Notes under the pieces: generated by a model | Told to the model about the DNA's origin: nothing | Database searches by the model: none | What the model saw: the letters and a program-made list of their open reading frames with translations, nothing else | In this document: positions 1 through 40,825 of the stretch, piece by piece | Position numbering within the stretch: the first letter of the stretch is position 1 | Layout: every line of letters begins with the position of its first letter | Translations under genes and position numbers: made by a program | Virus record (IMG/VR): IMGVR_UViG_3300044613_000975 | Location: 1 to 40,825 of that record | Direction: 5' to 3' (one strand) | Length of the DNA: 40,825 bases | Origin: a virus

Positions 1-64
1 TTAAGACGAATAACCATGAGCTATTGTCAGCATTGTCCTATGACAACACAGCAGTTGCGATTTG

Positions 65-103
65 CATAGGTAGGAAAGACTAGCTTTACATAGGCGGGAA
101 AGA
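65..103. repeat. Short direct repeat, two copies
   Basis: CATAGGTAGGAAAGA at 65-79 is repeated as CATAGGCGGGAAAGA at 89-103, one mismatch, 24-base period. It lies just before a terminator. It could be a protein-binding pair or chance; nothing else supports a role. Confidence 0.45.
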
Positions 104-142
104 GGCCCAATAGTCAGAGCCCATAAGGGCGATAGTTACAGG

Positions 143-165
143 GCCTCCTTTCCAGGGGGCTTTTT
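143..165 (+). terminator. Intrinsic terminator
   Basis: GCCTCC (143-148) pairs with GGGGGC (155-160), one U-G pair, six-base loop, and is followed at once by five T residues (161-165). It would end a plus-strand transcript entering from left of the window. Confidence 0.6.
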
Positions 166-348
166 ATTGTCGTTTTGCCTTTAACTGTACTTTCCTCCAT
201 TGTGCCTTTGCTTACTTTTAGAGAACCTTCGCCTCCCATAGCCTCTTGCCCATTGATTCTGTATCAAGCGATACATTTGCTAGTCGGGGCCACACTACGC
301 CCTTGGTATAGGAGCGTCCTTTGATTGATTTTCTGAATAGAAGCCTTT

Positions 349-672
349 AAGCGGGAGCCCGTCTAAGCCCTTGAGGGGCCTGGCTGATGCTCCCGCTTGC
401 TGAATAATTGAAAGGGAGCTTGTTGAGAGGAAAGCCCATTGCTGTTCGCCCTTGAGGGGCTCTGGCCGATAGGGCTTTCCAGCAGAGGCTTCTTAAGCCA
501 GAGGGGCCTGAGAGGGAACTTGAAGGAGCGGAGCTAAGGATAAAGCCCCCTTGAGGGGGCTCAGGCCAAAAGCTCCTCAGGCAGACACTGAACCTGCTTC
601 AGTGTCGGAACCATGTCGGTTCCCTCTCTTAAGCATAAATCGTTAGGCAAGCCCTCTTTATGTTTGCTTAAG
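349..672 (+). ncRNA. Candidate structured RNA, three tandem related units plus flanking hairpins
   Basis: Three units share one plan: an outer stem closing on an inner hairpin with a UUGA(G) loop, followed by a CUGGC-like segment. Unit A: outer stem 349-358/389-398 (10 bp), inner GCCC/GGGC 367-370/376-379. Unit B: outer stem 429-437/472-480 (9 bp), inner hairpin 448-451/457-460. Unit C: outer stem 524-529/572-577, inner 7-bp hairpin 544-550/555-561. The outer stems differ in sequence yet stay paired, which is what selection on structure would leave. Further pairings follow: 510-519/619-628 (10 bp, enclosing unit C), 584-592/598-606 (9 bp), 607-612/618-623 (alternative to the long stem) and 628-639 with 657-672. 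No family was recognised. The strand is assumed from the flanking genes, because palindromic stems fold on either strand. Expression and function are unknown. Confidence 0.5.
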
Positions 673-786
673 CATTAAAAAGCTAGTGGTAGCAAGGAAT
701 GTCAAGGAAATGACCAGAAAACGAGGGCTTGGAGCAGCCTAAAATTGCAGTATTTCTTAACAATTGCAGGCAATGGGCTAGGAGGC

Positions 787-815
787 TTGACAAGCCAGGT
801 ACTTAGCCTTACCGT
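787..815 (+). promoter_or_regulatory. Possible sigma70-type promoter
   Basis: A perfect -35 hexamer TTGACA (787-792) is followed after 17 bases by TACCGT (810-815), which matches only three of six -10 positions. It sits 25 bases before the first gene of the small-gene run, and two AATTGCAG repeats lie just upstream. The position is good, the -10 poor. Confidence 0.35.
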
Positions 816-839
816 AGTGGAGCCACCGTTTCGAGCCCC

Positions 840-1010
840 ATGGGCAAAAAGAACCTAGTTGTGCTCTTGGCCATGCTTGTGCTATCAGCACTAACAATTA
901 TCTCCCTATTTGCTCTATGCTCTATGGATATGCAACAGCGTTTCATCCTGAAATGCACCACTGAACTTGGCAGTAACAACATTGAACTTTGCTCTTCCAT
1001 CGCCAAATGA
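840..1010 (+). CDS. Small membrane-anchored peptide (56 aa)
   Basis: The product starts MGKKNLVVLLAML and has one strongly hydrophobic segment at about residues 6-26 after a short basic N-terminus, then a polar tail with three cysteines (residues 23, 41 and 50). This is the layout of a single-pass inner-membrane peptide with its N-terminus in the cytoplasm, or of an uncleaved signal anchor. Its stop TGA (1008-1010) overlaps the ATG of the next gene as ATGA, which supports it being a real, translationally coupled gene. There is no strong ribosome binding site; GGAG occurs about 17 bases upstream. Function is unknown; small phage membrane peptides can act in superinfection exclusion or lysis, but nothing here shows that. 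Confidence 0.55.
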   Translation: MGKKNLVVLLAMLVLSALTIISLFALCSMDMQQRFILKCTTELGSNNIELCSSIAK

Positions 1011-1261
1011 TTAGCGTTCCCGTGACTCCTGAAATGCCCACCAGTTCCCCTCTCCGCTTTGAGGATTGGTTTAACATTGCTAATTGCGCCACTCAGCGTT
1101 TCTCCATGGCTCTCTTTGATGATCAAAACTTTGATCGTGCAATGGGCGAAGCTGAATCAATGAGCCATGCCACTTGTCGTGCTTTTGACGAAGCCTTTTC
1201 CGAATTGACCATGATGAATGTCCTGGCTGCCCTGGCTAATGCGGAGGCTGATAATGATTGA
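1007..1261 (+). CDS. Hypothetical protein (84 aa)
   Basis: Not recognised. It is an acidic, apparently all-helical protein beginning MISVPVTPEMP; the C-terminal half is rich in Ala, Glu and Asp. An upstream in-frame ATG at 989 exists, but the start at 1007 is preferred because it forms an ATGA overlap with the preceding stop. It overlaps the next gene by eight bases. The context is a run of overlapping small genes that must be co-translated. Confidence 0.6.
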   Translation: MISVPVTPEMPTSSPLRFEDWFNIANCATQRFSMALFDDQNFDRAMGEAESMSHATCRAFDEAFSELTMMNVLAALANAEADND

Positions 1262-1439
1262 GTTTTACACCATTGGCTTCTGGGGGACTGCGCTCACGCT
1301 TGTGCGGCCCAATCGGGCAAATAGCGTGAAGGAATGGACAATGGCCTTTGCTGGGGGCTTGCTTTGGCCCATCGTCTTGCCTTATTCTTGGACTCGACAC
1401 ATCATTCGTATCTGGAGGAAATCATGGAAAAGGCGCTGA
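1254..1439 (+). CDS. Small putative membrane protein (61 aa)
   Basis: The product begins MIEFYTIGFWG and has two hydrophobic stretches (about residues 5-17 and 30-44) separated by a basic loop, then a strongly basic C-terminus rich in Arg, Lys and Trp. By the positive-inside rule both ends would be cytoplasmic. The start at 1254 is chosen over in-frame ATGs at 1218 and 1242 because those lie deep inside the previous gene. It overlaps both neighbours. No family was recognised. Confidence 0.5.
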   Translation: MIEFYTIGFWGTALTLVRPNRANSVKEWTMAFAGGLLWPIVLPYSWTRHIIRIWRKSWKRR

Positions 1440-1819
1440 AGGAGAAGTGGCTTGAGGCTTTGAGGAGCGGGCAGTATAAGCAGACCATAGGAGTGCTAAA
1501 GATGCAATCCGAAAACGGAGATTGCCGTTACTGCTGCCTAGGTGTGCTGTGTGATGTTAGTGGCGAAGGTGAATGGGTAGAGGGTGAATGGATAGAGGGT
1601 GAATGGATAGAGAGTCCACTGCCAGATGCCTGGTTTTGTGAGTTTGGGTACACGTTCGTGGACGCCACAATGACAGGTGCTCTATCTCCAGAGTTCAGGA
1701 AAAGGCATGGAATACCTCTCAAGACACGGGATCTGTTAATCGGAATGAACGACAACAAAGGCATGTCATTTAAGGAAATAGCCGATTGGATTGAAACCAA
1801 CATCAAAGAGGAAGCATGA
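1424..1819 (+). CDS. Conserved phage protein, CCLGVLCD family (131 aa)
   Basis: The product starts MEKALKEKWLEALRSGQYKQ and carries the motif YCCLGVLCD at about residues 39-47. This pattern (a KW..ALRSG.Y.Q helix followed by a Cys-rich CCLGVLCD segment) recurs in small phage proteins of unknown function; that is recalled family knowledge. GGAGG at 1414-1418 lies five bases before the ATG, a good ribosome binding site that decides the start against the upstream ATG at 1334. Residues 49-63 are three copies of GEW(V/I)E encoded by a 15-base repeat. The next gene is a paralogue, so this is a tandem duplication that has diverged. Confidence 0.75.
   Translation: MEKALKEKWLEALRSGQYKQTIGVLKMQSENGDCRYCCLGVLCDVSGEGEWVEGEWIEGEWIESPLPDAWFCEFGYTFVDATMTGALSPEFRKRHGIPLKTRDLLIGMNDNKGMSFKEIADWIETNIKEEA
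1568..1612. repeat. 15-base tandem repeat, three units, in frame
   Basis: Units of GGTGAATGGRTAGAG at 1568-1582, 1583-1597 and 1598-1612 encode GEW(V/I)E three times. The last two are identical, suggesting recent slippage expansion; the paralogous gene downstream has a single related segment (GEGQW). Confidence 0.85.
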
Positions 1820-2202
1820 ACTTTTTTCCCGATTCCATGGAAACACAACCTATGGACCCTGCAATCAAAGAGCAATGGACAAAAGCCCTGAGGAGTGGTG
1901 AATACAAGCAAGGCAAGCGAAGGCTTAATACATTGACACTCCCCGAGGGCACTGTTTATTGCTGTCTCGGCGTCTTATGTGACTTGCACAATAAAACAAC
2001 TGGAGAGGGACAGTGGAGTGATTCCATTGAGAAAATGGTAGGCCACATGGTACGCCAATACGATTGTGAACGCAATTACCTCCCCGATTCTGTGCAAAGC
2101 TGGGCTCAACTGTCCTGCGTAGCGGAAATGGCTTTATCTGAGGCCAATGATGATGGGGCTGATTTTTCTGCCATTGCCAATTGGATTGAGGAGCACTTGT
2201 GA
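1816..2202 (+). CDS. Conserved phage protein, CCLGVLCD family, second copy (128 aa)
   Basis: This is a paralogue of the gene before it: IKEQWTKALRSGEYKQG and YCCLGVLCDL line up directly, and both proteins end in an acidic I..WIE helix (ADWIETN against ANWIEEHL). The start at 1816 makes an ATGA overlap with the preceding stop; internal ATGs at 1837 and 1852 are possible. Function is unknown. The shared fold and overlap suggest two subunits or two specificities made from the same message. Confidence 0.72.
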   Translation: MNFFPDSMETQPMDPAIKEQWTKALRSGEYKQGKRRLNTLTLPEGTVYCCLGVLCDLHNKTTGEGQWSDSIEKMVGHMVRQYDCERNYLPDSVQSWAQLSCVAEMALSEANDDGADFSAIANWIEEHL

Positions 2203-2636
2203 TGACAACAATCAATGACACCGGCACTCAACTTTTTGTCAAGAAAGGGAGGCGCTACGTACCGTGGGGCCATGCAAATGATTGGAGGCATGACGATGAC
2301 TTAATGGAAGCAGGCTCTTTTCGTCTTGTCCATTGCATTTCCGATGGTCACACTCGCACTTACATGACTATTGAGCCTGACTATGCCACCTTCTTGGCTG
2401 CCGCTTCCGTAGCTCAAGTGGCCATGGAAAAGGCCATGGAGGAGGCTGCTAAAGGCAAGCCCATGAAGCAGGATCAGCCTTACACGGAAGAACAGCAAAA
2501 GCTCATTCAAGACTTTCGTGATGCCATGGCCAACACCGGAGCTTTAGTGCCATCATTTTGGAGCCATGGCTGTGCTAGTGACATTGCCAGGGCTGGTATC
2601 ACGGCAGTCAAGAAAGCAATGGAGGAAAGCCAATGA
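2202..2636 (+). CDS. Hypothetical protein (144 aa)
   Basis: Not recognised. The N-terminal part (MTTINDTGTQLFVKKGRRYVP) looks like a small beta-rich domain with aromatic and basic residues; the middle is a helix rich in Ala, Met and Glu; the C-terminal third contains a conserved-looking ALVPSFWSHGCAS segment. ATG 2202 overlaps the preceding stop by one base (TGATG); an in-frame GTG at 2199 is an alternative. It belongs to the coupled small-gene run. Confidence 0.65.
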   Translation: MTTINDTGTQLFVKKGRRYVPWGHANDWRHDDDLMEAGSFRLVHCISDGHTRTYMTIEPDYATFLAAASVAQVAMEKAMEEAAKGKPMKQDQPYTEEQQKLIQDFRDAMANTGALVPSFWSHGCASDIARAGITAVKKAMEESQ

Positions 2637-3046
2637 GCAACAACGAACAACTGCCAACCATCGACCCCAACAGTATGACCAGCGCTTCGCCAGTCCCCTT
2701 TCCATCGCCCCAGCCTGAGCATCCCTCCTTGGAGGAGGCTCTACAAGCCCTTAATGCCCTCGCCATGGGCGGTCAAACGCTAATGGAAGTCAGGAGCGAC
2801 TACATCACTGTCAGGGATGCCCTGTTGGCCCTTAATGTTGATGCTAGGCGCTATCGCTGGATCAGGGAACAAAGCGGCAGGCCCTTTGAGCTTATCGGTA
2901 GCGGAGTGCCATGGTTTGATGAAAATGGAAAACGCTACACTTGCGCATTTGATCTTCACATAAGGCAAGTGGGCTATCATGGGCGCGAGCGTCTTGACGA
3001 CTTAATGGATGAAGTAATGGCAGATTTTCCAATGGAGGCGGGATAA
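2633..3046 (+). CDS. Hypothetical phage protein with RRYRW motif (137 aa)
   Basis: The first 35 residues are Pro/Ser-rich and probably disordered; residues 36-70 form a helix; then DARRYRWIREQSG, a motif I recall from many small phage proteins of unknown function. The protein ends in an acidic helix. The ATG at 2633 makes an ATGA overlap with the preceding stop, and its own stop overlaps the next ATG (TAATG). No enzymatic motif is visible. Confidence 0.68.
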   Translation: MSNNEQLPTIDPNSMTSASPVPFPSPQPEHPSLEEALQALNALAMGGQTLMEVRSDYITVRDALLALNVDARRYRWIREQSGRPFELIGSGVPWFDENGKRYTCAFDLHIRQVGYHGRERLDDLMDEVMADFPMEAG

Positions 3047-3324
3047 TGTATCACATTGTTCTCACCCCGGAGGAACTACGAAGCATCCTTAAGGGGGAAA
3101 CCACTTACCGCAAGTGTCCTGACTGTCAAGGCGAAGGAGAGGCATGGTTTATTGAGTATGCTCTTAAGGAGCGTCCGCATGATGATTTGCAAAGGCCATG
3201 CTCGGCTCAGGAGGGTTCCGATTTTGTCATTGACGATTGGCCGGATTATGCTTATGGCATAGTGGGCCACGAACCTTGCGAGACTTGCGACAGTGTTGGC
3301 TATGTGCCTTCTATTGATGGGTGA
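3046..3324 (+). CDS. Small putative zinc-binding protein (92 aa)
   Basis: Two CXXC pairs, CPDCQGEG near residue 24 and CETCDSVGY near residue 78, bracket an acidic middle. The CxxCxGxG form resembles the zinc-binding half-repeats of DnaJ; the two pairs together could hold one zinc ion. The ATG overlaps the preceding stop (TAATG). It could be an adaptor for a host chaperone or nucleic acid, but only the zinc knuckle itself is supported by the sequence. Confidence 0.65.
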   Translation: MYHIVLTPEELRSILKGETTYRKCPDCQGEGEAWFIEYALKERPHDDLQRPCSAQEGSDFVIDDWPDYAYGIVGHEPCETCDSVGYVPSIDG

Positions 3325-3356
3325 ATGTGATGGCAATGGTTAAAATGGCTACACAA

Positions 3357-3362
3357 TATAAT
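3357..3362 (+). promoter_or_regulatory. Perfect -10 hexamer TATAAT
   Basis: TATAAT occurs at 3357-3362 in the gap after the zinc-finger gene. No good -35 lies 16-18 bases upstream (CAATGG at 17). If used, transcription would start near 3369, after the TTG at 3362, so the following gene would have to begin at ATG 3401. Confidence 0.35.
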
Positions 3363-3400
3363 TGACTAGAGCCCTTACAATAGATCAAAGCCTTTTGCCA

Positions 3401-3592
3401 ATGATTCCTTTTTCGCAATACGTTGATCCATGGTACATTGGCAAGATTAAGGTGTGGCCTTGCTATAGTCGCCCTGGCTTCCAGTGGTTTATTGCCTACG
3501 AAGGCAAGCCCTACTGGTTCAGGAGCAAGGCCGAGGCCATGCTATTTGCTAAAGACAAGTTAGACGCACCGGAAGATGGCATTTGCAACTGA
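3401..3592 (+). CDS. Hypothetical protein (63 aa)
   Basis: A small aromatic-rich protein: MIPFSQYVDPWYIGKIKVW, later FQWFIAYEGKPYWF, then a helical tail with acidic end. The middle resembles a short three-stranded beta sheet. There is no family assignment. A TTG at 3362 would add 13 residues, but neither start has a clear ribosome binding site; ATG 3401 is preferred because a perfect -10 box covers the TTG. An intrinsic terminator follows 32 bases after the stop, so this is the last gene of the small-gene unit. Confidence 0.55.
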   Translation: MIPFSQYVDPWYIGKIKVWPCYSRPGFQWFIAYEGKPYWFRSKAEAMLFAKDKLDAPEDGICN

Positions 3593-3624
3593 GCTTTGAT
3601 GCTAGGCTACCTTTGTTCACCCCT

Positions 3625-3644
3625 GGGGCCTTGAGGCCCCTTTT
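3625..3644 (+). terminator. Intrinsic terminator before nrdA
   Basis: GGGGCC (3625-3630) and GGCCCC (3635-3640) form a perfect 6-bp stem with a UUGA loop, followed by TTTT. It lies only six bases before the nrdA start codon. The loop is the same UUGA seen in the structured block at 349-672. Confidence 0.75.
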
Positions 3645-3650
3645 CTGTCT

Positions 3651-5048
3651 ATGGCGCTCAAAGACAATGCCCTCTGCCTGCCCATTGCTCGCACTGGTCG
3701 TGTGCAGGATTGGATTGATGATCCATCAGGTCGCCTGCCAGTTTCGTGTACTGTTTTCGTAGTTAATGACGGCATGGAAGACGAAGATGGTATTGAAGCG
3801 TCATGGCGTTTCGTCTCGCATGGTTTGCGGAATGGTGCTGGAGTTGCTATTCATTTGTCTAAACTGCGCCCCGAAGGTAGTGACAATGGAAAAGGACTTA
3901 TCGCTAGTGGCCCCGTTAGTTTTGGTATGATTTATAGCAAGCTCAATGAAGTGTTGCGTCGTGGTGGCAAGTTCAAAAATGGAGCAGTGGTGTTGCATCT
4001 TGACTACTCCCACCCTGATGCCATTAAGTTTGTATCAGCGCCACGAGCCTTGTTTCCATGGGCGAAACGCTGCTTGAATGTTGACAATCATTTCCTAGAC
4101 AAAGCATCACCGGAATTGATTGCCGCCACGATTAAGGGTATCACAAATGGCGACGTTTGGCTGACAAAGATTAAGACTGATGATAGTGGCTCCCGCATTT
4201 ACGGGAATGTTTGCCTGGAAGTATTGCTTCCCCATCGCGGCACTTGCCTCTTGCAGCACGTCAACCTCGGCGCATTGTCCATCATGCAGCCTGAACAGTT
4301 TATCAATGCGTTCAAGCAAGGCATGGGGCAACTGTGTGAACTGCACGGCAAGACTGGTGTTGGCAACACTGGCGAATACCTACCTCCTTCCATTGATCGT
4401 CAAGTGGGCCTTGGTCTGTTGGGATTGGCGAATTGCCTTGCCATTCATGGCATTAGCTATGCGGACTTTGCCAATGCCTTGGAGGGTGGCCCTGACAATG
4501 CAGACGCCAACCGCCTAGTTGACCTGATGCGCTCAGGCATTAACGAGGCTGCGCAAATTGCTCGCGCCAACGAAATGGAACGTGCTTTTTGCATTGCTCC
4601 CACTGCCTCTTGTGCCTATCGCCACCTTGACAGCAAAGGTTTCACTACTGCCCCTGAAATTGCACCGCCCATTGGTCGTATTGTTGACCGCGACAGCGGC
4701 ACTTTCAACGTAGAGCCTTTCAATCATGGTGAAGTGGAAATTGCATCAGAAGTGGGGTGGGATGTTTACAAGCGCGTCGCCAATGGCATTGTTAGCATGA
4801 TGCAAGCGACTGGTCTGTTCCACGGTTATTCCTACAACTGGTGGTCAGACATGGTTCAATGTGACGAAGCGTTCCTTCGTGATTGGCTGGTCAGTCCACA
4901 AACCAGCCTATATTATGCCCTGCCTGTAATGCCAAATGTTCAAGCAAAAGATGATGCCTATGTGGCATTAGATGACGAGTTCAAGGAATTGCTTGGCTTG
5001 CAAGACGAATTGCCGCAAGGGCAGCAATGCACATCCTGTAGCGAATAA
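3651..5048 (+). CDS. nrdA: Ribonucleotide reductase, compact class I alpha subunit
   Basis: This subunit reduces ribonucleotides to deoxyribonucleotides for phage DNA synthesis. Visible catalytic elements: first redox Cys C33 (PVSCTVFV), finger-loop N186-x-C188-x-E190 (NVCLE; thiyl-radical Cys C188), second redox Cys C199, tandem radical-transfer tyrosines Y421-Y422 (SLYYALP) and a C-terminal CTSC pair C460/C463. The YY pair marks class I, although such short phage proteins were long labelled adenosylcobalamin-dependent. At 465 residues it is far shorter than E. coli NrdA (about 760) and has no ATP-cone, so dATP feedback of the usual kind is unlikely. It is followed by nrdB. Terminators sit directly before and after it, so its level may depend on read-through or a local promoter. 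ATG 3651 lacks a well-spaced ribosome binding site. Confidence 0.93.
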   Translation: MALKDNALCLPIARTGRVQDWIDDPSGRLPVSCTVFVVNDGMEDEDGIEASWRFVSHGLRNGAGVAIHLSKLRPEGSDNGKGLIASGPVSFGMIYSKLNEVLRRGGKFKNGAVVLHLDYSHPDAIKFVSAPRALFPWAKRCLNVDNHFLDKASPELIAATIKGITNGDVWLTKIKTDDSGSRIYGNVCLEVLLPHRGTCLLQHVNLGALSIMQPEQFINAFKQGMGQLCELHGKTGVGNTGEYLPPSIDRQVGLGLLGLANCLAIHGISYADFANALEGGPDNADANRLVDLMRSGINEAAQIARANEMERAFCIAPTASCAYRHLDSKGFTTAPEIAPPIGRIVDRDSGTFNVEPFNHGEVEIASEVGWDVYKRVANGIVSMMQATGLFHGYSYNWWSDMVQCDEAFLRDWLVSPQTSLYYALPVMPNVQAKDDAYVALDDEFKELLGLQDELPQGQQCTSCSE

Positions 5049-5071
5049 TACAGGCTCCCGTTATTAACCAT

Positions 5072-5097
5072 GGGGGCTCTAATCCGGCCCCCTTTTT
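5072..5097 (+). terminator. Intrinsic terminator between nrdA and nrdB
   Basis: GGGGGC (5072-5077) pairs with GCCCCC (5087-5092), nine-base loop, followed by five T residues. It lies 23 bases after the nrdA stop and 22 bases before the nrdB start, so it could set the alpha to beta ratio. Confidence 0.7.
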
Positions 5098-5119
5098 AGT
5101 CCCTATTGCTTTTTCCATC

Positions 5120-5860
5120 GTGACTTCTTCTGCTTTGGCTTCCCCTTATTTCAACATGATTAGCAAAAAGCGGCCATGGTCTGCAGTGGCCGTGGACAAA
5201 GGCACCGTGAAGGAAGGTGCTAGCGACACGTTGTTTCGTGCTTTGGCCCTGAGAGCCCTGGAACTGCCCGTAGCTGAGCTTTTGGAGCAAGGTATGGCAA
5301 AAGAGCTTCCTGCTACGCCAGGCGTCGTAGAGGCGCTACTGAGCAATCAAGCAGACGAGGAGCGGCACGATGAAGCCTTGAACTACGTTGCTCTTGCCCA
5401 TGGCACCAATGAAGCAGCAGAGAGGGAAGTTGCATCCATTCGTAAGGCTTGGATGGATCATCCTGCCCATCCAATTCTTAAGGCTGCAATTTTGGAGCGG
5501 TCCATCTTTTTCGTGGCACTACCATTCTTTCGTTTCAATGGCGACATTGGCATGAGGACTGTCAGCCAAGACATTAGCCGTGATGAGCAAGTGCATGTGG
5601 GCGTCAATAGCTTGCTGGCCACAGAACTGAACGAAGCGACAACGAATAGTCTCAATCGCTTGCGGCGTGCCACTGCCTTATGGCTTTTTGATGGCCTTAC
5701 TGCCAATGCTGATAAGTGGCTGGATAAAGATTTTTGGCTGCAGCAAAGTGATAGCCTGTACGAGAAAGGCAAAGCTCCTGACATGGCTGAATCGCGTGCG
5801 AGTCGGATGATTGCGTTTTTTGAGTCGCCATCCACTTCGCAACCAAGTTACGGGCGGTGA
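5120..5860 (+). CDS. nrdB: Ribonucleotide reductase, class I beta subunit lacking the usual radical tyrosine
   Basis: A ferritin-like four-helix protein of 246 residues that would generate the radical or oxidised metal centre used by NrdA. Metal ligands are visible as E80-x-x-H83 (EERH), E126 (LERSIFF) and E156-x-x-H159 (EQVH), with an acidic residue (E48 or E53) in the first helix. Seven residues after E80, where E. coli NrdB has radical Tyr122, this protein has Leu87; Tyr89 is nearby but two positions on. That suggests a metal-centred oxidant as in subclasses Ic or Id rather than a tyrosyl radical. The C-terminal tail has one Tyr (SQPSYGR) that could serve in radical transfer. GTG 5120 is the longest start; ATG 5156 is an alternative. 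Neither has a clear ribosome binding site. Confidence 0.87.
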   Translation: MTSSALASPYFNMISKKRPWSAVAVDKGTVKEGASDTLFRALALRALELPVAELLEQGMAKELPATPGVVEALLSNQADEERHDEALNYVALAHGTNEAAEREVASIRKAWMDHPAHPILKAAILERSIFFVALPFFRFNGDIGMRTVSQDISRDEQVHVGVNSLLATELNEATTNSLNRLRRATALWLFDGLTANADKWLDKDFWLQQSDSLYEKGKAPDMAESRASRMIAFFESPSTSQPSYGR

Positions 5861-6184
5861 GCTACAATGGCTTGCGATAGAGGCTGATCCTCTGTGTCTA
5901 TTGGGCGCATAGCCCAAAAGGCGGCACGATCGGTCCATCGCCATTCTTGCTTGCAAGCCCCAAGCAGTGCTATGATTGTGGGCCATAAGGGACGCCTTAT
6001 GTCAGTTGGTCCACTGGTGAGCCCTCGACCCATTTGGCAAGCTCAACGGACTACGGTATGGGTTCCACCGACATGGACTTTCGAGCCCCTCTGAAACGGA
6101 CCCTCCTACGCTTTCTGGCGCTGCTGCCGCAATGGTTCCTTTGGCGCAGGCGCTTCACCGGAACCGCCACTTCACGTTGACGCA
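5861..6184. other. Gene-poor gap with hairpins
   Basis: There are two clean hairpins: TTGGGC/GCCCAA at 5901-5906/5912-5917 and CATAAGG/CCTTATG at 5984-5990/5995-6001 with a GACG loop. Neither has a T-run. Short frames in both strands are unconvincing except the 40-codon frame at 6058. It probably marks a recombination boundary, since the genes to its right are more GC-rich than those to its left. Confidence 0.45.
6058..6180 (+). CDS. Possible small peptide (40 aa)
   Basis: The frame starts MGSTDMDFRAPLKR, then has a hydrophobic patch (LLRFLALLPQWFLW) followed by a very basic stretch (RRRF). It ends four bases before the next ATG. Amphipathic or membrane-active character is plausible. There is no clear ribosome binding site and no family, so it may be chance. 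Confidence 0.25.
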   Translation: MGSTDMDFRAPLKRTLLRFLALLPQWFLWRRRFTGTATSR

Positions 6185-6799
6185 ATGACGTTTCCCATCA
6201 CCACCACTCTCCGCCGCATCTTTGAGGCAACTCCTTGGGAAGCAGGCAGGCAGCAGGCGCTGGCTGCTGCTAGCAAGACTGAGCCAGACGACGAACCGAT
6301 TACTTTTTCAGCAATCGTTGAAACCGTAGATTTTGATGACGCGCTCTGGTACTGCCGTGCTGAGCCGCAACATTCTCGCCTCTGGCGACTCTACGCAGTC
6401 TGGTGCGCGAGGCAGGTCCAGCATCTAATGGTCGATCCTCGCAGTTTTGCGGCCATAGACGTGGCCGAACGCCATGCCAATGGCATGGCCACGGATGAGG
6501 AGTTGTGCACCGCATGGTCCGACGCAGATGACGCCGCATGGGCCGCATATGACGCCGCATGGGCCGCCGCAGACGCAGCCGCAGACGCAGATAAAGTCGC
6601 AGGTGACGCCGCATGGGCCGCATATGACGCCGCATGGGCCGCCGCAGAGGCCGCCGCAAATGACGCCGCATGTGCCGCTGCATATGCCGCCGCATGGGCC
6701 GCCGCATCGGACGTTGAACGGACCGGCCAGCGCTCCGTCTTCGTCCAACTGGTGACAACTGGCACGCTGCCGCCAGTTAAAGAGGAGACGTACGAATGA
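6185..6799 (+). CDS. Phage protein with Ala/Trp-rich heptad-like repeats (204 aa)
   Basis: Residues 1-110 form a conserved-looking domain (FDDALWYCRA, LYAVWCARQVQHLM, AAIDVAERHANG) that I recall from hypothetical proteins of unrelated phages and actinobacteria, function unknown. Residues 112-180 are tandem repeats of DAAWAAYDAAWAAA type, which should form a long Ala-rich helix or a helical bundle with regular Trp and Tyr. The C-terminus is short and polar. The gene is richer in GC and in GCC/GCA alanine codons than genes on either side, suggesting transfer. Its stop overlaps the next ATG (ATGA), so the two genes moved or function together. Confidence 0.72.
   Translation: MTFPITTTLRRIFEATPWEAGRQQALAAASKTEPDDEPITFSAIVETVDFDDALWYCRAEPQHSRLWRLYAVWCARQVQHLMVDPRSFAAIDVAERHANGMATDEELCTAWSDADDAAWAAYDAAWAAADAAADADKVAGDAAWAAYDAAWAAAEAAANDAACAAAYAAAWAAASDVERTGQRSVFVQLVTTGTLPPVKEETYE
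6530..6648. repeat. 44-base direct repeat, 75-base period
   Basis: An identical 44-base segment occurs at 6530-6573 and 6605-6648, in frame, encoding most of DAAWAAYDAAWAAA twice. The absence of silent differences points to recent duplication or gene conversion. Confidence 0.85.
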
Positions 6800-7170
6800 C
6801 CTACCCCTTGATCACCGTTGCCATGCAGGTTCGCGGCAAGGGTCGGCGCAACGTGAGAATCACGCCTTGTTGGGCCGGTGAGGGCCTCGCTGTCCATAAG
6901 TCTGTGACCCTCGACGGCAACGACAATCCCGTGTTCGTTGACATCGGCCCTAACATCTGGACCCTAACCCACGTTCACACAGGCATGAGGGCGGGAATGT
7001 TTCACGGCAACGTCGATCAAGCAATAGCTTTCGCCCGTCAATGGGATCAGGCGTTTGCTGCAGTGACCACCACCGAGGTTCCGCAACTGCTGGCCCGAAA
7101 CTATCGGGAGGCGCTCTGCCAGGCGCAAGATGAACCCAGCGTGGCGGACATTTTTGAGTCGGGAGTCTGA
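6796..7170 (+). CDS. Hypothetical protein (124 aa)
   Basis: Not recognised. The N-terminal 70 residues alternate hydrophobic and polar residues (MTYPLITVAMQVRGKG, VFVDIGPNIWTLTHVHTG), suggesting a small beta domain; the C-terminal third is helical and acidic. The start overlaps the upstream stop as ATGA, so it is coupled to the Ala-rich repeat gene and probably travels with it. No catalytic motif is evident. Confidence 0.6.
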   Translation: MTYPLITVAMQVRGKGRRNVRITPCWAGEGLAVHKSVTLDGNDNPVFVDIGPNIWTLTHVHTGMRAGMFHGNVDQAIAFARQWDQAFAAVTTTEVPQLLARNYREALCQAQDEPSVADIFESGV

Positions 7171-7173
7171 GCT

Positions 7174-7269
7174 ATGCTTAACCCCGACTTCTACCCCACT
7201 CCACTGTCCACCATCCGCCCCATGGTTCTTCCCATTTCCCCCTCCACCCAGTCCGAGCTAACAGGATAA
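7174..7269 (+). pseudogene. Possible remnant of a FYPTP-type methyltransferase start (31 codons)
   Basis: The frame begins MLNPDFYPTPLSTIRPMV and stops after 31 codons. The DFYPTP signature within the first ten residues is typical of the N-terminus of phage and plasmid N6-adenine methyltransferase-like proteins; the SAM-binding and NPPY/DPPY parts are absent here and in neighbouring frames. The frame runs into the tRNA-like element at 7245. It could be a relic after recombination at that element, or a chance match of a short motif. Confidence 0.3.
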
Positions 7270-7319
7270 GACGGTTCCGCCGCTGCGGAACGATGCAGGT
7301 TCAAGTCCTGCTTGGGTGC
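7245..7319 (+). tRNA. tRNA-like element with non-canonical anticodon arm
   Basis: A 7-bp acceptor stem (CACCCAG 7245-7251 with TTGGGTG 7312-7318, one G-T pair) directly follows a perfect T arm (GCAGG 7295-7299, loop TTCAAGT, CCTGC 7307-7311). Total length including the discriminator base is 75, as for a class I tRNA. The D-loop region has the expected GG (7264-7265). The anticodon arm is wrong: GTTCC/GGAAC leaves an eight-base loop without U33, and the same bases form a tighter 7-bp stem with a four-base loop. It is therefore a decayed tRNA, a tRNA mimic or an integration-site relic. No isotype is assigned. Confidence 0.4.
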
Positions 7320-7376
7320 TATGATTCTCCAGGACAGGGATCTCCTCCATCCCCGGTTCGTTTTGACAGAACCTCA

Positions 7377-7408
7377 GGTCTCGGGATTCCAGTCCCGGGG
7401 CCTTTTTT
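7377..7408 (+). terminator. Strong intrinsic terminator
   Basis: GGTCTCGGGA (7377-7386) pairs over its whole length with TCCCGGGGCC (7393-7402), two G-U pairs, six-base loop, then six T residues. It closes the unit containing the repeat protein and the tRNA-like element. Confidence 0.88.
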
Positions 7409-7462
7409 GTTGCGCCCCAGCCCTTTGTATGGTATCCTCGTAAGGCATACCGAAACAAGGCA

Positions 7463-7921
7463 ATGGTGAAGTTTGGCAAGGACACTTTGAAACTAGGACA
7501 GCAATGGAAACGGGCTGATGGGCAAGTGGCTATTGTTAAGGTCATTGAGGATGATAAAGCTAAGCTTGAGTGCGAAGACGCCTATCTTATCGACTACCAT
7601 TATGCTGATGGCGGCCAAAGCCAATTTCATTGCACCATGCCAGGCAGTAAACTTGTCCAGCCTATAGACGACGGAGAACCTAAAAGTGCTCCAGTTGGTG
7701 ATAGCATTGAGGACGGCGTTGTCCCTGCCGAAGAAGAGCCAATCGTACTAGAACAAGAAGTGATTGTTAATACCGCCCTCAGTAATATCATTGGGAATTA
7801 CCCCGGCATTGGCTATGCAGTGGTGCGAATTGCAGGCTTGCAAATTGAAGTGGACTTTGAAGAACGCTCCCTAACAATTCAAGACAACCCCAATCCCCAT
7901 GACGCTTTTCCTAATATCTGA
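7463..7921 (+). CDS. Hypothetical acidic protein (152 aa)
   Basis: Not recognised. The first half (MVKFGKDTLKLGQQWKRADG) looks like a small beta barrel with a later SQFHC segment; residues 70-105 are a disordered acidic linker (EDGVVPAEEEP); the last 50 residues (YPGIGYAVVRIAGLQIEVDF) look like a second beta domain. It follows a strong terminator, and a 5-bp inverted repeat (7431-7435/7447-7451) lies just upstream, so it may have its own promoter. It overlaps the phosphoesterase start by 23 bases. Confidence 0.6.
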   Translation: MVKFGKDTLKLGQQWKRADGQVAIVKVIEDDKAKLECEDAYLIDYHYADGGQSQFHCTMPGSKLVQPIDDGEPKSAPVGDSIEDGVVPAEEEPIVLEQEVIVNTALSNIIGNYPGIGYAVVRIAGLQIEVDFEERSLTIQDNPNPHDAFPNI

Positions 7922-8435
7922 TACACATTTCGGCCACGCCAAAGCCTGCTCTTTCCTGGACGCCAATGGCAACAAGACACGACCATGGGATACCGCAGAG
8001 GCCATGGATGAGGCAATGGTAGAACGGTGGAATGCAGTTGTCAAACCGCAAGACACTGTGTATCACCTAGGCGATGTTGCAATTCCGCGAAAGTCACTTC
8101 AGATCCTTGGTCGTCTTAATGGCAAGAAAGCATTGATCCGGGGAAACCACGACATTTTCAATCTTTCCGACTACACCGCTTTCTTTTATGAGGTTCGGGG
8201 AGCCTTCGTAAACAAGGATCACTACCTATTCTCCCATATTCCTTGCCATCGTGGCTCAGTAGAGCGGTATCGTGGCAACATTCATGGCCACCTGCATACA
8301 GGACGAATTACACTACCTGACGGCACCATTGATCCGCTTTACTATTCGGTGTGCGTGGAGCACACTAATTTCACGCCAATCGCCTGGGAAGTAGTGAAGG
8401 CCGAAATGGAATCCCTCCAGTCAGATTTGAACTGA
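7899..8435 (+). CDS. Calcineurin-like metallophosphoesterase (178 aa)
   Basis: All signature blocks of the metallophosphoesterase fold are present in order: DTHFGH (residues 8-13), GDVAIPR (near 58), GNHD (near 81), H in FSHIP (near 109) and GHLH (near 127). These bind two metal ions and would hydrolyse a phosphomonoester or phosphodiester. Phage members of this small subfamily are usually annotated only as phosphoesterases; DNA 3' or RNA end processing are possible roles. The ATG at 7899 lies inside the previous gene. The last eight codons (ending LQSDLN) are read from the antisense of a tRNA gene, so the original C-terminus may have been replaced when that tRNA arrived. Confidence 0.88.
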   Translation: MTLFLISDTHFGHAKACSFLDANGNKTRPWDTAEAMDEAMVERWNAVVKPQDTVYHLGDVAIPRKSLQILGRLNGKKALIRGNHDIFNLSDYTAFFYEVRGAFVNKDHYLFSHIPCHRGSVERYRGNIHGHLHTGRITLPDGTIDPLYYSVCVEHTNFTPIAWEVVKAEMESLQSDLN

Positions 8436-8485
8436 CACTATGCGCCTTTTAAGGGCGCTGCCTCTTCCGGTTGGGCTATGGAGGG
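8412..8485 (-). tRNA. tRNA with anticodon UAA (tRNA-Leu by codon), class I shape
   Basis: Read on the minus strand: acceptor CCCTCCA/TGGAGGG (7 bp, no mismatch), TA at positions 8-9, a 3-bp D stem with GG in the loop, anticodon stem GCGCC/GGCGC with loop CTTAAAA, five-base variable loop ATAGT, T stem GTCAG/CTGAC with loop TTCAAAT, discriminator A. The anticodon UAA reads UUA, hence leucine. Bacterial leucine tRNAs normally have a long variable arm, which is missing here. CCA is not encoded. The 3' half overlaps the end of the phosphoesterase gene on the other strand by 24 bases. It lies downstream of the minus-strand packaging block and may be cut from that transcript. Confidence 0.93.
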
Positions 8486-8563
8486 GAAAGTTGTTCGGTC
8501 CAGTACACTGCGGCCCCAGCAGCCAAAAGCCGCCGATTCAATCTAATTGCTTCACGAGTGGGC

Positions 8564-8587
8564 AGGCAAGCCTCATAACGCTTGCCT
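8564..8587. other. Hairpin after the minus-strand block
   Basis: AGGCAAGC (8564-8571) pairs with GCTTGCCT (8580-8587), eight base pairs, eight-base loop. No T-run follows on either strand, so it is not a standard terminator. It lies between the minus-strand genes and the tRNA and could be a processing or stability element. Confidence 0.4.
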
Positions 8588-8612
8588 TGCAACGAATAGC
8601 AAAGCCTGACCA

Positions 8613-8849
8613 TCAGCAGTCGTAAATCCGACATTCAATCATAGTGGGATCTTCCCTACACTTTCTGTCCCAAAACAAGTCCCTATCGTTTTCCTCCATT
8701 GCTCGATGATAGTCCGCAAGGCATTGCGAATACTCGCTGGTCAGGTGGAAAGACGGGTTGCCACTATCCACGTTATCGCAAGTGTCATAAGCAGCATCAA
8801 CAAGTTCAAGCCAGGCTGCTTCTGCTTTTGCGCTGAGCATCTGGATCAT
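8613..8849 (-). CDS. Hypothetical protein (78 aa)
   Basis: Not recognised. It starts MIQMLSAKAEAAWLELVDAA, a clear helix, and contains five cysteines, including a pair-like spacing near the end (KCREDP, ECRIYDC). It is the last gene of the minus-strand packaging block. A longer frame reaches 9002, but that part overlaps the better-looking 57-codon gene in another frame, so ATG 8849 is preferred. There is no ribosome binding site to confirm it. Confidence 0.5.
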   Translation of the reverse strand: MIQMLSAKAEAAWLELVDAAYDTCDNVDSGNPSFHLTSEYSQCLADYHRAMEENDRDLFWDRKCREDPTMIECRIYDC

Positions 8850-8877
8850 GGGAAGCGGCGAGTCGTTCAGCCGTAGT

Positions 8878-9051
8878 CTAGCCTGCCTCTGCAGCCTGAC
8901 GCCGCGCCTCTCTTTCAGCTTTTCGTAACTTAGGCAAAAGTTTGGGTTCATAGAAATGATCCGCTGCCAGCAGTTGCAATGCTGTTTGCTTGTCGGCATC
9001 AAGCAGTGCCAGCAGAAAAGTGATTTCTTTTGCCTCTAAGTCAACAAGCAC
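8878..9051 (-). CDS. Small helical protein after the terminase (57 aa)
   Basis: GTG start at 9051; the product reads VLVDLEAKEITFLLALLD and ends in a strongly charged Lys/Arg/Glu/Ala helix (LRKAEREARRQAAEAG). The composition and heptad pattern are those of a real small helical protein, and it lies 35 bases after the terminase stop on the same strand. A TTG at 9045 is an alternative start. It could bind DNA through the basic tail; that is speculation. It is easily missed because a longer frame covers the same bases. Confidence 0.5.
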   Translation of the reverse strand: MLVDLEAKEITFLLALLDADKQTALQLLAADHFYEPKLLPKLRKAEREARRQAAEAG

Positions 9052-9086
9052 CTTACCACAGGAAAACTATTGCCATACTAATGGCA

Positions 9087-10466
9087 TCAGCGAACCAGAG
9101 AATTGATCCAGTCAATATCATCGCCTTCCGATGCCACCATGATGGCGGCAGCCAATGCAAAGGGAAAGTCGTCTACGTTTGCTTCCTTACCACCAGTCAC
9201 TGTCCATTGCCCCGATTGGCGATACACCACGCTAAGGTTTTTGATTTGCTTGATTGCGACTTCGTGAGGGTACAGGCTAATCAGGCCAGCATTAAACAAC
9301 TGCCGCATCTTGCTAAAAGCCTTCATTTTCGTAGAAACGCTCCAGGTTAGTTCGCTAATTGGAAAGCTCTCCGCAAGTGTTTGAATGGTGGAGGCACTAT
9401 TGAATTGATCAAGAACGATCTCTTTGAAGCCGTAAGCCTTATGGTGCTCCACAATCCATTGCTCTACACCCTTAATGTTGACTTCTCTTTTGCCATTGAT
9501 TTCAAAGTCGGCATCAAAAGAATGAAACTTGTCCACGATTAGCATTTCGCCTTCATAGTGAACAATGGCCGCAGTGTAGTTGTCGCGGCCAACACCACCT
9601 TTAGCAGGGTCTAGAGCCAAGTAGTAGGTGCTTTGAAAGTCGCGTTGTGGCAGTAAGATACCACGCTTTTTGTCTACGGCAGCCTCCACCACTTCTGGAG
9701 CCAGCAAGGCGGATAGATTCTTGGAGAACTGAGCACCATATTCCACCCAAAACTTTTCCGGGTCGCGTTTAAGTTCTGCCTCCAAGAAGCTACAGCCCCA
9801 TGGCAAGTTGGGATTGATTTCCCATGTTGGAATGTTGATGGCCTGCATGAACTTGTATTCACCACTTTGCGCCTCGCAGTAGTGTTCATAGAACAGGCCG
9901 TCCGTGAGCCACGGGGATGAAAGTTCTAGGATTCGTCCATTGTCACCAAATTGGGCAATCGAGGGAGAGAGAGCAGTGTAAATGGCCTTGGCTCCACGGT
10001 TGGCGTCACCTTCAATGCTGAACGCAAGTTCATCCATGATGACCATGACCACGGCTTTACCGCGAGAAGCACGCGCTGAAGCTGGGATTGCCTGGAACAC
10101 GCAACCATTGCTAATTTCAATCTCAGTGGCCGTTTCCCTGATGATTTCTTTGGCGAACTGGCTGTCAATCAGCAGTTGTCGAATGTTGTTCAGTGCGAGC
10201 TTGGCTTGGCTTTGGTCGTTGGCAATGGTGACAACATACCATTTTTCCTTTTTTCTTACCTTGCGCCTGTAGCGTTCCTCTAGGGCAAAGCAAACGTAGA
10301 GGGCTGCCACGGCGGCAAGCAGAGTTTTGCCTGATCTGCGCCCAAGAGCCCAAACACCATGCGTTTTAGTGCCATTAAAGTATTCGTCAACAATCTCCTT
10401 TTGCTTGTCCCACAAGGTAAGACCTAGTGCGTATTCAGCAAACTGCGAGCACTTGAGCATTGTCAA
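9087..10466 (-). CDS. terL: Terminase large subunit
   Basis: This is the motor that packages DNA into proheads and cuts the concatemer. The N-terminal ATPase shows a Walker A motif GRRSGKT (residues 42-48) and Walker B with catalytic acid VVMVIMDELAF (near 140-150). The C-terminal RNase H-like nuclease begins at YLALDPAKGG (near 285), with further acidic residues at IVLDQF and VDDFPFALAAA near the end. Its length of 459 is normal. It is on the minus strand, opposite to portal and all other head genes. The start overlaps the upstream gene by 32 bases; ATG 10460 is an alternative. It may be headful-type, but the packaging mode cannot be read from this sequence alone. Confidence 0.95.
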   Translation of the reverse strand: MTMLKCSQFAEYALGLTLWDKQKEIVDEYFNGTKTHGVWALGRRSGKTLLAAVAALYVCFALEERYRRKVRKKEKWYVVTIANDQSQAKLALNNIRQLLIDSQFAKEIIRETATEIEISNGCVFQAIPASARASRGKAVVMVIMDELAFSIEGDANRGAKAIYTALSPSIAQFGDNGRILELSSPWLTDGLFYEHYCEAQSGEYKFMQAINIPTWEINPNLPWGCSFLEAELKRDPEKFWVEYGAQFSKNLSALLAPEVVEAAVDKKRGILLPQRDFQSTYYLALDPAKGGVGRDNYTAAIVHYEGEMLIVDKFHSFDADFEINGKREVNIKGVEQWIVEHHKAYGFKEIVLDQFNSASTIQTLAESFPISELTWSVSTKMKAFSKMRQLFNAGLISLYPHEVAIKQIKNLSVVYRQSGQWTVTGGKEANVDDFPFALAAAIMVASEGDDIDWINSLVR

Positions 10467-10944
10467 AGGTGGCTATTGGCGATAGTGCGGACTGTGGAAT
10501 AAAGTATGCCTTGCGGCCTTGCCTCGGAGTGTAGGCGTATTGTGGCTGCATAGCTTTTTCGCTGTTAATCCAGCCATGAATGAACAACTGCTCGGGATTC
10601 ATCCAAGTAACTAGAATATAGCGCTTACCTGGCTTGTCAGAAAGTTGCACGATTAGGTCCCGATCATGACCTTTGCGTGTCTTAACGTCAATGTCTGGTG
10701 GTAGGTCAATGGAGTCACGCTTAGCCTCTATCTCCTGATAAAGAAAGTCTTTTAGCCCTAGGTGCTTGGCTACTGCCATTTCGCCCATGGCGCCAATGAT
10801 GTGCATTTCAAGGGCCTTGTCTCCGGTTCTAGCCCCACCATTCCTCCCCCATAGGCCCTTGGCTTCATTTGTTGCCTGGCGTCGATTGGCCTCCGCGATG
10901 GCGTCAGCGACCTCTTCTTCAGTCAGAACGATTGACAGGGGCAC
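10435..10944 (-). CDS. Putative PD-(D/E)XK nuclease-like protein upstream of terL (169 aa)
   Basis: The order GAMGEMAVAKHLG (helix with Glu near residue 52), PPDIDVKTRKG (D-x-K core near 84-94), then a YILVTW strand is the layout of PD-(D/E)XK nucleases. GTG 10944 (VPLSIVLTEEEV) is preferred; upstream codons lie across the portal start and look non-coding. It occupies the position where a small terminase subunit is usually found, but lacks a visible helix-turn-helix DNA-binding domain. It may help in concatemer cutting, host DNA breakdown or end processing. The gene diverges from portal with a 61-base gap that must contain both start regions. Confidence 0.6.
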   Translation of the reverse strand: MPLSIVLTEEEVADAIAEANRRQATNEAKGLWGRNGGARTGDKALEMHIIGAMGEMAVAKHLGLKDFLYQEIEAKRDSIDLPPDIDVKTRKGHDRDLIVQLSDKPGKRYILVTWMNPEQLFIHGWINSEKAMQPQYAYTPRQGRKAYFIPQSALSPIATFDNAQVLAVC

Positions 10945-11005
10945 GAAAAAAGCGCAACCGCCATTATCATAACGGGAACTAGAGTGGGAGAAACAAGCCA
11001 ACAAT

Positions 11006-13090
11006 ATGACCACACTAAACACAGCCAACGGTGGCCCCATTGTGCCCCTTGGGCACTTTGATGGTGACGGCTATAGGGCTGACGGCCTTGCAAATGTCTT
11101 TACTGGCATGGGAACCAGTCGGGATAAGTCGCAAGCCACCACAACTCAGCCAATCATTTTCTTGACACAAGAAGAACTGGAAGGGTTGTATGGAGAATGG
11201 ATACCGCGACGAGTGGTGGATATTGTTGCCGATCAATCCACTCGCAAAGGCTTTCGCATCCTCTTTGGCGGTGATGGCGTTAAAGCCAAGGAAGTGGTGG
11301 GGATGGAGCAGGTTATTGAAGACCTAATGATCCTGGAGCACTTTAACCTCGCCAGCAAAAACGAAAGACTTTATGGCGGGGCAGCAATTCTGCTCTACAT
11401 CAACGATGGTCGGAGCGCTGATCAGCCTGTCAACAAGAATGGCATCATAGAAGTGGAAGGAATGGAAGTGCTTGACCGCTATCAAATTTCTCCAGTAATT
11501 AGCGAAGACAGTCTCTACGACTACGCGAAAGCCACTCATTACCAAATCATTTCAGGCGACCTCATTCAACAGCCATCGCTCTTAAGGATTCATAAAGATC
11601 GCATTTTGCGTTTTGATGGCATGTGGCTCCCATACCGGATTCGACAGAGGAACTATGGGTGGGGCCTGAGCAGTTTGCAGCCAATTTACGATAGCTTTCG
11701 CCACTACTGGACTGGCATTCATTCATCGTCCATGCTTTTAAGTGAGTTTGACATCTTTGTCCACAAGATCCGCAACTTGTCTCAAATGCTTGCCAATGGC
11801 AAAGAGGCTGACGTGAAAAATAGGCTAATCCTGAATGACATGAGCAAGAGCGTGTATCGGGGATTTGCCATTGACGCAGAAAAAGAGGAGCTTGAGTTTA
11901 TCAGTCGGCAATTCTCTGGCATTGGAGAAGTATTAGAGAAACTGCGAGTAGACATTATTGGCGCTTCGCAGATTCCCCATACGATCCTGTTTGGTGAAAG
12001 CCCAAGTGGAATTGGGGCCACTGGCCGCAGTGAGGAGCGAGATTTTGCCAAGCTCTTGGGCGACTATCAGAGCAGTCACTTCCGCCGCCCATTGAAAAAG
12101 CTCATGGAATACCTTTTGCTCAGCAAGCAAGGTCCGACCAATGGGCAAATCCCCGATTCGTGGCGGATTAAGTTCAATGATCTGTTTGAACTAAACGAAC
12201 GGGAGAAGGCTGACGTAAGAGCGCGAGTGGCCGCCGTTGATGGCCGTTACATCCAACTTGGTGTGCTGCATCCCAAGGAGGTGGCTGATGCCCGATATGG
12301 CGGCAGCGAATGGACAATGGAACTGACGCTTGACCCATCGCTACCTCGTGAACTGCCTCAGGCGACACAAGGCAAGCCTGTACCGCCTGGTGGTCGTGAT
12401 CCGTTGAATGAGGAAAATGGTACGTTGCCAATGGACGGAAGCCGGGAGGTGCAAGACAGTGAAGCTGGTTTGTTCATGCCACGGGACTTAGAGGAGCGAC
12501 GTGGAGACGTGAAGTTCACTGACGAGAGCCTGCACAGTCAAGCCGTATCGGCAGCAAAAAGCAAGTTTAAGGTTTGGCCATCGGCCTATGCGAGTGGCTA
12601 TGTCGTTCAACAATACAAAGTTCTCTATAAGAAAAAACACGGTTCACTCTCAGGCGCTTTCAAGGGGGACGATGGTGAAATCCATGCCGATGACCTTGAT
12701 AAGTGGTTTCAAGAGAAGTGGGTGAGGATTGGTGGCAATGGTGAAATCATGGGGCCTTGTGGTGGTCGCAGCGAAGGGGAAGGCAAGCCCAAGTGCCTCC
12801 CAAAAGCAAAGGCCGAAGCGATGAGCCAGGAGGAGCGTCAAACGATTGTTTCTCGCAAACGCAAAGCCGATCCCGACCCAGGAAGGAAAGGGGCTGCGCG
12901 AATGGTGAGCAGCAAGGTTGACGCCATTGATCCATTGAAGGTGGAGGGCACCATTATTGGCGGCATTGACGAAGCCGCCCTGATCGAGGAGGCCGACATT
13001 CGGGCGGCGCTGGAGGAATGGAAACAAGAGGCGCCGGAGAGGTACAAAACGCTGCTGGAAGCCACTGATCTTGACCCGCAGCAACAATGA
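11006..13090 (+). CDS. Portal protein (DUF1073 type) with extra C-terminal domain
   Basis: Residues about 30-430 match the DUF1073 portal family: LTQEELEGLYGEWIPRRVVD near the start, a helix-rich stem, and SQIPHTILFGESPSGIGATG (about 315-335). It forms the ring at the capsid vertex through which DNA enters. Residues 503-640 are a different domain: SAAKSKFKVWPSAYASG, then a Gly-rich MGPCGGRSEGEGKPKCLP segment and a basic SRKRKADPDPG segment. I recall this K.K.(Y/W)PSAYA.G domain from phage and giant-virus proteins, possibly DUF5872, function unknown. DUF1073 relatives can carry the Acb1 anti-CBASS domain, but its paired HxT motifs are not seen. At 694 aa it is longer than a typical DUF1073 portal. 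Confidence 0.88.
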   Translation: MTTLNTANGGPIVPLGHFDGDGYRADGLANVFTGMGTSRDKSQATTTQPIIFLTQEELEGLYGEWIPRRVVDIVADQSTRKGFRILFGGDGVKAKEVVGMEQVIEDLMILEHFNLASKNERLYGGAAILLYINDGRSADQPVNKNGIIEVEGMEVLDRYQISPVISEDSLYDYAKATHYQIISGDLIQQPSLLRIHKDRILRFDGMWLPYRIRQRNYGWGLSSLQPIYDSFRHYWTGIHSSSMLLSEFDIFVHKIRNLSQMLANGKEADVKNRLILNDMSKSVYRGFAIDAEKEELEFISRQFSGIGEVLEKLRVDIIGASQIPHTILFGESPSGIGATGRSEERDFAKLLGDYQSSHFRRPLKKLMEYLLLSKQGPTNGQIPDSWRIKFNDLFELNEREKADVRARVAAVDGRYIQLGVLHPKEVADARYGGSEWTMELTLDPSLPRELPQATQGKPVPPGGRDPLNEENGTLPMDGSREVQDSEAGLFMPRDLEERRGDVKFTDESLHSQAVSAAKSKFKVWPSAYASGYVVQQYKVLYKKKHGSLSGAFKGDDGEIHADDLDKWFQEKWVRIGGNGEIMGPCGGRSEGEGKPKCLPKAKAEAMSQEERQTIVSRKRKADPDPGRKGAARMVSSKVDAIDPLKVEGTIIGGIDEAALIEEADIRAALEEWKQEAPERYKTLLEATDLDPQQQ

Positions 13091-13764
13091 TGCAAGAGCT
13101 ATCTCCCGTTTCTCTTTTCGCTGATTCCATTGCCCTTAGCGCCAGGCTTGACGAGGAATGGTCCTACGATCCGCGCACAGGTCGCTACAGGGCTGCCAAT
13201 GGCCGCTTCCTAAGCGGGGCCACCGTTGAGGCACTTGTTGATGGAAGGATTCGTAAAACCAAAAGTGACTTGAGGGCCTTAACTGCATCTTTGGCCGATG
13301 GCACTTTAAGCATAGAGCAATGGCAAGTGCAAGCAAGGGCTGAAATCAAGCGTGCTCACATTCAGGCGGCATTGGTCGGGAATGGTGGTATGCAGGGGAT
13401 GGATGCGGCAGCGTGGGGCCGTGTTGGCTGGCGACTTAGGGAGGAGTACCGCTATCTAGAGGGCTTTGCCAAGGACCTCCTAGAGCAGAGAGTGTCAGTG
13501 CCAATGGCCTTGGCTCGAATCAGCCTCTACGCCGATAGTGTCAGGGGCTCGTATTGGACCGGCACCACTATTCGCCAGGAAAAGCAGGGCTATACGCTGA
13601 TGAAACGCATTCTCGATCCACAGGCCCAGCATTGCGAAGACTGCCTTCGCTATGCCGCTGCGGGAATGGTGGCCCTGGGGGCACTGCCAATGCCAGGACA
13701 GCGTTGTGAATGTAAGGCGAGATGTCGTTGCAGCATTCGGTATTATCGTTCGCAAATGCCGTAA
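13087..13764 (+). CDS. MuF-like minor head protein (225 aa)
   Basis: The position right after portal and the C-terminal motif identify it: DPQAQHCEDC, then LPMPGQRCECKARCRCSIRYYR, the Cys-rich ending of SPP1 gp7 / Mu gpF-type head morphogenesis proteins, which may bind zinc. The N-terminal segment SYDPRTGRYRAANGRFLS is a short motif often found in such proteins. The middle is helical. It starts in an ATGA overlap with portal (ATG 13087, or ATG 13090). MuF proteins sit inside the head near the portal and help assembly or DNA delivery; no toxin domain is fused here. Confidence 0.78.
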   Translation: MMQELSPVSLFADSIALSARLDEEWSYDPRTGRYRAANGRFLSGATVEALVDGRIRKTKSDLRALTASLADGTLSIEQWQVQARAEIKRAHIQAALVGNGGMQGMDAAAWGRVGWRLREEYRYLEGFAKDLLEQRVSVPMALARISLYADSVRGSYWTGTTIRQEKQGYTLMKRILDPQAQHCEDCLRYAAAGMVALGALPMPGQRCECKARCRCSIRYYRSQMP

Positions 13765-13798
13765 AGACCACTACTATGGTGGCAGTTATTCATTCCTT

Positions 13799-15019
13799 GT
13801 GGCACGGATTCTCTATTGCGGCGACATTGGCGCCCAGACAGGTTTTGGGCGTGTAGCAGAGGAGCTTATTCCTCGCTTGACGGATAAGCATGAAATCTAT
13901 GGCCTAGCCGTGAATTGGCATGGCGATCCGTCGCCCATGCAGCAGTATTGCCGCATGTATCCTGCCCATGCTGGCGGGCCTGATCCATTTGGCTCCCATC
14001 GGATCGCAGACTTGGCCGCAGCCATCAAGCCGGATCTTGTGTGGATGACTAACGATCTGTGGTGCCTGCCCCCTCTGCTTTCGGCATTGAAGCCAGTACG
14101 GGAGCAAGTGCCAATGAAAGTGTATGGCTATGTGCCCATTGACTCTTACGGTATCTTTCCGGAGTTCATGCCACATCTTGACGGGCTTGACGGCCTCGGC
14201 ACTTATACGCAGTTCGGCAAAGAGGAGATCGTAAAAGCTGGATACTCTGGCATCATTGACGTGATTCCTCATGGCGTAGACCGTTCCAAGTTCTTTCCAT
14301 TGGACCGCAATGAAGCTCGACAAGCCATGGGCATTGGGAAAGATGACTTTGTGGTCTTTAATGGCAATCGCAATCAGCCGCGCAAGCGCATTGACATTAC
14401 CATTAAGGGCTTTATTCGTTTTGCCAAGAACCGCCCTAATGCAAGGCTGTGGCTTCACATGGGAACCAAGGATCAAGGGTGGGACATTATCCCCTTGTTC
14501 AATCGTGTGGCGCGAGACTATGGGTATGATCCGGCTGGTCGCCTGATCCTGACCAATCACAACTTCAGCGTTAACAACTGCCTGTCCATTGCCGACCTTA
14601 ACCGGGCGTACAATGCCGCTGATATTGGTGTCAACACTTGCATTGCTGAAGGCTGGGGGCTTGTCAACTTTGAGCAGGCTGCTACTGGTGTAGCACAACT
14701 TGTGCCGGATCACACCAGCCTGAAGGAGATTTTCTATGGCGTCAAACGCATTGATTGCCTTGAGGCCGAGACTGATCGTGGTTATGGATTGGAGCGCCCC
14801 ATTCCATCTGCTGTAAGCATGGCCGAGCGGCTTGCGGAATACTATGAAAATCCTCAGGCACTGCAAGATGCGGGAGAATGGTGTTTCAGTCGTGCCACTG
14901 ATCCAGCTTATGACTGGAATACGATTGTTAAGCAAATGACTGGCATCATTGATCGCTGTCTGAACGAACAGCCAACACCTATTTTCAAGGGCTTTGGCAC
15001 TCCCGTGAGGCTGGGATGA
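13799..15019 (+). CDS. Glycosyltransferase, GT4 family (406 aa)
   Basis: A GT-B fold retaining glycosyltransferase. N-terminal acceptor half: ARILYCGDIGAQTGFGRVAE with the Gly-rich loop; linker IPHGVDRSKFFP (near 160); donor half: FNGNRNQPRKRID, and NTCIAEGWGLVNFEQAATG with the E-x7-E nucleotide-sugar motif. GTG 13799 begins exactly at the conserved first strand; in-frame sequence upstream is shadow of the MuF gene. It is the first of four genes joined by 4-base overlaps, with no capsid role expected. Likely targets are a virion protein or host surface glycan; the donor sugar is unknown. Confidence 0.87.
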   Translation: MARILYCGDIGAQTGFGRVAEELIPRLTDKHEIYGLAVNWHGDPSPMQQYCRMYPAHAGGPDPFGSHRIADLAAAIKPDLVWMTNDLWCLPPLLSALKPVREQVPMKVYGYVPIDSYGIFPEFMPHLDGLDGLGTYTQFGKEEIVKAGYSGIIDVIPHGVDRSKFFPLDRNEARQAMGIGKDDFVVFNGNRNQPRKRIDITIKGFIRFAKNRPNARLWLHMGTKDQGWDIIPLFNRVARDYGYDPAGRLILTNHNFSVNNCLSIADLNRAYNAADIGVNTCIAEGWGLVNFEQAATGVAQLVPDHTSLKEIFYGVKRIDCLEAETDRGYGLERPIPSAVSMAERLAEYYENPQALQDAGEWCFSRATDPAYDWNTIVKQMTGIIDRCLNEQPTPIFKGFGTPVRLG

Positions 15020-15732
15020 TGCAAGTTTCACAGATTTTTCTTAATGAAGCGAATAGCCTTGAGCTATCGCCTCAGTTGCAATACGCAACGGGTACGGTCA
15101 AGGCTTTGTTTCCTGGTGCTGATTACAGGCTCTACGGAAAAGAAGACCTGCGCAGTTTAATCAAGAGCCATTACGACGAAGAAGTGCTGTGGGCATTTGA
15201 CACTCTCCGCCCCTATTCATATAAGGCTGACCTTGGCCGCTTTTGTATCTTGAACGCTTTGGGCGGCTGGTATTTTGACATTGGAGTCAGGGGCGCTGCT
15301 CCGGTTGAGATTGGCGAGAGGATCAAGTTCTTGGCCTTTCGTGACATTCAGCGCTTTAGCTTTACGAGCTTTGCTTGTGCTACTACCGTTCTTTATTCCC
15401 AACGCAACAATCATGCCCTGTCCATTGCGATTCGTCAAATCGTAGAGAATTGCAAACGGGAATACTATGGCATCACTCCATTGTGCCCCACTGGCCCGAC
15501 GCTGCTTGGACAGGCACTTGCCAGGCATGGTAGCGATGCGGACTATGTGTTTGGTGATTACATGGAGTTGACGCCTTCGCATGAGCAAAAGAATCGTGCT
15601 TTCGTGCTGCCTAATGGCACAATTATGGCTTGGAGCAAACCTGCCGGTGGTGGCGACCTGACCGCTCTTGGAGCCACTGGTGTCAATAATTACAACGAGC
15701 TTTGGGCCGCACGCAAGGTGTACGCAGCATGA
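15016..15732 (+). CDS. GT32-like (DXD-sugar) glycosyltransferase with altered DXD (238 aa)
   Basis: YKADLGRFCILNALGGWYFDIG (residues about 68-89) is the core of the GT32 / DXD-sugar-binding family, which uses a GG.Y.D.D motif to hold Mn2+ and the nucleotide sugar. Here the second Asp is replaced by Gly (D-I-G). C-terminal blocks typical of the family follow (GPTLLGQAL, then a histidine near residue 188). The ATG overlaps the GT4 stop. It may still be active with altered metal use, or be a binding or regulatory partner for the GT4 enzyme. Confidence 0.78.
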   Translation: MMQVSQIFLNEANSLELSPQLQYATGTVKALFPGADYRLYGKEDLRSLIKSHYDEEVLWAFDTLRPYSYKADLGRFCILNALGGWYFDIGVRGAAPVEIGERIKFLAFRDIQRFSFTSFACATTVLYSQRNNHALSIAIRQIVENCKREYYGITPLCPTGPTLLGQALARHGSDADYVFGDYMELTPSHEQKNRAFVLPNGTIMAWSKPAGGGDLTALGATGVNNYNELWAARKVYAA

Positions 15733-16382
15733 ACCATCTAACTGAACTCGCCAACAGCTACAACAGCGACAAAGGTAACGTCTACAAATGCGCCCATTAT
15801 TACACTCAGCACTACGAAAAAGTATTTAATAAGTATAAAAATAAGACTGACTTTTCTTTGTTGGAAATCGGGCTAAATCGTGACGATTGCAGTGAAGTAC
15901 CGTCGCTTCGCATGTACCGAGATTACTTTGGGAAAGAGGCCAAATTGTCAGGCTTTGATATTCGCCCAGAATTTAAAGCTTTTGAAAGCGCAGGCTTTGA
16001 AATCTTTACAGGCGACCAATCTTCACCAGATAGTCTTAGCCAATGCTTGATTAATCAATATGACATCATTATTGACGATGGCTCCCATGCATCTTCGCAC
16101 CAACAAATTAGTCTTCGTGAGCTATGGCAAGCAGTGAAACCAGGGGGTATTTATGTGATTGAAGATTTGCACTGGCAGCCTTTTTCTGAATCGTGCTCTA
16201 GGACTGTGGCAGTGGCGGACCGCTGGAGTGCGGGCGACTTGAAACCTTCTACATTTTTTCCATTGCAATGGATGGATCAATTCAAAAAAGATTTAAAGCA
16301 CATTGAATTGCTTCCTTCCGCGAGCCCTCTGCATCCTGCTGATCTCACTCAAAAAGCTCTCCTCTTCCTTTGGAAACAATGA
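15729..16382 (+). CDS. Class I SAM-dependent methyltransferase (217 aa)
   Basis: Motif I is LLEIGL (about 45-50), motif II GFDIRP with Asp (near 78), motif III-IV YDIIIDDGSHASSHQQISL (about 110-130) and then VKPGGIYVIEDLH. This arrangement, with IDDGSH, is typical of sugar or small-molecule O-methyltransferases related to MycE and CmcI, some of which need Mg2+ through the two Asp residues. It sits between a glycosyltransferase and an HAD hydrolase with 4-base overlaps on both sides, so O-methylation of a glycan is the simplest reading. Its codon use is more AT-rich than that of the flanking head genes, fitting a transferred cassette. Confidence 0.85.
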   Translation: MNHLTELANSYNSDKGNVYKCAHYYTQHYEKVFNKYKNKTDFSLLEIGLNRDDCSEVPSLRMYRDYFGKEAKLSGFDIRPEFKAFESAGFEIFTGDQSSPDSLSQCLINQYDIIIDDGSHASSHQQISLRELWQAVKPGGIYVIEDLHWQPFSESCSRTVAVADRWSAGDLKPSTFFPLQWMDQFKKDLKHIELLPSASPLHPADLTQKALLFLWKQ

Positions 16383-17677
16383 CAACTAGCTGGGACTGTT
16401 TTGACACCTTGGTAACAAGGGCTCGCTTTGATCCCTTGACAGTCTTTGACTGGATGGGGGAGGAATATAGCCTTGCAAATTTTACGCAACGGCGAAAAGC
16501 AGCAGAGAGTAGGGCGCCCAATACCTTGTCGTCTATCTATGAAGAACTGGCTAAAGATTTTCAATGGACGACAGAGGAGAAAGAATATTACAAACAGAAA
16601 GAAATTGAAGCTGAATTGAAGCATTGTCTTCCCATTGAAGAGAATTTACGAAATGTGAAAGATGGGGACTTAATTGTCAGTGACATGTATTTGCCTCGTG
16701 AGGCAATCGAAGGTATTCTGAGAAAGAATGGCATGGATAAAGCCGTTTCTTTCTATGTGAGCACTGGAGGTAAAAGCTCTGGCACCATTTGGCCACATCT
16801 TCCGCCTATTGATCTGCACGTAGGGGATAATGTTCACTCGGACGTGAGCAGTCCTCGCAGTCATGGCATCAATGCCTTGCACTACACAGACATGCATTTC
16901 TCTCCCCACGAGCAAGCGGTGGGTGGAGAGCTAGCCCTGCTAATGAGAGTGGTGCGCCTTGCCAATCCTTACACCCCATGCACTGACTTCCATCGTCTCT
17001 GGTTTGAGCAGGCGCAGCTTAATGTGCCAGCGTTGGTACTAGCAGCAGCCTCGTTGCCTAAAGAAAACCTAGCTTTTGTCTGGCGTGACTGCGTGCATTT
17101 GCAGCGTATTCACCAGCAATTGCATGGCACCCACAATGTTCAGTTTCATTGCTCAAGAGTGGCAATGGCAAGCGGAGGAGCCGAATGGAAGAAATATGCA
17201 GAGAACACCGCTAAAGGGAGAGTCATTGTTGACTTGCAGGGCAGTGGCAGGAGCGTTGTCCAATATTGGCGCGATAATTTCCAAGAAGCGCCGCAGTTGC
17301 TTTACATAACGGGAATGATGACACATGGTCATGCTTTAATTACAACTCCCACCGATGTGATTGAAAGGTTTAATTCTTCCTCCCTTGGGTCAATGGCGCA
17401 GTTTCCTGAGCGCTTTAAAAATGAGTTTGAAGAAGAGTTTTTGCAATGCCAAAAGAAAGCCATCGACAAGGCTATAGAGTACATGCCATTCTTTAATTTA
17501 AAAGAAGAAAATCTTCCTCTTCTGGGCTCCATCATTCAACTGATGTATCATTCAAAAACTCCTTTGTTGACACCCCATCAAAGCAATCATTGTTCTGGCC
17601 ATAAAGAGATGGACTGGCCCGCCGATAGATACTTGGACGATAAGATGGCTATATCAAGAGTTTTTGGTCATGACTAA
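16379..17677 (+). CDS. HAD-superfamily hydrolase with unassigned C-terminal domain (432 aa)
   Basis: HAD motif I is W-D6-C-F-D9-T (DxDxT form), motif II IVSDMYLP (near 100) and motif IV HVGDNVHSDVSSPRSHG (near 145). It should be a phosphatase or phosphotransferase. Residues about 200-432 are a second region with VDLQGSGRSVVQYW, which has a P-loop-like or sugar-nucleotide look but no match I can name; similar two-domain proteins occur in bacterial surface-polysaccharide clusters. ATG 16379 overlaps the methyltransferase stop, and four in-frame residues upstream are discarded. It is the last gene of the cassette. Confidence 0.78.
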   Translation: MTTSWDCFDTLVTRARFDPLTVFDWMGEEYSLANFTQRRKAAESRAPNTLSSIYEELAKDFQWTTEEKEYYKQKEIEAELKHCLPIEENLRNVKDGDLIVSDMYLPREAIEGILRKNGMDKAVSFYVSTGGKSSGTIWPHLPPIDLHVGDNVHSDVSSPRSHGINALHYTDMHFSPHEQAVGGELALLMRVVRLANPYTPCTDFHRLWFEQAQLNVPALVLAAASLPKENLAFVWRDCVHLQRIHQQLHGTHNVQFHCSRVAMASGGAEWKKYAENTAKGRVIVDLQGSGRSVVQYWRDNFQEAPQLLYITGMMTHGHALITTPTDVIERFNSSSLGSMAQFPERFKNEFEEEFLQCQKKAIDKAIEYMPFFNLKEENLPLLGSIIQLMYHSKTPLLTPHQSNHCSGHKEMDWPADRYLDDKMAISRVFGHD

Positions 17678-17707
17678 TAAGCAAAAACAAGCCAAAGTTG
17701 CCAAGGT

Positions 17708-18229
17708 TTAGTCCTGATCTGCGACAATATGATTCCATTGCCGATTTTTTTCAATATGACTAATTGTTGTTCGTGTTACGTTTATTGCTTTTGCAAGCAT
17801 GTTTCGGGACAGGGACGGATTGGCAAGTAATATATTTTTAATGGCGGCTACTTGTTCTTCTGATAATTTGCTCCGACCATTGTTGATTCCTTTATGAGTG
17901 CCATGAAGAATAGAATCTTGGCAATTCTTCTCTGGCGTACCCCAAATTAAATTAATGGCTCTATTGTCGTAGCGATTGCCATTCAAATGACGAACAACTT
18001 CAAAGTCTTTGGGCTTGCCATGAAAAGCTTCGCAAACAAGCCTGTGAACCTGTCGAGTTAACCCAGATACGCCGCTGGGATAAAGACCTACCTTTCCGTA
18101 AGGACCAGAAAAATTCACCTTAAGAAGAATCCGCCTGTCGTCTTTGTACTTACAAACGCGACCTTCACTGCTGACCTCATAGAGTCCGTCGGTTTCCGCT
18201 ATGGGCATCCAGGTTTCCTCGTTAGACAT
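17708..18229 (-). CDS. HNH homing endonuclease with NUMOD4 and helix-turn-helix (173 aa)
   Basis: Domains in order: NUMOD4-like TWMPIAETDGLYEVSSEGRV (residues 6-25); HNH core with VHRLVCEAFHG and VRHLNGNRYDNRAINLIW (about 60-100), in which the His and Asn residues would hold the catalytic metal; and a C-terminal helix-turn-helix (LSEEQVAAIKN, LAKAINVTRTTISHIE). This is a free-standing selfish nuclease of the kind found between phage genes. It is on the minus strand inside plus-strand head genes and is AT-richer than they are, both signs of insertion. The recognition site was probably the uninterrupted junction of its neighbours. Confidence 0.92.
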   Translation of the reverse strand: MSNEETWMPIAETDGLYEVSSEGRVCKYKDDRRILLKVNFSGPYGKVGLYPSGVSGLTRQVHRLVCEAFHGKPKDFEVVRHLNGNRYDNRAINLIWGTPEKNCQDSILHGTHKGINNGRSKLSEEQVAAIKNILLANPSLSRNMLAKAINVTRTTISHIEKNRQWNHIVADQD

Positions 18230-18271
18230 TGAATCGTCTTGCTAGAATTAAAGAAAGTATAGCATGGAACA

Positions 18272-18511
18272 ATGAGTTCAAGGAAGCAAAGGCAAAAAAT
18301 TGCTCGTGTTTTGCGCGAGTTCAAGGCTGGTACGCTCAAAAGCAGTACCGGAGAGAAAGTGGCCAATCAGCGTCAAGCGATTGCCATTGCCCTTTCCGAG
18401 GCTGGCATGAGTAAGGAAGGCAAAAGCGATGAATACTGGGATTCTTACGTCCTAACGCTCGCGGAGGAGGAGGAAGAGGAGGAAGAGGAGGAATACATCC
18501 CAAAGGACTGA
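18272..18511 (+). CDS. Zero-frame product with DUF6496-like domain and poly-Glu tail (79 aa)
   Basis: Residues 1-48 match a small domain seen in many phage proteins (IARVLREFKAGTLKSS, then RQAIAIALSEAGMS); I believe this is DUF6496, function unknown. After it comes an acidic linker with ten consecutive Glu codons, then EYIPKD and stop. The C CCA AAG heptamer at 18499-18505 lies just before the stop, and the -1 frame is open across the stop and onward to 18858. The GAG/GAA run provides AGGAGG (18486-18491) seven bases upstream of the heptamer, comparable to the internal stimulator of the E. coli dnaX frameshift. The frameshifted product would be about 195 aa. Confidence 0.72.
   Translation: MSSRKQRQKIARVLREFKAGTLKSSTGEKVANQRQAIAIALSEAGMSKEGKSDEYWDSYVLTLAEEEEEEEEEEYIPKD
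18499..18505 (+). promoter_or_regulatory. Candidate -1 ribosomal frameshift site C CCA AAG
   Basis: In the upstream frame the codons are ATC CCA AAG GAC TGA, so the heptamer has the X XXY YYZ form in the correct phase and sits one codon before the stop. AGGAGG lies seven bases 5'. A possible 3' stem begins 11 bases on: GACGCG 18517-18522 with CGCGTC 18560-18565. The identical heptamer occurs at the expected place in the tail-chaperone gene at 25115. Confidence 0.6.
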
Positions 18512-18858
18512 GCCTTGACGCGGCTAGCTTTGCCCCTCCATCGTCCGTGAGGGCTGCAGCGCGTCGAGGCCTGGAACTACGCAAGAAGCACGGCAAGGGC
18601 GGATTGACCACGCAAGAGGCTGGTGAGCAAGGAATTGGCAGTGGAGTGGCACGAGCCACGAGTTTAGCCAATGGAGAGGCGCTGAGCTACGAAACCATTA
18701 AGCGCATGGCGGCCTTTTTTTCGCGGCATGAGAAGAACAAAGGGGGAGGGGAGGATGATGCTGGTTACATTGCCTGGCTTTTGTGGGGCGGTGATTCGGG
18801 AAGAGTGTGGGCCAATCGCGTCATTGGGCAACAGGAAAGGAAGCGGGCCGCCCGTTAA
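18505..18858 (+). CDS. -1 frame extension: RAAARRGLELRKK-type domain
   Basis: Read in the -1 frame from the slip site, this adds 117 residues. The conserved-looking part starts SFAPPSSVRAAARRGLELRK, then GVARATSLANG, SYETIKRMAAFFSRHE and YIAWLLWGGDSGRVWANRV, a domain recurring in phage and prophage proteins near head genes; function unknown. The only standard start in this frame is GTG 18547, which would cut off the FAPPSS part. There is no ATG, GTG or TTG between the frame's previous stop (18430) and 18547, which favours expression by frameshifting. An independent GTG start from 18547 (103 aa) remains possible and both products could be made. Confidence 0.62.
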   Translation, partial: GLSLDAASFAPPSSVRAAARRGLELRKKHGKGGLTTQEAGEQGIGSGVARATSLANGEALSYETIKRMAAFFSRHEKNKGGGEDDAGYIAWLLWGGDSGRVWANRVIGQQERKRAAR

Positions 18859-18884
18859 GATGGCCTCAATCATCCGTCGTTGCA

Positions 18885-19199
18885 ATGGAAAGTCCTGACC
18901 TTGACTATTTTGACGATGGCGAGGATGAGGATTTTAGTGTAGAAGACGCCTTGCGTGTTCTGAGCCTCAATTCTCACCGCAATACAACGCGATGGGCAGT
19001 GGTCAGCAAGCAACTGTTTGTCAATGGTCGTGCCACTGAGGATCAAAACTATGTGGAACCACAGTACGAAAGGCCAGATCCTGAGTTTGAGGAGCACCAT
19101 CGCATGTTGATCTTTGAGGCAATCGCAGTGGCCAAAGCCTACATCATGGCCGGGATTGAAGCCGAGATTCAGCAGACGAGGGAATCTTCAGGGCTATAA
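18885..19199 (+). CDS. Hypothetical acidic protein (104 aa)
   Basis: Not recognised. It starts MESPDLDYFDDGEDEDFS, very acidic, followed by helical segments (DALRVLSL, TRWAVVSKQLFVNG) and a C-terminal helix. An in-frame GTG lies further up, but the residues added look like read-through of the previous gene. Its last 56 bases overlap the converging repressor gene on the minus strand, so transcription of one may interfere with the other. Confidence 0.55.
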   Translation: MESPDLDYFDDGEDEDFSVEDALRVLSLNSHRNTTRWAVVSKQLFVNGRATEDQNYVEPQYERPDPEFEEHHRMLIFEAIAVAKAYIMAGIEAEIQQTRESSGL

Positions 19200-19449
19200 A
19201 GTTTGGATAGCCGAGAAGCCATAGCACAGACATCGTGAAAAGGCCACTCAAGGTGGCAATTTGCACTGCACTGGGCTCCAGGTCTCCGCTTTCCATCCGA
19301 GAGTAGGAGGACTGACTAATTTCCAGCCTTGCGGCCACATTGCGTTGTGAGAGGCCGCTATTGAGCCGTGCTTGCTTGATGCGAGACGCAACGGCAATGC
19401 GCCGTTGGGAATGGGGCAACTTGAGCAAATTGACTTGGTGATTCTCCAT
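19144..19449 (-). CDS. XRE-family (Cro/cI-type) transcriptional regulator (101 aa)
   Basis: A helix-turn-helix of the HTH_3 type covers residues about 20-72: IKQARLNSGLSQRNVAARLE, then ISQSSYSRMESGDLEPS and a third helix. The C-terminal remainder (LFTMSVLWLLGYPN) may form the dimer interface. Start ATG 19449 is chosen; a GTG at 19461 would add four residues. It is transcribed against the head genes from a start next to an inverted repeat (19459-19482), and its 3' end runs under the preceding plus-strand gene. It could be a lysogeny or timing switch for the capsid operon, or a selfish passenger; no integrase is visible in this window. Confidence 0.85.
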   Translation of the reverse strand: MENHQVNLLKLPHSQRRIAVASRIKQARLNSGLSQRNVAARLEISQSSYSRMESGDLEPSAVQIATLSGLFTMSVLWLLGYPNFIALKIPSSAESRLQSRP

Positions 19450-19458
19450 TGCTTGATT

Positions 19459-19482
19459 CACTATTGAATCATGTTAATAGTG
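19459..19482. promoter_or_regulatory. Inverted repeat, candidate operator
   Basis: CACTATT (19459-19465) and AATAGTG (19476-19482) form a 7-bp dyad with a ten-base spacer; a second dyad GATTC/GAATC (19455-19459/19466-19470) overlaps it. The site sits directly upstream of the repressor ATG and 29 bases before the protease/scaffold gene, the right place to control both. Confidence 0.55.
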
Positions 19483-19510
19483 GTGATGCTAGTTTGCATA
19501 GGATTGTTAT

Positions 19511-20698
19511 ATGAGCAATACTTCTTTTCGCTACGACGTAGCGCCGATTGAGAAGTACGAGCTAACCCCCGAGGGTTATCTGCGGCTTCATGCCACAATC
19601 GCTCGCACTGGCGTTCAGCATTACTCCAATGCTGACGGTTCAATTCGGCGTGAATATCGTGCCGCTGAAGATGTGGCGCTCCCTGAAAGTCTTGCTTCTT
19701 TTGCGGGCAAGAGCGTAACTGACGAACATCCCCCGGTCCTGCTTGATAGCGCCAACACCACAAACTATCAAAAGGGCTTCACTGGCTCTGAGATTGTTTA
19801 TGACAATGGTTTTGTCCGAGCAGTTATGACAATTACAGACCAAGAACTGATCGACAAGATTCAACGGGGTGATGCTACGGAAGTTAGCGCAGGCTATCGA
19901 GTGTCCTTTGATGCCAACCCTGGCACCACTCCTGATGGTGAACCGTATGACGGTCGCCAAAAGGAAATCATTGGCAATCATGTAGCCGTTGTTAAGACCG
20001 GGCGAGCAGGCCCGCAAGTGAAATTGCATCTTGACCGACAGGATGCCGCCGATCCTTCTCTTCTCAATTCTGGAGATTCTCTTATGACTACCGCAAAGGT
20101 GGTCTTTGATGGCGCTGACTTTGAAGTGAGTGAGGGCGTTGCCCTTGCTGTCAACAAAGAACGCGCTGATGCAAAGACCTCTTACGAGGCCATGAAAAAG
20201 CAGTACGACGAAATGTGTGGCAAAGCCTCCAAACTTAAGGAGGAAATGGATGCCATGGAAAAGGAAATGAAAGGCAAAATGGATGCCGCTGATGGTCGTG
20301 CTGATGCCCTCGCTGTTGAAACTGAATCGCTCAGGGCTGAACTGGAAGCGGCTAAAGCCGTGAATGTTGACAGCCTTGTCGAAGAGCGCATTGCCCTGAT
20401 CGAAAAGGCCAAGCCTGTCCTTGACAGCGCTTATTCCTTTGCTGGCAAGTCCGCTCGTGAAATCATGGTCGATGCCGTTAAGGCAGTTCGTGGTGATTCC
20501 ATGAATCTGTCTGAACGGTCTGACGACTACGTTCAAGCCGCTTTTGACACCATTTCCGTTGACGACCGTAAGGATTCGTCTACTGGTCCTCTGCGCAATG
20601 CCGTCGCATCCGTGATGGCAACCATTCCCCAGGACACGTATCAGGAAACGGTGGGAAAAGCCTACCTCCGTCCTCTCACCGCTTCTAAAGGAGCCTGA
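19511..20698 (+). CDS. Prohead protease (DUF2213) fused to scaffold (395 aa)
   Basis: Residues 1-180 match DUF2213: YLRLHATIARTGVQHY, LASFAGKSVTDEHPP, GDATEVSAGYRV and a histidine in IGNHVAVVKTGRAG. Members are thought to be capsid maturation proteases; H72 or H159 and nearby Ser or Asp are candidate catalytic residues, but I cannot fix the triad. Residues about 215-300 are a Lys/Glu/Met-rich coiled coil typical of internal scaffold, with a helical C-terminal capsid-binding part. The protease would cut itself and the scaffold out of the prohead. It precedes the decoration and capsid genes. The candidate operator lies just upstream. Confidence 0.82.
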   Translation: MSNTSFRYDVAPIEKYELTPEGYLRLHATIARTGVQHYSNADGSIRREYRAAEDVALPESLASFAGKSVTDEHPPVLLDSANTTNYQKGFTGSEIVYDNGFVRAVMTITDQELIDKIQRGDATEVSAGYRVSFDANPGTTPDGEPYDGRQKEIIGNHVAVVKTGRAGPQVKLHLDRQDAADPSLLNSGDSLMTTAKVVFDGADFEVSEGVALAVNKERADAKTSYEAMKKQYDEMCGKASKLKEEMDAMEKEMKGKMDAADGRADALAVETESLRAELEAAKAVNVDSLVEERIALIEKAKPVLDSAYSFAGKSAREIMVDAVKAVRGDSMNLSERSDDYVQAAFDTISVDDRKDSSTGPLRNAVASVMATIPQDTYQETVGKAYLRPLTASKGA

Positions 20699-20701
20699 CC
20701 C

Positions 20702-21262
20702 ATGGCCGTTGCTTTCACTGCGTCTGGCACCCCCACTGTGGGCGGTGTGCAGACTTCCTATCCCCTCGTTCACGACGCCTTCCTGGAAGGTCAACTGGCC
20801 GATGCCCGCAACAAGGTGATTGACTCTTTCGTCAATGAAACCTCTGGCGTGGTGGCTTTCGGCAACCTGCTGGTTTGGAATAGTGGCAGCACTACTGCTG
20901 ATTCCGCTCGCACCATCTCCGGCACCACTGGCACTGTTGTTGGCCTGAACATTCTCACTTACGTTGACGAAACTGCCCGTGACGCCAATAGCCGCCCCGG
21001 CGCGAAAGATCGTCAACTGATGAACGTTTTGCGTCAAGGTGCTGCTGTGGTTTATGTCCATGGCGCCGTTGATCCTTCTACTCCTGTTCGTGTCATTCAC
21101 ACCGCTTCCGGTGTGCAGTATGCCGGTCAATTCTCGGCTTCTGCCGTTAGTGGCCGCACCGCCACTCTTTCTAATGCCGCCTACCTGTCCAAGACCACTG
21201 GCAGTGGACTGGCAGTGCTGGAACTGAATGGCCCCACTTTCACTCTCACCGCCAACACCTGA
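20702..21262 (+). CDS. Probable head decoration / cement protein (186 aa)
   Basis: AAGGAG at 20689-20694 gives a good ribosome binding site for ATG 20702. The product is rich in Gly, Ala, Thr and Val, with beta-strand character; QTSYPLVHDAFLEGQLADA and GNLLVWNSGS resemble cement proteins such as P22-like gp24-type structural proteins placed next to the capsid gene in many siphoviruses. Its position between protease/scaffold and capsid supports this. It should bind the outer capsid surface and stabilise it. The C-terminus is short and Thr-rich. Confidence 0.68.
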   Translation: MAVAFTASGTPTVGGVQTSYPLVHDAFLEGQLADARNKVIDSFVNETSGVVAFGNLLVWNSGSTTADSARTISGTTGTVVGLNILTYVDETARDANSRPGAKDRQLMNVLRQGAAVVYVHGAVDPSTPVRVIHTASGVQYAGQFSASAVSGRTATLSNAAYLSKTTGSGLAVLELNGPTFTLTANT

Positions 21263-21269
21263 GGTAACT

Positions 21270-22184
21270 ATGTCTGATTATCGTATGGACGAGGCGGGAC
21301 TGTTTCTTCAGCGCCAACTGGAGTACATTCGCCCGCAAGTGTTTGAGACGGCTTACGCCGACATCAAATACCCCACCCTTTTGCCTGTCACCAGTGAGGC
21401 TGGCCCCGGCGCCCAGCAGTTCACCTATCGGGTGATGGACAGCACCGGTAAGTTTGACTTCATTGCTGACAATGCTGATGACCTGCCGCGCTCTGACGTG
21501 AGCCAGGTCGAGAAGTCAATCTACTTCCGCTCCATCGGTGGTTCGTTTGGCTACACCGTCCAAGAACTGCGTGCCGCTCAAATGGCCAACGTGGCTCTTG
21601 AGTCGCGTCGTGCTGCAGCGGTTCGCCGGGCTTACGAAGAGAAAGTGGAAGACATCGCCATGTTTGGTGATGTTTCCACTAATCTCACTGGCTTCTTCAA
21701 CAACCCCACTGTGGATGTTGTGACTGCCGACAAGTGGTTTGACACCGCAAGTGTCACCACCACTGAAATGCTTGAACTGCTGAACTATGGTTCCACTGCC
21801 ATTGTGAATGGTTCAAACATGAAGGAGCAGCCTGACACCCTGCTGCTTCCTTGGGTTGACTATCAAAAGGTCTCCTCCACTCGCAACAGTGATTCCAGTG
21901 ATCTCACCGTCCTGGAATACTTCCTGCGCACCAACCCCTACATCCGCAACATTGAGCCCATCCTGCAACTGGACAACAGCAAGACCACGGGCAAGCTCAA
22001 CACCCGTCGGATGGTGTTCTACAAGCGGGACCCTGAAAAGCTCCAACTGCACATTCCGCAGCCCCTGGAACTGTTCCCGCCCCAGCAACGCAACCTGCAG
22101 TACATCGTTCCCGCCCATGCTCGCGTGGGTGGCGTAGCGATTTACTACTCCAAGAGCGTTGTCTACGTGCAGCGCAGCACCTGA
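21270..22184 (+). CDS. Major capsid protein (DUF2184 type, 304 aa)
   Basis: The product starts MSDYRMDEAGLFLQRQLEYI after GAGGT (21261-21265) at good spacing; codon use is that of a highly expressed gene (many GAC, AAC, CTG codons). Typical DUF2184 blocks are visible: YRVMDSTGKFDF near 52, DVSQVEKSIYFRSIGGSFGY near 75, then MFGDVSTNLTGFFNNP near 135, and YYSKSVVYVQ at the end. The HK97-like fold is expected. No N-terminal delta domain is present, which agrees with a separate scaffold in the DUF2213 gene. An in-frame ATG at 21228 lies inside the decoration gene and is not used. Confidence 0.87.
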   Translation: MSDYRMDEAGLFLQRQLEYIRPQVFETAYADIKYPTLLPVTSEAGPGAQQFTYRVMDSTGKFDFIADNADDLPRSDVSQVEKSIYFRSIGGSFGYTVQELRAAQMANVALESRRAAAVRRAYEEKVEDIAMFGDVSTNLTGFFNNPTVDVVTADKWFDTASVTTTEMLELLNYGSTAIVNGSNMKEQPDTLLLPWVDYQKVSSTRNSDSSDLTVLEYFLRTNPYIRNIEPILQLDNSKTTGKLNTRRMVFYKRDPEKLQLHIPQPLELFPPQQRNLQYIVPAHARVGGVAIYYSKSVVYVQRST

Positions 22185-22208
22185 TCCCTGCAAGGGGCGT
22201 TAAGCTAA

Positions 22209-22619
22209 TTGGTGACTGTTTCTCCCAAGCAAATGCTGATTGCCTATCGCCCCGAGCTTGAAAACCCCCCGCGAGAAGGTGGCTTTGGTGTCATCGTAGA
22301 TCAAGGGTTAGTACAACTGGCTCCTGGTCTCAATGCAGACGTACCTGAGCAAGCATGGCAGCAAGCCCGCAATAATGCAGAAGTTAAGCGACTGATGCGC
22401 ATTGGGGCAATCGAGGAAGTAGTAGAACAAGCAAACGTGCCTGAGGTCAGCGACAACGTGGAACTGCTTTCCAATTTGCCACTGACTGAAGCCCTGCGAA
22501 CCATTGAGCTAATCCATGATGCAGAACTGCTGCTGAACTGGAAAAAGCAAGAAGGTCGGGTGCGAGTGCGGAACGCAATCGTCCGTCGTCGTACTGCCAT
22601 CGCTGAAGGTCGTGCCTAA
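22209..22619 (+). CDS. Hypothetical head-region protein (136 aa)
   Basis: The position right after the capsid gene suggests a head completion or capsid accessory role; no family was recognised. The N-terminal 50 residues are Pro/Gly-rich (ELENPPREGGFGVIVDQG) and may bind along the capsid; the C-terminal half is two or three long helices ending in a basic RNAIVRRRTAIAEGRA tail. The start is TTG 22209 or GTG 22212, with AAGGGGC (22191-22197) as ribosome binding site; TTG has the better spacing. Its stop overlaps the next ATG (TAATG). Confidence 0.6.
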   Translation: MVTVSPKQMLIAYRPELENPPREGGFGVIVDQGLVQLAPGLNADVPEQAWQQARNNAEVKRLMRIGAIEEVVEQANVPEVSDNVELLSNLPLTEALRTIELIHDAELLLNWKKQEGRVRVRNAIVRRRTAIAEGRA

Positions 22620-22924
22620 TGGTCACTTACTCCGGGTTTTTGGATCGGTTTCCCGAGTTCATCCCCCATCCATCGGGGATTGTCCTCGGGGCTATTGCGG
22701 AAGCCTCGGCGGATGTTAGCGAAAGCGTGTTTGGCTCACAGTCAGATCGCGCCATCAAGCATCTTGCAGCCCACATCATTGCCTCGCAACTTGTCCAAAT
22801 GGGAGCGCAAATTGGTGCCACTGACGGCAAGGTCTATGGGAAAGGGCTAGAGGCAACGCAATATGGACAGGAGTATCTAAGGATGCTCAACAGTTGTTCT
22901 TCCACCATTGGTTTTGTTGTGTGA
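22619..22924 (+). CDS. Head-tail connector (DUF4054-like, 101 aa)
   Basis: The first residues FLDRFPEFIPHPSGIVLGAI and the following SDRAIKHLAAHIIASQL fit the small helical DUF4054 / gp6-type connectors that form a ring below the portal: the F..RFPEF opening and an A..L.AAH.. helix are characteristic. The position between capsid and tail genes agrees. ATG overlaps the upstream stop. The C-terminus (STIGFVV) is a short hydrophobic strand. Confidence 0.78.
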   Translation: MVTYSGFLDRFPEFIPHPSGIVLGAIAEASADVSESVFGSQSDRAIKHLAAHIIASQLVQMGAQIGATDGKVYGKGLEATQYGQEYLRMLNSCSSTIGFVV

Positions 22925-22928
22925 AGAG

Positions 22929-23315
22929 ATGAATGGACTATCGCCACTGGCAAACGCAACCCTTATCTGGGAAGTGGCTAGTGGCTACGCCCTAGATCCT
23001 TTCACTCAAAACTATCGCCCGGTTTCCAGTGGTGTGGTGTACTACGCCACCCTCAAGCAAAAGAACAATCCACGGTATGACTACCTTTTAGGTGCTGATC
23101 ATACTGCTGTGTATATGGAAGGGCGCTTGACTGGTCCATTGGCACTTTCGGGAGTTAGTGCTGGTGCTTCAGCCAAAGCAACAATCAATGGAAGGGAAGG
23201 ACGATTTGAACTACTGCCTAACGAACATCTTGTGGAACACTATTGGCAGTTTCTAGGACAACCAATCAGGGGAGTGTTTAGACTGATTGGTAAAGGAAGC
23301 GTCTTGAACGCTTAA
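22929..23315 (+). CDS. Probable head closure / neck protein (128 aa)
   Basis: ATG 22929 (MNGLSPLANATLIWEV) follows GAAGAG closely; a TTG further upstream would overlap the connector gene. The sequence is beta-rich with KQKNNPRYDYLLGADHTAVYMEG and ends in an SH3-like barrel pattern (IRGVFRLIGKGSVLNA). In siphoviruses the gene after the connector is often the head-closure (stopper) protein, an SH3-like barrel, so that assignment is favoured on context and fold. No direct family signature was found. Confidence 0.55.
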   Translation: MNGLSPLANATLIWEVASGYALDPFTQNYRPVSSGVVYYATLKQKNNPRYDYLLGADHTAVYMEGRLTGPLALSGVSAGASAKATINGREGRFELLPNEHLVEHYWQFLGQPIRGVFRLIGKGSVLNA

Positions 23316-23347
23316 CCATTTTCCCCCTCCTTTGTTTTTTTAAGACA

Positions 23348-23926
23348 ATGCTCTTCCATCCGACTGAACTGGTTAAGAGCCAAGACGTTATCCTGCGTGT
23401 TGGCTCCATCACCGGCACCGCCCGTCCTATCATCACTCAATCTGGCGCCACTTTCACGGTTAGCGGTGCTCCCACTCTCTATACGCTCCAGGCTGCTACT
23501 ACTGCCAGCATTGCTTTCAATGATGGCAATACCGAGTTTTATCTTCTCGGCGGCGGTGGCTTCTCCGACAGCGTGATTGTCACTGCTGGCTTGACTGTTT
23601 CCGTCACTTCCTATTTCCAAAAGGACGTTGATGGCACCACGTTCCTGCCGAATAGCTTTGATGAGGCATTCCAGATTGTTACCACTGCCCGGTACGACAA
23701 GAACGCTGAAGTCTACTTTGAAATCAACAAAGAGCTTGGCGCTTCTGGCACTACGTTCTACTACGACCGAGTGGCTGGCGTGTCGCGGGTGATGAACTAC
23801 AACGAAAGCTATCCTGCAGACAACCTTGTCGAAGTCACCTTTGACCTTGTGAGCCGCAGCCGCTACGGCATTCACCAGTCTGCGACCAGCAGTGGCAGCA
23901 TCATTCCGATCGCTCCCAACTCCTGA
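23348..23926 (+). CDS. Probable major tail tube protein (192 aa)
   Basis: The protein is beta-rich, Thr/Ser/Gly-rich and has the composition of an abundant structural protein, with a codon use like the capsid gene. ILRVGSITGTARPIITQSG and the later FDEAFQIVTTARYDKNAEVYFEIN could make the two sheets of the tube fold. A strong terminator follows 27 bases after its stop, common after abundant tail tube genes, which must be made in great excess over downstream genes. It precedes the tail chaperones by two genes. No ribosome binding site is obvious. Confidence 0.66.
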   Translation: MLFHPTELVKSQDVILRVGSITGTARPIITQSGATFTVSGAPTLYTLQAATTASIAFNDGNTEFYLLGGGGFSDSVIVTAGLTVSVTSYFQKDVDGTTFLPNSFDEAFQIVTTARYDKNAEVYFEINKELGASGTTFYYDRVAGVSRVMNYNESYPADNLVEVTFDLVSRSRYGIHQSATSSGSIIPIAPNS

Positions 23927-23952
23927 TAGTCCTTTCCATCGTTCCTTTGTTA

Positions 23953-23977
23953 GCCTCCCCATAGCGGGAGGCTTTTT
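23953..23977 (+). terminator. Intrinsic terminator after tail tube gene
   Basis: GCCTCCC (23953-23959) pairs perfectly with GGGAGGC (23966-23972), six-base loop, then five T residues. The 3' arm contains GGAGG, the only ribosome binding site for the TTG start at 23981. Confidence 0.85.
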
Positions 23978-23980
23978 ATT

Positions 23981-24388
23981 TTGACCAATCTTGAACTACG
24001 GCAAAAGCTAGAGGCAGTGTTAAGTTGTCCACCTAACCTCATTGGCACTTACACGCTGCCCAATGGCCAAGCAATTCCGGCTATCTACATGACAGGAACG
24101 CAAGGTGTACCGGCAGACTGGAAAGTGCAGGGCCTTGAAGTGACAATGGAGGAAATGCCAAGGCGATCACCAATGGCGGGAGTGGGAATCGTCGTCAGCC
24201 GTATGGCATGGGTGGTGATGCTAGTGAACTACAATGGCGGCACCAATGCGTTGGATCAGGCAGTGAGCAGGCTAGAGCGAGTGTTTCCCGATGCCACTTT
24301 CTCTCCATCGCCCGAAACGGACATTGCATATGGTCAGTATCGAATTGTCATCCCTGATGTGCAAGTGAGACCAGTGCTGCGGCCATGA
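23981..24388 (+). CDS. Probable tail terminator / completion protein (135 aa)
   Basis: TTG 23981 starts TNLELRQKLEAVLSCPPNLIG; GGAGG at 23967-23971 (inside the terminator stem) lies nine bases before it. The pattern of an N-terminal helix, a mixed sheet (MAWVVMLVNYNGGTNALDQA) with LERVFPDATF and a closing strand is that of small tail-terminator proteins (gpU type), which cap the tail tube. Context between tube and chaperones fits. The unusual start and sequestered ribosome binding site suggest low, regulated expression. Confidence 0.55.
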   Translation: MTNLELRQKLEAVLSCPPNLIGTYTLPNGQAIPAIYMTGTQGVPADWKVQGLEVTMEEMPRRSPMAGVGIVVSRMAWVVMLVNYNGGTNALDQAVSRLERVFPDATFSPSPETDIAYGQYRIVIPDVQVRPVLRP

Positions 24389-24606
24389 AAATGCTGTCAA
24401 GCGATTGCGGTAGCGCATGGCTTTTCAATGTAAAGAGAGAAGAGGATCAGCTAGTTGCTGGCCTTGCCTGCTTCGTCAGCAATTCTCCGGAGCAAGTCAT
24501 TGTGCAATGGAGAGGCGAAAGGCTAATCCTTGGACTTCCCCATCGTGCCGTGTCTAATCCCATGCCGTGTCGTGTGCTGAATGCTAGACTTGCGCTGCTT
24601 AATTGA
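24385..24606 (+). CDS. Hypothetical tail-region protein (73 aa)
   Basis: ATGA overlap with the preceding gene. The small protein MKMLSSDCGSAWLFNVKREE appears to be a single beta sheet, with EQVIVQWRGERLILGLP in its middle. It is probably an accessory of tail assembly by position only. No family was recognised. Confidence 0.55.
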   Translation: MKMLSSDCGSAWLFNVKREEDQLVAGLACFVSNSPEQVIVQWRGERLILGLPHRAVSNPMPCRVLNARLALLN

Positions 24607-24611
24607 TTTTC

Positions 24612-25133
24612 ATGAGCCAATACAGCGAGTTTTTCTTGATTGGCAGCCCAAAGTATGCTGCCATTGCTGCTGCTTTGCGGCTTCGCAGTTACGGCAGTTG
24701 GCTGACTGAGGAACTGTGGCTGCGTGATGCGCAGACCAAAAAGCGGGCTGGGTTTTCAATGAAGGCCATTCGTTTGGCGCGACGCATTGCGGCACAGAAA
24801 GGCATTAGCGAGGACGATGCGTTTGACCTCCTTCAGTCTGATGGCCCCGAAAGGCAAGAGGTGCTGGGGGACTTTGCAGAAGAAGCGGCAGCGTTGTTTG
24901 CTCTCCTTCCATCGCCTCAAGAGCAATTTGAGGAACTGGTGACAAAGTTCTTCCAGAATCGCGGGGAGGTGAAAAAGGGCACGGAATGGACCTCTACGCC
25001 CGACTGGAGCCGGGAGGACACTGGCAAGCTCACCAAGACCATGCTCGATGCCGTAGAGGCTTTCATGGCCCAGGAGGAGGGCTCTAGCAATACTGAGACC
25101 GAAGAGGACGACGCCCCAAAGGAACAAGGCTAG
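24612..25133 (+). CDS. Tail assembly chaperone, short form (gpG-like, 173 aa)
   Basis: Position before the tape measure gene and the frameshift architecture identify it. The product starts MSQYSEFFLIGSPKY and is mostly helical, with an acidic disordered C-terminus (SSNTETEEDDAPKEQG). C CCA AAG at 25115-25121 in the right phase precedes the stop by three codons, and the -1 frame stays open to 25537. As in lambda G and G-T, the short form should coat the tape measure and the long form recruit tail tube subunits. TTG 24603 is a possible earlier start; ATG 24612 is preferred. Confidence 0.8.
   Translation: MSQYSEFFLIGSPKYAAIAAALRLRSYGSWLTEELWLRDAQTKKRAGFSMKAIRLARRIAAQKGISEDDAFDLLQSDGPERQEVLGDFAEEAAALFALLPSPQEQFEELVTKFFQNRGEVKKGTEWTSTPDWSREDTGKLTKTMLDAVEAFMAQEEGSSNTETEEDDAPKEQG
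25115..25121 (+). promoter_or_regulatory. -1 ribosomal frameshift site C CCA AAG (tail chaperone)
   Basis: Zero-frame codons GCC CCA AAG GAA CAA GGC TAG show the heptamer in X XXY YYZ phase. AGAGGA (25103-25108) ends six bases upstream. A 7-bp stem (25164-25170/25179-25185) lies downstream but is rather distant. Confidence 0.78.
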
Positions 25134-25537
25134 AGCGGCTAGAAAGATACACTGAAGCCACGTTAGCCCAGTCCACGGATTGGGCTGCGTTGTATTGCCG
25201 CATTCAGGCACTTGCCATTGCCGATCCCATGTTTCATGCGGAGCGGTTTGGGAAGGTGCCAATCAAGTTGTTGCAAGCCATGCTGGAGCAGGCCAGCACA
25301 GAGCAGCAACGCCTAATTAACGCCCACAGCATGAGCACGGCCAAGCTCGCCGTAACAGTTGTTCGGGCACTAGGCGGGAAAACGGCACAAGCTAAAGTGG
25401 ATGACTTCTTGCCATTTGAGCAAGCTAAGCCTAATGCCATCAGTAGCGAAACCAAGGAGGCCCTGCAATGGGCGCTGAAAACTCATAGGCTTCCCCCTGT
25501 TATCGTGGGACTAATTGGGGCGGAACTAGCACGCTAA
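25121..25537 (+). CDS. Tail assembly chaperone, frameshift extension (gpT-like)
   Basis: Reading in the -1 frame after the slip adds 138 residues to give a product of about 308 aa. The first part (RLERYTEATLAQSTDWAALY) runs directly on from the slip site, then IADPMFHAERFGKVPIK and a helical C-terminus ending VGLIGAELAR. A TTG at 25190 could start a shorter protein but would lose the first 23 residues. Its stop overlaps the next gene (TAATG). Confidence 0.76.
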   Translation, partial: GTRLERLERYTEATLAQSTDWAALYCRIQALAIADPMFHAERFGKVPIKLLQAMLEQASTEQQRLINAHSMSTAKLAVTVVRALGGKTAQAKVDDFLPFEQAKPNAISSETKEALQWALKTHRLPPVIVGLIGAELAR

Positions 25538-26043
25538 TGGCACGCAATAATTACGACTCCATGCGCATGATCGCTAAGACCATTTCACTACCGAGTGAAG
25601 TGTTCAAAGAGCTTATGGATAGGGTATCAGTGGAGTTTCAAGGGGCATTTGAGCTTGACTATTCTTATGATCGCCCAGAAGGGATTAGCGTGATCCGAGA
25701 GAATGGAGTGCCAAAGATTGTTAGGGGCAGCACGGGAACGTTAAGGGAAAATGGCGACCACTTGTCAGAAGAAGGCGATTTGCCTTATGCTCCACGCGAC
25801 ATTGTGGACTTGGGCGCATTGCAAGATAGCCAACAGCGCATCGACATGCCCAATGCGACGCTGTTTCGATGGACAGGCAATGGAGAAAGAGACTATGCCT
25901 TGTTTGTGCATGATGGCTATACGCCAAAGCTACTGGGCAGAGATTGCAGGCCAGTGCCAGGAAGGCCGTGGACTTTGCCAGTGCTGCTTAGAATGAGAAC
26001 AACGATTGCCGAAACCAAAAAGCGGCGACTTAGAGGAGGCTGA
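25537..26043 (+). CDS. Hypothetical tail protein, HK97 gp10-like ending (168 aa)
   Basis: ATG 25537 overlaps the chaperone stop. The N-terminal half is helical (LPSEVFKELMDRVSVEFQG) with acidic residues; the end carries YALFVHDGYTPK followed by PVPGRPWTLPVLL. The H.GY ... (P)..RPW pattern resembles HK97 gp10-type neck/tail-completion proteins, although those usually lie before the tube gene, not directly before the tape measure. Either gene order is changed or this is another tail factor. It is only two bases from the tape measure start. Confidence 0.55.
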   Translation: MARNNYDSMRMIAKTISLPSEVFKELMDRVSVEFQGAFELDYSYDRPEGISVIRENGVPKIVRGSTGTLRENGDHLSEEGDLPYAPRDIVDLGALQDSQQRIDMPNATLFRWTGNGERDYALFVHDGYTPKLLGRDCRPVPGRPWTLPVLLRMRTTIAETKKRRLRGG

Positions 26044-26045
26044 TT

Positions 26046-29000
26046 GTGCCTAACGCGGGATACGAAGTTTTATTCACTACCAATGCCCAAAAGGTAGAGC
26101 GGGAGATTAAAAGCCTGCATCGGCAAGTTGGAATGCCGATCGTTCCGAAGGTAGAGCGGGAGATTAAAAGCCTGCATCGGCAAGTTGGAATGCCGATCAT
26201 TCCGACTGTTGACCTTTCGGAACTCAAGGCGCTCAATGCTGAGCTTGATCTAAAGCAACGTCACCTTCGCCAGACCATTGCGTATTTCAAGCAGAACCAG
26301 ATCAAAGCGAGCATGGATTTGTCCATGCCTGCTCTTACGCCAGCGGCACTACAGAAAGCGCTGCCGTCTGCTGAAATCAAGAAAGTCGCTCAGCAACAAG
26401 CCAAGCAACTTCAGGACGCCTTTCGATCTGTTGGTGGGCAATCAGCAGTTATTGATGTTGAAATTAAAGACTTAAGCCCTGCGAGTATTGAGGTTGTCAG
26501 GAAAAGGCTCGTCCAGTTAACTCAGCTTACAAAGCGGCGGAGGACAGAGCTTGAGCAAATGGCCGCTGTTGCGCAAGAAAAAGGGATTGCCCTTCCAAGT
26601 TTGCAAGGTGTTGCAAAGCCAACAATTAAGCAATTCCAACAAGCCTTGACGCAAGGCTTCCAGGAAGCGGGAGATGATGCGCTTATTGGTTTTGTCAATA
26701 GCTTGGCTGCGGGGAATACAAAGGCGGGAAAGGCAGCGGCAGGTCTTGGCGCGGCAGTGCTGCGAGAGCTTAAACAAGTTCTCAGGATTCAATCACCGTC
26801 AAAAGAGACAGAAGAGGATGGGCGGAATGTCGTTGACGGACTGACCCTGGGTATCAGCAGGCAGGCCGACAAAGCAGTTCAAGCGGCCCGTAACTTAGCC
26901 AAAGAAGTGGCTGCGGCTATGGACCCAGCCAACATCCCGCAAGGCCCTCGGCGGCAGGCTGCTGCCGCAGCAATGCGCACACCGGACCTCTCTGGTTCGT
27001 GGTTCTCTCAACCTGCACCGCCGCGTCAGATCGCTGATCCATGGGCCGATGCTCCGCTTTCGAGAAGAGAGCGTGAAGCTCAAATGCGAGCACAATTAAA
27101 GGCTATTGGGATTGTGCATCTTGAGCAGAAAGCTCTTGATGACCTTGCTGCTTCCTACAATCGCGTAACCAATGCTAAGGCCAATACTGCTACGGCGGGT
27201 AATCAAGGAATTGCAGGGTTATTGCCTGCTGCTGGGCAATCTTCTGCGTCTCGGATGATTTCTGACGGCCTAGCTGGAACTTTCTTGCGGGCGCCAGACA
27301 TTTCCAAGCTCAAGGCAGACGCCAAAAAGATTGAGGGAAGTAATCGCTCTTTACTTGAGTTAGGTGATCGTCTTGCCGCGACCACCATGCGGCCTGGATA
27401 TTACCGTCGCGCCATTCGTCGGGTTGGCATTGAGAACTTGCCAGTTGACATTGTAGGGGCAGCGAATGAGCGATCCGAAAAGCCCGTAGAAGCGATGGTG
27501 AGGCGAATCATTGGCCAAAAGGGCGAATTGGAACGAGCGCTGGATCAAGCGTTTAAGTCGCCAGGGAAGGCGATTGCCAATAATGGGGCAAAGGCTGGAA
27601 AGGACTTTGCAGAAAAGCTTGCCGATGGTATTAACAGTGGTGTTGCCAATGTCGTAGCGGCGGCAAGGAGACTTTCTGGCCGACTGAACACCGCAGCGGG
27701 GGGAAGTGGTGCTGGTGGTACTGGTGGTGGAACGGGCGGGCGCGGGGGAGGCGGCGGAGGGCAAGGCCCGCAAGGTCCAGGCGACAGCGATTTACCCTTC
27801 CTCCCTGGGCGCAGACTGGGCGATGTGAGAGTGAGTGGCCGCAGGATTAAAGGCTTGTATAGCGAGCTACAGCAAATAGATCGACTAATTAACAAGACTC
27901 CCATTACAGACGATCTTTTCTCTAGGCTACAAGCTCGTGCCGGTGTTACCCAAGGCCAGATTGAGCGTGCTCAAAACATTGGGCAAGTGCAGCGACTGCG
28001 AACAAGCTCTGAGTTCTTTGAGGAAGGTTCGCTTATTCGTGTTAATAAGGCACTTCAAGCCTTGCAGATTGAGGCGTCTGAAATCAAGCCGAACACGAAA
28101 GAATGGAATGAATATCAAAAACAAATTGCCGCATTGGGTCGTCACCTAGAAAAGACTGGAGAATCCGCACGACTTATCTCGCTGAATGAGCTTAGCAAGT
28201 CAGTTCCCCAAGCTTCTCTTACTGCATTAAGCAGCAAGCTAGAGGCATTACGGCTTCAAGTGAAAGACTTAGAACCCAATACTGAACCTTGGCGAAGAAT
28301 ACAAAATCAAATCAATCAGACCACGCTGGCCTTGGAAAGGGCGAATAGAGCGGAACAGCGAAGCATGTTGATGGCGCGAGAGCAATCCGCCCCCGAAGGT
28401 TCAGTGGCGCAACTGCAAGCAAGAATTGCAAGGCGTCAAATGGTCTTGGAACGTCTCTCTCCAGACACGGCCAAGTATTCTGGCTTCTCCCGAAAAATCC
28501 AACAGGATGAATTGCGCGTAGAACGCATCACCCGCAAGCCTCTCACGATGGGAGAGAGGAGCGGCGCTGCGGCTGGCGCGGTACTGTACGGTGGTGGCCT
28601 TGCCGGAAGCCCGCTGAGCGCTGTTGGCGGTCTTGCTGGCGGTCTTGCTGGCGGCATTCCCGGTTCATTTACTGGTGCCGCTATTGGCCAAACGGCTGAT
28701 CAACTTGTCGCCGCTGCCAGTGCCTCTGCCACCTACGCGGCTTCGTTGTCTCGCCTTAGGATTGCTCTTGCTGGCGTCAGTGGTAGTTTGGAAAACTACC
28801 AAGCCAACCTCAAGGCTATCAATAGCATCAGCAATACGTTTGGCATGAGCCTTGACAAGGTGATTCAGCCTTATACCAAACTGCAAGCCTCTGTGTTGGC
28901 GGCAGGCTATAGCGCACAAACTACAAAAGAAATCTTTGAAGGCGTTACTGCCGCCTCCATTGCAACTGGCGGTAGTGCAGAAGACCTTGAAGGCTCCATG

Positions 29001-31991
29001 CGTGCCGTTACGCAGATCTTTGCAAAAGGCACTGTCCAAAGCGAAGAACTTGTCGGTCAGTTGTCGGAGCGCATTCCGGGTGCGTTTGCTTTGTTTGCAA
29101 AGTTCAACAACATGAGTACGGCTTCGCTCAAGGAAGCATTAGAGCGAGGGCAAGTGGGGCTAGACAATTTCATCAAGTTCAACAAGGGACTACTTGAAAC
29201 CTATGGGCGGTCGGCACGAGAAATTGCCAAAGGTCCTGAATACGCTGGGCAGCGTTTAGAGGCTGCCTTGAAAAGGCTCCAAGCCTCTGTTGGTGCAGCG
29301 CTTGCCCCGACTGGCGCCGCCTTTCAGGACTGGGCCGCTGGTGTTGTAGATGCCTTTGAGCGCGTCATCAAGAAAGCGCAAGAGTATAAACTGCTGAGCA
29401 GCCAACTTTCGCCCGGCGGCATTGTCGAAGAAATCTTGATAGGAAAGCGTACCGAGCAAAGCCTGCTTGATGACATCAAAAAGGCAAGGGCTCAACTTAA
29501 AGCAATGAAGGAAGAACTCAAGGCAACTACCCCTGGGCTTTCATACGGGCCTTTTGGTGTTATCAAGAGTCCCTACGATGTAAAGAAAAATGAAGTTACG
29601 GAAAAAGAGAAGCAACTTACCACCCTGAGCGCAGCGGAAGCAATGTTAAGGCGCCAAGAGGAACTGACTAGGAATGAAGCAAAAGAACAGGTCATAGCGG
29701 CGGCTGAGGAGCGCAAAAAGCAATTCGCCTCCTTGGCTCAAAGCTATGGCGAATTGATGAGCCAAAGAGACAAGGATTTAGCGCAAACCAGAAAGGATCA
29801 CGAAAACGACTTGCAAGAATTGAGAAAGAATCATGCAAAAGAAATGCTTGATTTTGAGGACACGCTTGCGGAGGAGCGGCGATCCACTGAGCTTGAAATT
29901 GCAAGAACTCGTCGTAGTATTGAAAATGATGCCTATGACATTGCCGCGCAAGAGCAAATCTTACTGGCAAAAGCAAGAGGTGAAGATACCGCCGTCATGG
30001 AGAAAGAGCAAACTTTTAGGCAGCGAGTGCGTGCAGACAGGGAAGCAGTACTTCAACTAGAAGAAAGTCAGATCACAAAGCAGGAAAACCGCCAAAAAGC
30101 TCTTGATAAGATGCGTAAGCAAAATGCCGAAGAAATCAATCAACGGGCGGAAGCACATGCAAAGCGAATTAAGAGCATAGGCGAAGAATACGCAAAAAAC
30201 GTGTCCAAGTTTCTCACAAAAGCAGCCGTTGATAGTGGGCAAACACTAGAGAAAACCACCCAAAGGATTACGCTGCAACACATTATGTTGCTCATGGCCA
30301 CGCAGCGGGTGCAGGGCGGCCTACATCCTTACAAAGACGCTAGTGGCAAAATTGCCGACGAAATCCAGCGCCTACAGAATAAAATTGACGAATTAGGCGG
30401 CGACTTCAAGGCTTTTCGCTCGCCCGCCCCATCGGACACTTCACCCAAGCAACTGGGCCAAGGCGGCCCGGACATGCCTGACTGGGTAATAGCGCAGGCT
30501 CAAAACAAGCCAGTCCCTGAATCCTCAAAGTTGTACCCCGCTGACAACAGGCAATACACTCCGCATCCCTATGCTATTGCAGGGCGAGATGCCAGCGGAA
30601 GGCTAATCATTGGCCCTAGGCCAGGCGCGACTCCTCCGACGCCAGGGATGGAGCAAACGAGGGCCACTGATGCGCAACAACTGCAAAATGAAAAAGAATC
30701 ACGGACCAGTGCTCGCACGAAAGACCTGATGCAGAGGTATAATGACTTGCTGGAGCCGCTAGTGCAAGCCAAGAAAACGACTGGCGAGCAAAATGATCTT
30801 ATTGATATTCAAGCGGATCTTCTACATAGAGGTGTCAATCCAGCGCTGATTGAATCTCTATCTATTTCCATGCAGCAAGGCAGGCAAGCGAGAGAAGGGA
30901 TTAGACAAGAGCAAGAAGACTATGCAAAAAAGTTGGCCAAGGGCGATCTTGACCAACAGCAATATGGAGAATTGATGCAGCTTGCAAGCAAGCTGAACGA
31001 GACACTAAAAGAGACGCTGGCATTGTCCGATCAAGAAATAGCCAAAAACAAGCAAATCGGAGTTGCACTTAGGACTAATCTGGATATAGCCCAAAGAAGT
31101 GCATTGTTACGAGCAGCACCTGGCCTGCAAACAAAAACAGCGGAATTGATGCTGGAGGGCATGTGGGATTCGGGGAAAGCCTCAAGGTTCGCCAAGGTTT
31201 TAATGAACCTAGAAGGGAATGAGCGCATTAAGGCTCAATTCACCAATCTTGGAGAAACACTTAATTCGACACTCGGAAATGCCATCGTGAATGTGACTGC
31301 AGATTGGGGTAATTTCTCTGAGGCGCTTCAAGACTCCGCAAAAACGTTACAGGATGCCTTCAAGCAACTTGCGAATGCAATCATTAACGAAATGACTCGC
31401 GCATTGGTCAACAAGGCTGTTGGGTGGCTTATGCGAGTTGCTGGTTTTGGGGCACCATTGGTGGGCGAAGGTCTTCGTGGCGACACCGGCATTGACTTTT
31501 CGCAGTTCATGCCTCGTGGCGACACCGGCATTGACTTTTCGCAGTTCATGCCTCGTGGCGACACTGGTATTGATCTGTCACAGTTTATACCTGGTGGCGA
31601 CACTGGCATTGACTTTTCGCAGTTTATACCTGGCGGCGACACCGGCATTGACTTTTCGCAGTTTATGCTTGACAATCAAAAGGCTTTTAAGTTTGCCAAT
31701 GGAGGAATTGTTACTGGCCCGACTCTTGGCCTTATTGGTGAGGGGCGCTACAACGAAGCCATCATTCCAATGCCCAACAATCGGGCAGTGCCAGTGGACT
31801 TAAAGGGAAGTGTCGGCGGCAATTATTCCACCTCCATTGCAGTCAATGTCAACAATTCTTCTACTGGCGCTACTGCCGAATCGCAAATCACTGGCGATCA
31901 AGGCAATAAGCTTGCTGGAGTGCTGGATAAAGCCGTCAAGCAAGCTATCCTTAGTGAACAACGGCCTGGAGGACTCCTATATCGCCAATGA
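26046..31991 (+). CDS. Tail tape measure protein (1981 aa)
   Basis: This very long protein sets tail length. At roughly 0.15 nm per residue it predicts a tail near 300 nm (inference). GTG 26046 is the start, after AGGAGG (26033-26038). Regions: duplicated segment with KSLHRQVGMP (residues 16-53); helices; Gly-rich linker about 548-578; the conserved tape-measure domain about 890-1095, with hydrophobic runs and FNKGLLETYGRSAREIAKGP; a long Lys/Glu/Arg coiled coil about 1215-1400; five 13-residue repeats GDTGID(F/L)SQF (1812-1876); and a C-terminal FANGGIVTGPTLGLIGEGR, the usual end of tape measures. No lysozyme or peptidase domain is evident. Confidence 0.95.
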   Translation: MPNAGYEVLFTTNAQKVEREIKSLHRQVGMPIVPKVEREIKSLHRQVGMPIIPTVDLSELKALNAELDLKQRHLRQTIAYFKQNQIKASMDLSMPALTPAALQKALPSAEIKKVAQQQAKQLQDAFRSVGGQSAVIDVEIKDLSPASIEVVRKRLVQLTQLTKRRRTELEQMAAVAQEKGIALPSLQGVAKPTIKQFQQALTQGFQEAGDDALIGFVNSLAAGNTKAGKAAAGLGAAVLRELKQVLRIQSPSKETEEDGRNVVDGLTLGISRQADKAVQAARNLAKEVAAAMDPANIPQGPRRQAAAAAMRTPDLSGSWFSQPAPPRQIADPWADAPLSRREREAQMRAQLKAIGIVHLEQKALDDLAASYNRVTNAKANTATAGNQGIAGLLPAAGQSSASRMISDGLAGTFLRAPDISKLKADAKKIEGSNRSLLELGDRLAATTMRPGYYRRAIRRVGIENLPVDIVGAANERSEKPVEAMVRRIIGQKGELERALDQAFKSPGKAIANNGAKAGKDFAEKLADGINSGVANVVAAARRLSGRLNTAAGGSGAGGTGGGTGGRGGGGGGQGPQGPGDSDLPFLPGRRLGDVRVSGRRIKGLYSELQQIDRLINKTPITDDLFSRLQARAGVTQGQIERAQNIGQVQRLRTSSEFFEEGSLIRVNKALQALQIEASEIKPNTKEWNEYQKQIAALGRHLEKTGESARLISLNELSKSVPQASLTALSSKLEALRLQVKDLEPNTEPWRRIQNQINQTTLALERANRAEQRSMLMAREQSAPEGSVAQLQARIARRQMVLERLSPDTAKYSGFSRKIQQDELRVERITRKPLTMGERSGAAAGAVLYGGGLAGSPLSAVGGLAGGLAGGIPGSFTGAAIGQTADQLVAAASASATYAASLSRLRIALAGVSGSLENYQANLKAINSISNTFGMSLDKVIQPYTKLQASVLAAGYSAQTTKEIFEGVTAASIATGGSAEDLEGSMRAVTQIFAKGTVQSEELVGQLSERIPGAFALFAKFNNMSTASLKEALERGQVGLDNFIKFNKGLLETYGRSAREIAKGPEYAGQRLEAALKRLQASVGAALAPTGAAFQDWAAGVVDAFERVIKKAQEYKLLSSQLSPGGIVEEILIGKRTEQSLLDDIKKARAQLKAMKEELKATTPGLSYGPFGVIKSPYDVKKNEVTEKEKQLTTLSAAEAMLRRQEELTRNEAKEQVIAAAEERKKQFASLAQSYGELMSQRDKDLAQTRKDHENDLQELRKNHAKEMLDFEDTLAEERRSTELEIARTRRSIENDAYDIAAQEQILLAKARGEDTAVMEKEQTFRQRVRADREAVLQLEESQITKQENRQKALDKMRKQNAEEINQRAEAHAKRIKSIGEEYAKNVSKFLTKAAVDSGQTLEKTTQRITLQHIMLLMATQRVQGGLHPYKDASGKIADEIQRLQNKIDELGGDFKAFRSPAPSDTSPKQLGQGGPDMPDWVIAQAQNKPVPESSKLYPADNRQYTPHPYAIAGRDASGRLIIGPRPGATPPTPGMEQTRATDAQQLQNEKESRTSARTKDLMQRYNDLLEPLVQAKKTTGEQNDLIDIQADLLHRGVNPALIESLSISMQQGRQAREGIRQEQEDYAKKLAKGDLDQQQYGELMQLASKLNETLKETLALSDQEIAKNKQIGVALRTNLDIAQRSALLRAAPGLQTKTAELMLEGMWDSGKASRFAKVLMNLEGNERIKAQFTNLGETLNSTLGNAIVNVTADWGNFSEALQDSAKTLQDAFKQLANAIINEMTRALVNKAVGWLMRVAGFGAPLVGEGLRGDTGIDFSQFMPRGDTGIDFSQFMPRGDTGIDLSQFIPGGDTGIDFSQFIPGGDTGIDFSQFMLDNQKAFKFANGGIVTGPTLGLIGEGRYNEAIIPMPNNRAVPVDLKGSVGGNYSTSIAVNVNNSSTGATAESQITGDQGNKLAGVLDKAVKQAILSEQRPGGLLYRQ
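26091..26204. repeat. 57-base tandem duplication at the tape measure 5' end
   Basis: 26091-26147 and 26148-26204 are identical except for one base, and each encodes KVEREIKSLHRQVGMPI(V/I)P. Near identity shows a recent in-frame duplication. Confidence 0.95.
31479..31673. repeat. 39-base tandem repeat, five units, tape measure 3' end
   Basis: Units start at 31479, 31518, 31557, 31596 and 31635, each encoding GDTGID(F/L)SQF plus three residues. Units 1 and 2 are identical; unit 3 has the most changes; the last has a different final pair. Confidence 0.95.
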
Positions 31992-32689
31992 CGCTTGCTC
32001 CTAGTGGCATCATCAACGAAGCACGGAGTCTTGTTGAGGATACCCGCCTAGACCTTTTCATTATTGATGGATCTGCCGTGTTCCCTAGCGCCGGTCCCGC
32101 TATTCAGTATCTTGTCAGCCCTGAGCAATCTGGCGGCCAGACCATTGAATACGTGGACGATGGCGGCACACTTCGCACTTACCTTCCCGTGCCAATTTCT
32201 GCCGCTGGCTTTGAGCTAACTGGCAGTAACCGCCTCCCCTCTCCATCGCTCACGATTGCCAATGTTGACCGCGCTTTTACCGTTCTTTCGGAAAGCTACG
32301 ATGACTTGCTTGGATTTCGCTTTGTGCGGCTTTCTACTTACGCCAAGTTTGTCCGTCGCATTGGTGGCGGAGCGGTACAGGGTTCCTATGATGCGAGTGC
32401 GCATCATGCGCCAGACGAATGGTACATCAATCGCAAGGCAGAAGAAACCAAATTAACAATCACCTGGGAATTGGCCTCTGTGTTCGACAATGAGGGGATA
32501 ACTATTCCGCGACGACGCATCTATGCCAATTATTGCCCATTCGTTTATCGCGGTCCAGAGTGCCAATGGGCGGGAGCAGAGCCTGGCGGGGAATCAACCT
32601 GCAATAAGAGCTTAGAAGCGTGCGAGCGTAGGTTTGGAAATGCTGGGCTACGATTGCGGTTTGGGGGATTCCCTACGGCACAGGTTTGA
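31988..32689 (+). CDS. Minor tail protein L-like, iron-sulfur tail tip protein (233 aa)
   Basis: The C-terminal block YANYCPFVYRGPECQW, then STCNKSLEACERRFGN gives the four cysteines that hold a [4Fe-4S] cluster in lambda gpL. The N-terminal 150 residues form the tail-tip hub domain (LVEDTRLDLFIIDGS at the start). It would sit between the tail tube and the tip proteins. ATG 31988 makes an ATGA overlap with the tape measure stop. Length matches the family (about 230 residues). Confidence 0.9.
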   Translation: MTLAPSGIINEARSLVEDTRLDLFIIDGSAVFPSAGPAIQYLVSPEQSGGQTIEYVDDGGTLRTYLPVPISAAGFELTGSNRLPSPSLTIANVDRAFTVLSESYDDLLGFRFVRLSTYAKFVRRIGGGAVQGSYDASAHHAPDEWYINRKAEETKLTITWELASVFDNEGITIPRRRIYANYCPFVYRGPECQWAGAEPGGESTCNKSLEACERRFGNAGLRLRFGGFPTAQV

Positions 32690-32691
32690 CC

Positions 32692-33036
32692 ATGGAGATT
32701 ACACCGACCATTCTTAAGGCCATTGCAGCACATGGTCAAGAGGATGCACCAAATGAGGCGTGTGGCGTGTTAGCGAATGAAATGGCTATCCCATGTATCA
32801 ACACTTCTCCATGGCCAACCAAGCGCTTTGAGATGAATCCAACGGTTTGGCTTGATTATGACGTAGAGGGTTTTTATCACAGCCATCCAGAAGGAGAGCA
32901 AGGCTTTAGTGAGCAGGATTTGCAAATGGCCAAGTTCCTTGGTATTCCCTCCATCGTCTACATCGTTATCACTGATACAGTGGAGATACTTAGTGAAGAC
33001 GGCAGTTTTTCACGAATTGAGGGAATCAGCCAATAA
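32692..33036 (+). CDS. Tail tip protein K-like, JAMM/MPN domain only (114 aa)
   Basis: The JAMM metalloprotease signature is complete: the E of NEACGVL (near 22) and YHSHPEGEQGFSEQD (near 60-75), which fits H-x-H-x7-S-x2-D for zinc. Lambda gpK has this domain followed by NlpC/P60; here the second domain is absent, so peptidoglycan cleavage must be done by something else or not at all. ATG 32692 is preferred to a TTG two codons earlier. The stop overlaps the next ATG. It may cut the L or J proteins, or act on the host wall. Confidence 0.88.
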   Translation: MEITPTILKAIAAHGQEDAPNEACGVLANEMAIPCINTSPWPTKRFEMNPTVWLDYDVEGFYHSHPEGEQGFSEQDLQMAKFLGIPSIVYIVITDTVEILSEDGSFSRIEGISQ

Positions 33037-35597
33037 TGAAAATTGTTCTAAAGGGCATTGCTGGCGAACGGTTTGGGGCGGAGCATAGCCTGAATGTACG
33101 CACACCGCAAGAAGCGTTGCAAGCCCTGTCAATTCTGGTGCCAGGTTTTCGCAATTTCTTAACAGTAAGCCATGAACATGGCATCTACTGGAAAGTATTG
33201 ACGAACCATTGGGGGCAGGGCATTGAATATGGCCAACTGACCATGCAATGCAGCGAAATGGTGCTGGTGCCCATTATTAGTGGTGCAGCACCTGGAGGCT
33301 TCTTTGATAGCAGCCTAGGGCGGATTCTGACTGGCGCAGCACTCGTGGTCACGTCATTCCTGCTGGCCCCTGCAGCGGCTGGTACGGCTGCCACGTTAAT
33401 CAAGAGCGGCCTATTCACGTTGGGTGGCTCCATGGTCCTCGGAGGCATTGTGCAAGCCCTCACGCCTGGAGTGCCGCAACGCAAGACCAGTAGCTCTGGA
33501 GAGCGCAAGGACACAGACGCAGTGGTGTTTGATCGTGCTGCTGATACCACGTCTCAAGGCGTGCCAATCCCCGTGCTTTATGGAAGGTACTTAGTGAGGA
33601 GTGCGCCCGTATTATCCTCTTATGTTTCAGATGACAATAAGGGCTATTGGCTGGGGCTGGTATCAGAAGGGCCAATCAAAGGCTTTGTTGGTGTTGGCCC
33701 CATCGCAGACAATGTTTATGTTAATGGCGCCAGATTTTCTGGCTTTGCTGGCTACAACGCGCAGTTTGTTGACGGCAATCAATCTTCCAGTGGTGATTAC
33801 ATTACGCTGGTCAAAAGTGCTGGCTTCCACATTCCAGTGCAGCAAGACTTTGTGGCGGGCAATTATGCACCAACTGTTCGCAGTTTCACTCAAAAATACG
33901 CAGATCGAATCAGGCTTAGATTTCGCTATGGTCCGGTGTATGCACAAGTTACGCGAACTACTGGTATTAACACCAACAATGATGTTGTAACCAAGATCTC
34001 CTACTTGCCCGTCAATGGCAGCAGCGACATCACTTGGACGCCCATTGGATGGAATGTCAAACTACTTGCAAATGGTGTGCCATTTAGGGATGATAACTAT
34101 TACGAAGCCGGGCCAGCTTTGGCCACTAAGATTCGCAACATTTCGTATGATTGCACGGGACGGGACATGCCAATCTCATTGTCAGTGCAGCGCATTGACA
34201 CTCCAATTCCCGAAGGACAGGAAACTAGCATCACCACTGGCAAGACCAGTAGCACTCAAGTCAACCTGACCAAAGGAGATTTTCAATGGGTGAGTGCTGA
34301 TGTGGAATGGGACGAAAGACTGCTGTATCCCACGTCCGCATTGTTGGCACTGGAGTTCAACACAACGGACTTTACCAGTATTCCGCAAATTGGCATCTTG
34401 GCCGAAGGGCGCATTGTTCCCACCATTGATTCCTCTCTCAACGTTTCATACGAATACAGCAATAATCCGGCCTATGTACTGCTGGACTTACTCACTAATC
34501 CTCGCTTCGGCCTTGGTGGAAGGTCTTATACACTTGCTGGCACTGGAACAGTAGTGAATCAGCCTGGCATCAAAATGACTAATGTGAGCTTGGCCGCATT
34601 CAAGAAGGCTGCTGACTATTGCGACCGCAATAACGTACGCTTTAATGCCTATCTAGATAGTGATGCCGATTCCTATGAAGTGGTACAGAATGTTGCATCA
34701 ATGTTTCAAGCGCAGGCTTTCTATGCTGGCAATTCCATTTTCCCGACCGTTGATGATGTGGTCAATGATGAAGACTTTAGGTTATTTTCTGAGGCCAATG
34801 TCCTGCAGGAGGAGAGCGATGGTGAAATCACAACTCCAGCATTCCGCTATGAAGGCACTGCAAGAGCGGCGCGGCAAACTGCCGTGCAGGTTAGCTACAA
34901 CGATGAGCGCGACTTCTTTGCTGAAAAGAAAGTATTGGTGGAAGATCGTGAAGCTATTGCCCGCTATGGCTATCGCCTAACCGAAATCCGGGCATTCGGA
35001 GCCACCACAATTCAACAAGCCGAACGAGCGGGCAGGTATTTTCTGGCCACCAATTTGGCCAATGGTGAAACCGTATCGTTTTCGCTGTCCAGTGAAGGCG
35101 CTTTGCTTTTGCCTGGCGACCCCATTTTGATTGCCGATCCATTGAAGCATGGTTCTCGTCTTGGAGGGCGAATTATTAGCGCCACGGCATCTTCAATCGT
35201 CATTGATGGCGACTTGCCAGGTGGACTTACGGGCTATAACCTTTGGACCTATGGCAGCACTGGCGTAGCACAGCGCGTACCTGTTGCGTCAATCGTTGAC
35301 CGTACGATCACTACCACCCAGCCCTTTCCATTGCTCCCTACCCCGCAGCAGAATTGGCTCATTGCTCGTGATCGTTCTGACGCAATGTTTAGGGCATACA
35401 AGGTGCAATCCGTTAAGGAAGGCGCCGGCGGGTCCTATGACGTGGTGGCAATTCGATACGATGAGGCCAAGTTTGATTATGTGAACAATGGTCAAGGTAG
35501 CCCAGCATCGGCGCAACGTGCTGCACTACGTCGCCACGATACGGACAACCTTGCGATAGCAACAAACGACATTAGCTTTACGATCAAAGCACAATGA
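33036..35597 (+). CDS. Fused tail tip proteins I and J (853 aa)
   Basis: Residues 1-155 match lambda gpI: MKIVLKGIAGERFGAEHSLN with a ubiquitin-like N-terminal part, and a hydrophobic Gly/Ala-rich region (LLAPAAAGTAATLIKSGLF, then GGSMVLGGIVQALTP). Residues from about 165 are gpJ-like, the central tail tip / attachment protein: QGVPIPVLYGRYLVRSAPVL, later SYEYSNNPAYVLLDLLTNPR (about 473) and QTAVQVSYNDERDFFAEKK (about 612). The reading frame is continuous, so I and J are one polypeptide. It is shorter than lambda gpJ (1132 residues) and ends before the usual C-terminal host-binding domain, which may be taken over by the downstream fibre genes. Confidence 0.87.
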   Translation: MKIVLKGIAGERFGAEHSLNVRTPQEALQALSILVPGFRNFLTVSHEHGIYWKVLTNHWGQGIEYGQLTMQCSEMVLVPIISGAAPGGFFDSSLGRILTGAALVVTSFLLAPAAAGTAATLIKSGLFTLGGSMVLGGIVQALTPGVPQRKTSSSGERKDTDAVVFDRAADTTSQGVPIPVLYGRYLVRSAPVLSSYVSDDNKGYWLGLVSEGPIKGFVGVGPIADNVYVNGARFSGFAGYNAQFVDGNQSSSGDYITLVKSAGFHIPVQQDFVAGNYAPTVRSFTQKYADRIRLRFRYGPVYAQVTRTTGINTNNDVVTKISYLPVNGSSDITWTPIGWNVKLLANGVPFRDDNYYEAGPALATKIRNISYDCTGRDMPISLSVQRIDTPIPEGQETSITTGKTSSTQVNLTKGDFQWVSADVEWDERLLYPTSALLALEFNTTDFTSIPQIGILAEGRIVPTIDSSLNVSYEYSNNPAYVLLDLLTNPRFGLGGRSYTLAGTGTVVNQPGIKMTNVSLAAFKKAADYCDRNNVRFNAYLDSDADSYEVVQNVASMFQAQAFYAGNSIFPTVDDVVNDEDFRLFSEANVLQEESDGEITTPAFRYEGTARAARQTAVQVSYNDERDFFAEKKVLVEDREAIARYGYRLTEIRAFGATTIQQAERAGRYFLATNLANGETVSFSLSSEGALLLPGDPILIADPLKHGSRLGGRIISATASSIVIDGDLPGGLTGYNLWTYGSTGVAQRVPVASIVDRTITTTQPFPLLPTPQQNWLIARDRSDAMFRAYKVQSVKEGAGGSYDVVAIRYDEAKFDYVNNGQGSPASAQRAALRRHDTDNLAIATNDISFTIKAQ

Positions 35598-35944
35598 AAA
35601 CAGTCACGATCACTTGGCAGCCTCCATCGTTCCTGCCCTACACGGTCCTGTCCAATGTCATGCCTGGCGCAGTGTGGGCTGCAAGCACTGCAGATCCCAG
35701 GATTGGTAGTTACATTGTTGAACGTCGCTATCGACTGAGTGATGATTTTGAACGAGTAGGCGAGGTGACAAGTCCTTCTATTGACATCTCATTAGAAGAT
35801 GCCTACGAATTGCAGGTAAGGGTGCAGACCGTGTTGGTGAATGGAGATAAAACCAGTTTTGCAACGACTGGCTTGCGGCCTATCATGGGAATGGAGGCTT
35901 TGTTTAAGGAGCCTACCAACGTCTTTCTATTGGCCATTGTCTAA
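35594..35944 (+). CDS. Fibronectin type III-like tail tip protein (116 aa)
   Basis: One fibronectin-III-like beta sandwich: VTITWQPPSFLP at the start, IGSYIVERRYRLSDDFERV in the middle, and YELQVRVQTVLVNGDKTSF near the end (TWQPP, Y.VE... and Y..RV...N are the family marks). Such domains are normally fused to gpJ; here the domain is a separate gene that overlaps the J stop by four bases, so it has probably split from it. It may bind carbohydrate weakly on the cell surface. Confidence 0.75.
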   Translation: MKTVTITWQPPSFLPYTVLSNVMPGAVWAASTADPRIGSYIVERRYRLSDDFERVGEVTSPSIDISLEDAYELQVRVQTVLVNGDKTSFATTGLRPIMGMEALFKEPTNVFLLAIV

Positions 35945-36606
35945 TGACTGCTGTTCTTTCACTGGGCGTGGAATATGGCCTGACCGTAAGGAAGGAATAT
36001 CAAGCGCGTGTTTTTACGATTGCGCAATCGTCTGGCACCACTCCGGCAGAAGTGTTCAAGGAGGGACGGCAATACGAAATCAAAACCGTGCCAATTCCTG
36101 ATGCGGCAGCAGTCAAGTTGGATGAGCAACTGGCGGCGTTGAATGGCGGGCTGTTCGTATCCCAATTTTTCATGGACGAAGTGCCGTATTACTACCGCCT
36201 TGATCCTGATGAATGGTCGTGGCAAACGATTGGACCGAATGCAAACATTGTCTCTTTCGCCGCAAAACGATATTTTCCTGAAGCCTACGAAGTGACAGTA
36301 CAAGGTAGCGCTACGCTGAGGATAAGGCGTGCCGGTTTTGGGGATGGCTACGAGCAAATCAGTAGCGATGGCATCAATCCGAGAGGGCAGGCCTATGAGA
36401 TTACTACTGTCCCACTAATTGAAAGCCATGCTCAAGCCCTTGATGCTGCACTGTCCAGTCTTAATGGCTCTTATTTCTGGAGCCGGATTGGCAGCGACAC
36501 TCAGCCTTGCAAATACCGTCTTGATCCTTTCTCCTGGAATACCGGCTATGAAGGCCCCAATCGCACCAGTTTTACTTTTAAGGTGAAGCGAGCTTTTGAC
36601 CCATAG
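35944..36606 (+). CDS. Minor tail protein M-like, two tandem repeats (220 aa)
   Basis: The second half has the phage minor-tail motif RRAGFGDGYEQISSDGINP (about 127-145), typical of lambda gpM. The two halves align: each has a YEI(K/T)TVP stretch and then L(A/S)(A/S)LNG followed by YRLDP, showing an internal duplication. Lambda gpM has one copy and lies between H and L; here the gene follows J instead. ATG overlaps the upstream stop. It would be part of the tip ring, or a fibre anchor. Confidence 0.78.
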   Translation: MTAVLSLGVEYGLTVRKEYQARVFTIAQSSGTTPAEVFKEGRQYEIKTVPIPDAAAVKLDEQLAALNGGLFVSQFFMDEVPYYYRLDPDEWSWQTIGPNANIVSFAAKRYFPEAYEVTVQGSATLRIRRAGFGDGYEQISSDGINPRGQAYEITTVPLIESHAQALDAALSSLNGSYFWSRIGSDTQPCKYRLDPFSWNTGYEGPNRTSFTFKVKRAFDP

Positions 36607-36639
36607 GCTTGTTACAATCAGCATTGACAGTGAAAGATT

Positions 36640-37044
36640 ATGCCTCCTCTCTACGGTCGTGATGCCAACGGCAATGATGCCTATATCAATGCGGCTGGGA
36701 GCGGCACGGCAAGTTCTCCGTATTCCACGGTGCATGATGCCGTGGCATTTGGCCTGCTGAGCGCTCAAGTTGATGGTGCGGCCAGCGCAGACGTAGTGAC
36801 AGCCGTGAGCGGCTACAAGGTGCGAGTGCTGGGACTGGCCCTAACGGCTGATGCGCCGTGCTCTTTGCGGTTCCAGACGGGCGGAAGCGGCAATCTGACT
36901 CCACGGTTGCGAGTGCCTTCGGGCGGTACCGTCACCATCAGTAACGACTTGGGGCTTTTTGATACCACGGCGGGCGACAAGTTGAACGTGGTACTGAGCG
37001 GTGTTGCCAATTATGGCGTTCTTTGCACCTACCGCTTGATTTGA
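36640..37044 (+). CDS. Small structural protein, beta-rich (134 aa)
   Basis: MPPLYGRDANGNDAYINAAG, then Gly, Ala, Ser, Thr and Val rich strands (VRVLGLALTADAPCSLRF, VPSGGTVTISNDLGLF). The pattern of short strands and Gly turns is like that of a jelly-roll or fibre-head domain. No family was identified. It starts 33 bases after the M-like gene and is followed at three bases by the next gene. Composition and place suggest a virion component at the tail tip. Confidence 0.6.
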   Translation: MPPLYGRDANGNDAYINAAGSGTASSPYSTVHDAVAFGLLSAQVDGAASADVVTAVSGYKVRVLGLALTADAPCSLRFQTGGSGNLTPRLRVPSGGTVTISNDLGLFDTTAGDKLNVVLSGVANYGVLCTYRLI

Positions 37045-37046
37045 TT

Positions 37047-37751
37047 ATGAGCACCTTCCTGCCATTGCGGGACATTCCGCAAATTGACATTACGCTGTTT
37101 GAGCGTGATTACTTTGATGGCATTGGTTTTGTGTTGCAGGATGACAATGGAGACCCTATCGACCTTTCCAGTGCCACAATTTGTGCCTCAATTTATCAAA
37201 CTACGGCTTCTGGAACCAGCAGCATTGTCACGTCGTTTAACGTGCAAAAGGAGGAGCCATTCACAAATGGAGCCTTGAACCTGTGGCTTTCGTCGGCTCA
37301 AACGCAGACCGTATGGTCAGCCTATCAAGGTTACACGACTGGCAACTACCACTTGTTTGTTCCATCGGCTTATGCCAATGAGCAAAGCACAATGGAGCAA
37401 ACCAACTTGACTTGGGACTTGCGAATTGAGGTGCCGGAGAAGGCGGCAGATCTTTTGGCCGTTGCTAGTGGTGTTTTTACAGCACAAACTGCGCCACGCA
37501 TCGCCTCTACAGATCGTTTGGCTTTTAGCGGCACCACATCCTCGGGACTGAATTGCAACTTCACCACTGCGAGCCCATTGTACTCTGGGGCCACAAGTGT
37601 CAGCCAAGTGTCTCCCTATCGCTTTACCATTGCTTCTCTTTCTGGTACCACGAATAGTGCATTGGGCGGAGCTTTGTATAAGCTGAAGCAAGACACGGTT
37701 ATAGTGGGAAAGATAGTGGTCGCACAGACCGTCTCTAACTGTTTTGCATAA
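37047..37751 (+). CDS. Fibre / baseplate-like structural protein (234 aa)
   Basis: The N-terminal part (QIDITLFERDYFDGIGFVLQ, DDNGDPIDLSS) resembles the BppU-like or minor upper-baseplate N-terminal domain, in which a beta sandwich begins with D.T....D. and a PIDLS segment; that is by pattern only. The C-terminal 100 residues (FSGTTSSGLNCNFTT and later) are Ser/Thr/Gly-rich, fibre-like. ATG 37047 is two bases after the previous stop; a TTG upstream is discarded. Probably a fibre anchor. Confidence 0.6.
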   Translation: MSTFLPLRDIPQIDITLFERDYFDGIGFVLQDDNGDPIDLSSATICASIYQTTASGTSSIVTSFNVQKEEPFTNGALNLWLSSAQTQTVWSAYQGYTTGNYHLFVPSAYANEQSTMEQTNLTWDLRIEVPEKAADLLAVASGVFTAQTAPRIASTDRLAFSGTTSSGLNCNFTTASPLYSGATSVSQVSPYRFTIASLSGTTNSALGGALYKLKQDTVIVGKIVVAQTVSNCFA

Positions 37752-37753
37752 CC

Positions 37754-39493
37754 ATGGCTGATTTGAGGGAAGGCATTAGCGTTGTCACGGTAGGAAGAAC
37801 GACGCCCATCCCTCCAGGGCCTCAGCCTGCCGCCAAGAGCCTTCCGGTGGTGCTGGCCACGGACACTGAGGCTGTGCCAGTGCGAGTGGCGAACCAGCAG
37901 ATCACAGAGGTTTCGCTGAGTCTGCTTGGTGTCCCCCGCTCAGAGGTGGCGCTTGGAATCTTCGCGGACGTGACCACCTATGACATTAACCAAAACGAAT
38001 GGCAGAGCCGAGGTGGACTTGGCACCATTGCGAGCGCAGGAACCACCACGCATATTCCCGCTGAAAGCGCAGCCAAAGTTGCCTGTAGCGCTGCCACGAC
38101 GCCACGCAATCAACTGCTGAGCAGCAAGCGCTTCTTCCGCTATCAGCCTGGCCGTGTGAGTAGCTCCACGTTTGGCGTGAGGATGACGATTAGTGCCGAC
38201 GGTGGTGACATTAAGAAGTGGGGATCATTTGACAGCAATGATGGTTACTACTTTGAAGTGCAGGGAGGCTCACAGACTGGCACCGATAAGGAGACAAACT
38301 TTTATGTGGTGAGACGAACAAGCGCTTTTGCGTCTTACTCAACACTGGCGCCCAATACTGCCGCTGGAGAGATTGGCACGATTGGCAGCAGCCTGGTCAT
38401 CAAGCGTGATGGTCTCACCTATGTTCATGCAGGGCTCTACGACGAAAGCCTGCGAGTGGCTGGCGGGACTGGCGGCAGCACCATTGAAACAGGTTCTGCA
38501 TTGTCCTTCTCTGTGCCTGCAGACTATCGCTACACCTATGAGTATCGAGTACCACGAAAGTATTTCTCCTCTGACCGCATGGACGGTCTTACCAGCACTC
38601 AATACTATGCCGACGAAGTGCCCGGCAAGGCATCGTTTGGCCTGACGTTTGGTGGCACGGCTAGCGCACCAATTCCGAATTACACCAATGGCGACGTGGT
38701 GGAAGATGAGGATGGCAATGTAGTTGCCGATGAATCGCTCTGGGATTTGAACTTCTCACGAGTGACCATGTATAAGATTGAATACTCGTGGTACGGTGCC
38801 GTTGGTGCCAAGTTTCTAGCCTATGTTCCCGACAAGGACGATCCGTCTCAGGCGCGATGGGTGGCCATTCACCACCTTCGCGTCAGCAACCAAATCATCA
38901 CCCCGAGTCTGGGTAATCCCACTCTGCCTCTGAGTTACTACGTTCAGAAGCAAAGCAGCGCCAATGAAGTAGCGTTGTTCAAGTATGGCGCAAGTTACTA
39001 CATTGATGGTGGCGACAAGGGGACTATTGTTGCTCGTTCCATCGCTAATTCTGCCGACCGCGCCATTACGGTATCTGGCGAAGCGCTGATTGCGTTGCAG
39101 GTTAAGAATGCCATCAATTCCATTCGCAATCGGATGCAGGTATATCCCACTCGACTGAGTGTAGGGGTGAATGGAAGGGCCGTAGTTTCGCTGGTCAAGA
39201 ATCCAACGCTCGTGTCCGGCGTCCCAACCTTTACTAGCGCCAATGCTTTGAGTCCAATCAACACTTTCATAGGCACCAGTGTTCCGATCGTAAGTGGCGG
39301 CACAACTGTTGCCACGTTCTATGCAGGCGATGGAGGGAACGAATACGACCTTTCGCCTTATTTTGCGTTTAACAAGGACTACCTTTCTTTCCCATTGGCT
39401 GCCACTTCTGGCGATACGCTGTATGTTTTTGTTCGTGGTGCTGCGGCTACCATTAGTGGCAGTGCTGCTATCACTTGGGAAGAGCAGGTGTGA
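37754..39493 (+). CDS. Virion structural / tail fibre protein, FRYQPGR family (579 aa)
   Basis: N-terminus: MADLREGISVVTVGRTTPI, then a hydrophobic EVSLSLLGVPRSEVALGIF segment shared with the next gene. Centre: SKRFFRYQPGRVSSSTFGVR and SFDSNDGYYFEVQGG, then VTMYKIEYSWYGAVGAKFLAYVP, blocks that I recall from structural proteins of cyanophages. A YIDGGDKGT block follows, and the C-terminus is beta-rich. No catalytic residues are obvious. It is probably a trimeric adhesin or side fibre. A paralogue follows with a 4-base overlap. Confidence 0.76.
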   Translation: MADLREGISVVTVGRTTPIPPGPQPAAKSLPVVLATDTEAVPVRVANQQITEVSLSLLGVPRSEVALGIFADVTTYDINQNEWQSRGGLGTIASAGTTTHIPAESAAKVACSAATTPRNQLLSSKRFFRYQPGRVSSSTFGVRMTISADGGDIKKWGSFDSNDGYYFEVQGGSQTGTDKETNFYVVRRTSAFASYSTLAPNTAAGEIGTIGSSLVIKRDGLTYVHAGLYDESLRVAGGTGGSTIETGSALSFSVPADYRYTYEYRVPRKYFSSDRMDGLTSTQYYADEVPGKASFGLTFGGTASAPIPNYTNGDVVEDEDGNVVADESLWDLNFSRVTMYKIEYSWYGAVGAKFLAYVPDKDDPSQARWVAIHHLRVSNQIITPSLGNPTLPLSYYVQKQSSANEVALFKYGASYYIDGGDKGTIVARSIANSADRAITVSGEALIALQVKNAINSIRNRMQVYPTRLSVGVNGRAVVSLVKNPTLVSGVPTFTSANALSPINTFIGTSVPIVSGGTTVATFYAGDGGNEYDLSPYFAFNKDYLSFPLAATSGDTLYVFVRGAAATISGSAAITWEEQV

Positions 39494-40825
39494 CTGTTTC
39501 GGGGTACTACCAAATTGCAGAAGATCAGCAGCCAGCAGGCTATGGGCTTGTTGACTCTGAACTGATTGACTTCACCACGGGCGATACGCTTATCGACTTG
39601 GACGATGGCCTGCCGCTAACTGGAGACACGCAAGAAACTGTCATTAGCGCATCTGGAGCTTTTCCGGTAGCCCTGATGAACAGTGCTGCCATTCCAGTGG
39701 AGGTGGTGAACCAGTCGGTTAGCGAGGTGGAGATTGGCCTGCTGGGTGTCCCTAGGGCTGAAACGGCACTTGGCATTTTGGGACTGGTCAACACTTATGG
39801 CTTGGACCTGACTTTATGGGGGCTTGCGCCAGGCGGTCTATCGCTGTATCAGTATTTCCGCGATCCAAACACTTGGACTTTTCAAGTGAAGGATGGCATT
39901 GAGTATGGCTGGTTTGCGCGACACCTTCCCAAGGAAGCGGCTTTACAGGTTTATGCTTTGCCTCCAGAGAAGAGCTACGAATATCTAGAAGATGATGGTA
40001 CTGGCCGGTATCCTGGAGGCTACACCGATGGGGTGATTACAAACTACATTGAAAGCAAGCGCACGTTCAGGTATCAGCCCGGTCGGATTACTGGTGTGAC
40101 GATGGGCGTACGAATGTCCACTGATAGTAATTGGCCTGGAGAATCCATCTCTTGGGGGTGCCGCAATTCCTACGGCGATGGCTATTACTTTAGGCTGGAC
40201 AAGGGTACTGATTTGTATGTGGTCAGGGAATCACCGGGCTTGCCAACACTTGTAGTACCAAGAGAACAATGGAATGGCGATCCTGTCACTGTTGAGGCTG
40301 GCGATACGGGGTGGAATCTTGACGTGTCAAAAGTGACAATGTTCAAGATTGAGTTTGGCTGGTATGGCGCCATTGGAGCCACCTTGTTCGCCTATGTGCC
40401 TATTGACCATGACAATGCACGATGGGTGAAGTTACATTCATTTAGAGCAGAGAACCAGAACACTGTACCGAGCCTGAGAAGTCCGTATCTGAGGATTTTT
40501 ATTCAGGCAACACAAACTGCTGGTGCAAGCACTCCGGCCTTCGTTAACTTGTACGGTAGTAGCGTCTACATTGATGGTGGCGATGATGGCACACTACAAA
40601 CCGCCAGTGCTTCAACACCAACAGCAGCAACAATCACCAATCAGGCTCGTTCAATTATTGGCCTACTGCCTGCCACTAGGATCAATGACATTCCGAATCA
40701 GAAAACACTATTCCCGACATCGCTATCATTTTCCTCCGACTTGCCAGCCAGGCTTGATCTGATGGTCGTGAATCCTGGAATTGGCAATAGTGAAAGCTAT
40801 GGCTATGGCCATGGTACGACGATTA
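39490..40825 (+). CDS. Virion structural / tail fibre protein, second copy, cut by window end
   Basis: GTG 39490 overlaps the upstream stop (GTGA); the frame is open to the last base, 445 codons seen. It aligns to the previous gene over EVEIGLLGVPRAETALGI, TFRYQPGRITGVTMGVRM, YGDGYYFRLDKG, VTMFKIEFGWYGAIGA and YIDGGDDGT, in the same order. Its N-terminal 45 residues differ (VTVSGYYQIAEDQQPAG, then a Thr/Asp-rich stretch). Tandem duplication has probably produced two fibres or two subunits with different binding parts. The C-terminus is not in the window. Confidence 0.76.
   Translation, partial: MTVSGYYQIAEDQQPAGYGLVDSELIDFTTGDTLIDLDDGLPLTGDTQETVISASGAFPVALMNSAAIPVEVVNQSVSEVEIGLLGVPRAETALGILGLVNTYGLDLTLWGLAPGGLSLYQYFRDPNTWTFQVKDGIEYGWFARHLPKEAALQVYALPPEKSYEYLEDDGTGRYPGGYTDGVITNYIESKRTFRYQPGRITGVTMGVRMSTDSNWPGESISWGCRNSYGDGYYFRLDKGTDLYVVRESPGLPTLVVPREQWNGDPVTVEAGDTGWNLDVSKVTMFKIEFGWYGAIGATLFAYVPIDHDNARWVKLHSFRAENQNTVPSLRSPYLRIFIQATQTAGASTPAFVNLYGSSVYIDGGDDGTLQTASASTPTAATITNQARSIIGLLPATRINDIPNQKTLFPTSLSFSSDLPARLDLMVVNPGIGNSESYGYGHGTTI

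Follow-up and report, generated by a model that had tools for sequence, protein, structure and literature searches.

The locus described here raises the question of whether two overlapping reading frames in the head region of a phage genome are joined by a programmed -1 frameshift. The window, as we call the whole stretch of DNA that was analysed, is a 40,825-base IMG/VR virus record. It probably derives from a cyanophage, its gene order and both proteins being like those of Synechococcus phage S-CBS4. In the 0 frame, direct reading gives an ORF at 18272-18511 (plus strand, like all elements of the frameshift locus given below), whose predicted short product of 79 amino acids consists of a DUF6496 domain and an acidic linker of ten consecutive Glu codons (18464-18493). 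The last Glu codons and a TAC immediately precede ATC CCA AAG GAC TGA, in which the stop TGA occupies 18509-18511. The heptamer C_CCA_AAG (18499-18505), assigned by reading and by its homologues, has the slippery X_XXY_YYZ form in 0-frame phase and lies 5' of the 0-frame stop, as expected of -1 frameshifting. No stop interrupts the -1 frame between 18433 and 18858. Its part from 18505 to 18858, which begins GLSLDAASFAPP..., encodes a second domain, here domain 2, and the predicted fusion, join(18272..18505,18505..18858), has 195 amino acids. In these points direct reading agrees with the first-pass annotation, which had placed C CCA AAG in slip phase at this 0-frame end and had described the -1 frame as open through the stop to 18858.

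Profile searches gave further support to this reading of the two domains. In the case of the 0-frame protein, a Pfam profile search matched DUF6496 (PF20106) with an E of 7.9e-8 and 33 bits against a cut-off of 24, so that the earlier assignment of a DUF6496-like domain followed by a ten-Glu run holds. Domain 2 gave a match to phrog_2859 (E 1.1e-16), a family of unknown function, and the frame of domain 2 carries a coding signature from the slip site onwards. The window's domain 2 had no Pfam match, and an NCBIfam search with four proteins, domain 2 included, gave no match.

Relatives of domain 2 were collected from IMG/VR with three queries (the window, S-CBS4 and locus L086), all of which began at the slip site and gave the best 80 of 334, 526 and 425 relatives; S-CBS4 itself was added. 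This resulted in 239 loci, window included, of which six were dropped for short flanks, and grouping the remaining 233 at 95% identity over 240 bases left 106 clusters. The clusters are related to one another and are mostly metagenomic contigs; one contig may give several loci (e.g. L086, L155 and L167), and the clustering merges such duplicates. The counts do not cover L001 (the window itself), L003-L006, L244-L323 of the Limnohabitans type, or at least 120 stretches found by pattern search, the last being excluded because the pattern selects the feature itself. A larger tally that does include the pattern-search loci has 194 clusters: 115 shift-type, 15 continuous-frame and 64 other.

The 106 non-redundant junctions comprise 88 of shift type, with an in-phase X_XXA_AAG, 16 in which both domains share one continuous frame, and two with frame-breaking one-base differences. 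Four assignments were made by eye: L045 and L067, where the script had taken a later in-frame stop, and L196, where the heptamer is kept and the 0-frame stop is mutated to a sense codon, were relabelled as shift-type, and L170 as continuous. Thus, denominators of 85 refer to the shift-type rows before relabelling, 88 to those after it, and 86 to those without L045 and L067. The first-pass annotation had proposed two checks on homologues. The first, whether some phages encode both domains as one continuous frame, is answered by the 16 junctions of that kind. The second, whether the heptamer is conserved at the junction, depends on how it is read: the X_XXA_AAG class is widespread, but the exact C CCA AAG is found in only 10 shift-type junctions, next to 63 with AAAAAAG and 15 with GGGAAAG.

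Among the 85 script-classified rows, the heptamer lies three bases from the stop in 77 and zero bases in 8, and in L045 and L067 the 0-frame stop likewise follows three bases past it. Three controls were drawn from the same material. Among 1757 other ORF ends in the same loci, at the same distance, XXXYYYZ was found in 22 and XXXAAAG in 3; among the domain 2 stops of these loci the figures were 3/88 and 0/88; and an in-phase XXXAAAG was seen at none of 5259 upstream 0-frame codons outside the site. All 88 heptamers have AAG as their Lys codon, a bias partly built in by the requirement of XXXAAAG for the shift class, and elsewhere in the same ORFs AAG makes up 61% of Lys codons, GGA 21% of Gly codons and CCA 24% of Pro codons. 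None of the six script-unclassified rows had XXXAAAA or another near-heptamer with A in that place. Only L074 and L120 of the 90 non-continuous junctions do not belong to the shift class, and in both the heptamer place is free of non-slippery codon pairs for Gly-Lys, Pro-Lys or Lys-Lys. Lys, Gly and Pro interchange at the heptamer; slipperiness is conserved there rather than the amino acid.

On the 3' side of the heptamer, an 8-bp hairpin was found 5 nt downstream in 84 shift-type rows, all of them outside the window's own clade, and it covaries. In these rows 97.7% of the cells are paired, compared to 92.2% in shuffled alignments, with none of 500 shuffles as high; the covariation score and the number of double-changed cells were likewise reached by 0/500. 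On two other measures some shuffles did reach the observed value: 13/500 for the count of pairs showing a double change, and 6/500 for the count of additional pair types. When the hairpin partner was slid along, 56-69% was paired, and RNAalifold alone recovered seven of the eight pairs. Most of the covariation comes from one pair (C-G in 36 rows, A-U in 34, U-G in 8, G-U in 1, unpaired in 5), and one double change is seen in a second pair. Because this main pair partly depends on a choice between Ala and Ser, it was tested on a tree of the downstream DNA, where the change was concerted in about 6.5 of 7 independent comparisons and opposite in none (median p 0.016, range 0.016-0.063).

The hairpin was also compared with that of the continuous-frame junctions. 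All eight pairs are present in 70/88 shift-type rows vs 2/16 continuous-frame rows, and seven or more pairs in 84 vs 10, so that the hairpin of the continuous-frame junctions is weakened, not gone. Mean folding energies of the short region were -16.6 kcal/mol for the 84 shift-type rows and -7.9 kcal/mol for the 16 continuous-frame ones. A tree test of the shift or continuous state against pairing had the same direction and was not significant (median p 0.125).

The window's clade (the window, L008, L045 and L067; 4 of 88) lacks this conserved hairpin. The 3' stem suggested by the first-pass annotation is therefore not the hairpin of the relatives, although a longer stem-loop is predicted in the window at 18508-18574 (-32.8 kcal/mol, z -1.36, with 16/200 shuffles at least as stable). 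Folding against shuffles gave z -3.46 (0/200 shuffles) for L008, -0.50 for L045 and -1.77 for L067. A long stem-loop in this clade is thus possible, on weak evidence.

Regarding the 5' side, the window has AGGAGG at 18486-18491, within the Glu codons, as a possible internal Shine-Dalgarno-like stimulator. It was originally likened to dnaX in its distance of seven bases from the heptamer; the 7 nt were found, but the dnaX spacing is given as 10 nt (PMC5009743). In the homologues, a match of 4 or more nt located 4-14 nt upstream of the heptamer was counted as Shine-Dalgarno-like, and such matches occur in 45/88 shift-type and 6/16 continuous-frame junctions, compared to about 10% of random positions. 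By heptamer, the proportions are 9/10 for CCCAAAG, 11/15 for GGGAAAG and 25/63 for AAAAAAG. Since the continuous-frame rows also have them, acidic codons alone explain part of the excess. Of the two roles initially given to the poly-Glu tract, linker and recoding stimulator, the second is consequently less well supported, and in many homologues (L014, L024, L039, L089 and others) an extra short segment like ESAGEKRCKAYL intervenes between the acidic stretch and the slip site. Pfam matched nothing in this segment in L014 or L086, the two proteins searched.

The continuous-frame relatives offer insight into how the junction has evolved. On the DNA tree, the continuous state requires at least 9 changes, 7 of them forced by well-supported branches, and the heptamer at least 14. 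Within the part compared, domain 2 has the same protein sequence in shift-type L224 as in continuous-frame L184 and L202. Recombination between the halves may be among the causes of the changes of state. L086 is in frame by virtue of an additional A within a homopolymer, seen on a single contig, and this state may be an assembly error. For PF20106, the continuous fusion L018 scores 18.9 bits, below the cut-off, and L086 and L014 score 33.5 and 38. As 16/106 junctions are predicted to make the fusion in one frame, the short product is, to judge from these genes, dispensable in some phages.

We then considered how domain 2 would be translated. Over the 13 codons past the slip site (86 rows), mean amino acid identity is 80% in the -1 frame vs 56% and 53% in the others, no row has a -1-frame stop, and variation is mainly at third positions; an overlapping open frame under protein-level selection is therefore present from the slip site. 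A conserved stretch, [L]RGDAESF, precedes any start codon in nearly all rows. This agrees with the earlier observation that the conserved opening of domain 2 lies before its start codon: in the window, the first ATG, GTG or TTG of the -1 frame is the GTG at 18547-18549, inside the conserved stretch FAPPSSV, and it is probably not the real start of domain 2.

The alternative that survives best is that domain 2 is a separate gene, translationally coupled to the stop of the first one and starting at CTG 18508 or GTG 18547. CTG 18508 is in frame and overlaps the TGA, the annotated start in S-CBS4 is a GTG that corresponds to 18547, and distant homologues have their own ATG. However, the codon overlapping the 0-frame stop is CTG in 42/85 rows, while 32/85 have CTA or TTA there, neither of them a start codon; the Val codon equivalent to GTG 18547 is GTG in only 27/85 shift-type homologues; and an ATG, GTG or TTG between slip site and domain is found in 3/85. 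Homologues with a separate, well-conserved start for domain 2, which would speak against frameshifting, are thus absent from this group; in the distant Limnohabitans-type group (L003, L244-L323), domain 2 does mostly begin at its own ATG. Moreover, a coupled start leaves the in-phase heptamer, the hairpin and the in-frame fusions unexplained, and we regard it as improbable.

RNA polymerase rather than the ribosome might also join the frames, by slipping on a run of A. A runs such as AAAAAAG can make RNA polymerase slip, and this is the heptamer in 63/88 shift-type junctions. The window itself has CCCAAAG, with no run longer than three, as part of the 25/88 junctions with CCCAAAG or GGGAAAG, and the site next to the 0-frame stop together with a downstream hairpin fits ribosomal slippage; we regard this alternative as slightly more improbable than a coupled start. 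An assembly error, or a second frame that is no more than the remnant of a dead gene, would suit L074 and L120 (2/106), whose frame-breaking one-base differences, identified by eye against near relatives, may be errors. As a general explanation this is hardly credible: 88 divergent junctions and the isolate S-CBS4 share the arrangement, and the -1 frame is conserved in the manner of a protein.

Altogether, it is very probable that a canonical -1 programmed frameshift joins DUF6496 and domain 2. Ribosomes starting at 18272 would make a short protein with the DUF6496 domain and an acidic tail. A fraction of them would slip back by one base at C_CCA_AAG and read on as GGA CTG AGC CTT ..., giving the 195-residue fusion with domain 2. 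The AGGAGG within the Glu codons and, in most relatives, the 8-bp hairpin 5 nt 3' of the heptamer would probably raise the frequency of slippage.

Downstream of domain 2 there is first a small gene and then an antisense gene of helix-turn-helix type; after these come a head maturation protease with DUF2213 (19511-20698, plus strand, by profile matches), a cement protein and the major capsid protein (21228-22184; PF09950, E 7.7e-56). A homologue of the downstream protease is present in 29/29 shift-type (window included) and 9/9 continuous-frame loci with enough flank, and thus forms a conserved context. The helix-turn-helix gene (HTH_3, E 5e-10; 19144-19461, minus strand) lies between domain 2 and the protease, against the head genes, and has a homologue in the same place in 83/84 shift-type (window included) and 14/14 continuous-frame loci with enough flank. 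Immediately 5' of the frameshift gene, an antisense gene at 17708-18229 (minus strand) encodes an HNH endonuclease with NUMOD4 (PF13392, PF07463). An HNH gene is annotated at the same place in S-CBS4, and homologues were found in 2/72 shift-type (window included) and 0/15 continuous-frame loci with enough flank.

Two identities suggested by known frameshifted genes were rejected. Firstly, the gene is not a lambda-type tail assembly chaperone, as it does not lie just upstream of the tape measure and precedes the DUF2213 protease, cement and major capsid genes. Secondly, it is not a frameshifted major capsid protein, which is encoded by a separate gene.

We infer that slippage takes place in the cell and that both products would work in head assembly, the gene encoding a putative head-assembly factor made in a short and a long form. 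The role in head assembly is suggested because, in phages and haloarchaeal viruses, sequences related to domain 2 form part of proteins annotated as prohead protease, capsid maturation protease, portal or major head/capsid protein, names that are annotations and not tests. Among viral structure models, the matches included ones named prohead protease, XkdF and portal protein. Limnohabitans phage DC31 (L003) has domain 2 at the N-terminus of an XkdF-type protease (Peptidase_S78_2, E 4.1e-24). L003 is the only one with a Pfam head family above the cut-off; six phage proteins other than L018 scanned with Pfam had none above it (in HGTV-1, DUF2213 reached 19.1 bits vs 22). Against a head role, a stand-alone relative in Pseudomonas phage PaBG adjoins a topoisomerase gene and is named putative DNA-binding protein, and Vibrio phage relatives are named DNA methyltransferase or ParB-like. 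The model of the continuous fusion L018 (mean pLDDT 80, pTM 0.56) is nearly all helical, with the acidic linker at low confidence. Searching the PDB by sequence gave one match (8tac_A, E 0.34), and searching it by fold gave none at E 0.001 or better (best Z 4.2); no function was obtained from solved structures.

As a tentative reading, which we hold with somewhat more doubt than assurance, the frameshift would set the ratio of the two forms of a head-assembly factor; the lineage would have moved repeatedly between recoding and in-frame fusion, switching heptamers; and the window's clade would have swapped the hairpin for another stimulator. If the reading of a set ratio is true, the acidic linker would be both a protein spacer and a recoding signal. 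With close relatives that have the fusion in frame, and with variation in the heptamer, the Shine-Dalgarno-like element and the hairpin, the family amounts to a natural experiment that bears on what maintains a frameshift and how one of its parts makes up for another. It is also a first way into the two domains, both of unknown function.

The cultured phage S-CBS4 would be the best test bed for the frameshift. Its gp018 ends ...CGC AGA AAA AAG GGC TAA, with AAAAAAG in phase, followed by the stop and a hairpin, and its gp019 is annotated from the GTG within the conserved stretch. The frameshift was thus apparently missed in this annotation, where gp018 and gp019 stand as two genes and the second start cuts the conserved region.

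Frameshifting in this gene, as predicted here, is new and widely conserved, and its parts are those of canonical bacterial -1 frameshifting. Among the matches listed in a search of the open-access literature (PMC), a frameshift of this gene was not described, and no paper named DUF6496. A pattern search of cellular genome contigs gave 292 matches, none of them confirmed. Recoding in tailed phages is known, among others, from some tail-shaft proteins. Its main known cases are tail chaperones, with some coat proteins (PMC5009743), and PRFect was trained on genomes with tail chaperone frameshifts (PMC10885494). The present locus would add a head-module gene, in a large group of probable cyanophages.

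The window also has a second candidate -1 site, in the region 24603-25537 and at the tail-chaperone place, upstream of a probable tape measure ORF of 1981 amino acids. Here C_CCA_AAG (25115-25121) is in phase, the 0-frame stop TAG is at 25131-25133 and the -1 frame is open to 25537. The S-CBS4 stretch matching this site begins before the end of gp032. The first-pass annotation held that the same heptamer drives the tail-chaperone shift; the heptamer and an open frame are there, and a shift may occur at this candidate site, whose -1 frame has a weak Phage_tail_T match (E 0.11).

In E. coli dnaX the new frame stops soon after the shift, whereas here the -1 frame adds a whole domain. The likeness to dnaX as described in PMC5009743 lies in the heptamer A_AAA_AAG, shared by most homologues, the internal Shine-Dalgarno-like element 5' and the simple hairpin 3'. 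Unlike dnaX, the window's gene is a phage head-region gene with C_CCA_AAG and the shorter Shine-Dalgarno spacing; this heptamer is described as highly shift-prone in E. coli (PMC5009743). Lambda gpG/gpGT is alike in that a small gene of the structural region shifts to -1 close to its 3' end, giving a fusion with a second domain (PMC5009743). By comparison, the window's gene lies in the head module before the maturation protease and not before the tape measure, and no sequence relation was seen.

A head protein of which a fraction carries an extra C-terminal domain is likewise made in T3/T7 gene 10, Lactobacillus phage A2 and Listeria phages (PMC5009743). These cases join a coat protein to an often Ig-like extension, whereas here the capsid gene is separate and the modelled domain 2 consists almost entirely of helices. 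A close parallel is provided by the phage Ig-like extensions, which are sometimes encoded in frame and sometimes reached by a frameshift (PMC5009743).
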